NCBI GenBank assembly: GCA_000703065.1
Contig: JNLK01000001.1
Location: 1,944,001-2,008,000 of the forward strand
DNA from: Lachnospiraceae bacterium AC2029
GTDB taxonomy: Bacteria > Bacillota > Clostridia > Lachnospirales > Lachnospiraceae
Reading direction: 5' to 3'
Length of the DNA: 64,000 nucleotides
Under the pieces are notes generated by a model. The model ran no database searches. It saw only the letters and a list, made by a program, of their open reading frames with translations, and was not told the DNA's origin. The position numbers and the translations under genes are program-made. Shown in pieces: positions 1-64,000 of this stretch (positions are counted from its first letter, which is position 1; each line of letters starts with the position of its first letter).

Positions 1-335
1 TCAACGAAGGACACATTTACATCGCCATCCCGCCGCTGTACCGGGTGGGAGACGGAAAGAATACCAAATATCTCTATTCGGATGCGGAGCTGGAGAAGTA
101 TCGCCGGACCCATACGAAGAAGTTCACCATCCAGCGTTACAAGGGTCTTGGTGAGATGGATGCGGAGCAGCTCTTCGAAACCACCATGGATCAGGAGAAC
201 CGTCTTCTGAAGCAGGTGACCATCGACAGTGTGGCGGAGGCCACCTCCATCACCCATACCCTGATGGGAAATGAAGTAGGGCCGCGCCGGGAGTACATCG
301 AGAAGCACAGCCGGGAGGCGAACGTAGATCTGTAG
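1..335 (+). CDS. parE: Type II topoisomerase subunit B, C-terminal end (5' truncated)
   Basis: Only the last 110 or so residues are in the window; the reading frame is open from base 3. This is the C-terminal part of a GyrB/ParE ATPase subunit, which passes a DNA duplex through the break made by the A subunit. The segment RYKGLGEMDAEQLFETTMD and the closing block with a basic REYIEKHS are characteristic of the TOPRIM/C-terminal region of GyrB and ParE. The next gene, 138 bp downstream, is the matching A subunit. That A subunit is short and lacks a GyrA box, so topoisomerase IV (parE) is more likely than gyrase, but the missing N-terminus leaves gyrB possible. Confidence 0.85.
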   Translation, partial: NEGHIYIAIPPLYRVGDGKNTKYLYSDAELEKYRRTHTKKFTIQRYKGLGEMDAEQLFETTMDQENRLLKQVTIDSVAEATSITHTLMGNEVGPRREYIEKHSREANVDL

Positions 336-404
336 AACGATAAGATTCTTCGACCACTGCGCGGCCTCAGACATGACATGACAAATGCGTATGTCATCGG
401 AGGG

Positions 405-452
405 TCACCATCATGTCATCCTGAGGAGCGAAGCGACGAAGGATCTTAAAAT
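405..452. repeat. Single copy of the dispersed GTCATCCTGAG...GAAGGATCTTA element
   Basis: The parE-parC gap carries one variant copy of the hairpin-forming element (ATCCT and AGGAT arms around GAAGCGA-type loops) that is present 13 times in tandem at 18245-18830. The same gap contains the palindromic stretch GACATGACATGACAAATG upstream of it. Confidence 0.7.
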
Positions 453-473
453 ACAAATAATAGGAGCAATAGA

Positions 474-2723
474 ATGGCTGAGAAGATCAGTACTGTGGAT
501 TATGAATCGGAAATGGGGCAGGCATATGTAGATTATGCCATGTCCGTGATCACAGAACGTGCCCTGCCGGATGTACGGGACGGATTGAAGCCCGTGCAGC
601 GGAGGATCCTGTACTCTCTGTCGGAGCTTACGTCTTCAAATACACCCCACCGGAAATGTGCCCGTATCGTCGGCGATACCATGGGTAAATACCATCCTCA
701 TGGTGACAGCTCCATCTATGAGGGCCTGGTAAATCTGGCCCAGAGCTGGAAGCTGCCGATCCCCCTGGTGGATCCTCATGGAAACTTCGGTGATGTATCC
801 GGATCCGGAGCGGCTGCCATGCGTTACACGGAGGCACGTATTTCCGAGTACACCGAAGAAGCCTGTATGAAGGACCTTCGGTTCTGCAAAGAGGATTTTA
901 TCCCCAACTTCGACGGAGAAGAAACAGAGCCCACCTATCTGCCCTTCCAGGTTCCGAACCTTCTGGTAAGCGGATCCATGGGAATCGCAGTCGGTATGGC
1001 TACGAATATTCCGACACACAACCTGAACGAGGTGATCGATGCAACGGTTGCCTATCTGAAGGATCCGGAGATCACCACCGAGGATCTGATGAAGTATATC
1101 CAGGGACCGGATTTCGCCACCGGCGGGATCCTGAATGCATCTCATGAGCAGCTGTTATCCGTCTATGAGACAGGACAGGGAAGGCTCAGGATCCGCGGTA
1201 AGGTGGAGATCCGGGATGCAGGTTACGGAAGGAAGTCCATTTGCGTGACGGAGCTTCCGGTCACCATGATCGGAAGTACGGAGAAGTTCCTGACCACAGT
1301 CGGCGAACTGGTGCGGAACCGTGAGCTTCCGCAGGTCGTGGATATTGCAGACCGGGGAGACAAGAACGGAGAGTGCCTTGCCATCGATGTGAAGAAGGGC
1401 ACCACCGACGAGGAGATCCAGAAGATCATCAACATCCTCTACAAGAAGGCAGGTCTGGAGGATACCTACGGCGTCAACATCAACTGCATCAACCGCGGGA
1501 AGCCGGAGGTCATGGGACTTCGTCGGATCCTGCAGCTGTATACCAGATTCAAGTCGGATGTTTATACCAAGAAATATACGAAGCTGCTTGCGGAGCAGGA
1601 GGATGTGAAGGAGATCAAGGAAGGCCTTCTGGAGGCCATCGATGTGATCGATCTGATCATCGAGATCCTCCGTGGTTCCAAGACCGTCCAGATCGCAAAG
1701 AAATGCCTGATGCACGGCGATACGGAGGGGATCAAATTCCGTTACAAGGGCTCGGAAATGGATGCGAAGGAGCTCCATTTTACGGAGAAGCAGGCAGATG
1801 CCATCCTGGCCATGCGCCTGTCCCGCCTGATCGGACTGGAGCTGGACGTTCTGAAGAAGGAACTGGCGGATGCGGAGAAGAAGATCGCGAAGTACACGAA
1901 GCTTCTGTCCTCCCCGGCAGCCATGCGGGATCAGATGATCCGGGATATGGAGGAACTGAAGCGCTTCGGAAAACCGCGCCGGACCGAGATTCAGGATCTG
2001 GGCGAGGTGAAGGTGGAGAAGGTCGAAGAGAAGCCTACAGAGGTGACCGTTCTCATGGACCGTTTCTATTACATCAAGTGTGTGGACCGTTCTACCTACG
2101 AGAAGAACGCGGAGCAGATCGCAAGGGATTACCGTGCATCGGTAAATGTCATGACGAACGAACGTGTCCTGCTCTTTACGGACGCCGGCTTTGTCTATAC
2201 CGTCAAGGTGAGCGACCTGGTGAAGAAACAGGGAAAGAAGCTGACGGGCAAGAGCATTTACGCCAAGCTGTCGGATAAGGGAATCCAGGTCTTTGAATTC
2301 TGCGAGATGGATAAGACGGAAAATATAGTTTACATAACTTTGGCTGAGAAGATCATGGACGAGAAGCTGCTCTTCGTGACGAAGGAAGGTCACGCCAAGA
2401 GGGTAGAGGGCTCAGCCTTTGATACCAGCCGAAAGAAGGCTCTGGCCGGAAAGCAGGGCGAGACCCCCATCTGGATCGGACCGGTGGAGGATACGGACCA
2501 GGTGATGGCCCGCAGCTCCGCAGGCTACTATGTGAGGGTGAAGATCAGTGACATTTCCTTTAAGGGAAAGGGAGCCGGCGGAATCATGCTGATCAAGCTG
2601 GCGCCCGGAGATACCATCGAGGCGGCTGTGGCAGGAAAGCCGGACAGCATGCTGGAGGATGTGGCCTTCAGCCGCGTGAAGCTCTGCAGCACGGGAAATA
2701 AGGGTACAAAACTCAGAAAATAG
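474..2723 (+). CDS. parC: DNA topoisomerase IV subunit A (GyrA/ParC family)
   Basis: A 749-residue DNA-cleaving subunit of a type IIA topoisomerase, acting with the upstream B subunit in decatenation or supercoil control. The breakage-reunion domain occupies about residues 10-470. The quinolone-region motif HPHGDSSIYEGLV is near residue 74, and the catalytic tyrosine is Y118 in AAAMRYTEAR. A coiled coil covers about 360-480, and the rest is a beta-pinwheel C-terminal domain. The canonical GyrA box is not visible and the length is shorter than typical gyrase A, which favours ParC. The ATG at 474 follows an AGGAG at about 463. The pair is likely cotranscribed. No separate promoter was recognised in the gap. 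Confidence 0.9.
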   Translation: MAEKISTVDYESEMGQAYVDYAMSVITERALPDVRDGLKPVQRRILYSLSELTSSNTPHRKCARIVGDTMGKYHPHGDSSIYEGLVNLAQSWKLPIPLVDPHGNFGDVSGSGAAAMRYTEARISEYTEEACMKDLRFCKEDFIPNFDGEETEPTYLPFQVPNLLVSGSMGIAVGMATNIPTHNLNEVIDATVAYLKDPEITTEDLMKYIQGPDFATGGILNASHEQLLSVYETGQGRLRIRGKVEIRDAGYGRKSICVTELPVTMIGSTEKFLTTVGELVRNRELPQVVDIADRGDKNGECLAIDVKKGTTDEEIQKIINILYKKAGLEDTYGVNINCINRGKPEVMGLRRILQLYTRFKSDVYTKKYTKLLAEQEDVKEIKEGLLEAIDVIDLIIEILRGSKTVQIAKKCLMHGDTEGIKFRYKGSEMDAKELHFTEKQADAILAMRLSRLIGLELDVLKKELADAEKKIAKYTKLLSSPAAMRDQMIRDMEELKRFGKPRRTEIQDLGEVKVEKVEEKPTEVTVLMDRFYYIKCVDRSTYEKNAEQIARDYRASVNVMTNERVLLFTDAGFVYTVKVSDLVKKQGKKLTGKSIYAKLSDKGIQVFEFCEMDKTENIVYITLAEKIMDEKLLFVTKEGHAKRVEGSAFDTSRKKALAGKQGETPIWIGPVEDTDQVMARSSAGYYVRVKISDISFKGKGAGGIMLIKLAPGDTIEAAVAGKPDSMLEDVAFSRVKLCSTGNKGTKLRK

Positions 2724-2858
2724 TTGTAAATCCTTAGCCCGGGTGGTACAATCGAACAATCTTATCTATAGCCTCGGGTAGTGCCGGGCGGGCATGCGTG
2801 CATGTCCATATGGCGAATGCCGCGAGGGGCATATGTTGAGTTAGGAGGGTGATGTCTT

Positions 2859-4046
2859 ATGACAACAAATGAAATAATCAGCACCGCGGAATCCCATTTG
2901 ATCCATACCTACAATCGTTACCAGATCGCCTTCGATCATGGTCAGGGAGTGTATCTCTATGATAATGACGGGCGGGAGTATCTGGACTTCTGCGCGGGGA
3001 TCGCTGTCTTTGCGCTGGGCTATGGAAATGAGAAGTATAATAACGCTCTGAAGGCGCAGATCGACAAGATCATCCACACCTCCAACTATTACTATACGGA
3101 GCCCATGGCGAAGGCTGCAAAGCTCCTTACGGAGGCGGCCGGTATGAAGAAGGTGTTCTTCACCAACAGCGGAACCGAGGCAGTCGAGGGTGCGTTGAAG
3201 ATCGCCAAGAAATACGGCTATATGAAGGACGGACGGAATGACCATGAGGTGATCGCCATGGAGCACAGCTTCCACGGCCGGAGTATGGGTGCGTTGTCCG
3301 TGACCGGAAATGCACATTACAGGGAGGCCTTCGGACCTCTGATCCCCGGGATCCGTTTTGCAAATTACAATGATATCGAAAGTGTGAAGGCTCTGGTAAA
3401 TGACAGGACAAGTGCCATCATTCTGGAGACCGTACAGGGTGAGGGCGGGATCCGTCCTGCCGACAAGGCTTTTCTCGAAGAGATCCGGAAGATCTGTGAC
3501 GAGAAGGACCTGCTGCTGATCCTGGATGAGATCCAGTGCGGTATGGGACGGACCGGTACCATGTTTGCCTATGAGCAGTACGGTGTGAAGCCGGATGTGG
3601 TTACGGTGGCAAAGGCAGTAGGCTGTGGTGTTCCGCTTGGTGCATTTATGGTCAATGATAAGGCGGAAGGTGTTCTTGTTCCGGGTGACCACGGTTCCAC
3701 CTACGGTGGAAATCCGTTGGCCAGTGCTGCTTGCGTGAACGTGCTGGAGCAGTTTAAGGAGCTGGATCTTCTCGCTCATGTTAAGGAGGTGGGCGCGTAC
3801 CTCTATGAGGCACTGGAGAACCTGAAGAAGGAGATTCCGGCGATCGTAGATCATCGTGGTCTGGGGCTGATACAGGGTATCGAGCTTTCGGAGGACGTAA
3901 AGGCCGGAGATGTTGTAAAGAAGGCACATGAGAATGGCCTGGTCCTGATCTCCGCAGGCTGCAATGTGGTACGGTTCATTCCGCCGCTCATTGTAGAGAA
4001 GGAGCATGTGGATAAGATGATCGAGATACTGAAGACCTGTTTCTAA
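2859..4046 (+). CDS. argD: Acetylornithine aminotransferase
   Basis: A 395-residue PLP-dependent class III aminotransferase. ArgD transfers an amino group from glutamate to N-acetylglutamate semialdehyde in arginine synthesis, in the cytosol. The fold-type I motifs are all present: the phosphate-binding NSGTEAVEGALK near residue 103, the LDEIQCGMGRTG stretch with the cofactor aspartate D223, and the Schiff-base lysine K252 in TVAKAVGCGVPLG. Length is normal for the family. Start ATG 2859 is preceded by AGGAGGG with 9-nt spacing. No arg genes are adjacent, so a 4-aminobutyrate or related omega-aminotransferase remains possible, although the motifs fit ArgD best. A 64-bp palindromic element follows the stop. 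Confidence 0.85.
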   Translation: MTTNEIISTAESHLIHTYNRYQIAFDHGQGVYLYDNDGREYLDFCAGIAVFALGYGNEKYNNALKAQIDKIIHTSNYYYTEPMAKAAKLLTEAAGMKKVFFTNSGTEAVEGALKIAKKYGYMKDGRNDHEVIAMEHSFHGRSMGALSVTGNAHYREAFGPLIPGIRFANYNDIESVKALVNDRTSAIILETVQGEGGIRPADKAFLEEIRKICDEKDLLLILDEIQCGMGRTGTMFAYEQYGVKPDVVTVAKAVGCGVPLGAFMVNDKAEGVLVPGDHGSTYGGNPLASAACVNVLEQFKELDLLAHVKEVGAYLYEALENLKKEIPAIVDHRGLGLIQGIELSEDVKAGDVVKKAHENGLVLISAGCNVVRFIPPLIVEKEHVDKMIEILKTCF

Positions 4047-4080
4047 GGGGGCGTTACGGCTGCAGCTCCGCGAAGCAAGG

Positions 4081-4144
4081 CATGACAGAGGGACGGGTTC
4101 AATGTAACATGAAAATGTGACATTGAACCCGTCCCTCTGTCATG
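4081..4144. repeat. REP-like palindromic element, copy 1
   Basis: A nearly perfect 64-bp inverted repeat beginning CATGACAGAGGGACGGG with a GAAA loop, located just after argD. It shares the GACAGAGGGAC...GTCCCTCTGTC ends with copies at 33142, 46438 and 56171. Such GGGAC-ended palindromes resemble REP sequences mobilised by REP-associated tyrosine transposases; no such transposase is in this window. Confidence 0.85.
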
Positions 4145-4173
4145 ATAACGGTTCCGTCCTTTCAGGTATGAAA

Positions 4174-4198
4174 ACACCCCGGTATGGATACCGGGGTG
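4174..4198 (-). terminator. Rho-independent terminator of the cellobiose phosphorylase gene
   Basis: On the minus strand a 10-bp GC-rich stem (CACCCCGGTA/TACCGGGGTG) with a short loop is followed by TTTTC, 20 nt after the stop codon of the phosphorylase. The stem could also stop plus-strand readthrough from argD. Confidence 0.8.
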
Positions 4199-4217
4199 CT
4201 TTATAATTATCAGGTGA

Positions 4218-6671
4218 TTAACCGAGAACAACGACAACCTTGTGAGTTGCGCCGTCGCCCTTAACCGGGATGACACATCCGTCTACGGCTTCACCGTCTA
4301 CGGTCATGCTCTTAACGCCCTTGCATACGTGGTCAGGATTCTGAACCTCGATCTCATAGGTGTCACCGCGGAACTGACGGGAAGCCTTGAAGCCGTCCCA
4401 TGCAGATGGGATGGAAGGATCTACGGAGAGACCGTCCCAATCCGGGGTGATACCGAGGATGTACTGGGAGATGGCTACGAAGTTCCATGCAGCTGTACCT
4501 GTCAGCCAGGAGTTCTTAGCCTCGCCGCTTCTTCCTGCGTCCTTACCTGCGATCATCTGAGCGTATACGTACGGCTCTGTTCTGTGCAGATCGGAGATAT
4601 CCTCCAGGAATGCCGGAGCGATACGGCTGTACCAGTCATATGCTACATCGCCCTTGCCTGCGTAAGCGGCAGCAGCGATCATCCATGCGTTGTTGTGGCA
4701 GAAGACGCCGGCGTTCTCCTTGTATCCTGCCGGATAGGTGGAGATCTCACCGTACTCGATGAAGTACTTGGTAAATGCGGGGTTGTTCAGTACGAGACCG
4801 TACTTGCAGCCCAGACGCTCCTCAACGGCAGCGATCACCTTGTCAGCCCAGCCTTCTTCCTTGCCGATGTCGGACATGATACCGAAGCCCTGCGGCTCGA
4901 TGAAGATCTTGCCTTCTTCGTTCTCCTTGGAACCAACCTTGCGTCCCAGGTCATCGTATGCACGGATGAACCAGTCGCCGTCCCAGCCGAACTCCTTGAT
5001 CTTATCCTTCATCTTGTCAATCTCAGCCTGAGCCTTCTCAGCCTCGGCAGTATCGCCCTTGTACTTGCAAAGTGCTACATACTCCGGTCCTGCATAGGTG
5101 AACAGGGTAGCTACGAAAATGGACTCAGCCACATCGGAGAAACCCTTGTCGCCGTACTTCGGAGAAGTGTAGGTCTGGAAACTCTCACCCGGTGTATCGG
5201 ACCAGCAGGAGAGGTTCAGGCAGTCATTCCAGTCGGCACGCATGGACAGCGGCAGTCCGTGAGGACCTGTGCTGTTTGCTACCTTGTAGAAGGACTGATG
5301 CAGGTGGTGCATCATGGACTGAGCCAGAGACTCGTCGTTGCGATACGGAACCTGCTCATCAAGGATGGTGTAATCACCGGTCTCCTTGATATAGGAAGCG
5401 GTGGACAGGATCATCCACAGCGGATCATCGGAGAAGTTACCGCCCAGGGCGTCATTTCCCTTCTTGGTAAGAGGCTGATACTGATGGAAGCATCCACCGT
5501 CCTCGAACTGGGTAGCAGCCAGGTCCAGGATACGCTCGCGAGCGCGGTCCGGAATCTGATGTACGAAGCCCAGAAGGTCCTGGTTGGAATCACGGAAGCC
5601 CATACCACGGCCGATACCGGACTCGAAGTAGGAAGCGGAACGTGACATGTTGAAGGTAACCATACACTGATACTGATTCCAGATGTTTACCATGCGGTTT
5701 ACCTTGTCATCCGGAGTATCTACATTGTACTTGGAAAGGAGTGCGTCCCACATCTCCTTATTTGCGGCAAATGCAGCGTCAACCTTCTCTACGGTATCGA
5801 ACTGCTTCATCATCTCGTAAGCCTTGGACTTGTTCATGGAGCCGTCGGCGTTCCACTTGTTGTCCTTGCCGTTCTCTACATAACCCAGGATGAAGACAAG
5901 AGCCTTCTCTTCGCCCGGTGCCAGAGAGATCTTCAGGCTGTGGGAAGCGATGGGTGACCAGCCGTCTGCCTTGGAGTTGGAGGACTGATCATTTACTACT
6001 ACGTCCGGACGGTCGAAACCGTTGTACAGTCCTAGGAAGGACTCGCGGTCGCAGTCATAGCCGTCGATGTCTGCATTTACGGTATAGAATGCGAAATGAT
6101 CGCGGCGCTCCTTGTACTCGGTTCTGTGGAAGAGGGTGGAACCCTCAACCTCCATCTCGCCGGTACTGAAGTTACGCTGGAAGTTTGTGGAATCATCCTC
6201 TGCATTCCAGAGGCACCACTCCAGGAAGGAGAACAGGGTAAAGGACTTCGGAGAGGTTCCTTCGTTCTTCAGAACCACCTTTTGGATCTCACCGTTGTAT
6301 CCCTGCGGAACGAAGAAGGTTACTTCAGCCTTCAGCTCGCGCTTCTTACCGGTGATCACGGTGTAACCCATACCATGACGACACTGATAGAAATCGAGAG
6401 TGGTCTTAACCGGTGACCATCCGGGGTTCCAGATCTCACCTTCATCGTTGATGTAGAAATAACGTCCTCCGACATCTACCGGAACGTTGTTGTAACGATA
6501 ACGAGTGATGCGGCGCATACGCGCATCCTTGTAAAAATGATATCCTCCCGCTGTATTGGAGATCAGCGAGAAGAAGCTTTCTGTCCCCAGGTAATTGATC
6601 CACGGATATGGAGTCTTGGGAGACGTGATGACATATTCTTTTGCTGCATCGTCAAAGTAACCAAATTTCAT
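4218..6671 (-). CDS. Cellobiose phosphorylase (GH94 family)
   Basis: An 817-residue cytosolic inverting phosphorylase that splits a beta-glucoside, most likely cellobiose, with phosphate to give glucose 1-phosphate and glucose. The start [18 protein letters not shown] and the YRYNNVP segment match GH94 cellobiose phosphorylases. The general acid is expected to be D480 in [11 protein letters not shown]. Domain order is an N-terminal beta-sandwich (1-290), a helical linker, an (alpha/alpha)6 barrel (about 320-730) and a C-terminal beta-sheet. Length is normal. It is transcribed alone, with its own promoter (6736-6764) and terminator (4174-4198). No signal peptide is seen, so imported cellobiose or cellodextrin would be the substrate. 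Other GH94 specificities (cellodextrin, laminaribiose) are less likely. Confidence 0.9.
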
Positions 6672-6735
6672 TCAGTTGCCCTTCCCTTCTTTAAGATTTT
6701 TCATGGTCTGCAGGGCAGTCCACAAAGTTAGATTT

Positions 6736-6764
6736 ATTATAAATGATTTAGGAATTGGGTGCAA
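6736..6764 (-). promoter_or_regulatory. Sigma-A-type promoter for the cellobiose phosphorylase
   Basis: On the minus strand TTGCAC (complement of 6759-6764), exactly 17 nt, then TATAAT (complement of 6736-6741). It lies about 65 nt upstream of the phosphorylase ATG. Confidence 0.8.
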
Positions 6765-6843
6765 GCATTATATTCATTGAAAACCACCCGTCAGTATGGT
6801 AAATTAATAGTTGGATGTTACTGTTCTTTGGGGTGGAATCAGT

Positions 6844-8526
6844 ATGAAGAAAACACTGTTCTGGATCAATCTGATCGCCGGGGGATTGCTGCTTATCTTT
6901 GCGGCGCTGTCCCTCTTTTTGCCTTACCGGTTTACGGGCGCTACATATCAGGATGCCGTGGAAGCGAGGGAAGGCTGGTTTTATGTGGATGAAAAAGGAC
7001 AGGTGACATCCCGGAAGGCGGACCTCCATGATTTTGTCGATGACAATATGCGGGAGGCCGTAGTGTCCCGCACCGTCGAAGCTTCCGATCTTGGCGGCGG
7101 TGATCTTTGCTTTATCAGCACCAATATCACCTTTAAAGTATATATGAACGGCGACCTGATCTATGAATTTGAGCCGGATCTGAAATGGTACAGCGGAACC
7201 TCTTACGGAAATATGGTGCATGAGGTGAATCTTCCGTATTTCGTCGGGGAGTCCGAGATCCGGATCGAGGCGAAGAAGACGGCGGACGGCATGTGGGCCG
7301 GCTTTGACCGGACCTTCTTCCAGAACTCCGCCCAGTATTTAAGAGGTCTTCTGTCGGATTACTTCTCGAAAATGGTCATTTCCTTCATCATTTTCCTGAT
7401 CGGCGGGATCCTTGTGGTCCTGGCTCTTGTGTTCGAGTTCCGTACGGCGCAGCAGACAGAGGCAATCTCCATCGGACTGGTGGCCATGGTCCTTGCCCTC
7501 TGGTCAAATTCCGGGACCTATATGCTGGAAACCTTCGCGTCGGATCTGGGACTTGTCCGGATGCTGACCTATGTGACGCTGATCATACTCCCCTTCCCGG
7601 GGCTGATACTGATCCTCTGCGCAGTTCGGAATCCGAAGAGCAGATCCGCATGGATCATAGGGCTGCTGGCGGCGGCGAACTTTGTGACGCACGTTGTGGT
7701 CCTTGCGGCGGGATGGGCTGATTATCATGATCTGCTCCCGTTTACCCACTTCGTCTTTATCCTGGCCGTGGTACTGGGAGTGGCCGAGGTGATCCGCGCC
7801 GTGAGGAAGAAGAAGATCGTGGAGCGGTCGCAGCTTGTGGTTCTGGGAACGTTCTCCATCGTTGTCATCACCGGAATCGTTGATCTGATCTCCTTCTACA
7901 TGGGAAACCGTATGGATGTGGCCCGGTTCACCCGGGTGGGTCTGCTGTTCTTCATTGTATTCCTGTCCATCCACGAGATCGGACAGCTGATTGAGATCAG
8001 CCGGAAGAGCTCCGAAGCGGAGATCATGAACCGTCTGGCGCATGAGGACGGACTGACCGGACTGGAGAACCGTATGGCATTTACGGAGTACGAAAGAGAA
8101 CTTGCCATGCGCCGGGAGGGCTTCGCACTGATCATTCAGCTGGACATTAATTTCCTGAAGAAGGTAAATGACGGCTACGGACATGCAGAAGGTGACAGGA
8201 TGATCAGAGGAGCCGCAGAAGTGATCCACGGCAGCTTCGGAACCGTGGGACGTGTCTTCCGGACCGGCGGCGATGAATTCATCGCGGTAATGGAAGGCGG
8301 TAACGAAGATGAACTTCAGTCCCGCTATGAAAAGGAAGAGAAGCATCTGCAGGAACAGGTCGGAAGCTTCAATGAGAAAGAGAACCCGGTGGTTCCGTTG
8401 TCCATCGCCTACGGTATGGCCATGTACCGGTGCGGAAGCGGAAATCCTGAGAAGCAGGAAAGACTGGCAGACGAAAGAATGTACGAACATAAAAAAAGGA
8501 TCAAGAAACAGCAGGCGGTACAGTAG
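6844..8526 (+). CDS. Membrane-bound diguanylate cyclase (GGDEF)
   Basis: A 560-residue protein likely to make cyclic di-GMP from GTP at the inner face of the membrane. After an N-terminal transmembrane helix (about residues 8-28) there is an extracytoplasmic segment of about 150 residues. A block of about seven membrane helices (about 180-390) follows, an arrangement like 7TMR-DISM sensors. A GGDEF domain closes the protein, with the intact active site RTGGDEFIAV. The RxxD inhibitory site five residues upstream is not evident, so product inhibition may be absent. ATG 6844 has GGGGTGG 7 nt upstream; an alternative start at 6811 has no good ribosome site. The next gene starts 18 nt after the stop, so the two probably form a unit. 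Confidence 0.9.
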   Translation: MKKTLFWINLIAGGLLLIFAALSLFLPYRFTGATYQDAVEAREGWFYVDEKGQVTSRKADLHDFVDDNMREAVVSRTVEASDLGGGDLCFISTNITFKVYMNGDLIYEFEPDLKWYSGTSYGNMVHEVNLPYFVGESEIRIEAKKTADGMWAGFDRTFFQNSAQYLRGLLSDYFSKMVISFIIFLIGGILVVLALVFEFRTAQQTEAISIGLVAMVLALWSNSGTYMLETFASDLGLVRMLTYVTLIILPFPGLILILCAVRNPKSRSAWIIGLLAAANFVTHVVVLAAGWADYHDLLPFTHFVFILAVVLGVAEVIRAVRKKKIVERSQLVVLGTFSIVVITGIVDLISFYMGNRMDVARFTRVGLLFFIVFLSIHEIGQLIEISRKSSEAEIMNRLAHEDGLTGLENRMAFTEYERELAMRREGFALIIQLDINFLKKVNDGYGHAEGDRMIRGAAEVIHGSFGTVGRVFRTGGDEFIAVMEGGNEDELQSRYEKEEKHLQEQVGSFNEKENPVVPLSIAYGMAMYRCGSGNPEKQERLADERMYEHKKRIKKQQAVQ

Positions 8527-8544
8527 ACCGGGAAAGGGAATTCG

Positions 8545-10449
8545 ATGAGAGAGGATTACAAAGCAGCGAAGAAACTGGCAGAGGAAGCAGTAAGAAAGGC
8601 GGAGAAGGAAGGAAAGTCCCCTTATCTTCCGGTATTGGATGCACAGGGAAGGCGTTCCTCGGGACAGACCCAGCTGGGTCTGCAGGAACTTCCGCTCAGC
8701 CGCATCAAGGGAAATAAGGAAATATCGAGAAACAATGCATTTGCAAATAACTTCATGCCCCTGATGGATGAAGGGACCGAGTTCTCTCAGAAATGGAGTG
8801 ATCTTTATGATTCCTACCGCCGGGAGGGGATCAGGGACGCCATCAAGGTCTACGAGTACATGCATGACTACTATGTGCAGGAGGGAAATAAGCGCGTATC
8901 CGTTTCCCACTACGGAAAGACCGAATTCATCATGGCGGATGTGACGCGTATCCTTCCGGAAAATGACGGCTCCCCGGAAGTGAAGGCTTACTACGAATTC
9001 ATAGATTTCTACAGACTGACGAAGAACTATCTGATCGTTCTCCGGACCCCCGGAAGCTACAGACTGCTGGCAAATCTTCTGGGACAGGATCTGGAGCATG
9101 AATGGCCTGAGGAACTCTGCCTTGATCTGAAGTCGGCGTTCTTCCGCTTCAGCAAATGTATGAAGACTCAGTTAAAGATCACGGATGAGAATACGGTCAG
9201 CAATGCATTTCTCATGTATCTTGCCATCTTCCCTCTGCCGACGATCATGGACTCCTCGGACGAAGTGATCGCCGCAAATATCAGGCGGACCGAAAATGAT
9301 CTTCTGGTCAGCGGTGCGCTGGACCGGGTATCCTTCATGGATTCGGCAGGCGAGGAGAAGAAGACGGAGACGAGCTTCTGGGATATCTTCGCACCGAAGG
9401 CAAAGAAATATACGGAATCCTCGCCCCTTTGCGTGGGATTCGTTTACGATGAGGATATTGAGACCTCCCGGTGGAGTGACAGCCACGAGGCCGGAAGACT
9501 GTATGTTGAGTCCGTGAACGGGAAAAATGTGGTAACAAAGGCCTATGTGGCATCCCAGCATTCGGGTGTTAAGGAGGCAATCCACCACGCGATCCATGAT
9601 AAATGTGAGCTGATATTTACAACGGCACCCTCCATGCTTCAGGAGACCCTGAGGGCTGCGATCCAGTTCCCCCAGACGAAGCTTCTGAACTGTACGCTGG
9701 GACGGAGCGTGGCATCCCTCCAGTGCTATCAGGGAAGACTGTATGAGGCGTCCTTCCTGATGGGAATCCTGGCTGCGGATCAGCTGCTGCGGGAAGGCGT
9801 AACGGGAGAGCGGAGGATCGGCTATCTCTCAAGATACCGTGACAGCCGGCGCTCCATCAACCTGAATGCCTTTGCCATCGGCGTGTCCCTGATCGATCCG
9901 GAATGCAGGATCTCCCTGATCAGCATCCTTCCGGGACAGTCTACGGACTTCCGGGCGAAGTGGAAGGAAGAGGGAGTAAAAATCTATGCGGACTTCGAGT
10001 ATGCGGTCGGAAGGCAGGAGGAGCGCCCCGGCGTATACATGATGGGAGAAGAGAAAGATGTGCATTTGGGTACTCCCTTCTACAACTGGGGTAAGTTCTA
10101 TTCCACCATCGTTCATTCCGTCCTTCTGGGATCCTGGAATCTGCAGGAGGCCACAAATAAGCAGAGAGCCATGAACTACTGGTTCGGACTTTCCACAGGC
10201 GTGGTGGATATCCGTACGAAGGGGCTCCCGTACCAGACGGAGAAGCTCCTGGGCTTCATGAAGAAGGGGATCATCAACGGAGAGTTCTCACCCTTCTCAG
10301 GCGAGATCCATGCAAGGGACGGAAGGGTGATCCAGGAGAAAACTCTTTCCAAAGACGGGGATAAGGATACACTGGAGAATATGACACCGGCCAAGATCAT
10401 TACCATGGACTGGCTGTATGAAAATATCGAAGGCGACCTGGAGGTCTGA
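8545..10449 (+). CDS. ParB-like plus BMP-type ligand-binding domain protein, cytosolic
   Basis: A 634-residue protein. The C-terminal half (about 290-600) resembles the basic-membrane-protein (BMP/Med) family of periplasmic binding proteins, which normally bind nucleosides outside the cell. Here there is no signal peptide or lipobox, so this domain should sit in the cytosol. The region around residues 105-145 (VQEGNKRVSVSHYG, then an I-A-V strand pattern) looks like the nucleotide-binding core of ParB/sulfiredoxin-like domains. It lies 18 nt after a diguanylate cyclase and probably shares its transcript. A sensor of a nucleoside or nucleotide linked to cyclic-di-GMP signalling is an inference. 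The BMP call is fairly safe; the ParB-like call is moderate. Confidence 0.65.
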   Translation: MREDYKAAKKLAEEAVRKAEKEGKSPYLPVLDAQGRRSSGQTQLGLQELPLSRIKGNKEISRNNAFANNFMPLMDEGTEFSQKWSDLYDSYRREGIRDAIKVYEYMHDYYVQEGNKRVSVSHYGKTEFIMADVTRILPENDGSPEVKAYYEFIDFYRLTKNYLIVLRTPGSYRLLANLLGQDLEHEWPEELCLDLKSAFFRFSKCMKTQLKITDENTVSNAFLMYLAIFPLPTIMDSSDEVIAANIRRTENDLLVSGALDRVSFMDSAGEEKKTETSFWDIFAPKAKKYTESSPLCVGFVYDEDIETSRWSDSHEAGRLYVESVNGKNVVTKAYVASQHSGVKEAIHHAIHDKCELIFTTAPSMLQETLRAAIQFPQTKLLNCTLGRSVASLQCYQGRLYEASFLMGILAADQLLREGVTGERRIGYLSRYRDSRRSINLNAFAIGVSLIDPECRISLISILPGQSTDFRAKWKEEGVKIYADFEYAVGRQEERPGVYMMGEEKDVHLGTPFYNWGKFYSTIVHSVLLGSWNLQEATNKQRAMNYWFGLSTGVVDIRTKGLPYQTEKLLGFMKKGIINGEFSPFSGEIHARDGRVIQEKTLSKDGDKDTLENMTPAKIITMDWLYENIEGDLEV

Positions 10450-10472
10450 TCCGGGTCGGCATGCATAAAACG

Positions 10473-10552
10473 GAGAGGCCCCGGCCTTGCGGGATCGGCA
10501 CACATTCGATGTGCGTAGGTTTCCTGCAAAGCCGGGGCCTCTCATTGTTATT
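10473..10552 (+). terminator. Long multi-tier terminator hairpin
   Basis: A perfect 13-bp outer stem (GAGAGGCCCCGGC at 10473 with GCCGGGGCCTCTC at 10531) encloses an 8-bp stem (TTGCGGGA with TCCTGCAA, one G-U) and an inner hairpin (GCACA/TGTGC). ATTGTTATT follows. It closes the GGDEF/BMP unit and is larger than a simple terminator. Confidence 0.7.
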
Positions 10553-10619
10553 ATGGTCTGTTCCTACTTTTGTGAACAGTTTCCGTAGATATGGATGTAT
10601 TTCGGTCTGGCGACAGGGA

Positions 10620-11636
10620 TCACTTGCCCTGTCTTGCGTAAATGCGTTCGGTTACGGTCTTGAAATCGCCGGGAGCCAGCTCGCGGTATCCGGATTCGTC
10701 ACCCGGAAGCGGAAGGTTCGGAGCATTGATCATCCAGGTCATGGGCTCGGGACAGAAGTATTCCTTCTCACCCTGCTCGTTCCAGAGTACCCAGAAGAGG
10801 AAGTCATCACTGATCTCGTAAACGATCTCGGCCTTGGTACGAAGGTCGGTAACGACTGCACCGCGGAACTCGCGTCCGTCCAGATCGCCGATCACGGTGT
10901 TGAAGACATCGTTGTCGATGACCTGCTTTACGGGGATCAGAGAACCGGTCATATACTGACGGTCATGATTGCCGTGGGGCAGCATGTCCAGTGTGGGACA
11001 GAGATCTCTGCCCAGCTCCCATTTCTCTCCGATGGGGATATAGAGACGTGTGTCCATGCCGTCGGAGCCCTCGATGAAGGGTGCCTTGATGGCGGTATGA
11101 TTACACATGCCGAAGGGAAGCTGACGATCCTTGGACAGGTTGGTCATGGTGAATTCATAATGCATTCCCGTGGAGTCCAGTGTGAATTTAAAATCCGCAC
11201 GGAAGCTTACCGGGAAGGTCTCGAACATGGGATCCTTCTCATCGTAGGTATAGCTTGTCTTCGCTACGGCTGAGGTGGCAGTCGTCTCTGCGGAAATGAT
11301 GTCGTGCTCCCGCAGGTGCAGGAAGCCGTGGATCTCATTTCCGAAATCCGGCTCGTTAACCGGGAACTGATAGGTGTAGTCGCTGCATTTCAGCACACCC
11401 TTGGAGAGACGGTTCGGCAGATAGAGTGTGGGGAAACCCCAGGTCACGCGGTCTGCTTCAATTTCTTCTATGGTTCGGGAGTCGTCATTCCGGAAGAAAT
11501 CCGCACCTGTTGCGGAGTCCTGCATCCGGATGATATTACTTCCGAGAAAAGGAGCGATCGTAGCGGTATAAGTGCCGGCTGAAAGCTCGATAACGTCTTT
11601 GCCCTTCCATTTCCTGATTTCCGCATTTAATTCCAT
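10620..11636 (-). CDS. Aldose 1-epimerase (galactose mutarotase) family protein
   Basis: A 338-residue beta-sandwich protein of the GalM-like superfamily. The segment LSAGTYTATIAPFLGSNIIRM near the N-terminus, GNEIHGFLH in the middle and HTAIKAPF further on fit the aldose-1-epimerase family, in which histidine and glutamate residues interconvert alpha and beta sugar anomers. No secretion signal is visible, so it should act in the cytosol. The chosen start is ATG at 11636 with CCTCC (minus-strand GGAGG) about 9 nt upstream; a TTG at 11645 overlaps the ribosome site and is unlikely. It stands alone, with no sugar operon next to it. Exact substrate is unknown. Confidence 0.75.
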   Translation of the reverse strand: MELNAEIRKWKGKDVIELSAGTYTATIAPFLGSNIIRMQDSATGADFFRNDDSRTIEEIEADRVTWGFPTLYLPNRLSKGVLKCSDYTYQFPVNEPDFGNEIHGFLHLREHDIISAETTATSAVAKTSYTYDEKDPMFETFPVSFRADFKFTLDSTGMHYEFTMTNLSKDRQLPFGMCNHTAIKAPFIEGSDGMDTRLYIPIGEKWELGRDLCPTLDMLPHGNHDRQYMTGSLIPVKQVIDNDVFNTVIGDLDGREFRGAVVTDLRTKAEIVYEISDDFLFWVLWNEQGEKEYFCPEPMTWMINAPNLPLPGDESGYRELAPGDFKTVTERIYARQGK

Positions 11637-11687
11637 AATATTCAACCTCCCAAACGGATTCTAAGAGTGCCTCTATTGTAACCATGC

Positions 11688-11777
11688 TTTTGCTTCGCAA
11701 AATCATGAATCTGCTTCGCAGATGTACGCTGCTCGCTTTGCTCGCATACCCATGGCTATTGTAGCATAATTCATGAT
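11688..11777. repeat. Cluster of UUCG-capped mini-hairpins inside an inverted repeat
   Basis: TTTTGCTTCGCAAAA (11688-11702) and ATCTGCTTCGCAGAT (11709-11723) are perfect stems capped by TTCG. The whole block is bounded by ATCATGAAT (11702) and its inverse ATTCATGAT (11769). It separates the divergent epimerase and zinc-ribbon genes. Similar modules occur at 13520 and 13577. Confidence 0.7.
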
Positions 11778-11844
11778 GTGGTACAATCGTTTTACTGAGT
11801 GTTTTCTACGTTTATCGGACTTTGTTTCAGGAGGTATGGGATAT

Positions 11845-12138
11845 ATGCAGATGTGGATGCTATGGATGATCTGGATCGCATTTATCATGGTTGTATTCGG
11901 AATGCTGGCAGATGCCGTTTCCGTGTGTAAGGGCTATGCGAAAAGCTGGTTTATGGCCGGTCTTTTTCTGGGTCCTATAGCCCTGATCATTCTGCTTGTC
12001 CGGCCGGATCCCGAGGGTCAGGTCACTTATATCAATAAAAGTACGAAACCGTCTGAAACCTGGACCTGTCCGGTTTGCGACACCAAGAATCCCGCGGCGC
12101 ACAGCTGGTGCAGCGGCTGCGGAAACAGCAGGGATTAG
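11845..12138 (+). CDS. Small membrane protein with C-terminal zinc ribbon
   Basis: A 97-residue protein. Two hydrophobic helices (residues about 3-25 and 33-52) are followed by a short linker and a C-terminal zinc ribbon, CPVC...CSGC, that would face the cytosol. The family and function are not recognised; many Clostridia carry such small double-helix proteins. ATG 11845 is chosen because the strong CAGGAGG ends at 11834, giving 10-nt spacing; an in-frame ATG at 11836 is too close. It ends 11 nt before the next gene, also a zinc-ribbon membrane protein, so the two are probably cotranscribed and may work together. Confidence 0.65.
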   Translation: MQMWMLWMIWIAFIMVVFGMLADAVSVCKGYAKSWFMAGLFLGPIALIILLVRPDPEGQVTYINKSTKPSETWTCPVCDTKNPAAHSWCSGCGNSRD

Positions 12139-12149
12139 GAGGTGCGCGC

Positions 12150-13340
12150 ATGTTTTGTATGAATTGTGGAAGGGAACTTCCGGAGGAGGCGAGGTTCTGC
12201 AGATACTGCGGAACAAAGACCACTCCCGAAGAAGAGATGCCGGGAGGCGCGCCGAAGCGAAAGCCGGAGGATGAACCGCAGCCTGCACCGGAGAGCGCGG
12301 AAAGCGAAGTGACGCCGGCGGCAGTGGATGAGCAGGAGCACATAGATGGGCAGCAGCCGGCTTCATCAAATGAGCAGCAGCCGGATATTTCAGACGAAAC
12401 GCTGTTTTTTGCCGCAGGGGAGCTGCAGCCGGATAGACCCGGTGAATCGCAGCCACCGCAGACGGATGAATCGGAGCTGGGATTCACGGATGAGCTCCGT
12501 CAGCCGCAGGTGAACGGCCCGCAGGCGCAGGGAGGTCCGCGTCCGCGACATGTGATGAACGGTCCGCAGCAGAAGCCTCAGGGTGGGAAATACCCGGATG
12601 TGCCGCAGATCCTGCAGCCGGAGAAGAAGAAGCCGTATATTCCGCCCATTATGCCGCCCATGGTCACGGACAGTCCGAAGGGTACCATATTCCGTCTTGG
12701 TCACGCCAGGGATGTGGAGAGGATCACACAGGTCGGTGTGGAACTGGCCGGGCTCGGCACCGTGGTTCTTCTGATACGGATGATCCTGCTTGCCTTCATC
12801 AGCTGGAAGCAGTCCCTCAGTGATGTGGCGTACAAGGGTCTGTCAAATGATAAGTCAGTGATCTTTACGGTCCTTCTTTCATTTATCTTCCTTCTTGCCA
12901 CCTGCATCCTGAGCGGCAAGACGAATAAGTATCTGTGGCTGGGATTCTTCCCGCCGGGTCTTCTGCTGATCGACTGTGTGGTCGAAACGATCAAAACCAG
13001 CTCCAGCTATCCGTCGGATTATTACGGTTACAACGTGGGATGGAGTGTCTATAAGGAACAGATCCTGGTGTACGGCGGACTCATGCTCGTCTACCTGTTC
13101 CTGTTCATGCAAAGGAATAACCGGAGCAGGTCGGGAGCGGTGCTTCTGGCATTTGCCTCACTGTTGGCGATGGGACTCTTTATCTGGGACGCAAAGGACA
13201 CCGCGTTTATCGCGGTGAAGATCAGTGACGCGAAAATGGCCTGGTATGAACTGTTTACCGGCATCAGCCATATCTGTTTCTTCATGCCCTACTTCGCACT
13301 TGCGATTCGCGAGCTACTGGCGGAGAAGGGGGAGGAATAA
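12150..13340 (+). CDS. Zinc-ribbon, proline/glutamine-rich membrane protein
   Basis: A 396-residue protein of unknown function. The N-terminus (FCMNCGRELPEEARFCRYCG) is a classic zinc ribbon of the zinc_ribbon_2 type. Residues about 30-180 are a low-complexity linker rich in Pro, Gln and Glu. The C-terminal half has about five to six membrane helices. ATG 12150 is chosen because the preceding gene ends in TTAGGAGGTG with suitable spacing and because the zinc ribbon begins right at this Met. It probably forms an operon with the gene before it. The same ribbon-linker-membrane layout recurs in the unrelated protein at 43652. Confidence 0.7.
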   Translation: MFCMNCGRELPEEARFCRYCGTKTTPEEEMPGGAPKRKPEDEPQPAPESAESEVTPAAVDEQEHIDGQQPASSNEQQPDISDETLFFAAGELQPDRPGESQPPQTDESELGFTDELRQPQVNGPQAQGGPRPRHVMNGPQQKPQGGKYPDVPQILQPEKKKPYIPPIMPPMVTDSPKGTIFRLGHARDVERITQVGVELAGLGTVVLLIRMILLAFISWKQSLSDVAYKGLSNDKSVIFTVLLSFIFLLATCILSGKTNKYLWLGFFPPGLLLIDCVVETIKTSSSYPSDYYGYNVGWSVYKEQILVYGGLMLVYLFLFMQRNNRSRSGAVLLAFASLLAMGLFIWDAKDTAFIAVKISDAKMAWYELFTGISHICFFMPYFALAIRELLAEKGEE

Positions 13341-13342
13341 GT

Positions 13343-13577
13343 TATTCACGTACCCTGCAATACGATCACATGATGTATTGCGGGACATACTATTCACGGA
13401 TCCTGCAATATGATCACATGATGTATTGCGGGACATACTATTCACGTACCCTGCAATACGATCACATGATGTATTGCGGGACATACTATTCACGTACCCT
13501 GCAATACGATCACGAACCTTCCGCGCTTCGCGCGTAAGACGTGCCTACGGCACTTATGTTCATGATGTATTGCAGGG
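13343..13577. repeat. 48-bp tandem palindromic repeats, fourth copy split by an insertion
   Basis: Units start at 13343, 13391, 13439 and 13487 (48-bp period, TATTCACGTACCCTGCAATA...). Each holds an imperfect palindrome CCTGCAATAC/GTATTGCGGG. The fourth is interrupted after GATCAC (about 13513) by 47 bp containing two mini-hairpins (CGCGCTTCGCGCG, GTGCCTACGGCAC) and resumes at 13561. An inverse TACGTGAATA at 13652 bounds the whole block. Confidence 0.85.
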
Positions 13578-13593
13578 TTCCTGCTTCGCAGGC

Positions 13594-13650
13594 ATCATAA
13601 AAACGCCCGCTGCCTCTCGTGCAAGCACGCGGCAGCAGCATTTTTATGAT
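13594..13650 (+). terminator. Nested hairpin terminator-like structure
   Basis: The ends ATCATAAAAA (13594) and TTTTTATGAT (13641) pair perfectly. Inside them CGCTGCC pairs with GGCAGC, and CGTGC with GCACG. The T run on the right arm makes it a plausible terminator in both directions, between the zinc-ribbon gene and the ABC exporter. Confidence 0.6.
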
Positions 13651-13795
13651 ATACGTGAATAGTAACAATATGACAAATGTCACTTTTAAACGATACCATC
13701 CGGTGACGGAACTCACTTACGGAGTTTCGGGCCGGGTGGTATTCTTATGTCAGAAAGAAACGAAGCACAGGTATTCATACGAAAGGATAAGAGCT

Positions 13796-14743
13796 ATGAG
13801 CGAAACGGTAGTAAAGGTTACGAATCTGGTAAAACGCTACAAGGAACTGATCGCGCTGGACAATTTCAGCCTTCAGATCGAGAAGGGCGAAGTCTTCGGA
13901 CTCCTGGGACCCAACGGCTCCGGCAAGTCCACCACCATCAACTGCATCATGTCGCTTCTGACCTATGATAAAGGAGAGGTGGAGCTCTTCGGAGAGAAGA
14001 TGTCCTCCAATCGGAGAGACCTGAAGCGCCGGATCGGTCTGGTGAGCCAGAATGTGGCAGTCTTCGACGAGCTGACGGTTCAGGAAAATGTGGACTTCTT
14101 CTGTGGCCTCTACGTGGAGGACAAGGAAGAACGAAAGAGCATGGTGGAGGATGCGATCAGGTTCGTCGGTCTTGAGGATTTCCGTAAGTTCTATCCCAAG
14201 AAGCTGTCGGGAGGTCTTCTCCGAAGACTGAACATCGCCTGCGGTATCGCACATAAGCCGGAGCTGATCATTTTCGATGAGCCGACGGTAGCGGTCGATC
14301 CCCAGTCCAGAAATAAGATCCTGGAAGGGATCACCGAGCTGAATCAGCAGGGCGCGACCATCATTTACACCTCCCATTACATGGAAGAGGTTGAGCAGAT
14401 CTGCTCCCGGATCCTCATCATGGATAAGGGTAAGGAGGTTGCTTCCGGAACGGCGGAGGAGCTGAAGCGGAAGATCAAGAATACCGAGAGCATTATCGTT
14501 GATATCCGAAAGCTTTCGGAGGAGCATATCGAGGGGATCCGCAGCCTGAACCATGTCTATGAAGTGACCTACGTGGACGGCCGACTGACCATCAAATGCA
14601 GCGGCGGAAGGCATAACATTTCCCATGTGGTTGAATATCTGGCGGAGCATGAACAGAACTACGAGCGTATCTTCTCCGAGCTGCCCACATTGAATGATGT
14701 CTTCCTGGAGATTACGGGCAAGGAACTGAGAGACAAGGATTAA
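13796..14743 (+). CDS. ABC-2 type exporter, ATP-binding protein
   Basis: A 315-residue cytosolic ATPase that powers the two permeases encoded next. Walker A is GLLGPNGSGKSTT (about residues 34-46), the Q-loop SQNVAVFDELT follows, the signature is LSGGLLRRL (one departure from LSGGQ), and Walker B is ELIIFDEPTVAVDPQ with a later switch histidine in YTSHYMEEVEQIC. The C-terminal 70 residues are the extension common in drug or lipid exporters (YhaQ/CcmA-like). ATG 13796 begins the domain; longer in-frame starts reach into noncoding hairpins. Substrate unknown: bacteriocin, drug or lipid export are all possible. The downstream two-component system may control it. Confidence 0.9.
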   Translation: MSETVVKVTNLVKRYKELIALDNFSLQIEKGEVFGLLGPNGSGKSTTINCIMSLLTYDKGEVELFGEKMSSNRRDLKRRIGLVSQNVAVFDELTVQENVDFFCGLYVEDKEERKSMVEDAIRFVGLEDFRKFYPKKLSGGLLRRLNIACGIAHKPELIIFDEPTVAVDPQSRNKILEGITELNQQGATIIYTSHYMEEVEQICSRILIMDKGKEVASGTAEELKRKIKNTESIIVDIRKLSEEHIEGIRSLNHVYEVTYVDGRLTIKCSGGRHNISHVVEYLAEHEQNYERIFSELPTLNDVFLEITGKELRDKD

Positions 14744-14773
14744 CCGGGGATCCGGACGACACATAGAATTCTT

Positions 14774-14824
14774 ATGTCAACCTGAGCGGGAGCTTAGATG
14801 AGGTCGGGAAGCTCCGGGTGACAT
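14774..14824 (+). promoter_or_regulatory. Hairpin between ATPase and first permease gene
   Basis: ATGTCA (14774) pairs with TGACAT (14819), and GGAGCTT (14789) with AAGCTCC (14809), leaving a loop of about 13 nt. There is no T run, so processing or stability control of the operon mRNA is more likely than termination. Confidence 0.5.
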
Positions 14825-14844
14825 TAACAGGAAAGGATAAAAAC

Positions 14845-16050
14845 ATGGGTAGGATCTACACATTTTACATGAAAAAGATCTTCCGGACGAAGACGGTGCT
14901 CTTCTGGGGGCTGGCCTTCCCGCTGATCCTGGGAAGTCTCTTCTTCTTTGCCTTCAGTTCGATCTACAGCCAGCAGTCCTCCAAGGCCATGAAGGTGGCG
15001 ATCGTGGGAGAGAACGCTAAGGACCATCCCTTCGTCAAGGTTCTTGAGGAGCTGACCTACGACAACGGAAGCAAGATGATGGACATCACGTTTACCAATG
15101 AAGAGGAAGCCTTCCGCCTGCTGGAGCTGGGAGCACCCAATTCCTCAGCCAAGGGCTTGAACGGTCAGAGTCTGGATAAGGAAAATGATGATGAAACGAA
15201 GAAGGTGATCGGCGTGATCACCCTGAACAGTGAAACGGATGTAACGCTGAAGATCGCAGCCAACGACATGTACCAGAGCATTCTGTCCGGTATCGTCAGT
15301 GCATACCGGGCCAAGGCGGAGTTCATACAGGATGCCGCTGCAAAGGGACAGGAAGCGATGATGCAGGCGGCGGAATCCGTGAAGAAGGATATCGAGTATA
15401 CCGAGAATTCCGGTATGGCAGGTGAGAACAAGGATCCGTATGTAGCATACTTCTATAACCTTCTTGCCATGATGTGTATTCTGGGTTCCACCACCATGCT
15501 GGATATGATCGTAAGTCTGCAGCCCAATACCTCCGATACCGGACTCCGGGTGGGGGCATCCGGTGTCAGCAAGCTGAAGTTTGAGGCAGGCGTGATCCTG
15601 GCGGTTCTGACCTTCCAGTCTATGAGTATGGGGATCGCATTGGTGTATCTGCTGGGGATCCTGGGGATCAACTTCGGCGGCGAGGTCCCGATGGTCATCC
15701 TGACCTCCTTCCTGGGAGTGCTTCTGGGAATCTCCCTCGGATTCTTCGTGGCACACATCGGACGCTTCAAGTACGGCGTTAAGAATACGATCCTTACGCT
15801 CCTTACCCTGGGCGGCGGCGCACTTTCCGGGCTTTATGCAGTCCAGCTGAAGGCTGTGGTAGAGGAAAATGCACCGATCATCAACAGGATCAATCCCATG
15901 TCCGTCATTACGGATGCGTATTATTCCCTGAACATTTTCGGGGTCGGGGAGCGTTTCTACAAGGGCGTTCTGATCATGCTGGGCCTGACAGCGGGGCTGT
16001 TCCTGCTGGGCGGACTTCTTTCGAGGAGGAATCAATATGAGTCTTTATAA
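14845..16050 (+). CDS. ABC-2 type exporter, permease protein 1
   Basis: A 401-residue integral membrane protein. It has one N-terminal helix (about residues 15-38), a large extracytoplasmic loop of about 160 residues, and then five to six helices in the C-terminal half, the usual plan of ABC-2 permeases of the YhgE/DrrB/NatB type. It would pair with the second permease as a heterodimer driven by the ATPase at 13796. ATG 14845 follows AGGAAAGG with good spacing. The stop overlaps the next gene by 14 nt, showing tight translational coupling. Substrate is not evident from sequence. Confidence 0.85.
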   Translation: MGRIYTFYMKKIFRTKTVLFWGLAFPLILGSLFFFAFSSIYSQQSSKAMKVAIVGENAKDHPFVKVLEELTYDNGSKMMDITFTNEEEAFRLLELGAPNSSAKGLNGQSLDKENDDETKKVIGVITLNSETDVTLKIAANDMYQSILSGIVSAYRAKAEFIQDAAAKGQEAMMQAAESVKKDIEYTENSGMAGENKDPYVAYFYNLLAMMCILGSTTMLDMIVSLQPNTSDTGLRVGASGVSKLKFEAGVILAVLTFQSMSMGIALVYLLGILGINFGGEVPMVILTSFLGVLLGISLGFFVAHIGRFKYGVKNTILTLLTLGGGALSGLYAVQLKAVVEENAPIINRINPMSVITDAYYSLNIFGVGERFYKGVLIMLGLTAGLFLLGGLLSRRNQYESL

Positions 16051-17248
16051 GGCGTTCTTCAAGATTTTGAAAAAGAACAGGTTCTCCATCATTCTGTATT
16101 TTGTGATCACCATCGGCGTTCTTATAATGCTGAGCGGAATCTATTCAAATAAAACGGCAAAAAAGGCAACGCTGGAGAGCTATCCCATTTACATCAGGGA
16201 TCTGGATGATTCGGAGTATTCCAGGGCTGTGGTTGAGTATCTGGGTTCCATTCATTCGGTGAAGGATAAGGAGCTGAACGAGGACCAGATCAAGGATCTT
16301 CTCTACTATGAGCAGATCGTCAGCTATATCGTGATCCCCAAGGGATTCGGAGACAGCTTTCGGACAAATGGGGAGAACAGGATCCATAATGAATATGACG
16401 AGGCTATGCCGGTTGGGATCTCCATCTCCCTTCAGATCGAGAACTTCCTGAATTCCCTCAGGAATTATACGGAGCTGGGAGACAGCGTGGAGGAAGCAAA
16501 GAAGAAGTCCATGGAATCCCTGGATATCACAAAATATGTTTCCATCCATGCGGGGGAGGCTGCAGACAACGGCTCCATGAAGGGTGCCTTCAATTACATT
16601 CCTTACGGTCTTCTGTCCATCCTGATCACGGGTATCTTCCCTGCAGTGGTGGCCTTCAACAAGGGTGAGAAGAAGAACAGGATCCAGGTATCCTCCATGG
16701 CTTCGGGAAAGCGGAACGGATGGATCCTGGGAGGCGCCGCAACCTTTGCGCTGATTGTCCTGGTGGTTCTGGTTATCGTAGCAAGCGTCATGGGCAGCGG
16801 GGACGGGGCGTCTACCATGCCGGGAGCCTCCCGCGGATCGGGTGATTCCCTGGCATCGACTGGCCTGCTCTTCAGCAACACATGGTGGTTGTCCGTAGCA
16901 AATGCATTTATCTATACGCTGGTGGTATCCATGCTCATCTCCATGTTTGCAAATGTACCGTTCTTCGCATCAGCACCGGCATCGGCATTTGCAACCATCG
17001 TCGGACTCGGCTTCTGCTTCCTCGGCGGAACCTTCGTTCCCCTGGATATGCTGGGAGAGGGTGTGGCAAAGGTAGGACGTTTCCTTCCGAACTATTGGTA
17101 CAGCACGGCGGTTGACCGGATCTACAACGGAGGAACCTTCGCGGATGTCTGGGACTGCTTCGCCATCCAGCTTGCCTTCGGTCTGGTATGCCTCTTCGTG
17201 GGACTGGCCGTTGCAAGGCTGACTGCAGAGAGAAAGCAGCTGGCATAA
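16037..17248 (+). CDS. ABC-2 type exporter, permease protein 2
   Basis: A 403-residue membrane protein with the same plan as its upstream partner: a helix near residues 15-38, a large outer loop to about 175, then roughly six helices with a Ser/Gly-rich loop (about 255-280). It starts inside the end of the previous gene (14-nt overlap, GAGGAGGAATCAATATG ribosome site). With the ATPase and first permease it completes one exporter. The closing helices (PNYWYSTAVDRIY) are typical of ABC-2 permeases. Function beyond export is unknown. Confidence 0.85.
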   Translation: MSLYKAFFKILKKNRFSIILYFVITIGVLIMLSGIYSNKTAKKATLESYPIYIRDLDDSEYSRAVVEYLGSIHSVKDKELNEDQIKDLLYYEQIVSYIVIPKGFGDSFRTNGENRIHNEYDEAMPVGISISLQIENFLNSLRNYTELGDSVEEAKKKSMESLDITKYVSIHAGEAADNGSMKGAFNYIPYGLLSILITGIFPAVVAFNKGEKKNRIQVSSMASGKRNGWILGGAATFALIVLVVLVIVASVMGSGDGASTMPGASRGSGDSLASTGLLFSNTWWLSVANAFIYTLVVSMLISMFANVPFFASAPASAFATIVGLGFCFLGGTFVPLDMLGEGVAKVGRFLPNYWYSTAVDRIYNGGTFADVWDCFAIQLAFGLVCLFVGLAVARLTAERKQLA

Positions 17249-17319
17249 TGTGTCGGGCAGATCTCCGGAACGGTCGGAGGGAGAGGCCCATCTGACAGGT
17301 CGGAGGGAGCGTGCAAAAA

Positions 17320-17369
17320 GGGGACGGTTCTGGATGATCATTAATTCGTGATCATCCAGAACCGTCCCC
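17320..17369. repeat. GGGGACGGTTC palindromic element
   Basis: Perfect 21-bp arms, GGGGACGGTTCTGGATGATCA and its complement, around an 8-nt AT-rich loop. Its GGGAC ends link it to the other REP-like palindromes but the body differs. With the two hairpins that follow it fills most of the 338-bp gap between exporter and response regulator. Confidence 0.8.
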
Positions 17370-17401
17370 ATTCTGTGCGTCCCCTGATTATGCGCGATAC
17401 G

Positions 17402-17485
17402 GCCGGCAAGTGGGCGTGCCTGCACGCACATTTGCCGGTCAACGCGACATCGAGTAGGAGGAGGGGTCCCCTCCTCCTACTCGAT
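17402..17485. repeat. Two adjacent strong hairpins before the response regulator
   Basis: The first (17402-17439) pairs GCCGGCAA with TTGCCGGT around GCGTGC/GCACGC. The second (17449-17485) is a perfect 37-nt palindrome with 18-bp arms beginning ATCGAGTAGGAGG around a single T. Its left arm contains a Shine-Dalgarno-like AGGAGGAGG that would be fully hidden in the folded RNA. Confidence 0.75.
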
Positions 17486-17586
17486 TGTGGCCGGGTCTCC
17501 TGGTAAGCCTTGCAAAATCCGCATGATATGTTTATAGTTGAGAAGGTGGGGATGGAGTGAAGGTCCCGCCTTTGGAAGGAAGAACT

Positions 17587-18210
17587 ATGAAGATCGTGAT
17601 CGTGGATGATGATAAACTGGTGGCGGTTTCTCTGAAAACCATCATAGAGGCCGGAGGAGATACGGAGGTGCTGGCAACCGGGCACAGCGGCGAGGAAGCG
17701 GTGGAGCTGTATCGCACACACCGGCCGGATATCCTTCTGATGGATATCCGTATGGAAGGAATGACAGGTCTGGAAGCGGGAAAGAAGATCCTGGGCGAAG
17801 ACCCCCAGGCGAGGATCCTGTTCCTGACTACATTTAACGACGATGAATATATCCGGACAGCGCTGGCCATCGGAGCCAAGGGCTATATCATAAAGCAGGA
17901 TTTCGACGGGATCCTGCCGGCACTCCGCGCGGTATACGAGGGGCAGTCCGTATTCGGAGATCAGGTGGTGGACCGGATCCCGGAACTGCTGTCTCCTCAG
18001 GAGAAGGAGTTCTCCTTCGAAGCTTACGGCCTGACGGATCAGGAGGCGGAGATCGTGGAATGCGTCGCAGACGGTCTTTCAAATAAGGAGATCGCGGAGA
18101 AACTCTATCTGTCGGAGGGTACGGTGCGGAATTACATCAGTACCATTCTCAGCAAACTGGATCTCCGGGACCGGACGAATCTTGCCATTTTCTACTACAA
18201 GAACAAATAA
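17587..18210 (+). CDS. NarL/LuxR-type response regulator
   Basis: A 207-residue DNA-binding regulator. The receiver domain (1-120) has the acidic pair DDD near residue 7, the phosphorylated aspartate D53 in LLMDIRMEG and a lysine in GYIIKQDF. The C-terminal LuxR HTH (about 145-205) contains LSNKEIAEKLYLSEGTVRNY. It should be activated by the histidine kinase at 18853, which is of the matching NarX/DesK-like class. ATG 17587 starts the receiver domain, and GGAAGGAAG lies just upstream; an earlier in-frame start adds ten residues without homology. The neighbouring exporter is the obvious candidate target. Confidence 0.9.
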   Translation: MKIVIVDDDKLVAVSLKTIIEAGGDTEVLATGHSGEEAVELYRTHRPDILLMDIRMEGMTGLEAGKKILGEDPQARILFLTTFNDDEYIRTALAIGAKGYIIKQDFDGILPALRAVYEGQSVFGDQVVDRIPELLSPQEKEFSFEAYGLTDQEAEIVECVADGLSNKEIAEKLYLSEGTVRNYISTILSKLDLRDRTNLAIFYYKNK

Positions 18211-18244
18211 AAGATTCTTCGGCTGACGCCTCAGAATGACAAGG

Positions 18245-18830
18245 CGATGTCATCCTGAGCGGAGCGAAGGATCTTAGCGCCGCGACAAAGCGATGTCATC
18301 CTGAGCGAAGCGAAGGATCTTAGCGCCGCGACAAAGCGATGTCATCCTGAGCGAAGCGAAGGATCTTAGCACTGCGACAAGGCGATGTCATCCTGAGCGA
18401 AGCGAAGGATCTTAGCACTGCGACAAGGCGATGTCATCCTGAGCGAAGCGAAGGATCTTAGCGCCGCGACAAAGCGATGTCATCCTGAGCGGAGCGAAGG
18501 ATCTTAGCGCCGCGACAAAGCGATGTCATCCTGAGCGGAGCGAAGGATCTTAGCGCCGCGACAAAGCGATGTCATCCTGAGCGGAGCGAAGGATCTTAGC
18601 GCCGCGACAAAGCGATGTCATCCTGAGCGAAGCGAAGGATCTTAGCGCCGCGACAAAGCGATGTCATCCTGAGCGGAGCGAAGGATCTTAGCGCCGCGAC
18701 AAAGCGATGTCATCCTGAGCGAAGCGAAGGATCTTAGCGCCGCGACAAAGCGATGTCATCCTGAGCGAAGCGAAGGATCTTAGCACTGCGACAAGGCGAT
18801 GTCATCCTGAGCGAAGCGAAGGATCTTACA
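18245..18830. repeat. 46-bp tandem repeat, 13 copies
   Basis: Units start at 18245, 18291, 18337 and on at exact 46-bp steps to 18797. Each reads CGATGTCATCCTGAGCGAAG...GGATCTTAGC with a spacer GCCGCGACAAAG or ACTGCGACAAGG. Copies differ mainly at GCGAAGCGAAG versus GGAGCGAAG. Each unit can form an ATCCT/AGGAT hairpin. It fills the whole gap between response regulator and kinase. Confidence 0.95.
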
Positions 18831-18852
18831 ACGAAGGAGAACGGGAACCCCC

Positions 18853-19998
18853 ATGGAACGAGCCATCGACAAGTGCATACTGTATATCGCAGGTCTGTAT
18901 GTACTCTGGCAGTCCTTTGGAGGAATGACGCGGCTGACAGCGGTTTACATGACTCTGGCCGTGGCAGCGGCCGTCCTGTGGCTGATCCCGAAGGACCGGA
19001 GGAAGAAAGAGGTGGTCGATGCGGCAGAGGTGCGACGGATCATCGCCTGTGTACTGATGGACGTGGCATCGGCTCTGGTGATCTTCGAACCGAATCTTCT
19101 GGGAATCCTGCCCCTGCTGGTATATGACCTGATCTACAGCCGGCATCTGATCGGTCTGGGACTTGCTCTGCTCGCCGGGATCAATGTGGTGCTCCGGGGA
19201 GTGATGGAGACCGGGCTCATCTGGTTCACGGCAGTGGCCATACTCCTGGCGGTCTGGCTCTGCTACAAGACGATCCGGCTTGCGGAACGGGAGAAGCAGA
19301 TCCTGCAGTTGCGGGACGATGATGAGGAACAGCGGCAGAAGCTGAACCGCCAGAATGAACAGCTTCTGGAGGCCAGGGACACCGAGGTCGTTACGGCACA
19401 GATGGCAGAACGGAACCGTATCGCAAGGGAGATCCATGATAATGTGGGACACACTCTGTCCCGGGCGCTTCTGCAGGTGGGAGCGCTGCTTGCGATCCAC
19501 AAGGAGGAGCCTGTACACACGGAGCTGACCGGAGTCCGGGAGACCCTGGACAGCGCCATGAACAGCATCCGTTCCAGTGTGCATGACCTGCATGATTCCT
19601 CCGTGGATCTGGAGGGAACGGTCCGTCAGATGACAGACCCTCTGAAGGAGGAGTTCCAGGTGACGGTAGATATCGATGCATCCCAGGATATGCCGCGGGA
19701 TGTAAAGTACGGACTGATCGGGATCCTGCGGGAGACCATTTCGAATATCCTGCGCCACAGCAGGAACGATACGGTACAGATCAGCATCCTGGAGCATCCG
19801 GGATTCTATCAGCTGGTGGTACATGATTACCTGTCGGCGGAGGGAAAGCGTCGCAGCAATCCCGTGGCCGGGAAGGAATCCGGCACTCCGGGGATCGGCC
19901 TTACGAATATCGAAAGCCGGGCCCGCGCCCTGGGCGGAACGGTGCGGATCTCCCAGGAGAACGGGTATCGTGTATTTGTGAGTGTGCCGAAGGCGTGA
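18853..19998 (+). CDS. Sensor histidine kinase (HisKA_3 class)
   Basis: A 381-residue membrane kinase. About five to six short helices fill residues 8-140 with almost no outer loop, so it probably senses within the membrane. A coiled coil (about 143-180) leads to the phosphoacceptor H195 in REIHDNVGHTLSRAL. The HATPase domain has the N box RETISNILRHS and the G box GTPGIGLTNIESRA. This is the usual partner class for NarL-type regulators such as the one at 17587. The ATG at 18853 follows GAAGGAGAACGGG. The 13-copy repeat immediately upstream means any cotranscript would carry about 590 nt of repeated hairpins between the two genes. Confidence 0.9.
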   Translation: MERAIDKCILYIAGLYVLWQSFGGMTRLTAVYMTLAVAAAVLWLIPKDRRKKEVVDAAEVRRIIACVLMDVASALVIFEPNLLGILPLLVYDLIYSRHLIGLGLALLAGINVVLRGVMETGLIWFTAVAILLAVWLCYKTIRLAEREKQILQLRDDDEEQRQKLNRQNEQLLEARDTEVVTAQMAERNRIAREIHDNVGHTLSRALLQVGALLAIHKEEPVHTELTGVRETLDSAMNSIRSSVHDLHDSSVDLEGTVRQMTDPLKEEFQVTVDIDASQDMPRDVKYGLIGILRETISNILRHSRNDTVQISILEHPGFYQLVVHDYLSAEGKRRSNPVAGKESGTPGIGLTNIESRARALGGTVRISQENGYRVFVSVPKA

Positions 19999-20074
19999 GG
20001 GGAGTTAGAACGACCAGGGTGCAAAATACCTTTTCTCCGGGCATTTAGTATCAATTTCGTTTTAGTATCAATAT

Positions 20075-20116
20075 GAGAGACCGAGTACGAAATTTTGGAC
20101 TCGGTCTCTCGTTTTG
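20075..20116 (+). terminator. Terminator after the histidine kinase
   Basis: A perfect 12-bp stem, GAGAGACCGAGT with ACTCGGTCTCTC, a 12-nt loop, then GTTTTG. It insulates the two-component system from the WYL/CRISPR region. Confidence 0.8.
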
Positions 20117-20127
20117 TCGTAAATATA

Positions 20128-20156
20128 CTGCAATTAATCTATTGATGTGATACAAT
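20128..20156 (+). promoter_or_regulatory. Possible promoter of the WYL regulator
   Basis: CTGCAA (20128-20133), 17 nt, TACAAT (20151-20156), about 50 nt ahead of the start codon. The -10 is good, the -35 weak. Confidence 0.45.
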
Positions 20157-20206
20157 ATTAATGTCGATTGTGTTGGGTGTTATATCGATTCTTTTGGGGG
20201 AATTCC

Positions 20207-21196
20207 ATGAATGATTATATAGTTGACAGCAGAGCGAGAGTGATCCTGCTGGCTAAGTTATTATACGAAAAAACAGATGAATCCCGGGGACTGACGGCGG
20301 ATCAGATCATTGAAGAATTGCAGAAACAGGGGATGAAGTCGGAACGCAAGACTCTGTATAAAGATATTGAGTGCTTGATCCAACTGGGGCATGATATCGT
20401 GAGATACAGACGGGGAAAGGAAGTCCTATACCATATAGGGGCGCGCCAATTTGAGATTGCTGAGCTTCGGATATTGATTGATTCCGTTCAGGCGTCACAT
20501 TTCCTTACAGCGGGAAAGACAAAGAAGCTGATAAAAAAACTGGAAAGGGTTGCGAGCGTCAGCGATGCAAAGAATCTTGAGAACAACGTTTATATCAGCG
20601 GGCAAAGGAAGGCAGCAAACGAAAGCATTTATTACTCTGTGAATGACCTTCATACAGCGATCGTGAATGATTGCAAGGTTTCTTTTCAGTATTTCCAATG
20701 GGATGTGAACAAGAAGGCAAAGCTGCGTCATGATGGAAAGGCATACGAGGTAAGCCCGTGGGCGATGTTGTTCGATCACGAGAACTATTACCTTGTGGCA
20801 TATGATTCTGATGTTGGACAGATGAAGCATTATCGGGTTGATAAGATGAAGAATCTGAGTGTTTTGGAGGAACAACGTTCGGGAAAAGAGGTGTTTGATC
20901 AGTACGACATGAGTACATTTACCCAGAGTATTTTTGGAATGTTCAACGGACAGGTGGAACATGTCAGATTGCGTGTAAGGAATGATCTGGCGGGAGTTAT
21001 GATAGACCGCTTTGGAAAAGAGATTGAGATCAGTGACGAACATAACGAGACATTTATCTTTGAGACAGATGTCAGAGTGAGTGACCAGTTTTTGGGATGG
21101 GTTATAGCTATCGGAGACGGCGTCGAGATTCTGTCACCGGAGTCAGTAAGAAATCAGTTAAGAGCTATTGGGAACCGACTGAAAAAACAATATTAA
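20207..21196 (+). CDS. WYL-domain transcriptional regulator
   Basis: A 329-residue regulator with an N-terminal winged HTH (about 8-70; LTADQIIEELQKQGMKSERKT region), a WYL domain (about 145-225, with the YEVSPWAMLFDHENYYLVAY core) and a C-terminal WCX-like segment. WYL proteins bind nucleic-acid or nucleotide ligands and some control CRISPR-Cas or defence genes. Its stop codon touches the terminator shared with the tracrRNA, and cas9 begins 145 nt downstream on the same strand, so a role in controlling this CRISPR locus is a reasonable inference. ATG 20207 follows TTGGGGGAATTCC. It is the first gene here with the AT-richer composition of the cas block. Confidence 0.85.
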   Translation: MNDYIVDSRARVILLAKLLYEKTDESRGLTADQIIEELQKQGMKSERKTLYKDIECLIQLGHDIVRYRRGKEVLYHIGARQFEIAELRILIDSVQASHFLTAGKTKKLIKKLERVASVSDAKNLENNVYISGQRKAANESIYYSVNDLHTAIVNDCKVSFQYFQWDVNKKAKLRHDGKAYEVSPWAMLFDHENYYLVAYDSDVGQMKHYRVDKMKNLSVLEEQRSGKEVFDQYDMSTFTQSIFGMFNGQVEHVRLRVRNDLAGVMIDRFGKEIEISDEHNETFIFETDVRVSDQFLGWVIAIGDGVEILSPESVRNQLRAIGNRLKKQY

Positions 21197-21219
21197 AAAA
21201 AGTCCCGAAGGACTTTTTT
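21195..21219. terminator. Bidirectional terminator shared by WYL gene and tracrRNA
   Basis: AAAAAAGTCC, a CGAA-type loop and GGACTTTTTT: a stem with A and T runs that act as a U-tract on either strand. It begins in the WYL stop codon on plus and forms the 3' end of the tracrRNA on minus. Confidence 0.9.
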
Positions 21220-21304
21220 AAGCACCAATGTGCGGCCGGTAAACCGGCGATTTCGAAAAATCTTTATTTGAACTCGTAGTGTGAATCCAGAGGGCTCCAG
21301 ATTC
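21196..21304 (-). ncRNA. tracrRNA of the type II-A system
   Basis: Transcribed opposite to cas9. From its 5' end comes an anti-repeat (complement of about 21270-21297) that pairs with the array repeat in two helices around the usual bulge: the repeat GTTTGA and AGTGTGAATCC regions match, with GAG opposite a mismatched segment. Three stems follow (GATTT/AAATC, CCGG/CCGG, GCAC/GTGC) and then the U-tract terminator. This layout (anti-repeat, nexus-like stem, 3' hairpins) is that of Cas9 guide scaffolds. The ends are predicted: the 5' end from the promoter, the 3' end from the terminator. Length is about 109 nt. Confidence 0.9.
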
Positions 21305-21310
21305 ACTTGT

Positions 21311-21339
21311 AGGATACCAAGACGGAGGAGGTTTGTCAA
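21311..21339 (-). promoter_or_regulatory. tracrRNA promoter inside the cas9 translation-start region
   Basis: On the minus strand a perfect TTGACA (complement of 21334-21339), 17 nt, then TATCCT (complement of 21311-21316). The -35 lies directly before the cas9 ATG and the spacer covers the cas9 GGAGGAGG ribosome site. Confidence 0.7.
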
Positions 21340-21341
21340 GC

Positions 21342-24300
21342 ATGAAAAAAGTTGGAGAGTATTATTTGGGACTGGATATCGGTACAGATTCTGTGGGATA
21401 CGCAACGACAGATCAGAGATACAATTTGCTTAAATACAAAGGGAAACCAATGTGGGGGTCTCATCTTTTTGATGCTGCTAATCAGTGTGCTGACCGCAGG
21501 GGGTTCCGTACTGCTCGCAGAAGACTTGATCGTCGCCAGCAGCGAGTTCAGCTTGTTGATGAAATCTTTGCGCCGGAAGTGTCAAAGGTGGATCCGAAAT
21601 TCTATACGAGAAGAAAGGCGAGTGCACTGTATGGAAAGGATCGACCGGATCTTACAGATGCAAATTCATGCTTTAACGATAAGGGGTATACGGATAAGGA
21701 GTATCACGAGGAGTACCCCACGATCCATCACCTGATCGTTGATCTGATGAAGAATACGGAGAAGAAGTTTGATATTCGGTTGATCAATATAGCTGTGGAC
21801 TGGCTTGTCGCACACAGAGGGCATTTTCTCAGTGATGTAGGGACAAATAATATTGACCGTGTATTGGAGTTTGATTCCATTTATGAAGAGTTTATTTCGT
21901 ATTTCGATGGTGAAGGATTTGAACGGCCCTGGGACTCCGTCGACGCCGGTAAATTTGGAGAGGTTCTGAAAGAAAAAGGAGTGAACCGCAAGAAGCTTGC
22001 CTTAAAGGATTTGCTCTATGGCGGAACGATTCCGAGTGATGAGGATTACTTTATTGACAGGAAAGAACTGGTCAATTTCCTGGCAGGCGGTAAGGTTCAT
22101 TGCAATAAACTCTTTCGGGGTTATGAATCTGAAGACGATATAACGATGACGATCAGCGATGACATGGAGATCCTTCTTCCTCAACTGGGTGATTATGCAA
22201 CCATAGTTGGAAAGATGGCAGCTATGTATGATTGGAGTGTCCTTTCGGATATCCTGTCTTCACATGCATTCATTTCCGAGGCGAAGGTAAAGGTTTATGA
22301 ACAGCACGGGGAAGACCTCCGGCGTTTGAAGGCATTTGTAAAAGAATACTACCCAAGAAAAAAATATAATGAAATATTCAGGGAATCCGGAAAAGACTGC
22401 ACGAATTATACGGCATATTCATATAATCTGAAATCAGTTGGGAACGGAGCGGAGCTTCCGAAGGGAAAAGCAACAAGAGAGGATTTCCTTAAATATTTGA
22501 AGCAGGCGCTTGATTTGGATAAAATCACTTGTCGGACGGAAGAGGATCAACAATTTGTGGATGAGTTGAAGGAACGGATCGCAGAAGGATCGTTCCTTCC
22601 GAAACAGGTCAACTCTGATAACAGGGTAATCCCCTATCAGCTATATTATGCTGAATTACAAAAGATCCTTGATAATGCGTCACGCCATTATGATTTTCTT
22701 AATGCCAAGGATGGAGATGGGTATGTTGCGAAGGAAAAACTCTTATCTGTATTTAAGTTCAAGATCCCTTATTATGTGGGACCGTTGAAGAAAGAGGATG
22801 ATAGTCCGTATGCATGGATCGTAAAGAAGGCAGACGGCCCTGTGCGTCCGTGGAATTTTGAGGAAAAGGTGGACCTGGATAAGAGTGAGAGTGCGTTCAT
22901 TGATCGCATGACGAATAGCTGTTCTTATATTCCGGGAGAGAATGTACTGCCGAAGAATTCTCTTTTATATACCAAGTATATGGTGTTGAACGAGATCAAT
23001 AACATAAAGGTAAATGGGGTAGCTATCACTGTAGAGGCTAAACAGGAAATATATGAGGAAGTATTCTGTAAAAACAGAAAAGTGACTCCGAAGATGATCA
23101 AGGGCAGGCTTGTTACGAGTGGGTGTATTCAAAAGGAAGATGAGATCAGCGGAATTGATGTTCAGGTTAATGCATCTATGAAATCCAGATATGATTTCAG
23201 AAAACTTCTTTCAGAAAAGAAACTTACAGAGGATGATGTTGAAGGGATCATTGCCCGCAGTACATACACTGAGGATCGGTACAGATACAAGAAATGGCTT
23301 AAGGAGAATTATCCGCAATTCGATGAGAAGGAGCTCAGAGATGTTGCGAAACTGAGATATACAGATTTTGGAAGGCTTTCAAGGTATTTTCTTTCCGGCC
23401 TTCAGGGTGCGTCCAAGGAAACAGGGGAAGTGGGAACGATCATGCACTTCCTTTGGAATACCAATGAGAATCTGATGCAGCTTCTCTCGGATCGTTACAC
23501 ATTTGTCGATGAAATTGAAAAACTGCGAAATGCTTATTATGCAGAACATAAAATGGGTATCAATGAGCAGATGGAGAATCTTGGAATATCCAATGCAGTG
23601 AAGAGACCTGTTACAAGAACGTTGGCTGTGGTTGATGATGTAGTATCAACCATTGGGCATGCTCCGGCAAAGATATTTGTGGAAATGGCCAGAGGTGAGG
23701 ATGAGAAGAAACAGCGGTCAGTCACAAGAAAGGATCAGATCCTGAATTATTACAGGGATGTGGAAGAAGATACCCGACTTTTGGAAAAGCAGTTGGAAGA
23801 TATGGGCGATACGGCTAATAATCGTCTTCAAAGTGATGCGCTCTTTTTGTATTACATGCAGTTGGGAAAATGTATGTACAGTGGGGAACCGATCGATCTG
23901 GCGTTGATAAAGACCGATAAATACAACATAGACCATATCTATCCGCAGAGTCTCGTAAAGGATGACAGTATTCTAAATAATCGGGTGCTTGTTCTTTCGA
24001 AGATCAATGGTGACAAGAAGGATGTATATCCGATTGATAAGGACATTCGTGTAAAAATGCAGCCCTTCTGGAAACATTTGTGTGATGCAAAGCTGATAAC
24101 GAAGGAGAAGTATGATCGGCTTACACGAGGGTCAAATTTTACTGATGAAGAAAAAATGGGATTTATTAATCGCCAGCTTGTTGAGACTCGCCAATCCATG
24201 AAAGCAGTTACTCAGATTCTGCATAATCTGTATCCGGAATCGGAAATCATATATGTAAAAGCAAGGCTTGCTTCTGATTTTAAAAAGGTATTTGATCTTG

Positions 24301-25415
24301 CGCCGAAATCAAGAATTATCAATGATCTTCATCATGCTAAGGACGCGTACCTGAACGTTGTAGCGGGAAATGTCTACCATGAAAAGTTTACAAAAAGATG
24401 GTTCAAGATTACGGATGAATACAGCATGAAGACGAAAGTGATCTTCTCTAAAGACCTGGTACGCAACGGAAAAACTATTTGGGATCATGAGCATGACTTG
24501 CAGACGGTCAGGAAAAGCTATGCATGGAATGATATTCATTTGACTCGTTACGCTTACTGTCAAAAAGGCGGTTTATTTGATCAGATGCCTGTCAAGAAAG
24601 GTAAAGGGCAGGTTTCGTTGAAGGATGGAATGAATATTGACATGTATGGCGGATACAATAAACCGACAGCCAGCTTTTTCACGATTGCAAAGTATCTTAA
24701 GGGCGGAAAGAAGGAAGTATCGTTTGTGCCGGTAGATTTAATGGCAGGTGAGCGATTCTTAAAGGATGAGGAGTTTGCGCGTGAATACGTTAAGAAGACA
24801 TTGCAGGAAATCAACACTAAAAAAATTGATAATGTCGAGTTTCCGTGCAAAAATCGGGTTGTGAGGATAAAATCCACGTTATTGATTGACAATGTAAGAG
24901 TTTGGGTAAATGGAAAATCGAATGGCGGGAAGATAATACTTCTTACATCGGCGGAAAGCGCTTATTTCGATCGTGAGACAACAATTTATATTGGGAAAAT
25001 AGAAAAGTATGCTGAAAAGAAAAAATTGAATCGAAATCTCAGGCATGATGAACAATACGATGGATTATCTTGCAAAAACAATATTCGATTATACAACATG
25101 ATTGTTGATAAACTGAGGAAACCACCGTTTTCTGATATGCCTGGAAATCAGGCCCAAACTTTGGAAGATGGAAAATTTCTATTTGAAAAATGTGAATTTG
25201 ATATTCAGATTCAGACCCTTCTTAACTGTCTCAATCTATTGAAGTCCGGTCGCGCTGGTGGATGCGATCTTAAGGCAGTAGGAGGAAAAAATTCCAGTGG
25301 AGCGATGACATTGGGAGCAAACGTGTCCTCGGGAAAATACAAAAGAATCAGTATTGTCAATTATTCTCCGGCGGGCCTACATGTTTCCACATCCGATAAT
25401 ATTTTGGAGATGTAA
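21342..25415 (+). CDS. cas9: CRISPR-associated endonuclease Cas9 (type II-A)
   Basis: A 1357-residue RNA-guided double-strand DNA nuclease. RuvC-I has D12 in YYLGLDIGTDSVGYA; the arginine-rich bridge helix follows (RRGFRTARRRLDRR). The helical recognition lobe spans about 95-765. RuvC-II has E781 in IFVEMARGED. HNH has D864-H865 in YNIDHIYPQS with NNRVLV after it. RuvC-III has HHAKDAYLN with H998 and D1001. The rest is the PAM-interacting region. All catalytic residues are present and there are no frame breaks. ATG 21342 fits GGAGGAGG at 21324 with 10-nt spacing; a TTG three codons earlier is too close. cas1 starts 1 nt after the stop. No plus-strand promoter was clear in the short upstream gap. 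Confidence 0.98.
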   Translation: MKKVGEYYLGLDIGTDSVGYATTDQRYNLLKYKGKPMWGSHLFDAANQCADRRGFRTARRRLDRRQQRVQLVDEIFAPEVSKVDPKFYTRRKASALYGKDRPDLTDANSCFNDKGYTDKEYHEEYPTIHHLIVDLMKNTEKKFDIRLINIAVDWLVAHRGHFLSDVGTNNIDRVLEFDSIYEEFISYFDGEGFERPWDSVDAGKFGEVLKEKGVNRKKLALKDLLYGGTIPSDEDYFIDRKELVNFLAGGKVHCNKLFRGYESEDDITMTISDDMEILLPQLGDYATIVGKMAAMYDWSVLSDILSSHAFISEAKVKVYEQHGEDLRRLKAFVKEYYPRKKYNEIFRESGKDCTNYTAYSYNLKSVGNGAELPKGKATREDFLKYLKQALDLDKITCRTEEDQQFVDELKERIAEGSFLPKQVNSDNRVIPYQLYYAELQKILDNASRHYDFLNAKDGDGYVAKEKLLSVFKFKIPYYVGPLKKEDDSPYAWIVKKADGPVRPWNFEEKVDLDKSESAFIDRMTNSCSYIPGENVLPKNSLLYTKYMVLNEINNIKVNGVAITVEAKQEIYEEVFCKNRKVTPKMIKGRLVTSGCIQKEDEISGIDVQVNASMKSRYDFRKLLSEKKLTEDDVEGIIARSTYTEDRYRYKKWLKENYPQFDEKELRDVAKLRYTDFGRLSRYFLSGLQGASKETGEVGTIMHFLWNTNENLMQLLSDRYTFVDEIEKLRNAYYAEHKMGINEQMENLGISNAVKRPVTRTLAVVDDVVSTIGHAPAKIFVEMARGEDEKKQRSVTRKDQILNYYRDVEEDTRLLEKQLEDMGDTANNRLQSDALFLYYMQLGKCMYSGEPIDLALIKTDKYNIDHIYPQSLVKDDSILNNRVLVLSKINGDKKDVYPIDKDIRVKMQPFWKHLCDAKLITKEKYDRLTRGSNFTDEEKMGFINRQLVETRQSMKAVTQILHNLYPESEIIYVKARLASDFKKVFDLAPKSRIINDLHHAKDAYLNVVAGNVYHEKFTKRWFKITDEYSMKTKVIFSKDLVRNGKTIWDHEHDLQTVRKSYAWNDIHLTRYAYCQKGGLFDQMPVKKGKGQVSLKDGMNIDMYGGYNKPTASFFTIAKYLKGGKKEVSFVPVDLMAGERFLKDEEFAREYVKKTLQEINTKKIDNVEFPCKNRVVRIKSTLLIDNVRVWVNGKSNGGKIILLTSAESAYFDRETTIYIGKIEKYAEKKKLNRNLRHDEQYDGLSCKNNIRLYNMIVDKLRKPPFSDMPGNQAQTLEDGKFLFEKCEFDIQIQTLLNCLNLLKSGRAGGCDLKAVGGKNSSGAMTLGANVSSGKYKRISIVNYSPAGLHVSTSDNILEM

Positions 25416-25416
25416 A

Positions 25417-26289
25417 ATGAGTTGGCGTGTTGTTGTGATCTCATCAAGATGTAAGCTGGATTACAGCATGAATTATATGGTGATACGAGGGGAAGAAACG
25501 CAGAGAATCCTAATTGATGAAATAGCGGTTTTGATTCTTGAAAATAACGCTGTTTCCATGACGGGATGTTTACTATCATCCTTGTTGGAAAAGAAAATCA
25601 AAGTTATTCTCTGCGATTCTACAAGGAGTCCGCAAGCGGAGATGCTCCCCTATTATGGGGCACATAACAGTTCGCTTAAGATTAAACAACAGATTGCATG
25701 GAAGGATGAGATTAAGCAACAGACGTGGACCCAGATTGTTCGTGAGAAAATACTGAACCAGTCAAAACTTCTTGTGAAATATGAAAAGAGTAAAGAATCG
25801 GAGATGCTTCAGGGATACACAAAAGAAATAAAATCGGGTGACATATCGAATAGAGAAGGCCATGCCGCAAAGGTATATTTTAATGCGCTCTTTGGAATGA
25901 AGTTTACAAGGAGTGATGAAGAGAATCCTATAAATTCAGCTCTTAACTATGGATATTCATTGATTTTGTCTGCATTTAATCGAGAAGTTGTACTGAATGG
26001 ATATCTGACGCAATTAGGATTGGCTCATGACAATCAGTTTAACCATTACAATCTGAGCTGTGATCTTATGGAACCATTTCGGATCATTGTGGATCAGGAA
26101 GTAAGGAACCGTATTCCGGAAACGTTTGGGAAAGAGGAAAAACATCAATTGGTTGATATTCTAAATAAGACTTATCGGATCCGGAACACGGGACAGACGT
26201 TATTAAACGCAATCAAGATATATTCAAAGAGTGTCTTTGACGCTTTGGAAGAGGAAAATGTAGAATTGATAAGGTTTGTGGAGATATGA
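25417..26289 (+). CDS. cas1: CRISPR integrase Cas1 (type II)
   Basis: A 290-residue integrase that, with Cas2, inserts new spacers at the leader end of the array. The metal-binding active site is intact: E148 in [10 protein letters not shown]204 in LGLAHDNQ and E219 in [10 protein letters not shown], at nearly the same positions as in other type II-A Cas1 proteins. The N-terminal beta domain covers about 1-75. ATG 25417 lies 1 nt after the cas9 stop. Longer in-frame starts would overlap cas9 by about 20 codons and lack homology. The stop overlaps the cas2 start (ATGA). Confidence 0.97.
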
Positions 26290-26606
26290 GTTATCGGTTT
26301 ATGAGAATCATTGTTTTTTTTGACCTTCCGACAATTACAGATAAAGATAAAAGAGAGTACAGACAGTTTCGGAAACTGTTGATCAAGAATGGATTCGTGA
26401 TGATGCAGGAATCGGCGTATACGCGAATGGTTCTTAATCAGACTGTCCAAAAATCTGTGATAGAACTGCTGAAAAAGAATAAGCCGTCCGGAGGGATGGT
26501 TCAGGCATTGGTAGTGACGGAAAAACAATTTGCAGGTATTGAAAATATCTGTGAACAGTTTGTTTCAAATATCATTGATACGGATGAAAGGTTGGTGATC
26601 ATTTGA
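26286..26606 (+). CDS. cas2: CRISPR-associated Cas2
   Basis: A 106-residue ferredoxin-fold protein that bridges two Cas1 dimers during spacer integration. The first strand [26 protein letters not shown] carries the conserved aspartate, and the later segment [13 protein letters not shown] is typical of the family. The start is set at the ATGA overlap with cas1 (26286); an alternative Met five codons later (26301) gives a more usual N-terminus. Its stop overlaps the TTG start of csn2, so cas1, cas2 and csn2 are translationally chained. Confidence 0.95.
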
Positions 26607-27268
26607 AAATTGTAGCTGACTATCTTCCAACATGTATCGAGCTGAATGAAGGAGAGACGGTTACCCTTGTTGTTGAGCATAAGGGAACGTTCCTTCGGAT
26701 TCTTCATGATCTGTATAACCAATCAAAGGGTATTGAGGGGGATCTCATTTTATCGGAGGACGGAAAGGAAGTAAAAGTATCCAAACGACTTGAACTGGTG
26801 TCCTCCTTTGTTCCCTTTGATCTCAACGAAAAACGGTTGATCACGCGAATTAACAACATTCTGGAGCGGGAGGCTTTAGACGGTGATCATTACAATGACA
26901 CTATGAGACTTTTAGCTGAAATTGAGAAGTATGTTAATTCAATAGCTGGATATTTCCCTTTTCCGATAGTTTGTCAGGGGATAAATGCAAATTCTTTGAT
27001 AAAGATGTGTAGTGTCATGATCGAGGATGATGGAGTAAATGATATTGACAGAGTATTAAACTATATTTCGATCATTAATGATTTATTTGGGGACAGACTA
27101 TTCGTGTTGATCAATATGACGATGTTTTTTACCGACGAGGATATACAAGGATTTATTACAACATGTAATGTGCATAAATATCAGGTGCTTCTTATAGATG
27201 GTGTTGAAAGCAATGAGTACAAAGGTGCGCGGAGGTTGATAATTGACAAAGATCTATGCACAATTTAA
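26603..27268 (+). CDS. csn2: CRISPR adaptation protein Csn2
   Basis: A 221-residue type II-A adaptation protein. Csn2 forms a ring around free DNA ends and is needed for spacer capture with Cas1, Cas2 and Cas9. The N-terminus, the [14 protein letters not shown] stretch, and the central segment [20 protein letters not shown] fit the family; the length matches the short (about 220-residue) Csn2 class. The TTG start at 26603 overlaps the cas2 stop; there is no better ATG. Its presence is what assigns this locus to subtype II-A rather than II-C. The array leader begins right after its stop. Confidence 0.92.
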
Positions 27269-27374
27269 GCATTGGGATTCATCCTTTGGGGTTTGCACGC
27301 CAGGAATCGTAGGGCTGGTTATTTCAAATGATACATCTTATTTCTTTTCGCAGAGACGGGATTTGAGGTTTGAG
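27269..27374 (+). promoter_or_regulatory. CRISPR leader with leader-anchoring sequence
   Basis: This is the 106 bp between csn2 and the first repeat. It ends in ATTTGAG (27361-27367) followed by GTTTGAG (27368-27374), which duplicates the first 7 nt of the repeat. ATTTGAG is the leader-end anchor known for type II-A integration. A clear -35/-10 pair for pre-crRNA was not identified. Confidence 0.75.
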
Positions 27375-29647
27375 GTTTGAGAGTAGTGTGAATCCAGAGG
27401 GCTCCAAAACTTATGTATGTTACATAATTCGAATTTGTTTGTTTGAGAGTAGTGTGAATCCAGAGGGCTCCAAAACCATCATCTCCGTATATATCAACGG
27501 CCTGATGTTTGAGAGTAGTGTGAATCCAGAGGGCTCCAAAACTAAAAACGGTATCGGAACATGGCTTTATAGTTTGAGAGTAGTGTGAATCCAGAGGGCT
27601 CCAAAACATATCATCGGAAAAGTGGTAGAACTCAGGGTTTGAGAGTAGTGTGAATCCAGAGGGCTCCAAAACCAACACCCAGAGCATTGATGAAATTCCA
27701 GTGTTTGAGAGTAGTGTGAATCCAGAGGGCTCCAAAACACAATGACTGAAGGAAAGAAAGAGACTGCTGTTTGAGAGTAGTGTGAATCCAGAGGGCTCCA
27801 AAACAAGCAGGACTGGGATACCGAAGACCTGCTGTTTGAGAGTAGTGTGAATCCAGAGGGCTCCAAAACCCCCGGCGGACTTCGTGGGGCAAATGTGGGT
27901 TTGAGAGTAGTGTGAATCCAGAGGGCTCCAAAACCCGGAAGATTTTGATTCTTACTTACAATATGTTTGAGAGTAGTGTGAATCCAGAGGGCTCCAAAAC
28001 ATATAGGGGGTGATTGGTATGGGGAAAGCCGTTTGAGAGTAGTGTGAATCCAGAGGGCTCCAAAACCTTCGACCCCATGCCATTTATAAAGCCCTGGTTT
28101 GAGAGTAGTGTGAATCCAGAGGGCTCCAAAACTAGATGGTGAACTTGTGGTCAATCCATATGTTTGAGAGTAGTGTGAATCCAGAGGGCTCCAAAACGCC
28201 CTCATGTATCCCCAATCCGAATTATCCGTTTGAGAGTAGTGTGAATCCAGAGGGCTCCAAAACTCCATTCATTCGCAACCCGTGTCATGTACTGTTTGAG
28301 AGTAGTGTGAATCCAGAGGGCTCCAAAACTCAAAATGTATTTATACATAGATGGTTTAGTTTGAGAGTAGTGTGAATCCAGAGGGCTCCAAAACCTATTG
28401 CGCCCACGAACAAACCAACGATAAGTTTGAGAGTAGTGTGAATCCAGAGGGCTCCAAAACCATCAAAGCGACCGGAGCCACTGGAGAGTCGTTTGAGAGT
28501 AGTGTGAATCCAGAGGGCTCCAAAACTATGATGGCGCTACTGCTAACCTTGCCGGAGTTTGAGAGTAGTGTGAATCCAGAGGGCTCCAAAACCCGGACTA
28601 TGACGAACCGGAACCGGATCCGGTTTGAGAGTAGTGTGAATCCAGAGGGCTCCAAAACCTCGATGGTGTCAGGTGTCTGAACGCTGTTGTTTGAGAGTAG
28701 TGTGAATCCAGAGGGCTCCAAAACGCCGGACAGGTCCTGATGGTTAATGCACAGGTTTGAGAGTAGTGTGAATCCAGAGGGCTCCAAAACGGAGGGGATC
28801 CGATATGCAGCAATACACGGGTTTGAGAGTAGTGTGAATCCAGAGGGCTCCAAAACTGAAATCAGCATGATTATCGAGGTCGCATGTTTGAGAGTAGTGT
28901 GAATCCAGAGGGCTCCAAAACGCTGGATCTCGAGACGGAGCTGGAGAGACGGTTTGAGAGTAGTGTGAATCCAGAGGGCTCCAAAACTGAGCTGAAACGG
29001 TTGCTGAATCATCTGGTGTTTGAGAGTAGTGTGAATCCAGAGGGCTCCAAAACTCTACAAAGAAGAAAAGTCGATGTTAACGGGTTTGAGAGTAGTGTGA
29101 ATCCAGAGGGCTCCAAAACTGGCTTGACGGGATCTGTTTTGAGGATCTGGTTTGAGAGTAGTGTGAATCCAGAGGGCTCCAAAACCCGATGGATTGAGGG
29201 GACGAAACTTGCGTAGTTTGAGAGTAGTGTGAATCCAGAGGGCTCCAAAACATCACCGGAGTGTTTGAAGAATGGGAGGTAGTTTGAGAGTAGTGTGAAT
29301 CCAGAGGGCTCCAAAACCGAAGAACCGACAGTATGCCTCAAATTATTGTTTGAGAGTAGTGTGAATCCAGAGGGCTCCAAAACCAAGATAACAGGTTTTA
29401 CATGGAATAATAAGTTTGAGAGTAGTGTGAATCCAGAGGGCTCCAAAACGGAAAGAAGAACGCAGCGCCCTTGCTTGCAGTTTGAGAGTAGTGTGAATCC
29501 AGAGGGCTCCAAAACTCAGCTTTGCCGGCTGTATAATCTGAACAGGTTTGAGAGTAGTGTGAATCCAGAGGGCTCCAAAACCGACGCGAGAGTGAACATG
29601 GTGGCCATCGTGTTTGAGAGTAGTGTGAATCCAAAGGGCTCCGAAAA
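27375..29647 (+). CRISPR. CRISPR array, 35 repeats and 34 spacers
   Basis: The repeat is 36 bp, starting GTTTGAGAGTAGTGTG and ending GGGCTCCAAAAC, identical in all internal copies I compared. Spacers are 29-30 nt (starts at 27411, 27477, 27543 and so on). The last repeat (29612-29647) is degenerate (AAAGGG and CCGAAAA changes), which marks the leader-distal end and fixes the orientation as plus, downstream of csn2. No two spacers looked alike on reading. Spacers look like coding DNA from diverse sources but I cannot assign any to a target. The long open frames across the array arise only because 66 is divisible by three. Confidence 0.99.
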
Positions 29648-29713
29648 TGGGGCGTTTGGGTGAAGATGGTGATTTGATGTTTACAGTCCTCTTGGAGTAT
29701 GTGTACAAAACAA

Positions 29714-29752
29714 AGAGGAGGAAGACAGGATTGCTGTTGTCTTCCTCCTCGA
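29714..29752 (-). terminator. Terminator of rubrerythrin
   Basis: A 13-bp stem (GAGGAGGAAGACA with TGTCTTCCTCCTC) followed on the minus strand by CTTTGTTTTG, located just after the rubrerythrin stop. It also separates that gene from the end of the CRISPR array. Confidence 0.8.
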
Positions 29753-29758
29753 TTACGT

Positions 29759-30304
29759 TTAGTAGTTCTCCGCATGTACCTCGAAGAAGCTCTGCGGGTG
29801 ATTGCAAACCGGGCATACATCCGGTGCCTTTGTGCCGACCACGATGTGTCCGCAGTTTCTGCACTCCCAGATCTTGACCTCGCTCTTCTCGAATACCTGC
29901 TGCATTTCCACGTTGTTCAGAAGGGCACGGTAGCGTTCCTCATGGTGCTTCTCGATCTCGGCAACGCCGCGGAACTTGGCTGCCAACTCGGGGAAGCCCT
30001 CCTCCTCTGCGGTCTTTGCGAAGCCTTCATACATATCGGTCCACTCGTAGTTCTCACCCTCGGCAGCAGCCTTCAGGTTGTCGGCGGTAGAACCGATCCC
30101 CTTCAGCTCCTTGAACCAGAGCTTTGCATGCTCCTTCTCATTTTCGGCCGTCTTCAGAAAGAGAGCCGAGATCTGCTCATATCCCTCCTTCTTTGCTACG
30201 GATGCAAAGTAGGTGTATTTGTTTCTTGCTTCCGACTCTCCGGCAAAGGCTGCCTGAAGATTCTTCTCGGTCTGTGTACCGGCATAAGGATTTGTGTTTG
30301 CCAT
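29759..30304 (-). CDS. rbr: Rubrerythrin
   Basis: A 181-residue non-haem iron protein that reduces hydrogen peroxide in the cytosol of anaerobes. Residues about 1-140 form the four-helix ferritin-like diiron domain with ExxH-type ligands ([44 protein letters not shown]). The C-terminus is a rubredoxin-like iron centre, ECRNCG...[11 protein letters not shown] 30304 follows AAGGGAGGTAC on the minus strand; an upstream in-frame start adds 13 residues without homology. It is monocistronic, with its own promoter and terminator. Confidence 0.95.
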
Positions 30305-30343
30305 GATTTGTACCTCCCTTGAAAAAGATTGTCTCATACACAT

Positions 30344-30372
30344 ATTTTATGAGATATACGGGTGTTTTTCAA
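30344..30372 (-). promoter_or_regulatory. Promoter of rubrerythrin
   Basis: On minus: TTGAAA (complement of 30367-30372), 17 nt, TAAAAT (complement of 30344-30349), 40 nt before the start codon. Confidence 0.7.
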
Positions 30373-30425
30373 GCAGGAAAGTGGTATACTGATAAGGTCT
30401 TGAAGACTCTTAGGGGGAGAGCCAG

Positions 30426-31586
30426 ATGATCAGTTACTATACTATGATAATTCTATTATCCCTTATGGCGCTTGGGATCCTCTGCATTCTGGTCAGGGAA
30501 AACGGCCGCCTTCCTGCGAAGGATAAGCATATGTTCTACCTGACCTACGGACTGATCGCGCTTTCCGCGGTCGCAGAGTGGCTCGGCATCCAGATGAACG
30601 GACAGGCAGATATGCCCAGATGGTCCCTTCTTGTGATCAAATGCTGCGACTATATCCTTACACCGTTTGCAGGGGGTATCTTTATAGGACAGATGCGGAT
30701 CCGGAATATCTGGAGCCGGATACTGGTCTTTGTTCTTATGGTCAATACGGTTTTTCAGGTGATCTCCGTCTTTACCGGATGGATGGTTACGCTGGATGAC
30801 CAGAACCGGTATGCTCACGGCGCCCTGTACATTTGGTATGTCGCCGTTTACGTTATCGTGATCATTATCATCATGATCCAGTTTATGATCTACGGGAAGT
30901 CCTTCCGACGGCAGAACCGGATCTCGCTCTATTCCATCGTCTTTCTTGTGGTGGCGGGGATCCTCATACAGGAGCTGTTCGGAGCGGAGTTCCGTACAGC
31001 GTATCTGGCACTGACCTTCGGTGCGATCCTGCTTTTTATTCACATTACGGAGTTTGCCCAGCTGGCATCGGATGAATATATCGAGAAGCAGCAGGTGGCT
31101 ATCACTACGGATGTACTGACCGGAGTTCTCAGCCGGTATGCATATACAGAGAGGCTGAAGGATCTTGCGGTGACGGGGATCCCCGGCGACTTCGTGGCAT
31201 TTTCCATTGATATCAACGAACTGAAGAGCGTAAATGATACCCTGGGCCATGAGGCAGGTGATGAGCTGATCTGCGGAGCGGCGACCTGTATCCGGAAGGC
31301 GATGGGTGCGGACGGTGACTGTTACCGTACCGGCGGAGATGAATTTGTGGTTCTTGCAAGGATGAGCCGGGATGACGTGGACGGCGCCATGAACCGGCTG
31401 GGGCATGAGCTGGATTCCTGGACCGGTGAAAAGGTAAAGGGGCTTCGCCTTGCAGTGGGTTATGCTCTGGCAGAAGATCATGTCAGTCTTTCGGTGGAGA
31501 AACTGATCGAAGAAGCCGATTTCGCCATGTATGACGCAAAGGCAGCCTACTATCAGGCGATGGGTATCGAACGGAGAAGGCATTAA
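30426..31586 (+). CDS. Membrane-bound diguanylate cyclase (GGDEF)
   Basis: A 386-residue protein with about six to seven N-terminal membrane helices (residues 1-205) and little outer loop. A C-terminal GGDEF domain (about 225-380) has the intact catalytic loop RTGGDEFVVLARM and the DINELKSVNDTLGHEAGDE metal/nucleotide region. It should make cyclic di-GMP in response to a membrane signal. The RxxD inhibitory site is not evident. The start has AGGGGGAGAGCC upstream. The stop is only 13 nt before the DHH phosphoesterase start, suggesting one transcript and a possible link between nucleotide making and breaking. Confidence 0.9.
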   Translation: MISYYTMIILLSLMALGILCILVRENGRLPAKDKHMFYLTYGLIALSAVAEWLGIQMNGQADMPRWSLLVIKCCDYILTPFAGGIFIGQMRIRNIWSRILVFVLMVNTVFQVISVFTGWMVTLDDQNRYAHGALYIWYVAVYVIVIIIIMIQFMIYGKSFRRQNRISLYSIVFLVVAGILIQELFGAEFRTAYLALTFGAILLFIHITEFAQLASDEYIEKQQVAITTDVLTGVLSRYAYTERLKDLAVTGIPGDFVAFSIDINELKSVNDTLGHEAGDELICGAATCIRKAMGADGDCYRTGGDEFVVLARMSRDDVDGAMNRLGHELDSWTGEKVKGLRLAVGYALAEDHVSLSVEKLIEEADFAMYDAKAAYYQAMGIERRRH

Positions 31587-31599
31587 GGGGATATGGGAA

Positions 31600-33117
31600 A
31601 TGAAACTGAGGGAATTACTTGCCTATAATGATATCGTGATCCAGTGTCATGACAATCCGGATGCAGACGCACTGGCCTCCGGCTATGTGCTCTGGTGGTA
31701 TTTCAGACAGAAGGGAAAGACGGCACGGTTCATCTACCGGGGACGGAATGCCGTTCAGAAGAGCAATCTCCGGATCATGATCGAGCGTCTGGACATTCCG
31801 GTAACGTACGAGCCGGACTTTATGTCCCTTCCGGAGCTTCTGGTCACGGTGGACTGTCAGTATGGTCAGAAAAATGTGACGCGGACTGACGCGGACACCG
31901 TAGCCGTGATCGATCACCATCAGGTGACGGGAGAACTCCCGGCGCTTGCCGAGGTGCGCAGCGGGATCGGAAGCTGCTCCACCATCCTCTGGGATATGAT
32001 CAGGGAAGAGGGACTTTCCCTGGCTGAGGAGAAGAACATTTCCACGGCCCTCTATTACGGGCTTTACACGGATACCAACCGACTGTCCGAGGTGTCCCAT
32101 CCGCTGGACCGGGATATGCTGGACAGCCTGCTGATCAACCGGAGTGTGATCACGGAAATGAGCAATTCGAACATTTCCCTGGAAGAACTGACGATCACCG
32201 GCAATACCATCACCGGATACGAATATCATCCGGATCATCGTTACGTGATCCTGCGTGCGGAGCCCTGTGATCCGAATATCCTGGGAGTGATCAGCGATTT
32301 TGTCATGGAGACCGAGGGCATCGATGTCAGTCTCGCCTATTATATCAGTCCCTTTGAGGTGAAGATCTCTGTCCGGAGCTGTGTGAAGGAGGTCCATGCG
32401 GATGAGCTTGCGGCCTTTCTGACCGAAGGGATCGGAGGAGGCGGAGGTCATGTACTGAAGGCCGGAGGGACCATCCGTCCGGAATTACTGGATGCATTCG
32501 GACAGCCGGGGGAGGACACCTACACTCTTGCGGACCGGATACTGATTGAGAGGATGGAGGAATACTTCTCCCTGTATCAGGTGCTCTACGCCAGGGAGAC
32601 AACCCTGAGTCCGGAGGGACTGCGCCTCTATGAGAAGCGGGAGCAGGAGCTGGGAGCGGCAAAGCTTACCGACCTCTTTCCTGAAGGGACCCGTGTGGAG
32701 GTCCGGACGCTGGAGGGAGATGTGGAGGTCTTCTCGAAGGAGGGGATCTACCTGATGATCGGTCTGGAGGGGGAGGTCTATCCCATCACGGAGGAGAAGC
32801 TGGATCGAAGCTATGTCCGAACGGGAAAGCCCTACAGCCGTACCTTTGACTATGATCCGACACTGAAGAATTCCGTGACGGGAGAGCGTAAAAATGTGAT
32901 GGAGTATGCCATGGGGGTTGTGAGCTCCGGAGGCTCACGGATCCTGGCGAAGCCCCTGGACCGGTGCGTGAAGCTGTTCACGGCGTGGGATGAGGAGAAA
33001 TACTATTCCGGAAACCCCGGAGATTACATCGCCTGCCGGGAGGATGACCCGCATGATATCTATATCATCCGCGCCCGTCTCTTCGACAGGCTTTATAAGG
33101 AGATCGAGTCGGCCTGA
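31600..33117 (+). CDS. DHH/DHHA1 family phosphoesterase with C-terminal extension
   Basis: A 505-residue protein. The DHH domain (about 1-180) has HDNPDADALAS, TVDCQYGQ and VIDHHQVTG, the metal-binding motifs of the RecJ/NrnA/PAP-phosphatase superfamily. The DHHA1 substrate domain ends in GIGGGGGHVLKAGGTI (about 280-295). A further 200 residues have no family I recognise and make it longer than NrnA-type enzymes (about 320). Likely activity: hydrolysis of short oligonucleotides or related phosphoesters. The ATG at 31600 follows AAGGGGATATGGG. It is probably cotranscribed with the diguanylate cyclase before it, so a role in linear di-nucleotide removal is possible but unproven. Confidence 0.85.
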   Translation: MKLRELLAYNDIVIQCHDNPDADALASGYVLWWYFRQKGKTARFIYRGRNAVQKSNLRIMIERLDIPVTYEPDFMSLPELLVTVDCQYGQKNVTRTDADTVAVIDHHQVTGELPALAEVRSGIGSCSTILWDMIREEGLSLAEEKNISTALYYGLYTDTNRLSEVSHPLDRDMLDSLLINRSVITEMSNSNISLEELTITGNTITGYEYHPDHRYVILRAEPCDPNILGVISDFVMETEGIDVSLAYYISPFEVKISVRSCVKEVHADELAAFLTEGIGGGGGHVLKAGGTIRPELLDAFGQPGEDTYTLADRILIERMEEYFSLYQVLYARETTLSPEGLRLYEKREQELGAAKLTDLFPEGTRVEVRTLEGDVEVFSKEGIYLMIGLEGEVYPITEEKLDRSYVRTGKPYSRTFDYDPTLKNSVTGERKNVMEYAMGVVSSGGSRILAKPLDRCVKLFTAWDEEKYYSGNPGDYIACREDDPHDIYIIRARLFDRLYKEIESA

Positions 33118-33141
33118 ATGCACGACAGAGGGTCAGAGTAT

Positions 33142-33199
33142 GACAGAGGGACAGGTTCAATGTTACATGAAAATGTAACATTGAACCTGTCCCTCTGTC
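33142..33199. repeat. REP-like palindromic element, copy 2
   Basis: Perfect arms GACAGAGGGACAGGTTCAAT and so on around a GAAA loop, flanked by partial copies (CGACAGAGGGTCAG before, CTCTCTGTCATG after). It sits between the convergent DHH and TIR genes and could also act as a two-way terminator. Confidence 0.85.
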
Positions 33200-33250
33200 T
33201 TGTGTCTCTTTGTCATGCCTGTGACATTGGAGTTGTCTCTCTGTCATGCC

Positions 33251-36200
33251 TTACGGTGTCTCTTCTTCATCCTCGATACCGTACTGGGACTTCATCTCGT
33301 CGGACATTTCCGCACCCTGTAGGATATCGTTGGCCTTCCGGATCAGGTCATCCACAGAGTAATGTTTGAAGTACCCGATGGAGTACTGTTCGTTTTTTGA
33401 AGAAAAGGTATAGAATCGGTCGCTCAGCGTGTGGTGTCCGAGGCTGCCGTAGATGCAGGCTTCCTCCACCCAGGTCTCACGGTCAAGGATATCCGTATAA
33501 TAACCGACCTGAAGGTAGACCAGCCGGTCGGAGGAACTGAAATCAAAGGACGCGTTCCTGGCCAGGGATGATACGACGGAAATCTCGGTCTTTCCGATGA
33601 ACTGACCTGTGCTGTCGTATCTGCTGAGAGATCCGTCGTCAAATGCCACAAGCAGGACTGAATCCTTGTCAGGCTCCGTGTAGAAGCTTATTCCCAGCGG
33701 AGTGGCGCCCGGGCAGCGGATCGTATCCTTGCAGGTTCCGTCGGCTTCCACAAAGCGGATACTGCTTCGGTCACAGATAGCGAACCGATTACTCTTCTTG
33801 TCATAAGCGACCAGGGATGTATTCTGCCAGTTCTCCGGGAGTACCACTTCAATGGTGGGCCGTCCGTCCGGATAGATCACATATTCACTTTTCAGTCCTA
33901 TATAATAAATTGCTTCTGCTTCCGGCAGCCAGATGGGTGCGATACTTGGAGTGTAGTATTTTTCGTTTCCGGGGGCCTTGATGGTCTGCGTCTTCTGTGT
34001 TTCAAAATCATAGATGTTGACTCTCGGATAATCCTCTTCATCTTCATCGACATAGTACAACCTGTTCCCATGCTTCTTTGCAACGTTCATCGGGATCCCG
34101 CTGGTTTGGAACAGTTCCTTGCAGGCCAGTTTGCCGGAAGCCAGATCGACTGAGATCAGGGAGTAAATACCGTCAGCACAGAAGGCAATGTAGTAGCTGC
34201 CTCCGGCGGATCCGAGCAGTTGACGGGAGCCGATATACTGCTCTCCGTTCTCTTTGACAAGCGGTATCTGATACTCCAGTTCTCCGGAAAGCGGGTTGAT
34301 GATGGTCAGAAGGTCGATCTTCTCATCTCCCTTCGCAAGATTCGGATAGTTCTCATGATCCTCCTCTGAAAGGATGGCAAGAGCTCCTTCATCCATCTGG
34401 TAATTCTCGTAGAAGTAACTCAGAGGTTTGTCCGTGAGCCTGGTCCATTCCTCATCGTAGACGCTTGACTGGTAGTGAATGATCTGCGAGGTGGTTATGC
34501 GGTTCACAAAGATTCCGTTTGCCACGGTGGCTTTGGACAGCCTCGTCAGCATGCAGGGGACGATCCGCAGTTGATCGGTGGAGACAGGCAGAGCCAGGGC
34601 ACCGTTCCTGGTAATGTACATCGGCCATCCGTTACCGTCGTTATCGCTGATATCGATGATCGGAGAATTCGCCCGGTGATCCGCAATAGGGGTGCCGTCG
34701 CTCAGCTTGTATATCTCCGCGTGGTTTCCGCAGAAGTAGGCTATGGACTCGTTTTTTGGCAGTTCCAGAAATCCTGACTGGACCATCACATCCGAACAGT
34801 CAAAATCCGCAGACCAGATTTCTGTCAGGGTGTCCGGATTGAGACAAAGGATCTTTGAATGATCGGTCTTTATGTAGGAAACATCGGCCATTGACATACT
34901 GGAAGTGGAGTCTGTAGAGTAAGCCAGCATCAGGTGGGCATCGTCGCCCCAGTAAATGTCCCGGATCCGGTCGGTGGTGAGTGCGAGTTCCTTCGTGGTT
35001 TTTTTCGTTCCGAAGTTGTATACCATGAGATTGCAGACGTTGCCGGTCGAGTCCGTATAGAATGCCAGGCGGTTACCGTCCGGGGAGATCACGGGTTTTG
35101 AGATCGCGTTTTCATCCGCGGGAATACTATAGGAATCAATGATCGAACCGTTGGAAACCGATATTTTCAGCATCCTGACCTCGGAGGTTTTTGAATTACT
35201 TCCGCCGGAGGTGGCCACTGCAATGGCTCCGTCACCCCATTTTTGGTAACTGTTATCATAGTTAATGGTCGCTTCGGATTCGTATTTCCACAGAACGGAT
35301 CCTTCGGGAACACTATAGGCTGTGAGATAAGCTGAACTCCGGACCAGAAGAACGGAGTCGTTCAGGAAGGCGATCGCATCCGCTGCTCTCGGAGTGCAGG
35401 GGAGGTTCAGAACCTCTGCGTGGCTTCCGGTGTCCCATACAAGAACGTTTCCGTTGGTGTCCCGACCTGCCAGATATCTGCCGCTGAAGGTGACCTGATA
35501 GTCCGCAACGTTCGTAGGCATGTCATAGTTCCATATGGCGGTAACGGTATTCCCCTGAAGCTGGCTGTAGGCAAGGGTGGAGTCGGTCAGAGCACGGATC
35601 GCCTGCGGTGTGACGGGACGTGGATCCTCCTCGTCCTTCGGCAGGGCGGCGAGAGCCAGCTGGATGGCCAGGATCCGCTGCTGATCCGCGTTAGCGACCT
35701 GGGATTCGTATGCAAGATATTTGGACTGGTTCCTCAGTGCGGTATCGTAGTTTTCCCGTATCTTCTTTCTGCTGATGAGCATATAGGTACCGAAGGCCAG
35801 CGTAACGGCAAGGATGGCTGTGAAGATGGCTGTTAGCCTGCGGATCCTGTACTGTCTGCGGCGGTTCATCAGCTCGTCATAGGAGCAGCTGATCAGCGCG
35901 GAAGCCAGACGGGGCAGCTCCTCCTTCTTTGCCCGTCTGTGGGGCAGGCGATAATCACAGGACAGGGGCTCCAGCGGAACACGGACGGTGTAGGACTGAC
36001 CATACTCGTTCTGATAGGTGCGGTCCTCATACTTCAGAATGTCCGGGATCACATCCTCCGGCTCACCGTCCACCAGAACAGTGGTAACCTGGCTCCGGGT
36101 ATGGTTCTGCAGAAAATATTCGATCTCCCGGGGAACCCATGTGGATTCCTTTGTGGCAGTGGAGCAGATGACGATGAGATAGTCCGCATGCTCCAGGGCA

Positions 36201-36403
36201 TAGGCAATCTCTGCGGACAGATCACTGGCGGTACCCAGCTCGTCCTTGTCCAGGAAGATCCGGTTGATGGATTTGATCCCTGTTTTCTTTTTTATCTTTC
36301 CGGGAATATGAAAATGCTCCAGATCACTCTGGATTGCCTTTGCGACTTTGATATCCTTTTCGGCGTGTCGATAGGAAATGAATGCATTATAATGCTCGAT
36401 CAT
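33251..36403 (-). CDS. TIR domain, transmembrane helix and beta-propeller protein
   Basis: A 1050-residue protein. The TIR domain (1-150) begins YNAFISYRHAEKDIKVAKAI and has a glutamate (E93) in TWVPREIEYF at the position of the NADase catalytic residue. A single membrane helix lies at about 190-210. The remaining 840 residues have repeated beta-strand blocks with WD40/TolB-like motifs (SPDGNRLAFYTDSTG), consistent with one or two propellers. The topology implied is TIR in the cytosol and propeller outside, though the helix could instead act as a hinge. Promoter TTTACA-N16-TATAAT is at 36453-36480. Role unknown; signalling or defence are both possible. Confidence 0.85.
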   Translation of the reverse strand: MIEHYNAFISYRHAEKDIKVAKAIQSDLEHFHIPGKIKKKTGIKSINRIFLDKDELGTASDLSAEIAYALEHADYLIVICSTATKESTWVPREIEYFLQNHTRSQVTTVLVDGEPEDVIPDILKYEDRTYQNEYGQSYTVRVPLEPLSCDYRLPHRRAKKEELPRLASALISCSYDELMNRRRQYRIRRLTAIFTAILAVTLAFGTYMLISRKKIRENYDTALRNQSKYLAYESQVANADQQRILAIQLALAALPKDEEDPRPVTPQAIRALTDSTLAYSQLQGNTVTAIWNYDMPTNVADYQVTFSGRYLAGRDTNGNVLVWDTGSHAEVLNLPCTPRAADAIAFLNDSVLLVRSSAYLTAYSVPEGSVLWKYESEATINYDNSYQKWGDGAIAVATSGGSNSKTSEVRMLKISVSNGSIIDSYSIPADENAISKPVISPDGNRLAFYTDSTGNVCNLMVYNFGTKKTTKELALTTDRIRDIYWGDDAHLMLAYSTDSTSSMSMADVSYIKTDHSKILCLNPDTLTEIWSADFDCSDVMVQSGFLELPKNESIAYFCGNHAEIYKLSDGTPIADHRANSPIIDISDNDGNGWPMYITRNGALALPVSTDQLRIVPCMLTRLSKATVANGIFVNRITTSQIIHYQSSVYDEEWTRLTDKPLSYFYENYQMDEGALAILSEEDHENYPNLAKGDEKIDLLTIINPLSGELEYQIPLVKENGEQYIGSRQLLGSAGGSYYIAFCADGIYSLISVDLASGKLACKELFQTSGIPMNVAKKHGNRLYYVDEDEEDYPRVNIYDFETQKTQTIKAPGNEKYYTPSIAPIWLPEAEAIYYIGLKSEYVIYPDGRPTIEVVLPENWQNTSLVAYDKKSNRFAICDRSSIRFVEADGTCKDTIRCPGATPLGISFYTEPDKDSVLLVAFDDGSLSRYDSTGQFIGKTEISVVSSLARNASFDFSSSDRLVYLQVGYYTDILDRETWVEEACIYGSLGHHTLSDRFYTFSSKNEQYSIGYFKHYSVDDLIRKANDILQGAEMSDEMKSQYGIEDEEETP

Positions 36404-36452
36404 GGAGTCCCTCCGTGAGACTGATGTTTCTTCGGTGAAAACCTACACATTC

Positions 36453-36480
36453 ATTATACGGCAAATCGGTTTTTTGTAAA
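36453..36480 (-). promoter_or_regulatory. Promoter of the TIR-propeller gene
   Basis: Minus strand: TTTACA (complement of 36475-36480), 16 nt, TATAAT (complement of 36453-36458), about 50 nt before the ATG. Confidence 0.65.
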
Positions 36481-36630
36481 TATGGGAATCTTGTGCGGGC
36501 CGGAGATAATACTTGCTTTTTTTGCATATATATGGTAAGAATTTAGTTTGAGTTTCATATGGATTTATGGTACACTTGCGCTGTATGCAATAAAGTGGAA
36601 CGTATTCAGGTAAAGGATGACGAAGTGGAT

Positions 36631-37665
36631 ATGAAGAAAAAGGCCATCTGGGCGGTCGTATCCCTGTTGCTTGCCGTTTTTACCATCTGGTTCATGATCT
36701 ACCGGAGCGGTATGTCCGTACAGGATTTCCTGCGGGCTCTTGGCAATGCGAACATAGGGTGGATCCTGCTTGGCGGCCTGTGTATGTTCAGTTTTATATT
36801 TTTTGAGGGCGTCTCCCTGCTTCAGATCGTGAGAACCTGCGGATATCCGCAGAAGGCAAGGCGAGGATTTCTCTATTCCGCGGGCGATACCTATTTCTCC
36901 GCAATCACTCCGTCAGGTACCGGGGGGCAGCCTGCCATCATTTTCTTCATGATGCAGGATGGGATCCCGGGAGCGGTGATCACGGCGACGCTGGTGATTA
37001 ATTTCATTGCGTTCAATGTGGGGCTCCTGTTCTTCGGAATCGTCGGCTTCCTGCTGGCACCGGGAATATTCTTCCGGTACAGTGTGGTCTGCCGGGTATT
37101 CATCGTGGCAGGCTTTGTGATCTTCCTGACACTGCTGATCCTGGGAATTCTGATGATCCGAAAGAGGGAATTCATCTTCCGGATCGCCATGAAATTTATC
37201 GGACTTCTGCATAAGATCCGTATCATCAAGCATCCGGAGAGATTTTACAGGAAGCTGGAAAAGGTCATGGAGGAATACAAGACCTGTGTGGGAGTTGTTG
37301 CAGGCCATAAGGGAATGTGGTTCCGCGCCTGTCTGATGAATGTTCTTCAGCGTTTTGCGCAGATTGCGGTAACGGTCTTTTCCTTCCGCGCACTTGGGGG
37401 GACCGGCTCCGTTCGTGAACTTTTCTCCACCCAGTGCTTTGCGACCATCGGAGCAACATGTATTCCCATTCCGGGAGCTATCGGTATCTCGGATTATCTT
37501 ATGATCGAGGGCTATGTGAACCTGATGGAAGAGGATTTCGCTTATCAGGTGCAGATGCTGAGCCGCGGACTTTCCTTCTACTGTTGCATCATCGTCAGCG
37601 GTATCACGCTTATGATAGGCCTTATGAAGATTGGAGGCAAACGAAAAAATGATCGGAGTATTTGA
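36631..37665 (+). CDS. Flippase-like membrane protein (LPG synthase TM family)
   Basis: A 344-residue integral membrane protein with about eight helices, of the UPF0104/lysylphosphatidylglycerol-synthetase transmembrane family. The motif GDTYFSAITPSGTGGQPA and the later ATIGATCIPIPGAIGISDY are hallmarks. In MprF this domain flips an aminoacylated lipid; stand-alone versions are thought to move lipids or lipid-linked sugars. The aminoacyl-transferase domain is absent. ATG 36631 follows AAAGGATGA; an upstream start would add 24 hydrophilic residues. It overlaps pssA by 17 nt, so it belongs to the phospholipid operon. The lipid moved is unknown. Confidence 0.8.
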   Translation: MKKKAIWAVVSLLLAVFTIWFMIYRSGMSVQDFLRALGNANIGWILLGGLCMFSFIFFEGVSLLQIVRTCGYPQKARRGFLYSAGDTYFSAITPSGTGGQPAIIFFMMQDGIPGAVITATLVINFIAFNVGLLFFGIVGFLLAPGIFFRYSVVCRVFIVAGFVIFLTLLILGILMIRKREFIFRIAMKFIGLLHKIRIIKHPERFYRKLEKVMEEYKTCVGVVAGHKGMWFRACLMNVLQRFAQIAVTVFSFRALGGTGSVRELFSTQCFATIGATCIPIPGAIGISDYLMIEGYVNLMEEDFAYQVQMLSRGLSFYCCIIVSGITLMIGLMKIGGKRKNDRSI

Positions 37666-38350
37666 CTATACGGTTATTCTGACATATCTGTCCGCTGCGG
37701 CAGGTATCACGGGAACCATTGTTGCGCTGTACGGAAACGGACACCCCTATATGGGCGCGTTCTTCCTTCTGTTCTGCGGACTTTGTGATGCCTTTGACGG
37801 AAAGGTCGCACGTCATAAGAAGAACCGGACCGATTTTGAGAAGAGCTTCGGTATCCAGATCGATTCTCTGGCGGATCTGATCTCCTTCGGTGTTCTTCCC
37901 GGTGCCATCGGTTTCGGTCTGCTTCATGCAAGCGAGAAGTATGCGGACATTCCGGTATTTCATCCGGTGGATCAGGATCGTGCCGTCCTTTATCCGGTAC
38001 TCTTTATCGCCATTATTATCCTGTATTTGATCGCGGCGCTCTGCCGTCTGGCATATTTCAATGTAACCGAAGAGGAACGCTCCAGATCCGAAGGCGGTGT
38101 CCGGAAGACCTATGTGGGTCTGCCCGTGACCACTGCAGCGCTGATCTTCCCCACCGTGCTCCTGATCCGCTTTGTCGCACGTGTGGATTTCACACCGATC
38201 TACTTCACGGTTATGGTCATCACCGCATTTCTGTTTGTGTCCCGGATCCGGATCGCGAAGGCGGGAACCAAGGGGATCCTTGCCATGATCGGTATCGGTA
38301 TCGTGGAGTTCGGAGTCATGATCTTCTTCCTTGTCACGAGAGGAATGTGA
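37649..38350 (+). CDS. pssA: CDP-diacylglycerol-serine O-phosphatidyltransferase
   Basis: A 233-residue membrane enzyme that makes phosphatidylserine from CDP-diacylglycerol and serine. The CDP-alcohol phosphotransferase signature is complete: CDAFDGKVARHKK, then a 12-residue gap, G, IQI, DSLADLISFG. About six to seven membrane helices follow the usual plan. ATG 37649 is the first sensible start within the end of the flippase gene, with GGAGGCAAACG upstream. The product is the substrate of the decarboxylase encoded 7 nt downstream, so the pair gives phosphatidylethanolamine. Confidence 0.9.
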   Translation: MIGVFDYTVILTYLSAAAGITGTIVALYGNGHPYMGAFFLLFCGLCDAFDGKVARHKKNRTDFEKSFGIQIDSLADLISFGVLPGAIGFGLLHASEKYADIPVFHPVDQDRAVLYPVLFIAIIILYLIAALCRLAYFNVTEEERSRSEGGVRKTYVGLPVTTAALIFPTVLLIRFVARVDFTPIYFTVMVITAFLFVSRIRIAKAGTKGILAMIGIGIVEFGVMIFFLVTRGM

Positions 38351-38357
38351 GGAACCT

Positions 38358-39173
38358 ATGGATGGATTGAATTTCTTGTATAATACAGCGCCCGGAAGGG
38401 CGCTGCTTCTGCCCCTCAGCAGCCGGACCCTGTCCAAAATCTGTGGGGCATTTTTGGATAGCGGGCTGTCGAAGCCGCTGATCTCCGGCTTTATCAAAAA
38501 AGCAGAAATCGACCCGGAGGAGTACGAGATGGACGGCTTCACCTGCTTTAATGACTGCTTCTCACGTCATGTGAAGGAGGGGCTTCGGCCGGTGGATCAG
38601 GATCCGGAGGTGATGATCGCACCCAGTGACGGACTTCTGTCCGTTTGGGATATCGCCGAGGACACGGTGCTTCCCCTGAAGCAGAGCGAGTATACGGTGA
38701 AGAGCCTGCTCCGGGACAGCCGTCTGGCAAGAAGGTATGAAGGCGGGATCTGCCTGGTATACCGGCTTTGCGTGAATCATTATCACAGATACGGATACGT
38801 GGAGAGCGGACGGAAGTCCGTAAACCGTTTCATTTCCGGTGCGCTCCATACGGTGCGTCCGGTGGCACTGGCGGCACGACCGGTATTTGTGGAGAACTGC
38901 AGGGAGTATACCTGCATCAGGACCCGGAGGTTCGGCGTTCTGACACAGATGGAAATTGGGGCCATGCTGGTAGGAAAGATTGCCAATCATGAGAAGGGGC
39001 GCGCAGAGGTTGTGCGCGGAACGGAGAAGGGAACATTTCTGTACGGAGGGTCCACCATCGTGGTATTGGTGGAGCCCGGGAAGGTACAGATCGATCCGGA
39101 GATCCTGGCGGCTTCGGCTGCGGGAGAGGAGACTCCGGTACGTTACGGACAGGCGGTTGGCAGAGTTCGGTAG
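38358..39173 (+). CDS. psd: Phosphatidylserine decarboxylase proenzyme
   Basis: A 271-residue membrane-associated enzyme that turns phosphatidylserine into phosphatidylethanolamine. It is made as a proenzyme and self-cleaves at the GGST site (S232 in FLYGGSTIVVLVEPG), forming a pyruvoyl cofactor. The DGLLSVWDI and NHYHRYGYVESG segments are family features. It follows pssA by 7 nt and is followed by a phosphoglycerol-transferase-like gene 6 nt on, all one operon. ATG 38358 has GTGAGGAACCT upstream. Confidence 0.92.
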   Translation: MDGLNFLYNTAPGRALLLPLSSRTLSKICGAFLDSGLSKPLISGFIKKAEIDPEEYEMDGFTCFNDCFSRHVKEGLRPVDQDPEVMIAPSDGLLSVWDIAEDTVLPLKQSEYTVKSLLRDSRLARRYEGGICLVYRLCVNHYHRYGYVESGRKSVNRFISGALHTVRPVALAARPVFVENCREYTCIRTRRFGVLTQMEIGAMLVGKIANHEKGRAEVVRGTEKGTFLYGGSTIVVLVEPGKVQIDPEILAASAAGEETPVRYGQAVGRVR

Positions 39174-39179
39174 GACAGC

Positions 39180-40784
39180 ATGAAGAACGAAGAAAATCTG
39201 AACCATATAGAGACGGAGAATGAACCGGGCGAACAGGACAGGAAGTTGAGCAGGAAGGAACGCAAAAAGACTCGTAAGCCGAAGCGGATCTGGATGATCG
39301 TGCTGATGCTGGTTCTGCTTTTTGCGGTCACTTTCTTTACTACGGCTGTGATCTGGGCGCTCAGTACCTGGAGTCTTCTGACCATGGACGAACTGCTCTG
39401 GCATCTGAAGGTTTCCATGAAGGGAACCAATATGGACATGGTCTACAATTTCCTGTGGACAACCCTTGGATGTTCCGTGGGTGTCACGGGTGTCGCATGC
39501 TTCTTCCTGCTCTGGACCCGGAAGAAAACCAAGGCGGGGCCGAGAGCTTGGAGGATCACCCTGGGACTTGCAGTGCTTATCTTTTTAGGAGGAATTGTAA
39601 CGGCATGGAAGGGCTTCAGCATCGGAACCTTCCTGAAGAGCTACATGACGGTTTCCTCCTTTATCGAGGATACCTATGTGGATCCGGGCTCGGTGGAACT
39701 GACATTTCCGGAGCAGAAGAGAAATGTGATCGTGATCTACATGGAATCCATGGAGACCACGTACATGGACGAAGCCCACGGCGGTGCATTTCCGGAGAAT
39801 CTGATCTCGGACCTTACGGTCCTGGCTACGGAGTACGAGGACTTCTCGGGTTACTCGGGAACCAGGAACGGCGGCGTGGCGCTGCCCGGCTCGGTCTGGA
39901 CCATGGGAGCCATGTTCGGTACCTCCTCGGGGCTGCCGCTGAAGACACCCCTGGGCCAGAACGGTATGGCCATCAATGAGGATTTCTTCCCGGGAATCGT
40001 TACCCTGGGAGATATCCTGGAGGAAAACGGATATACGAACCGCCTTCTGATCGGATCGGATGCGACCTTCGGAGGAAGAAGGCTGTATTATGAGACCCAC
40101 GGCAATTATGAGATTCACGACTACATTTACGCGAAGAAGGTCGGGCGGATCCCGCAGGACTACAAGGTCTGGTGGGGATATGAGGATGCCAAGCTGTTCA
40201 GCTATGCAAAGGAAGAGACCACGGAGCTGGCGAAGAGCGGGAAGCCCTTCAATCTGACCATTCTGACGGTGGATACTCATTTTGAGGACGGACATGCATG
40301 TCAGTATTGCCGGAGACAGTTCGGAGATAACAAGTACGCCAATATCATGGACTGCTCGTCACGGATGGTCTACAAATACGTCCGCTGGCTGCAGCAGCAG
40401 GATTTCTACGAGAATACCACCATCGTCATCACCGGGGATCATCCGACCATGGATACGGACTTCTGCGATGACGTGCCGGAGTCCTATCTGAGAAAGACCT
40501 ATACCTGTATCATCAATCCGGCCGTGCAGACAGCGGACCGGTCCAGAAGAAGAGAGTTCTCCACATTTGACCTATTCCCCACGACACTGGCAGCCATGGG
40601 CGTGTCCATTGAAGGAGAAAAGCTGGGGCTTGGTACAAACCTTTTCTCGGATGTGGATACCCAGTTGGAGGAATACGGTCTCGAGGACCTGGAAGCGAAG
40701 GTCAGTGCCCGGTCGAAAATGATGGAGCGAATGTACAAGGGGACGTATCAGAGCCCCGGAGAAAAAGGAAAAGACGAAGAGTAG
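39180..40784 (+). CDS. Membrane sulfatase-fold phosphoglycerol transferase (LTA synthase-like)
   Basis: A 534-residue protein with a basic, charged N-terminus, about three membrane helices (about 37-62, 83-107, 118-140) and an outward-facing alkaline-phosphatase/sulfatase domain. NVIVIYMESMETTY starts the domain, and VDTHFEDGH and ITGDHPTMDTDF give the metal ligands. The YSGTRNGG stretch may hold the nucleophile. LTA synthases have five helices, so a phosphoglycerol or phosphoethanolamine transferase working on glycolipid or glucan is as likely as LTA polymerisation. It is the last gene of the lipid operon, 6 nt after psd. Confidence 0.8.
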   Translation: MKNEENLNHIETENEPGEQDRKLSRKERKKTRKPKRIWMIVLMLVLLFAVTFFTTAVIWALSTWSLLTMDELLWHLKVSMKGTNMDMVYNFLWTTLGCSVGVTGVACFFLLWTRKKTKAGPRAWRITLGLAVLIFLGGIVTAWKGFSIGTFLKSYMTVSSFIEDTYVDPGSVELTFPEQKRNVIVIYMESMETTYMDEAHGGAFPENLISDLTVLATEYEDFSGYSGTRNGGVALPGSVWTMGAMFGTSSGLPLKTPLGQNGMAINEDFFPGIVTLGDILEENGYTNRLLIGSDATFGGRRLYYETHGNYEIHDYIYAKKVGRIPQDYKVWWGYEDAKLFSYAKEETTELAKSGKPFNLTILTVDTHFEDGHACQYCRRQFGDNKYANIMDCSSRMVYKYVRWLQQQDFYENTTIVITGDHPTMDTDFCDDVPESYLRKTYTCIINPAVQTADRSRRREFSTFDLFPTTLAAMGVSIEGEKLGLGTNLFSDVDTQLEEYGLEDLEAKVSARSKMMERMYKGTYQSPGEKGKDEE

Positions 40785-40812
40785 AACAAATACAGAAACC
40801 AGGAGGTTAGTC

Positions 40813-41562
40813 ATGGAAAGAAAGAATCTTGCACAGGAACTGGGAGCAACCACCTACCCCGGACGTGGGATCGTTATCGGCCGCACGCCGGACGGAAGCA
40901 AGGCGGTAACAGCTTATTTCATCATGGGCCGTTCGGAGAACAGCCGGAACCGTGTCTTTGTGACCGAGGGAGAAGGGATCCGTACGGAGGCCTTTGATCC
41001 CGCAAAGCTGGAGGATCCGAGTCTGATCATTTATGCTCCGGTCCGGGTTCTGGACGGAAATATCATCGTGACCAACGGAGACCAGACCGATACGATTTAC
41101 GACGGGCTGTCCGAAGGAAAGACCTTTGAGGAGTCTCTCAGAACCCGTGAGTTCGAGCCGGACGGACCGAACTACACACCGAGGATCTCCGGCTACATGA
41201 AGTTCGGAAAGACGGCAGCGGGTGTGTCGGATACAGGAGCGGCTTCAGCGTACAGCTATGACATGTCCATCCTGAAGTCCAACAACGGCGATCCTTCCCA
41301 GTGCAACCGTTATACCTTCAGCTATGACAATCCGAAGGCCGGCGAGGGACATTTCATCCACACCTATATGGGTGACGGAAACCCGCTTCCCAGCTATGAG
41401 GGAGAACCCACTCCGGTGGAAATTCCCGATGCAGGTATTGACGCCTTCACGGAGCTTGTATGGAACGCCATCGACCCGGATAATAAGGTTTCGCTGTTCA
41501 CCCGGTTTGTGGACCTGACAAGCGGTGCAGTTGAGACACGTATCGTAAATAAGAATCAGTAA
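40813..41562 (+). CDS. purO: IMP cyclohydrolase, PurO-like
   Basis: A 249-residue cytosolic enzyme for the last step of IMP synthesis, ring closure of FAICAR. The sequence matches the IMP_cyclohyd family first known from archaea (PurO): the N-terminal ATTYPGRGIVIGRTPDG, GRSENSRNRVF and the closing segments. It is not related to the PurH cyclohydrolase domain. The next gene is the transformylase that supplies its substrate, so both halves of the usual bifunctional PurH are present as separate proteins. ATG 40813 follows AGGAGGTTAGTC. Confidence 0.88.
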   Translation: MERKNLAQELGATTYPGRGIVIGRTPDGSKAVTAYFIMGRSENSRNRVFVTEGEGIRTEAFDPAKLEDPSLIIYAPVRVLDGNIIVTNGDQTDTIYDGLSEGKTFEESLRTREFEPDGPNYTPRISGYMKFGKTAAGVSDTGAASAYSYDMSILKSNNGDPSQCNRYTFSYDNPKAGEGHFIHTYMGDGNPLPSYEGEPTPVEIPDAGIDAFTELVWNAIDPDNKVSLFTRFVDLTSGAVETRIVNKNQ

Positions 41563-41587
41563 GTCGCGTAGGAAAGAGAGGAAGAAA

Positions 41588-42766
41588 ATGAACGAATTCG
41601 CATTGAAATACGGCTGCAACCCGAATCAGAAGCCGTCCCGTGTATTTATGAAGGACGGAAGCGATCTGCCCATCACCGTTGTGAACGGCAGACCGGGATA
41701 TATCAACCTGCTGGACGCCCTGAACGGCTGGCAGCTGGTTAAGGAGCTGAAGATCGCTACCGGTCTTTCGGCAGCCACCAGCTTCAAGCATGTATCTCCG
41801 GCCGGTGCGGCAGTGGGCCTTCCGCTGACCGAGATCGAGAAGAAGATCTACTGGGTAGAGGATCTGGGAGAACTCTCTCCGTTGGCTTCTGCCTATGCCC
41901 GTGCCCGCGGAGCTGACCGTATGTCCTCCTTCGGTGATTTCATCGCTCTTTCCGATGTCTGCGACAAGGATACAGCCCGTCTCATCAAGCGCGAGGTCAG
42001 CGACGGAGTGGTAGCACCCGGATACACGGATGAGGCCATGGAGCTTCTGAAGCAGAAGAAGAACGGCAATTACTGTGTGATCCAGATCGATCCGGATTAT
42101 GTTCCGGCTCCGATTGAGACCAAGGATGTATATGGCGTTACATTTGAACAGGGAAGAAATGAACTGAAGATCGATGATGAACTCTTCAGCAACGTTGTTA
42201 CGGAGGCGAAGGAGTTCTCAGAGCAGGCAAAGATCGACCTGGCCATCGCCATGATCACCCTGAAGTATACGCAGTCCAACTCCGTATGCTATGTAAAGGG
42301 CGGCGCAGCCATCGGTATCGGTGCCGGACAGCAGTCCCGGATCCACTGTACCAGACTGGCAGGCGACAAGGCAGATAAATGGTTCCTTCGTCAGTCTCCG
42401 CAGGTTCTGAATCTGCCCTTCAAGGCAGATATCCGTCGTGCGGACCGCGATAATACCATCGATGTATATATCAGTGATGATTATGAGGATGTGATCGGTG
42501 AGGGCGAGTGGCAGAAATATTTCACAGAGCAGCCGGCAGTCTTCACGCGTGAGGAGCGGAAGGAATGGCTGAAGAAGAATACGGACGTGGCTCTTGGTTC
42601 GGATGCCTTCTTCCCCTTCGGAGACAATGTGGAGCGTGCAAACCGCAGCGGCGTTCGTTACATCGCGCAGCCGGGTGGCTCCATCCGTGATGATAATGTG
42701 ATCGAGACCTGCAATAAGTACGGCATCGCCATGTGCTTTACGGGTATCCGTCTGTTCCATCACTGA
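41588..42766 (+). CDS. AICAR transformylase (free-standing PurH C-terminal domain)
   Basis: A 392-residue enzyme that formylates AICAR with 10-formyl-tetrahydrofolate. It begins directly with the transformylase domain (LKYGCNPNQKPSR); the active-site lysine-histidine pair is in TSFKHVSPAGAAVG, and VKGGAAIGIGAGQQSR and the final GTGIRLFHH-like end are conserved features. There is no MGS-type cyclohydrolase domain, in keeping with the neighbouring PurO-like enzyme. Length is shorter than bifunctional PurH (about 515). It is cotranscribed with purO (25-nt gap). Confidence 0.9.
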   Translation: MNEFALKYGCNPNQKPSRVFMKDGSDLPITVVNGRPGYINLLDALNGWQLVKELKIATGLSAATSFKHVSPAGAAVGLPLTEIEKKIYWVEDLGELSPLASAYARARGADRMSSFGDFIALSDVCDKDTARLIKREVSDGVVAPGYTDEAMELLKQKKNGNYCVIQIDPDYVPAPIETKDVYGVTFEQGRNELKIDDELFSNVVTEAKEFSEQAKIDLAIAMITLKYTQSNSVCYVKGGAAIGIGAGQQSRIHCTRLAGDKADKWFLRQSPQVLNLPFKADIRRADRDNTIDVYISDDYEDVIGEGEWQKYFTEQPAVFTREERKEWLKKNTDVALGSDAFFPFGDNVERANRSGVRYIAQPGGSIRDDNVIETCNKYGIAMCFTGIRLFHH

Positions 42767-42810
42767 TCGGAAAACGAGAGAGGCAAAGAAACAGAATACT
42801 GTGTAGAAGG

Positions 42811-42852
42811 AGAAGCACCCCGGATGTACATCTGTACAGGGGTGCTTCTTCC
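42811..42852 (+). terminator. Terminator of the purO-AICAR transformylase unit
   Basis: AGAAGCACCCC (42811) pairs with GGGGTGCTTCT (42839), inner TGTAC/GTACA, followed by TCCTTGTG. The T run is weak. Confidence 0.65.
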
Positions 42853-42956
42853 TTGTGCTGTGACTGTTTTTGAGACGTTTGGTCTGCTATGACAGCGTCG
42901 TCCGAAGGGATGCCGTCTAAAGCGGAGAAAGTAGAATTAAGTAAAATCAAGTAAAA

Positions 42957-43346
42957 TTAACCCTCCGGCTGCCGGGGATGGAGAGACTCGTGCTCCGCTT
43001 TGATATGGATATATGCATACGCGGCTGCCCAGTTCTTGCTGGTCTCCGTCATCACTGCCTTCAGCGGGAATTTGCATTTTTCATAAGCCTTTAATCCGTC
43101 AATGATCATACTCAGCTTCCTGTCCTCAATTCCGGCGAAGATGAGAAGAGGCTCCTCAAATTCCGGTCCGTCGTAGGGCAGGGGCAGATCCTTCATGGGC
43201 TGCAGTCCTGCCAGCGAAGCAAGTGTCCGGTTGTATTTCGGGCGTTCGATATAGTTTACCTGTACCTTCATGGGAGCAAGCATATTGCGGAGATCATTCC
43301 GGATGCTCCGGTCAGGTACGGCAAAGAGAAGAAGTGTTTCTTTCAT
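42957..43346 (-). CDS. DUF3783-like protein
   Basis: A 129-residue cytosolic protein of unknown function. The layout, an N-terminal strand-turn-strand block (ETLLLFAVPDRSIRNDLRNML), a proline-rich middle and a C-terminal KFPLKAVMTETSKNWA followed by a helix, resembles the DUF3783 family found in Clostridia. ATG 43346 is chosen because TGGAGGAATC lies just upstream; in-frame starts further up run into a GC-rich palindromic stretch. It is monocistronic. Confidence 0.6.
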   Translation of the reverse strand: MKETLLLFAVPDRSIRNDLRNMLAPMKVQVNYIERPKYNRTLASLAGLQPMKDLPLPYDGPEFEEPLLIFAGIEDRKLSMIIDGLKAYEKCKFPLKAVMTETSKNWAAAYAYIHIKAEHESLHPRQPEG

Positions 43347-43651
43347 GATTGATTCCTCCATATTGCTTTGCATCGTGTATCCCTCGCCGTGCTCGGGACC
43401 AGGGGGCCCCTCCCTCACTTTGTTCGGGCAATCCCCTGGCTTCAGTCTAAGCATATCATGAACTTACGGAAATGTCATCCGCCGTACAGAACAAACAGAA
43501 AAGGATACAGGAGAAAGTTAAACCGAAAACGGGGAATAGTGGTTGAAATAAAATGTGTTTTATGTTACTTTTATTGTGGTAAAGGATTGTCTGTGGTTAA
43601 TGGACAATCGGGGAAAGTTTAGTTATGCCATGTATGGCGAGGAGGGAAATT
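43347..43651. other. Intergenic stretch of about 305 bp, no gene seen
   Basis: It contains GGACCAGGGGGCCCC-type inverted sequence near 43400, then an AT-rich promoter-like segment (TTGAAA near 43541) and a 7-bp hairpin GATTGTC/GACAATC (about 43585-43610) before the zinc-ribbon gene. No supported RNA gene. Confidence 0.4.
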
Positions 43652-44380
43652 ATGAATTGTCCTAATTGTGGGCTCCCGATCGCAGACGGATCATCCTTCT
43701 GCGTTGGATGCGGAGCACCGGTTGCGCAGCAGCCGCAGCAGAATCAGCAGCCACAGATGCAGTACCAGCAACCGCAGTACCAGCAGCCGCAGTTCGAGCA
43801 GCCGCAGATGCAGTATCAGCAGCCACAGCAGCAGTATCAACAGCCGCAGCAGGCGTTTCAGCCGCAGCAGCAGTCGTTCCAGCAGTCTTCTCAGAAGGTT
43901 GGTCTGCCCGGGAATGGCAGCTTTATCGAAGTGATGAAGGCTGATCCGGTCAGGATCTGTGCATACGTCGGTTATATGTTCACATTTCTGGCGTCTTTCG
44001 TTCCGAGATGGGTATCTATTTCCTTCTTTGGAGTAACACAGGGTGCAGGGCTTTTCGCAAGTGACGGCGGGATCCTGAAGCTTTGGGGAATCCTGTTCCT
44101 GCTCGGTTCCATCGTCGGATGCCTGATGGAATTCGGCTCCTTTATCCCTGCGATCAACAATGTGGCGGCAAAGGTCAAGGCACTGCCGTACTCTCAGTTC
44201 TATATTCCGGGACTGTTTGTCATTCTGTACATCCTCTGCAGATTTAACGGAAACTTCACTACCTTCGTGAATGCCGGTGGAAGCTGGGGATTTGCAAAGT
44301 GGATCTGCCTCATCGGTATCCTGCTTCTTCTGGTTCGTCCGATCCTGAAGCTGGTTAAGAAAGAGGAGTATTGGGATTAA
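43652..44380 (+). CDS. Zinc-ribbon, glutamine-rich membrane protein
   Basis: A 242-residue protein of unknown function. Residues 1-25 form a zinc ribbon (NCPNCGLPIADGSSFCVGCG). A linker of about 65 residues is almost entirely Gln, Pro and Tyr (QPQYQQPQ repeats). The C-terminal half has four membrane helices. ATG 43652 has GAGGAGGGAAATT upstream. It precedes the DUF3137/LemA genes and shares with them the repeat-rich N-terminus, but a hairpin and 190 bp lie between, so cotranscription is unsure. The layout resembles the unrelated protein at 12150. Confidence 0.7.
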   Translation: MNCPNCGLPIADGSSFCVGCGAPVAQQPQQNQQPQMQYQQPQYQQPQFEQPQMQYQQPQQQYQQPQQAFQPQQQSFQQSSQKVGLPGNGSFIEVMKADPVRICAYVGYMFTFLASFVPRWVSISFFGVTQGAGLFASDGGILKLWGILFLLGSIVGCLMEFGSFIPAINNVAAKVKALPYSQFYIPGLFVILYILCRFNGNFTTFVNAGGSWGFAKWICLIGILLLLVRPILKLVKKEEYWD

Positions 44381-44403
44381 ACAGTAAATCTGATAGTAAT
44401 ATG

Positions 44404-44432
44404 GAGGACACCGCTTTCGGGCGGTGTCTTCG
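44404..44432 (+). terminator. Hairpin after the Q-rich membrane protein
   Basis: GACACCGC/GCGGTGTC stem with a TTTCGG loop, then TTCGTG. The stem is stable but the U tract is poor, so it may be only a partial terminator. Confidence 0.5.
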
Positions 44433-44572
44433 TGCATAAAATGAACGAAAAAATCAATACTGAAGACCGGTTATATCTTTACTGCCGGTGATATTTCGTG
44501 TATTCTTATGTTCATACGGAAGAAACGTAAGGCAATGGTGCCGGGAGTGATTCCGTAAGAAAGGGAAGAACA

Positions 44573-45799
44573 ATGGGAACCTTTGATCCGCAGGGACCGG
44601 AAAAAAACCCCAACCTGTATGATCGAAATAAATATTCTGCGGTGCTGGATGATCCTTCGGCACCGATCTATCCGCAGCAGGGATACGGAGGGATGCCGCA
44701 GCAGGGATACGGAGGGATGCCGCAACAGGGCTATGGCGGAATGCCATCCCGGGGACTCGGCGGAATGCCGCCCCAGGGGCTTGGCGGAATGCCGCCCCAG
44801 GGTCTCGGAGGCATGCCGAAGCAGAGCTTCGGAGGAATGATGCAGCAGGGCTACGGAGGAATGCCAAAGAGGGCTGTTGATAACTGGGATCCCCGTCAGG
44901 TTACGTCCAAGGGGATCGCGGCTACTATTCAGGAACTGGAACGTATGCGGCAGTCGATCAACAGTCGTCAGATATTCGCGTTTATCATCATGGCGCTCGC
45001 CATTATCTCTCCGCTGTTCTTCACCATGTCGGGCAGAAGGGCGGCATCGGGCGCCGGAATGATCATTATGTTCATCGGTATGATGATATCGATCGGTTTT
45101 TTTGCCGGCATTCCGAAGACGAAGAAGCGGATGAAGGCGCTTTACAAGGAGACCTTCGTACGGCAGATGCTTCAGGAGCATTTCCAGGATGTGTATTACA
45201 ACTGGGAGCAGGGAATGGAGCAGGAACTGATAAAGAATTCCGGTGTGTGCAGACTGGGAAACCGGTACTCCTCGGAAGATTATGTCAGTGCCGTGTACCG
45301 GGGGATCCGGTTCCAGCAGGCGGATGTGACGATCCAATATCATACCAGTTCGGGCAAGAGCTCACATACAACTACGTATTTTCAGGGACGGATGTTTTGC
45401 TTCCAGTATCCGGGGAAATGGAGTGATGCGGTTCAGATCCATTCGAAGAACTTCATTTATGCGGGCTCGCCTGCCAGCGGTGTTCAGAGATCGGCGTTGC
45501 AGATGGAAAGCGTGGACTTCAACAAACAGTTCACAGTGCATGCGATGATGGAGCATGATGCTTTCTATATCCTGACTCCGCAGATGATGGAACGGATCAC
45601 CGCACTGAAGCAGAGATACGGATCGATCACGATGACATTTGCCCACGGGTATCTCATGGTGGGCCTGAATTCCAAGATGGATTCCTTTGATGCGGATATG
45701 AAAAAGCCTATCGATTATCAGATGGAGAAGTCGCGGATGAATCAGGATGTACATGTGATCGAGGAGCTGATCCAGATCCTGCAGTGTATCCCGAATTAA
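44573..45799 (+). CDS. DUF3137 membrane protein with GYGGMPQQ repeats
   Basis: A 408-residue protein of unknown biochemical role. Residues about 37-100 are eight to nine imperfect repeats of G-[YLF]-GGMP-xQ. Two membrane helices (about 130-150 and 158-180) follow. The C-terminal domain (about 185-400; KETFVRQMLQEHF, GIRFQQADVTIQY, GRMFCFQYPGKW) belongs to DUF3137. DUF3137 genes commonly sit beside lemA, as here (80-nt gap). Probably part of a membrane complex with LemA. The start follows AAGGGAAGAACA. Confidence 0.8.
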   Translation: MGTFDPQGPEKNPNLYDRNKYSAVLDDPSAPIYPQQGYGGMPQQGYGGMPQQGYGGMPSRGLGGMPPQGLGGMPPQGLGGMPKQSFGGMMQQGYGGMPKRAVDNWDPRQVTSKGIAATIQELERMRQSINSRQIFAFIIMALAIISPLFFTMSGRRAASGAGMIIMFIGMMISIGFFAGIPKTKKRMKALYKETFVRQMLQEHFQDVYYNWEQGMEQELIKNSGVCRLGNRYSSEDYVSAVYRGIRFQQADVTIQYHTSSGKSSHTTTYFQGRMFCFQYPGKWSDAVQIHSKNFIYAGSPASGVQRSALQMESVDFNKQFTVHAMMEHDAFYILTPQMMERITALKQRYGSITMTFAHGYLMVGLNSKMDSFDADMKKPIDYQMEKSRMNQDVHVIEELIQILQCIPN

Positions 45800-45879
45800 G
45801 AAATGGTAGTAATTAAAAGAAGGTTATTATAGAATAGAAACACAGTGTTCCGCAGGGGATAAACAAGGAGGAATGAATT

Positions 45880-46425
45880 ATGTTATGGTGGGTACTTGGT
45901 GGTATTTTGTTATTTATCATTATTCTGATCTGTGCATGGATCGGAATGTGCAACGGGATCAGGGTCGCTGATCTGAAATGCAATGAGGCGCTTTCCGGAA
46001 TCGATGTGGCTTTGACAAAGCGTTATGACGTCCTTACAAAGATGAAGGACGTGGTAAAGGGCTATATGCAGCACGAGTTTAACACATTGACAGAGCTTGT
46101 GCGGATGAGAAGCGGAATGTCCATGGCAGAGCGTCAGAATGTCAATGGTCAGATGGATCAGCTGGCAGGACAGATCCGGATCCTTGCAGAGAATTATCCG
46201 GAGCTTCGTTCCAGCCAGAACTTCATCGAGCTTCAGAGAGCCATTGCGGATGTGGAAGAGCATCTTCAGGCTGCGCGTCGTCTGTACAATGCAAATGTTA
46301 CGGCATATAATACCAAGATCGTGACATTCCCCAGCAGCATGGCAGCGAACCATCTGGGTGCCGTGCAGAAGGAATTCTTCGTAGCTGAGGACGTAAAGCG
46401 TCAGGATGTAAATATGAGATTCTAA
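45880..46425 (+). CDS. lemA: LemA family protein
   Basis: A 181-residue protein with an N-terminal membrane helix (about 2-22), then a long helical bundle. NEALSGIDVALTKRYDVLTKM and the later NANVTAYNTKIVTFPSSMAA are LemA signatures. LemA proteins are widespread and membrane-anchored; function is not settled. It follows the DUF3137 gene and is likely in the same transcript. ATG 45880 has AAGGAGGAATGAATT upstream. It is followed by a REP-like palindrome. Confidence 0.92.
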   Translation: MLWWVLGGILLFIIILICAWIGMCNGIRVADLKCNEALSGIDVALTKRYDVLTKMKDVVKGYMQHEFNTLTELVRMRSGMSMAERQNVNGQMDQLAGQIRILAENYPELRSSQNFIELQRAIADVEEHLQAARRLYNANVTAYNTKIVTFPSSMAANHLGAVQKEFFVAEDVKRQDVNMRF

Positions 46426-46437
46426 CATAATAACAGC

Positions 46438-46503
46438 GACATAACAGAGGGACAGGTTCCACGTCACATTTTCGTGTGATACGGAACCTGTCCTTTTGTC
46501 ATG
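46438..46503. repeat. REP-like palindromic element, copy 3
   Basis: Ends GACATAACAGAGGGACAGG and CCTGTCCTTTTGTCATG, inner stem ACGTCACA/TGTGATACG. It is less perfect than copies 1 and 2. Confidence 0.8.
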
Positions 46504-46650
46504 TGACCTGGCTGTCATACCCCGTTTCCGACTGCTTTTTCCGGTCTGTCAGTCATCGTAGAATCCGAAAAACAGGGTTTTATTCCGCCCCTGATTCTGT
46601 TATACTTATATGCGGGGAATTGGGTAAATAACTAAGTGTTTTTGGTGGAT

Positions 46651-48753
46651 ATGGAGACAGCGGTAATACACAAGAGACAAACCTCAAAAATGTTGTTGGT
46701 CTGTGTTGTATGTATACTGATCAACATGGGCGGCGTTCAGCTGGTGGGTGCTTTGGAATGGCCGTTCTACCTTGACTGTGTGGGTACGGTCATCGCGGCT
46801 GCGATGTGCGGGTACCTGCCCGGTATTATTGTGGGTCTTTTTACAAACCTCATCAAAGGCATTTCAGATACAGAATCATTGTATTATGTCGTAGTCAATG
46901 CGCTGGTCGCGCTTATCGTCTACTGGTTCAGAAAAAAAGGATGGCTGAAAAAGCCCCAGGGGCTTCTGGGACTGATCTTTGCGCTGGCGGTTCTTGGCTG
47001 GCTCTACTGGATCGTGATCACTCTCGTGATGGGGGATCCGCTGACCGAAGAATCACTCTGGGAAAGTTTTATGATCGAGCTGGCGGATAAGGGCATCACG
47101 GTCTTTATTGTATCGATCCTTCTCTTCGTGCTTCCGAAACGCTTTCAGCGCTTCCTGGAGTTCCGGGGCTGGCAGCAGAAACCGCTTTCCGAGGAAGAGA
47201 ATAAGGCCGTGAAGCGGGGGCAGAACAGAAAAATGTCCCTTCGTACGAAGTTGATGTTACTGCTTTCCCTGGTCTTCGTGACCATGGGAGTGGCTTCGCT
47301 TCTGATCAGCGCCTTCCTTTACAGAGACTATACACAGAAGGAAAATGTGGACTTTGCCAAGGGAACCAGCCAGATGGTCGCAAATATGATCGACCCGAAT
47401 AAGGTCGACGAGTATATTGCCATCGGTGAGGACGCTCCCGGGTATCTGGAGACGAAGCAGCGGCTGATCAATGTGAAGGAAAGTAACTCGGTCATCGAAT
47501 TTATCTATGTATATAAGGCGGAGCCGGACGGGTTCCATGTGGTGTTCGATATCGATACCGAGGAGTATCCGGGAGATCCTCCGGGATATGTGACCGAGAT
47601 CAACGAGGAGTACGGAGATACCCGTATGAAGCTGCTGGCCGGAGAAGAGATCGAACCGGTGGAAACCATTGACCGCTGGGGACATCTCATTACGGTCCTG
47701 ACGCCTGTCAGGGATGCCGACGGGAATACCGTATGCTACGCGGGCGCCGACATTTCCATGACGACGATCTACCAGAACGAGAGAGACTTCCTGACGAAGC
47801 TGATCCTGCTCTTCATCGGGTTCTTCATCCTTTCCATGGCGGTTGCCATGTGGATCTCCGATTACAACATCATCCTGCCGATCAACTCCATGGCGGTCAG
47901 CGCCAGCAAATTTGCCTATGATGATGAGGATGCGCTGGGTGACAATGTGGAGCGGATCAGGGAGCTGGATATCCATACCGGTGATGAGATCGAGAATATG
48001 TACCAGGCTCTGTCCAAGACAACGGAGGACAGTGAACATTATGTGACTGCGCTCCGTACCAAAACAGAGACCATTTCCCAGATGCAGAACGCCCTCATCA
48101 TGGTCCTGGCGGATATGGTGGAGAGCCGTGACGAGAGCACCGGCGACCATGTCCGGAAGACGGCGGCGTATACCAGGATCATTATGGAACGTCTGAAGAA
48201 GCTTGGGTATTATACGGATCAGCTGACGGATGAATTCATGTATAACGTCGAGAACTCCGCGCCGCTGCATGATATAGGGAAGATCGCGGTATCCGACATG
48301 ATCCTGAACAAACCCGGCAAGCTGACAGAGGAAGAGTTTGAATTGATGAAGAGGCACACTACGGCGGGTGCTGAGATCATAGAGCAGGTTATCTCCACGG
48401 TACCGGATTCCGCGTATCTGAGGGAGGCGAAGAACCTGGCGGAATATCACCACGAGAAATGGAACGGCAAGGGTTATCCCCACGGTCTTTCCGGCGAGGA
48501 GATCCCGCTGTCGGCCCGGATCATGGCGGTGGCGGATGTATTCGATGCACTGGTATCCGAGCGGTGTTACAAGAAGGCATTTTCCTTCGATGATGCGATG
48601 GATATCATCCAGACGGATGCGGGAAGTCATTTTGATCCGAAGGTAGCGGAGGCCTTCCTTTCGGCAGAGCTGGAGGTAAGGCAGGTGGCGGAGCATTTTA
48701 CCGTATATAAGGTTACGAAGGGGCAGACGGAGACGTTGAGAAAGCCTCAGTAA
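46651..48753 (+). CDS. HD-GYP cyclic-di-GMP phosphodiesterase, membrane sensor
   Basis: A protein of about 700 residues. Four to five N-terminal helices (about 15-170) resemble an ECF-type membrane module. Then comes a second helix at about 205, an extracytoplasmic sensor region (about 225-385), another helix, a HAMP-like linker and a C-terminal HD-GYP domain (about 490-690). The metal HD is in APLHDIGKIAVSD, and HHEKWNGKGYPHGLSGEEIP carries the GYP motif. It should hydrolyse cyclic di-GMP. The start is uncertain: ATG 46651 is adopted, with a GTG at 46636 and later Mets possible, and no clear ribosome site for any. Confidence 0.88.
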   Translation: METAVIHKRQTSKMLLVCVVCILINMGGVQLVGALEWPFYLDCVGTVIAAAMCGYLPGIIVGLFTNLIKGISDTESLYYVVVNALVALIVYWFRKKGWLKKPQGLLGLIFALAVLGWLYWIVITLVMGDPLTEESLWESFMIELADKGITVFIVSILLFVLPKRFQRFLEFRGWQQKPLSEEENKAVKRGQNRKMSLRTKLMLLLSLVFVTMGVASLLISAFLYRDYTQKENVDFAKGTSQMVANMIDPNKVDEYIAIGEDAPGYLETKQRLINVKESNSVIEFIYVYKAEPDGFHVVFDIDTEEYPGDPPGYVTEINEEYGDTRMKLLAGEEIEPVETIDRWGHLITVLTPVRDADGNTVCYAGADISMTTIYQNERDFLTKLILLFIGFFILSMAVAMWISDYNIILPINSMAVSASKFAYDDEDALGDNVERIRELDIHTGDEIENMYQALSKTTEDSEHYVTALRTKTETISQMQNALIMVLADMVESRDESTGDHVRKTAAYTRIIMERLKKLGYYTDQLTDEFMYNVENSAPLHDIGKIAVSDMILNKPGKLTEEEFELMKRHTTAGAEIIEQVISTVPDSAYLREAKNLAEYHHEKWNGKGYPHGLSGEEIPLSARIMAVADVFDALVSERCYKKAFSFDDAMDIIQTDAGSHFDPKVAEAFLSAELEVRQVAEHFTVYKVTKGQTETLRKPQ

Positions 48754-48859
48754 AGAGGGAGAGACGGGCAAATCGGCACCTGAGCAACGATGAAAAGATA
48801 TGGGATCTACGGACAAGGCATATAGGTCATACAAGGATTTATTTAGAGGAGGAAACAAC

Positions 48860-49786
48860 ATGAAGAAGCGTTTGGTAACAAGAAGCGATTTTGACGGACT
48901 GGTTTGCGCCATGCTCCTGAGAGAGCTGGATCTGATCGGGGATATCAAGTTCGTGCATCCGAAGGATGTACAGGACGGGAAGATCGAGCTTTCCGAAAAT
49001 GATATCACCACGAACCTTCCCTTTGATAAACGTGTAGGCCTTGCCTTCGATCATCACGAAAGTGAGCTGATCCGAAATAAGAAGGAGGATTACGAGGGCA
49101 AGTACATCATCGACGGCGATGCCAAGTCGGCTGCCCGCGTGGTTTACGATTATTATGGCGGAAAGGATAGGTTCACCCGTGTATCCGAGGAGATCATGAT
49201 CGCCGTTGATAAGGGGGATAGCGCCGACTTTACCGAGGATGAGATCCTGCATCCGAAGGATTGGGTGCTGATGAACTTCCTGATGGATGCCCGGACCGGT
49301 CTGGGACGGTTCCATGATTTCCGCATTTCCAACTATGATCTCATGATGGAGCTGATCGACTACTGTGTGGATCATTCCATTGAAGAGGTTCTTGAGCTTC
49401 CGGATGTTAAGGAGCGTGTGGATATGTACTTCGATCAGCAGGAGAAATTCATCGCCCAGCTGAAGGAGGTGACCACCATCCATGACAAGGTGGCAGTGAT
49501 CGATCTTCGGAACCTGGAGACCATTTACACCGGTAACCGTTTCATGGTATATGCACTGTGGCCGGAGGTAGAGGTTTCCGTTCATGTGGCATGGGGCTTC
49601 AAGAAGCAGAATACCGCAGTCATGATCGGACGTTCCATCATCAACCGCAACTCTTCCGTGGACATTGGTGAGCTCTGCCTGTCCTACGGCGGCGGCGGAC
49701 ACCGCAAGGCAGGAACCTGCCAGCTGGACAACGATAAGGTGGACGGAGAACTGCCGAACATCATTGAGAAGCTGAACGGCAGATAG
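48860..49786 (+). CDS. DHH-family phosphoesterase (exopolyphosphatase-like)
   Basis: A 308-residue cytosolic hydrolase. RSDFDGLVCAML, LAFDHHESELI and the closing SYGGGGHRKAGTCQ are the DHH and DHHA1 motifs. Family members cleave polyphosphate, pAp, nanoRNA or related phosphoesters, and the substrate here is not clear. ATG 48860 has AGAGGAGGAAACAAC upstream; a longer in-frame start is in noncoding sequence. It differs from the other DHH protein at 31600 by lacking the long C-terminal extension. Confidence 0.85.
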   Translation: MKKRLVTRSDFDGLVCAMLLRELDLIGDIKFVHPKDVQDGKIELSENDITTNLPFDKRVGLAFDHHESELIRNKKEDYEGKYIIDGDAKSAARVVYDYYGGKDRFTRVSEEIMIAVDKGDSADFTEDEILHPKDWVLMNFLMDARTGLGRFHDFRISNYDLMMELIDYCVDHSIEEVLELPDVKERVDMYFDQQEKFIAQLKEVTTIHDKVAVIDLRNLETIYTGNRFMVYALWPEVEVSVHVAWGFKKQNTAVMIGRSIINRNSSVDIGELCLSYGGGGHRKAGTCQLDNDKVDGELPNIIEKLNGR

Positions 49787-49813
49787 AGTTGATCCCCGAA
49801 GTCGTTTTTGTGG

Positions 49814-49842
49814 TTGATTCTTTCCTGAAAAAAAGGTAGAAT
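49814..49842 (+). promoter_or_regulatory. Promoter of cysteine synthase gene
   Basis: TTGATT (49814-49819), 17 nt, TAGAAT (49837-49842), about 75 nt before the start. Confidence 0.7.
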
Positions 49843-49852
49843 ATCCATACGC

Positions 49853-49890
49853 GTCCCGGGACACGGGACTATGCATTTCCGCCTGAAATG
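49853..49890 (+). promoter_or_regulatory. Twin hairpins in the cysteine synthase 5' UTR
   Basis: GTCCCG/CGGGAC (49853-49868) and GCATTTC/GAAATGC (49871-49890) lie between the promoter and the ribosome site. They may control translation; no known riboswitch was recognised. Confidence 0.5.
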
Positions 49891-49916
49891 CGGAATAGAA
49901 AGCAGGAGAAGCAACC

Positions 49917-50846
49917 ATGGTCTGTGACAATATTCTTGCTGCCGTCGGCAGCACACCGCTCATCCGTCTGAATCATCTGACCGGACCGGAGGATGCGGAG
50001 GTTTTAGTAAAGTACGAAGGAATGAACATCGGCGGGTCCATCAAGACCCGTACGGCGCTGCAGATGATCGAGGCTGCAGAGGAAGCCGGGATCCTGAAGC
50101 CGGACTCCACCATCGTGGAGCCCACCAGCGGTAATCAGGGGATCGGTCTGGCACTGGTAGGTGCGGTCCGGGGATACCGGGTCGTGATCATCATGCCGGA
50201 TTCCGTCAGTGAGGAGCGGCGTCTCCTCATCAAGCAGTATGGTGCCGAGCTCATTCTGATCCATGATGATAATAATATCGGAGAATGTATCGACCGTTGT
50301 ATCACAACAGCCAGGAAAATGTGCGAGGATGACCCGAGATGTTTCATGCCGGATCAGTTCTCCAACCCGGAGAATGTAAAGGTACATGTTCTGCATACCG
50401 GCAGGGAGATCCTGAAAGAGGTGGATGGAAAGATCGACGGCTTTTGCTCGGGAATCGGAACCGGCGGAACCATTACGGGTATCGGTTCGGTTCTGAAGGA
50501 AGCGAATCCGGATGTTCTGATCTGGGCGGCGGAGCCGGAGCATGCGGCGATCCTGTCCGGTGGCTCCATCGGATCCCATCTGCAGATGGGCATCGGAGAC
50601 GGACTGATCCCGCCCATCCTGAACCGGGATCTGATCGGGAGGATCGAGCTTGTTTCGGATGACGAGGCTATCGAGACCACACGCCGTCTGACAGCGGAGG
50701 AGGGAATCCTCTGCGGCATCTCCAGCGGCACAAATGTATGTGTTGCGCTTCGTATGGCGAAGCTGCTGGGGAAGGGCAGACGCGTTGTCACCGTACTTCC
50801 GGATACCGGAGAGCGGTATTTCAGCACGGAGCTGTTCCGGCGATGA
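49917..50846 (+). CDS. cysK: Cysteine synthase (O-acetylserine sulfhydrylase)
   Basis: A 309-residue PLP enzyme that makes cysteine from O-acetylserine and sulfide. The PLP lysine is in GGSIKTRTAL, where the usual KDR is KTR; TSGNQGIGLA binds the substrate, and GTGGTITGIG binds the phosphate. The KTR variation and the N-terminus VCDNILAAVGSTPLIRLN fit CysK better than cystathionine synthase. Start ATG 49917 follows CAGGAGAAGCAACC. It has its own promoter, two leader hairpins and a strong terminator. Confidence 0.88.
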   Translation: MVCDNILAAVGSTPLIRLNHLTGPEDAEVLVKYEGMNIGGSIKTRTALQMIEAAEEAGILKPDSTIVEPTSGNQGIGLALVGAVRGYRVVIIMPDSVSEERRLLIKQYGAELILIHDDNNIGECIDRCITTARKMCEDDPRCFMPDQFSNPENVKVHVLHTGREILKEVDGKIDGFCSGIGTGGTITGIGSVLKEANPDVLIWAAEPEHAAILSGGSIGSHLQMGIGDGLIPPILNRDLIGRIELVSDDEAIETTRRLTAEEGILCGISSGTNVCVALRMAKLLGKGRRVVTVLPDTGERYFSTELFRR

Positions 50847-50885
50847 GCTGACGACACGGAGTCGGAGTGTCAAACTGTGATCATG

Positions 50886-50920
50886 GGGAGCGACCATTCT
50901 GCGGTCGCTCCCTGTTTTAT
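50886..50920 (+). terminator. Terminator of cysteine synthase
   Basis: GGGAGCGACC (50886) pairs with GGTCGCTCCC (50903), followed by TGTTTTAT. Confidence 0.9.
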
Positions 50921-51016
50921 ATGTAAAACGGTTGGATGTACATACAGAAGATAAGTCATGACCCGCTGCCTGCAGCGGAGTATCTGACTGACGAACTCCA
51001 TGAGGAAGGTAAGTAT

Positions 51017-51883
51017 ATGGTATTAGCTTTAATAGATTTCAGTAAAATGCTGAACTGCAGCGAGTGGCTGGGCAAGCTGATCGAGCTGGTCGTTCTGGCA
51101 GCCATCGCGATCATCGTTACGGCCATTATCCTGAAGATCGAGCGAAAATTCTTTCGTTCGCGGATTCAGCAGAAGAAGAATATTCAGGCAAGATTCACCT
51201 CGAATATCGTACGTTGGGCGATCATCGTGATCGCGGTGATCTGGGTGCTGGTCAGTGCGGAAGCAACTACAAACTTCGGTAAGGTTCTTTTCCAGGGAAC
51301 TGCGATCATCGGTGCCGTTATCGGTCTTGCCGCACAGCCGGTCATCGGTGATCTTTTTGCCGGACTCATGCTCAGTATTCACAGACCCTTTGAGATCGGA
51401 GACCGGATCGAGCTGGACAACGGCGTGCGGGGAGTTGTCATGGATATCACAGCCCGCCATATCGTAGTCCGGACCATTGATACCATTGACGCGATCATTC
51501 CAAACAGTAAGGTGAATGCCAGTGTCATCACGAACATGAGCCATAATACGAAGATCCGGTCGGCACATTTCCGGTTTAATGTGGCTTATGGTACGGATGT
51601 GGAGAAGGCGATGGAGGTGATCCGTCAGGCGGTCATTGACTGCGAGCATACAATCCCGGCATGGAAGGATACCGAGGATTACGGTCCGGTGTATTTTATC
51701 TCCTATGCGGACAGCAGTCTGGTGATGGCAACCACCATCTATTATCAGCCGACGGTTCCTTCGGAGGTTGTGATCAGCGATGTGAATCTCAGAGTGAAGA
51801 AGGGTCTTGAGGCGGCAGGCATCGAGATCCCGTTCAACTATGTAAATGTAGTCATGAAGGATGATGACATGAAGGAACAATAA
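51017..51883 (+). CDS. mscS: Small-conductance mechanosensitive channel (MscS family)
   Basis: A 288-residue membrane channel that opens under turgor stress. It has three N-terminal helices (about 18-40, 60-80, 88-125). The third is the pore helix (TAIIGAVIGLAAQPVIGDLFAGLML), and the following beta domain carries FEIGDRIELDNGVRGVV, a classic MscS motif. ATG 51017 follows GAGGAAGGT at good spacing; the in-frame region upstream has no homology. It is monocistronic after the cysK terminator. Confidence 0.92.
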   Translation: MVLALIDFSKMLNCSEWLGKLIELVVLAAIAIIVTAIILKIERKFFRSRIQQKKNIQARFTSNIVRWAIIVIAVIWVLVSAEATTNFGKVLFQGTAIIGAVIGLAAQPVIGDLFAGLMLSIHRPFEIGDRIELDNGVRGVVMDITARHIVVRTIDTIDAIIPNSKVNASVITNMSHNTKIRSAHFRFNVAYGTDVEKAMEVIRQAVIDCEHTIPAWKDTEDYGPVYFISYADSSLVMATTIYYQPTVPSEVVISDVNLRVKKGLEAAGIEIPFNYVNVVMKDDDMKEQ

Positions 51884-51983
51884 TACGAGGCAACAATGAT
51901 ACGAAGGAACAATGATATGAAGCGTTAGTGATATTTTGCACAGGGTTTTTCTATGGGGGTAGAAAAAGAAAGAGGGGTGTAAT

Positions 51984-53621
51984 ATGGAGGATCTTCAGAA
52001 TCGTATGATAGAACCGGAGCTTGTTGGCTGCTTTGAGGATGCCCTTACCTTCGGTCACATCTATGCGGTTTATCAGCCGCAGATCAATCATTCCACCGGC
52101 CGTATGGTTGGTGCTGAGGCGCTGATGCGCTGGAAGCATCCGATCTACGGGGTTCAGATGCCGGGGGATTTTATTCCCGTGCTGGAGAAGAACAATCTCA
52201 TCTATCGTGCGGACCTTCACATTTTTGAGACGGTATGTAAGTTCCAGAGAAAATGTCTGGACGAGGGGATCTCCATCATCCCCATCTCGGTGAATATGTC
52301 CCGCTATGACATTTATAATACGAATTATGTGGAGGAGATCGAGTCCATCCGGAAGAAGTATGACATTCCGGTGAAGTATCTCCGCCTGGAGATCACCGAG
52401 TCCTCGGCTATCGGCGGACGGGAGATGATCACCCGTGTGCTCAGGCAGCTGCATGACCACGGTTACACTGTGGAAATGGACGACTTCGGCAGCGGATATT
52501 CCTCTCTGAATATCCTGAAGGATCTGGATGTGGATGTGATCAAGCTGGATATGGCGTTCCTGTCCGGCGATATCGGAGGACGCGGCGGAACGATCCTGTC
52601 CTCCATCGTACAGATGACGAAGTGGCTGAACACTCCGGTCATCGCAGAGGGTGTGGAGACCATGGAGCAGGCGGATTACATGAAGAGCACCGGCTGTAAC
52701 TATATTCAGGGATATCTTTATTATAAGCCCCTTCCGGAAGAGGAATTCCTGGAGAAGATGACGCAGCTGGAACATGAACCGTTGACTCCGGCCATGCATC
52801 TTATTAAAACTTTGGATGCAGGTAAGTTCTGGGATCCGAATTCCATGGAAACCCTGATCTTCAATAACTTCGTGGGTGGTGCAGCCATTTTCACATATAA
52901 TACGGAGACGAAGGAGAAGAAGATCCTCCGGGTGAACCGAAAGTATGTGAAAGAGCTGGGTATGAACATGACTGAGCGTGATATCATCGGTAAAGATGTC
53001 TGGAGCGCCTTTGGTGAGCATGAGGAACAGAAATACGATGATATGCTACTGCGTGCCATCAAGAGCGGTGATGAGGAAATGAGTGATACCTGGCGTATCG
53101 TCACCTCTGATTGCTGCGGGCAGGATGAGATCTGCATCCGGACCTATGTACGTGAGATCGGAGAGGCCGGACAGGAGTATCTCTTCTACGCCATGGTTCA
53201 GAATATCACCGCAGCGAAGAAGCGTGATGCACAGTTACTGGAGGATGAGAACAGATACAAATCTGCATTTGAGCAGGCGAATGTCTATGCCTGGGAATAC
53301 ACCATTGCTACGAAGGAGATGCGGCCCTGCTACAGGTGTATGAGGGATCTGGGACTTCCGCCGGTGGTGAGGAACTATCCGGAACCTGCCATCGAGCAGG
53401 GAATCTTTCCTCAGGATTATGCCGATATGTACCGGGATTGGCATAAACAGCTGGAACAGGGAGTAGAGAGTATGGAGGCTATCATTCCGCTGACGGTCGG
53501 ACGGGTGCCGTTCCACGTAAGATATACACTGGAAAAGGATGAGAACGGAAAGCCGTTGAAGGCTTACGGTTCCGCGACACTGGTGGTGGATGACGTGAGC
53601 GGGAAGAAGGAAGACGATTGA
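51984..53621 (+). CDS. EAL-domain cyclic-di-GMP phosphodiesterase with PAS-like C-terminus
   Basis: A 545-residue soluble protein. The EAL domain is N-terminal (about 15-260) and looks catalytically intact: VGAEALMRWKHP, LRLEITESSA, MDDFGSGYSSL, VIKLDMAFL and PVIAEGVETMEQ. After about 270 come two segments that look like PAS folds (about 285-420 and 425-540; AKKRDAQLLEDENRYKSAFE link). No GGDEF domain and no membrane helix are seen. Putting the sensor after the EAL domain is less usual than before it. It lies next to a GGDEF protein at 53719, so the pair could set local cyclic di-GMP levels. Confidence 0.88.
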   Translation: MEDLQNRMIEPELVGCFEDALTFGHIYAVYQPQINHSTGRMVGAEALMRWKHPIYGVQMPGDFIPVLEKNNLIYRADLHIFETVCKFQRKCLDEGISIIPISVNMSRYDIYNTNYVEEIESIRKKYDIPVKYLRLEITESSAIGGREMITRVLRQLHDHGYTVEMDDFGSGYSSLNILKDLDVDVIKLDMAFLSGDIGGRGGTILSSIVQMTKWLNTPVIAEGVETMEQADYMKSTGCNYIQGYLYYKPLPEEEFLEKMTQLEHEPLTPAMHLIKTLDAGKFWDPNSMETLIFNNFVGGAAIFTYNTETKEKKILRVNRKYVKELGMNMTERDIIGKDVWSAFGEHEEQKYDDMLLRAIKSGDEEMSDTWRIVTSDCCGQDEICIRTYVREIGEAGQEYLFYAMVQNITAAKKRDAQLLEDENRYKSAFEQANVYAWEYTIATKEMRPCYRCMRDLGLPPVVRNYPEPAIEQGIFPQDYADMYRDWHKQLEQGVESMEAIIPLTVGRVPFHVRYTLEKDENGKPLKAYGSATLVVDDVSGKKEDD

Positions 53622-53718
53622 CAGTAAGAGAATGAACTGATAATGAATGCGCGGGATCTGGATCGTCTGACCGGATACTGAGCTGCGGTTGATATGGACA
53701 CTATGAGAAGGCGTGCGT

Positions 53719-54960
53719 ATGAGACAAGTGATAGTTGTGTCAAATCCCGGAGGAGAAGGAGATCTCTTTCTGGAGGAGGCGTTACAGGGAATCTATGAGA
53801 TTCGGACGGAACTGGATCCGGATCGTGTGATCGACATTCTGAAGGCAGATGCGGACGATATCGATGCGGTCATTATCCGGCATCCGTCGAACAGAGCGGG
53901 GGTTGAGAGACTTCTCGCCCATATGAAGGAGAATAATTCGGTGATCTATGCGATCCCGGCACTGATCCTGACGGATGAGGAGCATACGGCTGTGGATGAG
54001 GCGTTCCTGGAGGACCCGGTCGTGGATGTTCTTCGGATGGGCGAATCCAAGGATGTGATCCGGAACCGTGTACGGCGGGCAGGACAGTTGGTGAATTCCG
54101 TTTCCTTTGGGGAGTTTGCAAAGATGCTGCGGGCGCTTCCGTCTCTCGTTTATCTGAAGGACGCGAACGGAAAATATGTCTTCAGTTCCCAGTACTGGCA
54201 TCATCTGGAGCATTATGACGATCCGGACTGGACGATCCGCGGCAAGACGGATATGGAGATCCGAAAGGATACCGAGAATGCGAAGCGGGCTTACGAATCG
54301 GATCTTCGGGTGATCTCCAGCGGAGTCGGAGCTTCGTATATAATCGAGGAAAATGAAGACGGAATCCAGGAATTTCTGCAGATCATTAAGGAGCCGCTCC
54401 GGTATGAGGACGGAAAGATCCGGGGGATCATTGCTCTTATCAATAATGTGACCGAACAGGAGAGACTGAAACGTCAGCTGGAGAAGCTGTCCTTTACGGA
54501 TGAGCTGACCGGATGCTTTAACCGGGCGTATGAGGATTCTTATGTCCGGATGCTGGATGAGACGAATTACCCGCTCAGCATTATTTCTGCAGACTGTGAT
54601 GATCTTAAGACCATTAATGATAAGTACGGTCACATGGTGGGAGATGAGTACATCCGTATGGCCGTGACCCTGATGCGGTCGGTTCTTCCCGAGGACAGCG
54701 TGATCTGCCGGACGGGGGGAGATGAGTTCGTGGCCTTTCTTCCGAATGTGGATGAGGCTCGGGTGAATCATTTGCTTACGATCCTGTCGGAGATGGAGGA
54801 TATCTTTCAGATCCAGAACCGCAGACTCAGCGTGTCCTTCGGTGCGGCAACGATGAATTCCAAAGAGGGATCCATCCGGGAAACCATCGCAACCTCAGAT
54901 GCAAGGATGTATCAGGATAAGAATAATAAGAAGAAAAAACGTAATGATGAGACAGAATAA
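53719..54960 (+). CDS. Soluble diguanylate cyclase with receiver-like and PAS domains (GGDEF)
   Basis: A 413-residue protein. Residues 1-125 look like a receiver-type alpha/beta fold but without a clear phospho-aspartate. A PAS domain follows (about 135-245, LPSLVYLKDANGKYVFSS). The GGDEF domain (about 265-410) has the active loop RTGGDEFVAFLP. It is soluble, unlike the two other cyclases here. ATG 53719 follows AGAAGGCGTGCGT; a GTG at 53713 overlaps this site. The macro-domain gene starts 18 nt after the stop, so they are probably cotranscribed. Confidence 0.88.
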   Translation: MRQVIVVSNPGGEGDLFLEEALQGIYEIRTELDPDRVIDILKADADDIDAVIIRHPSNRAGVERLLAHMKENNSVIYAIPALILTDEEHTAVDEAFLEDPVVDVLRMGESKDVIRNRVRRAGQLVNSVSFGEFAKMLRALPSLVYLKDANGKYVFSSQYWHHLEHYDDPDWTIRGKTDMEIRKDTENAKRAYESDLRVISSGVGASYIIEENEDGIQEFLQIIKEPLRYEDGKIRGIIALINNVTEQERLKRQLEKLSFTDELTGCFNRAYEDSYVRMLDETNYPLSIISADCDDLKTINDKYGHMVGDEYIRMAVTLMRSVLPEDSVICRTGGDEFVAFLPNVDEARVNHLLTILSEMEDIFQIQNRRLSVSFGAATMNSKEGSIRETIATSDARMYQDKNNKKKKRNDETE

Positions 54961-54978
54961 AGTGAGAGGGGTGACAGC

Positions 54979-56121
54979 ATGGCATTTCGAATCGTGAGAA
55001 ATGATATCACGAAGGTGAAGGCAGATGCGATCGTAAATACAGCAAACCCGGAACCGACTTATGCAGACGGAACGGACCGTGCGATCTATGAGGCGGCGGG
55101 GCCGGAGCTTTTGCTGGCTGAAAGACAGAGGATCGGACGATTAAATGTAGGGCAGGCAGCGGCCACGCCGGCATTTGCTCTTCCTGCCAGATACATCATA
55201 CATACTGTAGGGCCCTCCTGGGAGGGCGGTGATCAGGGTGAGATGGATGCACTCCGGGCATGTTATGAGAACAGTCTGGAGGTTGCCGGAGAACTGGGTT
55301 GTGAAAGCGTGGCATTTCCGCTGATCGCTACGGGAGTCTACGGCTTCCCGAAGGCGGAGGCGCTGGAGATCGCGGTGTCGGTCTTCAGTAAATATCTGAT
55401 GGGCCATGAAATGAAGATCATCCTGGTGGTATTCGATTCGGAGTCCTTCGTCCTGTCCGGCAAGATCTTTTCGGGTATCGATGAATATATCGACGAGAAG
55501 ACAGTAGAGGCAAGGAGTCGTGTGGTATACAGTGCGGATCAGGGGGTTAGGGTGGATTCGAAGCCATCTTTCCGTGAACGGAAATCTCATGGTCGGGCAG
55601 GAAAGGCTTTTGAATCCAAGCTGTCATATCCTTCGGCCGGGGCGCCTGCTAATACAAATCTGCCCATGGGAAGTTTCAGTGGGGATCTCATGAAGGAGTC
55701 GGCGGCAGAGTACTGCGCTGCCATGGATGAGGAAGAGTTTTCCGCGCCCGGCGATTCACTGGAACAGAGGATGAAGCATCTGGATGACACCTGGCAGGAG
55801 GCCCTTCTTTGGTGGATCGATGAGAAAGGCTATACCGATGTGGAGGTTTACAAGCGGGCAAATGTGGACAGGAAGCTGTTCTCGAAGATCCGTAACAAGG
55901 AAGAGTATCAACCCAAGAAAATGACGGCGGTGGCCTTTGCGCTGGCACTACGACTGAACCTGGATGAAACCCAGGACCTGTTGAAGCGTGCGGGCTTTGT
56001 TCTGTCCCACAGCAACAAATTCGATATCATCATTGAATATTTCATCCAACAGGGGATATACGATACCTACACCATTAATCTGGCGCTTTTTGACCACAGG
56101 CAGCCGCTTCTGGGTGAGTAA
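54979..56121 (+). CDS. Macro-domain protein with C-terminal helical domain
   Basis: A 380-residue protein. The macro domain (1-175) has ADAIVNTANPEPTYADGTD, AIYEAAGP and LIATGVYGFPKAEA, which bind ADP-ribose or its derivatives and may remove them from proteins. A low-complexity linker (about 180-245) leads to a helical domain (about 250-375) with ANVDRKLFSKIRNKEEYQPKK followed by a bundle. That second part resembles helix-turn-helix-like domains often found after macro domains in Firmicutes. The neighbouring GGDEF gene is 18 nt upstream. Confidence 0.85.
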   Translation: MAFRIVRNDITKVKADAIVNTANPEPTYADGTDRAIYEAAGPELLLAERQRIGRLNVGQAAATPAFALPARYIIHTVGPSWEGGDQGEMDALRACYENSLEVAGELGCESVAFPLIATGVYGFPKAEALEIAVSVFSKYLMGHEMKIILVVFDSESFVLSGKIFSGIDEYIDEKTVEARSRVVYSADQGVRVDSKPSFRERKSHGRAGKAFESKLSYPSAGAPANTNLPMGSFSGDLMKESAAEYCAAMDEEEFSAPGDSLEQRMKHLDDTWQEALLWWIDEKGYTDVEVYKRANVDRKLFSKIRNKEEYQPKKMTAVAFALALRLNLDETQDLLKRAGFVLSHSNKFDIIIEYFIQQGIYDTYTINLALFDHRQPLLGE

Positions 56122-56170
56122 CGAACCGCCCGCAGACGGGAATGTGAAGTAGGAAGGTTTTGGAGAAAGA

Positions 56171-56230
56171 TGACAAAGGGACAGGTCCCTTGCCACATTT
56201 TCATGTGACACGGAACCTGTCCCTTTGTCA
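56171..56230. repeat. REP-like palindromic element, copy 4
   Basis: TGACAAAGGGACAGG and CCTGTCCCTTTGTCA with inner GCCACAT/ATGTGACAC. It lies between the convergent macro and VWA genes. Confidence 0.8.
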
Positions 56231-56243
56231 TGAGGATATCCGG

Positions 56244-56918
56244 TTATGCTTTATGCCGCTTTTTGTAGTCCTCCTGGATCGGAGCGAGCAGCTCGTCGCT
56301 TTCGAAGACCTCCTTCATGGCCGCTGCGGTTGGCGCGCTTCTTGCACAGCTGACCATTCGATCCATCACGCTGAAGTTGAGGGCGGTTCCGGCGGCGTCG
56401 CATTCGTAGCGTACTGCACGGTTCTTCGCTACTCCGAATCGACCTGCCACTTCGACGGCGTCGATATTTGCGCCCAGGAAGATAAATTCCCAGTGATATT
56501 TCTTCTTCTGACGCTCCACCATTTTCTTCACCTTGTCATAGGTATAGTTCCGGCTGGCATTCTCCATACCGTCCGTGGTGATGATGAAGAGTGTCTTCTC
56601 CGGAACGTCCTCGGGACGTGCATACTTGTGAACGTTTCCGATATGATGGATCGCTCCGCCCACCGCGTCCAGAAGTGCGGTGCAGCCCCGGACAAAATAC
56701 TGCCTGTCCGTCATGGTCTCAACCCGGTCCAGAGGAACCCGGTCATGAAGGATCTCGGTCTTGTCATCGAAAAGCACGGTGGAAACGATGGCTTCCCCCT
56801 CTTTCTTCTTCTGCTTGCTGATCATGGAGTTGAAACCTCCGATGGTGTCGGGCTCCAGTCCCTGCATGGATCCGCTTCTGTCAAGGATAAAAATGATTTC
56901 CGTAAGTCCCTTCTTCAT
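56244..56918 (-). CDS. VWA domain protein
   Basis: A 224-residue soluble protein built as one von Willebrand factor A domain. The metal-ion-dependent adhesion site is present: FILDRSGSM at residues 8-16, and later TTDG (after IGNVHKYARPEDVPEKTLFII) for the fourth-loop aspartate. No membrane helix or other domain. VWA proteins of this size often act in metal-binding complexes or tellurite/stress operons, but no partner gene is adjacent. ATG 56918 follows AGGAGGTATAT on the minus strand; the ORF could extend 7 codons upstream. Confidence 0.85.
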   Translation of the reverse strand: MKKGLTEIIFILDRSGSMQGLEPDTIGGFNSMISKQKKKEGEAIVSTVLFDDKTEILHDRVPLDRVETMTDRQYFVRGCTALLDAVGGAIHHIGNVHKYARPEDVPEKTLFIITTDGMENASRNYTYDKVKKMVERQKKKYHWEFIFLGANIDAVEVAGRFGVAKNRAVRYECDAAGTALNFSVMDRMVSCARSAPTAAAMKEVFESDELLAPIQEDYKKRHKA

Positions 56919-57110
56919 AATATATACCTCCTTTTTCACTGGCGGCTTATGCCGTTCTTTTTCTGTTGAGGTAAGTATATTAGATTACGGATAGGCTGTG
57001 GTCGCATGGAAAGCGACACTTTCGGGTGTCGTCGCCTGCCCTGATTTGCGGCTTCTTCGTCGGAACAGGGACATGGATCAGGATCACGTCAGGTATATGC
57101 GGGGATACAA

Positions 57111-57140
57111 CAACAGCCCCCGATATCGGGGGCTGTCGTT
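57111..57140 (-). terminator. Terminator of the small unknown gene
   Basis: ACAGCCCCCG/CGGGGGCTGT stem, followed on the minus strand by TGTTGT, close to the stop at 57147. Confidence 0.75.
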
Positions 57141-57146
57141 AAACGG

Positions 57147-57452
57147 TTATTTCTGAAGAATACCTGCGACCTCTGTACGGATAGCTTCGAGCATTTCCGG
57201 AGTGTATTCTCCTTCCTTCAGCATATCCCAGGTCTTCTTTGCGGCTTCCGCGATCGAAGGATCAAGCAGTTCCTCATGATCTCTGTAATGATCATATCCA
57301 CGGAACTTGTTGGTGTACTGTGCAACCTCCTGTCCCTTTCTCAAAACCCAAACCTTCATGTTGGGCTCGCCCTCATGAGAGTTGTTTCTCGGACGGAGAA
57401 TGATAGACCAGGTTGCATCTTCGTAGACTGTGTTGAGATTATCGTTTGCCAT
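57147..57452 (-). CDS. Conserved-looking small protein of unknown function
   Basis: A 101-residue soluble, charged protein. I do not recognise a family. The composition (alpha/beta, ending in helices KTWDMLKEGEYTPEMLEAIRTEV) and the codon use resemble a real gene. It has a good start with AGGAAGGG upstream and a terminator downstream. Function cannot be inferred. Confidence 0.6.
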   Translation of the reverse strand: MANDNLNTVYEDATWSIILRPRNNSHEGEPNMKVWVLRKGQEVAQYTNKFRGYDHYRDHEELLDPSIAEAAKKTWDMLKEGEYTPEMLEAIRTEVAGILQK

Positions 57453-57783
57453 ACACTAATACCTTCCCTTCCTAAAATGCATTCGCGTTCTTCCTGCTTT
57501 CCGAACATTCTTAACGCCACCGGAACGTTCGGGAACACTAAGCATATTGTACCACATCGGAGGCCATATGCCTATGTAATTTTTTATAAAATAGGACGTA
57601 TTTTTGATGGGAAGTTAACCTTTGTCAGATGTTCTGTTCATTTTTTTCTGATAAGCTATGCTCCGCTTAGAGTATAATTTTCATTGGCATGAAAAATAAA
57701 AAGAAGAGGCCGAAGCCTCTTCACAATCACATAAACAAACCTTATTATTTGATTTGGCGAAAAAAACGATAAGGAGTTATGTG
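57453..57783. other. AT-rich gap with the left end of the insertion element
   Basis: About 330 bp without a gene. It contains the small gene's upstream region, a perfect 7-bp hairpin AAGAGGC/GCCTCTT (57704-57721, T run on the minus strand) and the ATCACATAAA end (57726). Confidence 0.5.
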
Positions 57784-59205
57784 ATGACTACCATGTTAAA
57801 TGAAACCGCTCTGACTTTCAAGGCTTTTGAACAAAATACTTTCCGGATGGTATGTGAATGGGCAAAGAATTATACCAAGGAATTCCTGGAGCGATACGAT
57901 GATTACCTCATGGAGACCAGGGATAAAGAATCCTATCGGAATAAAGGAAAGCGAAAAACAACCGTCAAGACCGTGTATGGCGAAGTTGAGTACGAACGTC
58001 GAGTTTACGAGGTTATCAGAGAGGACGGCCTGAAGGAGTTTGTCTATCTGCTGGATGAACAGCTTGAGATATCTGGAGTCGGACTGATCTCCATGAATAT
58101 GGCCGAGCAGATGGTTTCTTCGATCACGGAGACATCCTATCGTGAAACCGCAAGCAGTATCACAGAGACAACCGGGCAGTCTATCAGCGCCATGGGTGTA
58201 TGGAACGTGATTCAGGCGCTGGGAGAATCCGTTTGCGAAGATGAACGGCATCTTGTGAAGGAGCACAAAGCAGGGAATGTATCCGGAGAGAAAGAAACAC
58301 CTGTGCTCTTTGAGGAGACGGATGGAGTCTATGTTAGGCTCCAGCGTGAAAAGAACACAAAGGGCGAAATCAAAGTGGGCCTGGCCTATGACGGATGGAA
58401 AAAGACAGGGGAAAATCGTTACAATCTGGATGGAAAGGTTGTTGTAGCCGGTTTCTCAACATCATCAGAATTTCAGGCCTACAGAGAAGCAGCTATCGCA
58501 GAGATGTATAACATGGATGAGGTCGAGCTTCGGATCATGAATGCAGACGGAGCTGAATGGGTAAAGAATATCTGCGATTCAGATACGGTATTTCAGTTGG
58601 ATCCGTTTCATAGAAACAAGGCCATCAAAGAAAATGTGCCGTATTCGGAACATGCAAAACAAATCCATGCATTGTTGGAACAGAAAAAGTTGGATGAGAT
58701 GTTTGAATATCTCGAGAGATACAGGAACAGTCTGACTGATGGCGATGAGATTGAAAAGGCGGAACGGTTGATCACCTATTTTTCCAACAATCGAAAAGGG
58801 TTAATCCCTTATAACCAACGAGATCTTCAGATACCTGATAGTCCGGAGAACATAGAATATCGAAACCTCGGAACGATGGAAAATCACATTTGGAGTGTGA
58901 TTGCAAGGAGGATGAAACATAATCATACATGCTGGAGTATTCGTGGTGGAAATCATCTGGCGAAGATTCTTGCAAAGAAATGTTCCGGCAGACTAAATGA
59001 AGTTGCAAACAAGTTGAAAATGCCCGCATTTGAGCGGCAGGTAGTTGAACAGATCAAGGAACAGATGCTTTCAGCATATGAGGCAAACAGAAAGGTTGGT
59101 AAGGGATATAGATATCCGACGCAGGGAAGTATTCCCTATATGATCACACAGATCAAGCCTGCAAGACAGGCGTGGATGGCTATATCAGGCATTACGACAA
59201 ACTGA
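57784..59205 (+). CDS. ISLre2-family transposase (UPF0236)
   Basis: A 473-residue transposase. The N-terminal helical region (FKAFEQNTFRMVCEWAKNY) and the charged segment RNKGKRKTTVKTVYGEVEYERRVYEV are typical of ISLre2/UPF0236 proteins. A catalytic core of RNase-H type is expected, with LFEETDGVYVRLQ and NADGAEWVKNI holding acidic residues. It looks intact, so the element may still move. ATG 57784 follows AAGGAG with 7-nt spacing. Confidence 0.9.
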   Translation: MTTMLNETALTFKAFEQNTFRMVCEWAKNYTKEFLERYDDYLMETRDKESYRNKGKRKTTVKTVYGEVEYERRVYEVIREDGLKEFVYLLDEQLEISGVGLISMNMAEQMVSSITETSYRETASSITETTGQSISAMGVWNVIQALGESVCEDERHLVKEHKAGNVSGEKETPVLFEETDGVYVRLQREKNTKGEIKVGLAYDGWKKTGENRYNLDGKVVVAGFSTSSEFQAYREAAIAEMYNMDEVELRIMNADGAEWVKNICDSDTVFQLDPFHRNKAIKENVPYSEHAKQIHALLEQKKLDEMFEYLERYRNSLTDGDEIEKAERLITYFSNNRKGLIPYNQRDLQIPDSPENIEYRNLGTMENHIWSVIARRMKHNHTCWSIRGGNHLAKILAKKCSGRLNEVANKLKMPAFERQVVEQIKEQMLSAYEANRKVGKGYRYPTQGSIPYMITQIKPARQAWMAISGITTN

Positions 59206-59216
59206 CCATTCGACGA

Positions 59217-59380
59217 GGCACTATACAGGAATGGACACGATGCTTTTCGAAGGACGTTGCGGGTCTCGGCACTTAGCAATCCGTGAGCGTAGCGAAACGG
59301 GAAGCTTAGTGCCGCTAGGGGCCCCGCAATTAGACGCGAGGCGGTCCGAGAAAAGCATCTGTGGACAGGCCATAGTGCCG
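59217..59380 (+). ncRNA. Candidate structured RNA in the IS 3' region
   Basis: Nested perfect helices between transposase stop and right end: GGCACTAT/ATAGTGCC (59217/59373), GATGCTTTTC/GAAAAGCATC (59239/59350), GGAC/GTCC (59252/59344), TTGCGGG/CCCGCAA (59257/59323), CGGCACTTAGC/GCTTAGTGCCG with one mismatch (59267/59304), and CCGT/ACGG at the tip. Ordered, nested pairing over about 165 nt is much more than expected by chance. No known family recognised. Confidence 0.5.
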
Positions 59381-59527
59381 AGGACGATTTATGTGATGGG
59401 AATCGTGCCAACGATTACTTGACAGTGACTATGCTCCGGCTTTTTTTGCGCCGGATGGAGGATTCATGATATAATAGTTCCGAGGTTCAGAACGCAGCCT
59501 CCGAACATTTTGGAAAGGATTTTTCAT

Positions 59528-61564
59528 ATGGAACGTAAGATCATGACATATGAAGGGAATGCCCCATATATATTTGTAAGCTATGCGCATAAGGATTCCG
59601 ACCGGGTCATGCCGATTCTCGGCAGGCTTGCTGAGGACGGATATCGCATCTGGTATGATGACGGGATCGAACCGGGGTCACAGTGGAGCGAGAATATCGC
59701 TGAACATCTGAGCCGGGCAGAGGTCGTTCTTGCCTTCGGTTCAAAGAACTATGTAGATTCAAAGAACTGCAGGCAGGAGATTGAATTCTCCATTTCGGAG
59801 GAGAAGAATCTTCTGGTGATATGGCTGGAGAAGACGGAACTGACAGCCGGGCTTAAGATGCGTTTATCCACCATTCAGGGGATCAATCTGTATCATATGG
59901 ATGAGGATTCCTTCTTCCGCAAGCTGGATATGACAAAGAATATCCTGCTGTGCCGTGAGAGAACGGAGAGTGCGGAGACGGAGGAACCCGGAGGATCGAT
60001 CTCCTTTACGGAGGAGAAGCCGGTAGGCGGCAGTATATCATTCTCGGAGATGCCACCGGAAACACAGACACCGCCGGAAACAAAGATGCCGACGGAAACA
60101 CAGACGCCGGCGGTAACGCAGGGCACTTCCGTGAAGATGGGGCCTGCAGCGGCTCCGGTGCCGGAATCTCGAAAGAAGAAATCTCTGTTCGTGCCGGTTC
60201 TGATCGGCGTGGTGGGCGTGGCGCTGCTGGTGGTCGGAGGGATCCTTCTGTTCAGAAAGGGCGGGACAGGTACGGATACCAGTACCGGTAATAAAGAGAC
60301 AGAAACAGACGCTTCGGTTACCATCGCGGGAGAAAAGCATTCTCTCTCTGCAATCTCTCTGAACATCGAGGACAAGAATCTGACGAAGGAGGATCTGGTG
60401 GCAATTTCCAAACTGAAGGAGTTGAAGTCCCTCAGGCTGGAGAACTGCGGATTGACAGGTATCGGGGAACTGGGACTCAGCGACCTTCCGAAGCTCACTA
60501 CATTGTCCCTGAAAGGGAATCAGAAGTTGAACGATGACTGCTTAAAGGACATCATTCCCATCAAGGATCAGTTACGTACACTTGTACTGGCGGATACAGG
60601 TGTGAAGAGCCTGGGGTCCCTACTTCCGGCGGAAAAGCTTTGGACTCTTTCCGTGGATGGCTGTTCCTCTTTCTCTGATCTTTCTTCTGTGGCAAAAATG
60701 ACGACCCTGAGATATCTCTATATCTCCCATACGGCGGTTTCCTCTCTGGAGGAACTGAAATCTCTTACGGAGCTGAGGGTGATCTCAACGGAGGGAAACG
60801 GACTGAAATCCCTGAAGGGACTGGAGAACAGTATCTATCTGGAGCAGCTCTATGCCGGGGAGAATGAACTGTCCTCGACGGAAGGAATGGAGAATATGAC
60901 ACAGCTGGGGATCGTGGATCTTCATTCAAACATGATCTCCGACGTGACCGTCCTGAAAAAGAGTATGGATGAACTGGAAAAGCTGGATCTCAGCGGAAAT
61001 ATGCTGTATGATCTGTCGTTCCTTTCCTCTGCGAATAAGCTTTCGGTTTTGTACATGGACGGAACGGAGATCCGGACCCTGAGTGACATTACGGGACTTC
61101 CGGAACTGGAGATACTGTCGGTCCGTAACTGTATGATGGAGGAGGAGAATCCGACTCTGTCTTTTAAAAAGCTTAGATTCATGGATGCATCCACAAACCA
61201 GTGGAGAGGAACTCTTACCCTGACCTCACAGGGGAATTCACAGACGTTCCTGCTTATGAACAACAATCTGACGCATCTGAAGCTGGTTGGAGAGCTGAAC
61301 AAGGTGTTTCTGTCTGACTGTCCCATCTCCGGAGTGGATGCTTCAGAAACCCAAAACGGATATTTCTACCTGACTTACAGTGAGGGAATATCTCTGGAGC
61401 TCGGTCAGGCCGGGAGAGTCATATATGATGGGGTCCCGCTGGACAAAAAAGCGGACCTTGAAAAAGATTTCAAGATCCGCGAAAGTGATGATGTGATTTC
61501 AGAAGCCGAAGAAATACGGGAGAAGAAGTATCAGGATGCCTTCCTCGAAAAGACTGCGTATTAA
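59528..61564 (+). CDS. TIR domain, transmembrane helix and leucine-rich-repeat protein
   Basis: A 678-residue protein. The TIR domain (about 12-145) has PYIFVSYAHKDSDRVMPIL, WYDDGIEPGSQWSENI and a glutamate (E84) in KNCRQEIEFSIS at the NADase position. A linker of Pro-Glu-Thr repeats (about 175-200) precedes one membrane helix (about 220-242). The outer part (about 260-620) holds about ten to fifteen leucine-rich repeats, LKSLRLENCGLTGI-like, and ends in a charged tail. ATG 59528 follows AAGGA. The plan mirrors the TIR-propeller protein at 33251. Role unknown. Confidence 0.85.
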   Translation: MERKIMTYEGNAPYIFVSYAHKDSDRVMPILGRLAEDGYRIWYDDGIEPGSQWSENIAEHLSRAEVVLAFGSKNYVDSKNCRQEIEFSISEEKNLLVIWLEKTELTAGLKMRLSTIQGINLYHMDEDSFFRKLDMTKNILLCRERTESAETEEPGGSISFTEEKPVGGSISFSEMPPETQTPPETKMPTETQTPAVTQGTSVKMGPAAAPVPESRKKKSLFVPVLIGVVGVALLVVGGILLFRKGGTGTDTSTGNKETETDASVTIAGEKHSLSAISLNIEDKNLTKEDLVAISKLKELKSLRLENCGLTGIGELGLSDLPKLTTLSLKGNQKLNDDCLKDIIPIKDQLRTLVLADTGVKSLGSLLPAEKLWTLSVDGCSSFSDLSSVAKMTTLRYLYISHTAVSSLEELKSLTELRVISTEGNGLKSLKGLENSIYLEQLYAGENELSSTEGMENMTQLGIVDLHSNMISDVTVLKKSMDELEKLDLSGNMLYDLSFLSSANKLSVLYMDGTEIRTLSDITGLPELEILSVRNCMMEEENPTLSFKKLRFMDASTNQWRGTLTLTSQGNSQTFLLMNNNLTHLKLVGELNKVFLSDCPISGVDASETQNGYFYLTYSEGISLELGQAGRVIYDGVPLDKKADLEKDFKIRESDDVISEAEEIREKKYQDAFLEKTAY

Positions 61565-61726
61565 AAGCTTCTGAGATATTCTGCCGGATTCTTCTATAAT
61601 CCGATGGTTCCGGTGTAAACCGGGTATTCTGCCGCTTTCAGAACGGCATCTTCCGGGTCATATCGTGGAAGTCGCCGGCCGCGAAGCATCTTCCGGAACG
61701 TTTATCGTCAACAAAGGCACCGATCA

Positions 61727-61873
61727 CTACACCGGGGAGGGAACTCTCCGGTGAATTTGGTGCACCCGGACCTCCGAGATCCGTACGGCACCAGCCTGGG
61801 TCTTTGCCACACCATATCCGATCCCCCTTGCGGCGCCCGTGACGAGTGCCCGGCGTCCTTTTACGTCAATCAT
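61727..61873 (-). pseudogene. Decayed short-chain dehydrogenase, N-terminal fragment
   Basis: On minus, ATG at 61873 with AAAGGAG upstream begins a 48-residue frame with the SDR glycine motif ALVTGAARGIGYGVAK, after which the sequence loses similarity and reaches a stop at 61727. Full SDRs are about 250 residues. Beyond it (to about 61590) the minus strand keeps coding-like pieces (a segment ending in DPEDAVLKAAEYPVYTG) but in other frames. The 445-bp gap between the LRR gene and the HTH gene is mostly this remnant. Confidence 0.7.
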
Positions 61874-61954
61874 GCTACTATCTCCTTTGACTTTTCAGAC
61901 ATTTACCCATTACAGGTACTATTATACTATGCTTTGGTCTGTTAGTGATACTGC

Positions 61955-61983
61955 TTGACTATTATCAATATTGATAATATAAT
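61955..61983 (+). promoter_or_regulatory. Promoter with palindromic operator for the HTH/ABC operon
   Basis: TTGACT (61955-61960), exactly 17 nt, TATAAT (61978-61983). The spacer is filled by a perfect 18-bp palindrome, ATTATCAATATTGATAAT (61961-61978), which should be the binding site of a dimeric repressor, most simply the HTH protein encoded next. Confidence 0.85.
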
Positions 61984-62009
61984 CAGAAATGATAAAGGAG
62001 GGGGCGCCC

Positions 62010-62531
62010 ATGAATCTGATCCAGTTATTATCCAATCCCGTGAAGATGCGGACCCTGCAGTTTCTGCTGATTTCAGGGGAAGCTACCACGAAGCAGATCG
62101 CCGAAGCACTTCCGGATATTCCGGTTCCGACTCTGTACCGCCATGTCAATCAGATGATCGACGTGGGGGCCCTGGAGATCCGTGAGGAACGGAAGGTCCG
62201 GGGAAGTGCGGAACGCCTGCTGGGCGTGAATTCATCCAAATTCGAGGAGAGCGGGAACATTTCCGATATGGCCTACCAGTTTCTGATCATGATCTACAAT
62301 CAGTTCTATCAGTATGATCAGAAGCCGGACCGTGATCCCGTTAAGGATAAGCTGGCATTGGGGACGGTGGTCCTGAATCTCACTGATGGGGAAATGGACG
62401 CATTTCTGGCGGAGCTGTCTCCGGTGATCGAAAAATACGTGAAGCTGTCCATGGATGCGGACAGGGCCGGGGATCCCGGGCGAAAGAGAAGAAACTACTC
62501 AACAGTCATCTCACCTACGGAGGACATGTAA
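62010..62531 (+). CDS. ArsR-like winged HTH regulator
   Basis: A 173-residue protein with an N-terminal winged HTH (about 3-80; NPVKMRTLQFLLISGEATTKQIAEALPDIPVPTLYRHVNQM) and a helical C-terminal region that may serve in dimerisation or ligand sensing. It is the first gene of an operon with an ABC exporter (ATPase start 1 nt after the stop). The perfect palindrome in its own promoter fits autoregulation. ATG 62010 follows AAAGGAGG. Confidence 0.88.
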   Translation: MNLIQLLSNPVKMRTLQFLLISGEATTKQIAEALPDIPVPTLYRHVNQMIDVGALEIREERKVRGSAERLLGVNSSKFEESGNISDMAYQFLIMIYNQFYQYDQKPDRDPVKDKLALGTVVLNLTDGEMDAFLAELSPVIEKYVKLSMDADRAGDPGRKRRNYSTVISPTEDM

Positions 62532-62532
62532 T

Positions 62533-63240
62533 ATGCTGGTTATAGATCATCTGACGAAAATATACAAGGGAACTAAGAAGGGTGTGAGAGACATCACCAT
62601 CCATGTGGAACCGGGGGACATCTACGCCTTTATCGGTCATAACGGAGCAGGAAAGACCACACTGCTGAAGGCGGTCACCGGGATTCATTCCTATGACAGC
62701 GGAGAGGTACGGATCGACGGGCTGCAGCTCCGGGAGGAACCGGACGAGGTAAAACGCAGGATCGCCTATATCCCGGACAATCCGGATATCTATGATTTCC
62801 TTACCGGGATCCAGTATCTGCAGCTGATCGCGGATGTCTTCGGCGTGTCCGCAGCGGATCGGGAGGCAAGGATCTCCGATTATGCGGAGCGTTTCGAGAT
62901 CACCGCATCCCTGGGAGATCTGATCTCCTCCTATTCCCACGGTATGAAGCAGAAGCTGGTGCTCATTTCCGCGCTTCTGCATTCTCCGAAGCTGCTGATC
63001 ATGGACGAACCCTTTGTGGGACTGGATCCGAAGGCGGCTTTCGTTCTGAAGGAGCTGATGAGGGAAATGACTGCCGGGGGCGGTGCCATTTTCTTCTCCA
63101 CCCACGTGCTGGAGGTGGCGGAGAAGCTCTGTAACAAGGTGGCGATCATCAAGGACGGAAGGTTGATCGCCGACGGAGCGATGGATAAGGTCGTGAAGGA
63201 AGGGGCTTCCCTGGAAGAGCTGTTCATGGAGACGGTGTAA
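62533..63240 (+). CDS. ABC transporter ATP-binding protein
   Basis: A 235-residue ATPase, with Walker A FIGHNGAGKTTLLKA, signature SYSHGMKQKLVLI (a common variant of LSGGQ), Walker B LLIMDEPFVGLDP and switch histidine FFSTHVLEVAEK. It is the energising part of an exporter whose permease starts at 63377. ATG 62533 is 1 nt after the HTH gene stop. Resembles drug- or bacteriocin-export ATPases. Confidence 0.9.
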   Translation: MLVIDHLTKIYKGTKKGVRDITIHVEPGDIYAFIGHNGAGKTTLLKAVTGIHSYDSGEVRIDGLQLREEPDEVKRRIAYIPDNPDIYDFLTGIQYLQLIADVFGVSAADREARISDYAERFEITASLGDLISSYSHGMKQKLVLISALLHSPKLLIMDEPFVGLDPKAAFVLKELMREMTAGGGAIFFSTHVLEVAEKLCNKVAIIKDGRLIADGAMDKVVKEGASLEELFMETV

Positions 63241-63376
63241 TTCTTTACGTATATCATAAAACGTTGTAGCTGCCGGCCGGCAGGGCACAGAAGGGTTGTG
63301 ATGGAATGGATGCAAATGTAACTGTCGGTTACGTGATTGTCGAGAACTGGCTGCTGGACATAAAGAGGTGGGTGTG

Positions 63377-64000
63377 ATGAAAGAATTCGGGGCGATGGCC
63401 CGACTTGAACTTATAAATATTTTCGGGATCAATGAGATCCGTCATACGAAGAATCCCCGGGAGAAGAAGCGGAGGACCATGCTGGTCTTTACTTTGGTGG
63501 CCATATCCGTGCTCCTTCTCGGATATTCGGGGGCGGGAGCCTATGCGATGACCACACTCGGACTGACGGACAGGATACCCATGCTGTACTTTCTTATGGC
63601 AGTTCTCCTTCTGCTGGGGCTGGGACTGATCAAGTCCAGATCCCGGTTATATCGGGAGAAGGATCTGGATATGATATCCGCTCTTCCGGTGCGGGGGATC
63701 CACGTGGTCGGAGCCCGGATCCTGCGGATGTATCTGGAGGGCGTGCTGATCACTCTCGGGATCCTGACTCCTTCCATGCTGGTGTACGGAATCAGCAGCG
63801 GAGCAGGAGCCGCATTTTATCTGAGTATCCTTCCGGCAGCTGTCGTTCTGGCAATCCTTCCAACGGCTCTTTCGGCATGGATCGGGATCCTGATCGCGGG
63901 AGTGATCGCAAAGAGCCGGCATAAGGTGCTGGCTGAGATCCTGATCACGGTGGTACTTGTGCTGGGGATGGCGCTTTTCATGTCGCTGGTATCCGTGAAC
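63377..64000 (+). CDS. ABC-2 type permease, 3' end beyond window
   Basis: At least 208 residues of an open frame to the window end. A basic amphipathic N-terminus (MKEFGAMARLELINIFGINEIRHTKNPREKK) is followed by helices at about 38-58, 72-92, 118-140, 150-175 and 190-208. It should form the membrane part of the exporter powered by the preceding ATPase, with the HTH protein as regulator. ATG 63377 is preceded by AAAGAGGTGGGTGTG. The stop is not in the window. Confidence 0.8.
   Translation, partial: MKEFGAMARLELINIFGINEIRHTKNPREKKRRTMLVFTLVAISVLLLGYSGAGAYAMTTLGLTDRIPMLYFLMAVLLLLGLGLIKSRSRLYREKDLDMISALPVRGIHVVGARILRMYLEGVLITLGILTPSMLVYGISSGAGAAFYLSILPAAVVLAILPTALSAWIGILIAGVIAKSRHKVLAEILITVVLVLGMALFMSLVSVN

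Follow-up and report, generated by a model that had tools for sequence, protein, structure and literature searches.

The window, as we call the whole 64,000-nt stretch of DNA analysed here, contains a complete type II-A CRISPR-Cas locus (Table 1), in which cas9, cas1, cas2 and csn2 lie together, all four scoring above the curated Pfam cut-offs, accompanied by an array of 34 repeats of 36 nt and by a tracrRNA gene whose anti-repeat combines a 24-nt identity with a lower stem. A degenerate final repeat (29612-29647) comes after the 34 identical ones. Comparison of positions 20000-30500 with Rfam gave no match at E <= 0.1. When the 33 array spacers were compared with the remainder of the window, no exact 14-mer was found in common, which speaks against spacers that target this region. 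Approximately 18238-18835 is taken up by a tandem array of 46-nt period, its core 93-97% alike; as judged by eye it is flanked by a response-regulator gene (ending at 18210) and a sensor-kinase gene (starting at 18853).

Table 1. Features of the CRISPR-Cas locus and of the tracrRNA-cas9 junction, in window coordinates
Feature	Position	Strand	Remarks and basis
WYL/WCX-domain transcription regulator	20207..21196	+	directly upstream of tracrRNA/cas9, same direction as cas9; Pfam
tracrRNA gene	21196..21306	-	predicted start 21304-21306, end at terminator; anti-repeat match to array repeat, terminator, fold
Intrinsic terminator of tracrRNA	21196..21219	-	near-symmetrical; sequence
Anti-repeat	21266..21299	-	24 nt (21276-21299) identical to repeat complement, plus lower stem GAGTTCAAAT
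tracrRNA 5'-terminal hairpin	21281..21306	-	11 bp, loop GCCC, 3' arm = anti-repeat; fold and co-variation
Extended -10 of tracrRNA promoter (predicted)	21311..21319	-	TGG-TATCCT; sequence, column conservation
cas9 Shine-Dalgarno	21324..21331	+	GGAGGAGG, within promoter spacer; sequence
-35 box of tracrRNA promoter (predicted)	21334..21339	-	TTGACA, between cas9 Shine-Dalgarno and ATG; sequence and conservation
cas9	21342..25415	+	1357 aa, ATG start 21342-21344; Pfam Cas9_REC, Cas9_PI, HNH_4, Cas9-BH, Cas9_RuvC
cas1	25417..26289	+	start chosen by eye; Pfam (scanned from 25471)
cas2	26286..26606	+	Pfam
csn2	26603..27268	+	Pfam
CRISPR array	27375..29581	+	34 identical 36-nt repeats, 33 spacers of 29-30 nt

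A promoter-like site inside the cas9 translation start

The predicted tracrRNA promoter consists, on the minus strand, of a TTGACA (21339-21334), a 17-nt spacer (21333-21317) and a TATCCT (21316-21311), with a TG one base before the -10. An earlier note on this DNA had described this pair, placing its spacer over the cas9 Shine-Dalgarno and its -35 box directly against the cas9 ATG. Sequence and site scan bear out the pair, and GGAGGAGG indeed lies inside the spacer; as for the -35 box, it comes into near contact with the ATG, two bases (21340-21341) and not zero standing between them. The minus-strand start that the note had expected near 21304 agrees with our predicted start, which coincides with the first bases of a conserved hairpin at the tracrRNA 5' end.

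Within positions 20500-22000 the pair is the sole promoter-like site found by the scan, matching the consensus at 10 of 12 positions. Given that shuffled versions of this region yield 2.8 such sites on average, a single consensus match is no proof and conservation must decide. In the sequence of the window, as in the alignment columns of the 22 loci described below, the predicted promoter displays the features of the sigma-70 extended -10 type, namely TTGACA, a spacing of 16-18 nt and a TATAAT-like hexamer with TG. The combination GGAGG N1-6 TGTCAA N0-3 ATG is present at two places in the whole 3.86-Mb genome, at cas9 and at one other, which opens an ordinary-looking reading frame; by chance about 0.7 would be expected, as estimated from equal base frequencies.

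Conservation of the fusion among Cas9 relatives

The window was compared with 21 chosen Cas9 relatives. The resulting 22 loci were drawn from the 25 Cas9 rows of highest bits, from which the near-copies L002, L050 and L011 as well as L020 were dropped, and to which the contig-end fragment L006 was added; the near-twin pairs L013/L014 and L015/L051 were retained. L020, with 44 nt upstream only, carries by eye a weaker TTGAAA adjoining its ATG. We find that in all 22 loci the -35 box stands 0-2 nt from the cas9 start (in L026, whose -10, TAATCT, falls under the script threshold, the gap was read by eye), that the -10 is placed 17-18 nt from the -35 box and that the anti-repeat comes right after. 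The successive TTGACA columns are conserved in 22, 20, 22, 22, 22 and 21 of the 22 loci, -10 positions 1, 2 and 6 in 20, 20 and 22, and the TG in 19 and 17; apart from the Shine-Dalgarno columns, the rest of the spacer is variable. According to the earlier note, its reading would fall if close relatives lacked the TTGACA/TATCCT pair. As a promoter pair it is conserved in the 22 loci, yet the exact TATCCT is not general, being found in two (the window and L009), with different -10 boxes in the rest. Judged from sequence comparison, a sigma-70-type promoter in front of the tracrRNA gene, in fixed overlap with the cas9 start, is very highly probable.

Two other accounts of the -35 box were rejected. 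A chance match is ruled out by the conservation across 22 loci. Conservation for the sake of translation alone is ruled out on two grounds: conservation reaches as far as the extended -10 and its final T, and other lineages carry a pair of this kind at a distance of 4-98 nt from the start.

On a wider scale, the promoter was scored in 67 of 90 Cas9 rows; in the remaining 23 the flank is missing, the tracrRNA core unrecognisable or the score below threshold (L026, L029 and L038, read by eye). After nine near-copies or short rows were dropped, the gap is 0-2 nt in 22 of the 59 rows (21 of the clade described below and L089) and 4-64 nt in 37; L032 and L042, near-copies of each other outside this count, have gaps of 97 and 98 nt. 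The fusion is kept even where Cas9 identity to the window protein, taken over the first aligned segment, has fallen to 41-50%. L015, from the cultured Mediterraneibacter glycyrrhizinilyticus, shares the layout of the window. Viral contigs contained no stretch matching the Cas9 patterns. One relative (L084, genome G520) shows its Cas9 matches in two separate pieces, and its tracrRNA promoter fusion is intact.

A FastTree phylogeny of Cas9 with local SH-like support was built from 65 rows, four of them unscored for the gap; L006 was left out, and L026 and L084 are absent, their frames being too short. The fusion occurs in 19 of 19 rows of one clade (support 100), while L089 and L029 are fused and placed apart; in the other scored lineages the -35 box lies 4-98 nt from the cas9 start. 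Mapped on the tree, the fusion requires three changes of state; well-supported branches force two of these, and the placement of L029 is weak (open fork at 82). The three changes may represent repeated gain, or one gain and two losses, and in L089 and L029 the fusion has perhaps arisen independently of the clade. Thus the fusion is old and has become fixed in one clade of type II-A Cas9, and it was possibly reached more than once.

The origin of cas9 transcription

For a cas9 mRNA to include the Shine-Dalgarno, its 5' end has to lie at 21324 or further upstream, and so inside or behind the tracrRNA promoter. A plus-strand cas9 promoter inside the tracrRNA gene was considered and rejected, none rising above shuffles in the 22 loci: in the region of that gene (-115 to -18) the best plus-strand score is 7.86, versus 7.56 in shuffles, and the lowest p for any single locus is 0.10 (L015). 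The same analysis of the minus strand, as a control, gave 11.23 versus 7.79. Further upstream (-320 to -116), 20 loci show a slight excess in plus-strand promoter score (9.05 versus 8.32 in shuffles), convincing in L081 only (13) and perhaps present in L013/L014, L021, L022 and L052; the corresponding region of the window has no promoter excess (8 versus 7.8). With no recognisable cas9 promoter in the tracrRNA gene, transcription of cas9 probably comes from further upstream and would read through that gene antisense.

What lies upstream differs between loci. The nearest open reading frames, called mechanically and with L079 left out, number 19 from 21 loci, 15 of them on the plus strand and 4 on the minus strand. 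By eye, a WYL-type gene is upstream also in L009, L010, L012 and L006, with a fragment in L084, and the WYL/WCX protein is a possible regulator of the CRISPR locus.

A hairpin at the tracrRNA 5' end

The predicted tracrRNA of the window starts at the first base of the hairpin GUGAAUCUGGA-GCCC-UCUGGAUUCAC, a perfect 11 bp, and the 114-nt RNA folds at -40 kcal/mol (z -5.1). A 5' hairpin, its letters differing, is found in 34 of 34 long-anti-repeat tracrRNAs examined, 28 of them at p <= 0.05 against shuffles (the six above this value are L017, L026, L089, L025, L085 and L062); the count holds for this class, as the 34 comprise 22 fused-clade loci and 12 from elsewhere, selected by eye because their anti-repeat is long, with the near-twins L013/L014 and L015/L051 among them. 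Since 31 of the 328 hairpin pairs are G-U, the hairpin fits an RNA structure rather than a DNA palindrome. The MAFFT alignment (A1) misaligns the 5' arms, and pair counts were replaced by arm swapping, in which own arms of 32 loci gave -8.42 kcal/mol and swapped arms -3.80 (sd 0.41; minimum over 500 permutations -5.09). This permutation ignores kinship, for which near pairs chosen by eye correct in part: in 14 such hand-picked pairs the own arm was better in 9, worse in 1 and equal in 4. Some hairpins are weak, such as that of L022 at -3.2 kcal/mol, for which 13 of the 31 foreign arms are equally good. Within longer RNA (up to 115 nt) the pair probability of the hairpin exceeds 0.5 in 32 of the 34 loci. 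Among 26 other non-redundant loci, the 5' stretch measures 14-24 nt in 24, of which 22 show no fold and two (L003 and L075) a weak one (p 0.18 and 0.13); the two with longer stretches, L047 and L045, gave p 0.06 and 0.28. We consider it very likely that the tracrRNA 5' hairpin is real.

A hairpin arising as a mere copy of the repeat complement is ruled out by 11 loci whose repeat is known, since their 5' arms are not a continuation of the anti-repeat. At these loci five positions of the 3' arm pair in the hairpin and not with the crRNA repeat. Twelve arm positions are Watson-Crick with the crRNA and G-U in the hairpin, and two the reverse, indicating that crRNA pairing is the stronger constraint. 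The full crRNA-tracrRNA duplex, at -54.8 kcal/mol versus -14.0, is far stronger, so that the crRNA can open the hairpin. The model that we propose is a gate: the hairpin would hide the upper anti-repeat, and the crRNA repeat would bind the freer lower anti-repeat and open the hairpin by strand displacement. The 16 nt meant for the first half of the repeat are unpaired to 60% on average and to 72% in the window, and a value of only 60% counts against such a gate, as do the weak hairpins and the stronger constraint from crRNA pairing; we consider the gate conceivable though somewhat doubtful. Alternatively, the hairpin may be a cap that protects against 5' decay, or it may act as gate and cap both.

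Interference and its alternatives

A question follows, what would the fusion do? The earlier note took the overlap to mean mutual interference that links tracrRNA and Cas9 levels, a reading that our analysis supports in part. If cas9 is read from upstream, the polymerases transcribing it would have started before they reach the tracrRNA gene (in the window, the WYL gene is a possible source), would traverse that gene over its full length in antisense, and would then pass over and clear the tracrRNA promoter, making a cas9 leader antisense to tracrRNA. A polymerase sitting on the tracrRNA promoter would in turn cover the cas9 translation start on the DNA and so be an obstacle to cas9 transcription. 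The expected net effect, if both units are busy, would be mutual damping of cas9 and tracrRNA. It is the lack of a recognisable cas9 promoter in the tracrRNA gene that makes interference likely at all. The layout suggests that mutual interference is physically likely; that it is of measurable size has, we estimate, slightly less than an even chance, and that the overlap is a selected control appears unlikely. The near-symmetrical tracrRNA terminator may be active on the plus strand too, and it could count against interference by stopping upstream transcription before it reaches cas9.

A fixed overlap can be kept without regulatory benefit, and because signals that share bases cannot move, its persistence is weak evidence of function. 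Accordingly, the overlap might reflect an evolutionary ratchet, in which compaction put the -35 box between Shine-Dalgarno and ATG, after which neither could move, with no regulatory effect. Both signals do use the same bases, the 19 clade rows show the zero loss that a ratchet predicts, and the related lineages L093, L038 and L039, with the -35 box just upstream of the Shine-Dalgarno, have an arrangement that speaks for it. L089, and perhaps L029, look separate, which suggests that the state may have been reached repeatedly and speaks against the ratchet, although compaction alone could also bring this about. We regard the ratchet as a serious possibility, if not the probable one.

Control might instead act at the level of RNA, the cas9 leader pairing with tracrRNA and leading to RNase III cleavage, or soaking up tracrRNA. 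With cas9 read from upstream, leader and tracrRNA would be perfectly complementary over approximately 110 bases, and an antisense transcript over the tracrRNA 3' end has been observed in S. agalactiae (PMC4448216). This reading depends, however, on an upstream promoter that the scan did not locate, and the highly folded tracrRNA may pair slowly; we hold it to be distinctly unlikely. A further reading has cas9 transcribed from the other strand of a shared, two-way -10 (TAGGAT on the plus strand, start near 21324), so that the promoters would compete for one polymerase site. Symmetry of a -10 box can give divergent transcription, and a plus-strand start at this place would leave a short leader containing the Shine-Dalgarno; yet TAGGAT is a poor -10 and the plus-strand score is not above shuffles in the 22 loci, making this quite improbable. 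Autorepression of the Streptococcus type, in which a long tracrRNA serves as a natural single guide, is hardly credible: to the eye the hairpin's 5' arm does look like a portion of the repeat, as a worn pseudo-repeat would (L053 and L013 are examples), but it has the upper stem only, without the lower-stem half, is preceded by the promoter and bears no guide matching Pcas, and in the first 300 nt of cas9 in the 22 loci a consensus scan of the minus strand found no second, long-form promoter above chance (best 8.14 versus 8.19 in shuffles).

Taken whole, the explanation that we prefer, with promoter fusion, upstream cas9 transcription, interference and the hairpin as a further layer, falls a little short of an even chance. 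A more far-reaching form of it, speculative and in our opinion rather unlikely, would have a clade without a free-standing cas9 promoter, in which each Cas9 message costs the passage of a polymerase across both tracrRNA gene and tracrRNA promoter, the tracrRNA is locked and opened by the repeat through toehold strand displacement, and Cas9, tracrRNA and crRNA are kept in proportion with neither a regulator protein nor guide-directed repression.

With promoter and ribosome site fused, tracrRNA and Cas9 could hardly be expressed without mutual contact, and the conservation of this state at 41-50% Cas9 identity provides a natural test of whether opposed transcription sets the levels of Cas9 and tracrRNA. 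If the hairpin is a gate for crRNA pairing, it would add a step to guide formation and could stop long anti-repeats from pairing with stray RNAs. The usual single-guide design omits the tracrRNA 5' arm, and the gate, if true, would therefore matter to anyone taking guide RNAs from these Cas9s. To our knowledge, how the cost of Cas9 is restrained outside Streptococcus has been little studied.

Comparison with known systems

In the tracr-L of S. pyogenes, as in the tracrRNA of the window, the anti-repeat pairs with a 5' stretch that resembles the repeat. Control of cas expression by a long tracrRNA is a Streptococcus theme, as outlined in PMC11417352 and PMC8730458, and the tracr-L/tracr-S system of S. 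pyogenes, in the outline given by PMC11417352, resembles ours in being type II-A, in having the tracrRNA locus beside cas9 and in a link to cas expression. By the same outline the tracrRNA of S. pyogenes has two promoters, and a guide directs Cas9 to Pcas, whereas in the window one promoter and no guide were found, and the tracrRNA promoter itself lies within the cas9 translation start. The earlier note was thus right to set the locus apart from the long-tracrRNA control of S. pyogenes, neither a second promoter (by consensus scan) nor a guide-bearing pseudo-repeat having been found.

A precedent for transcription across the tracrRNA gene is P2cas of group B Streptococcus, from which, as summarised in PMC12216829, cas9 is transcribed starting at the tracrRNA 3' end and crossing the tracrRNA gene antisense. 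Most strains have in addition a proximal P1cas, and P2cas is CovR-controlled, in the same summary. In the window, by contrast, tracrRNA promoter and cas9 leave no space for a P1 between them, and a P2 was not recognised.

A search of titles and abstract openings, not exhaustive for tracrRNA surveys, found neither a tracrRNA promoter inside a cas9 ribosome site nor a 5' hairpin over an anti-repeat. A likeness to the latter is the leader hairpin that hides an extra repeat in type II-A arrays (work of 2022, as described in PMC12080349), which also masks a repeat-type stretch from its partner RNA. That hairpin, in the same description, is part of the crRNA precursor, where it blocks a single unwanted crRNA, whereas ours is in the tracrRNA, where the anti-repeat would be hidden until displaced. 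The system is therefore an ordinary type II-A by content, and the fusion of promoter and ribosome site is a fixed, conserved variant of type II-A architecture.
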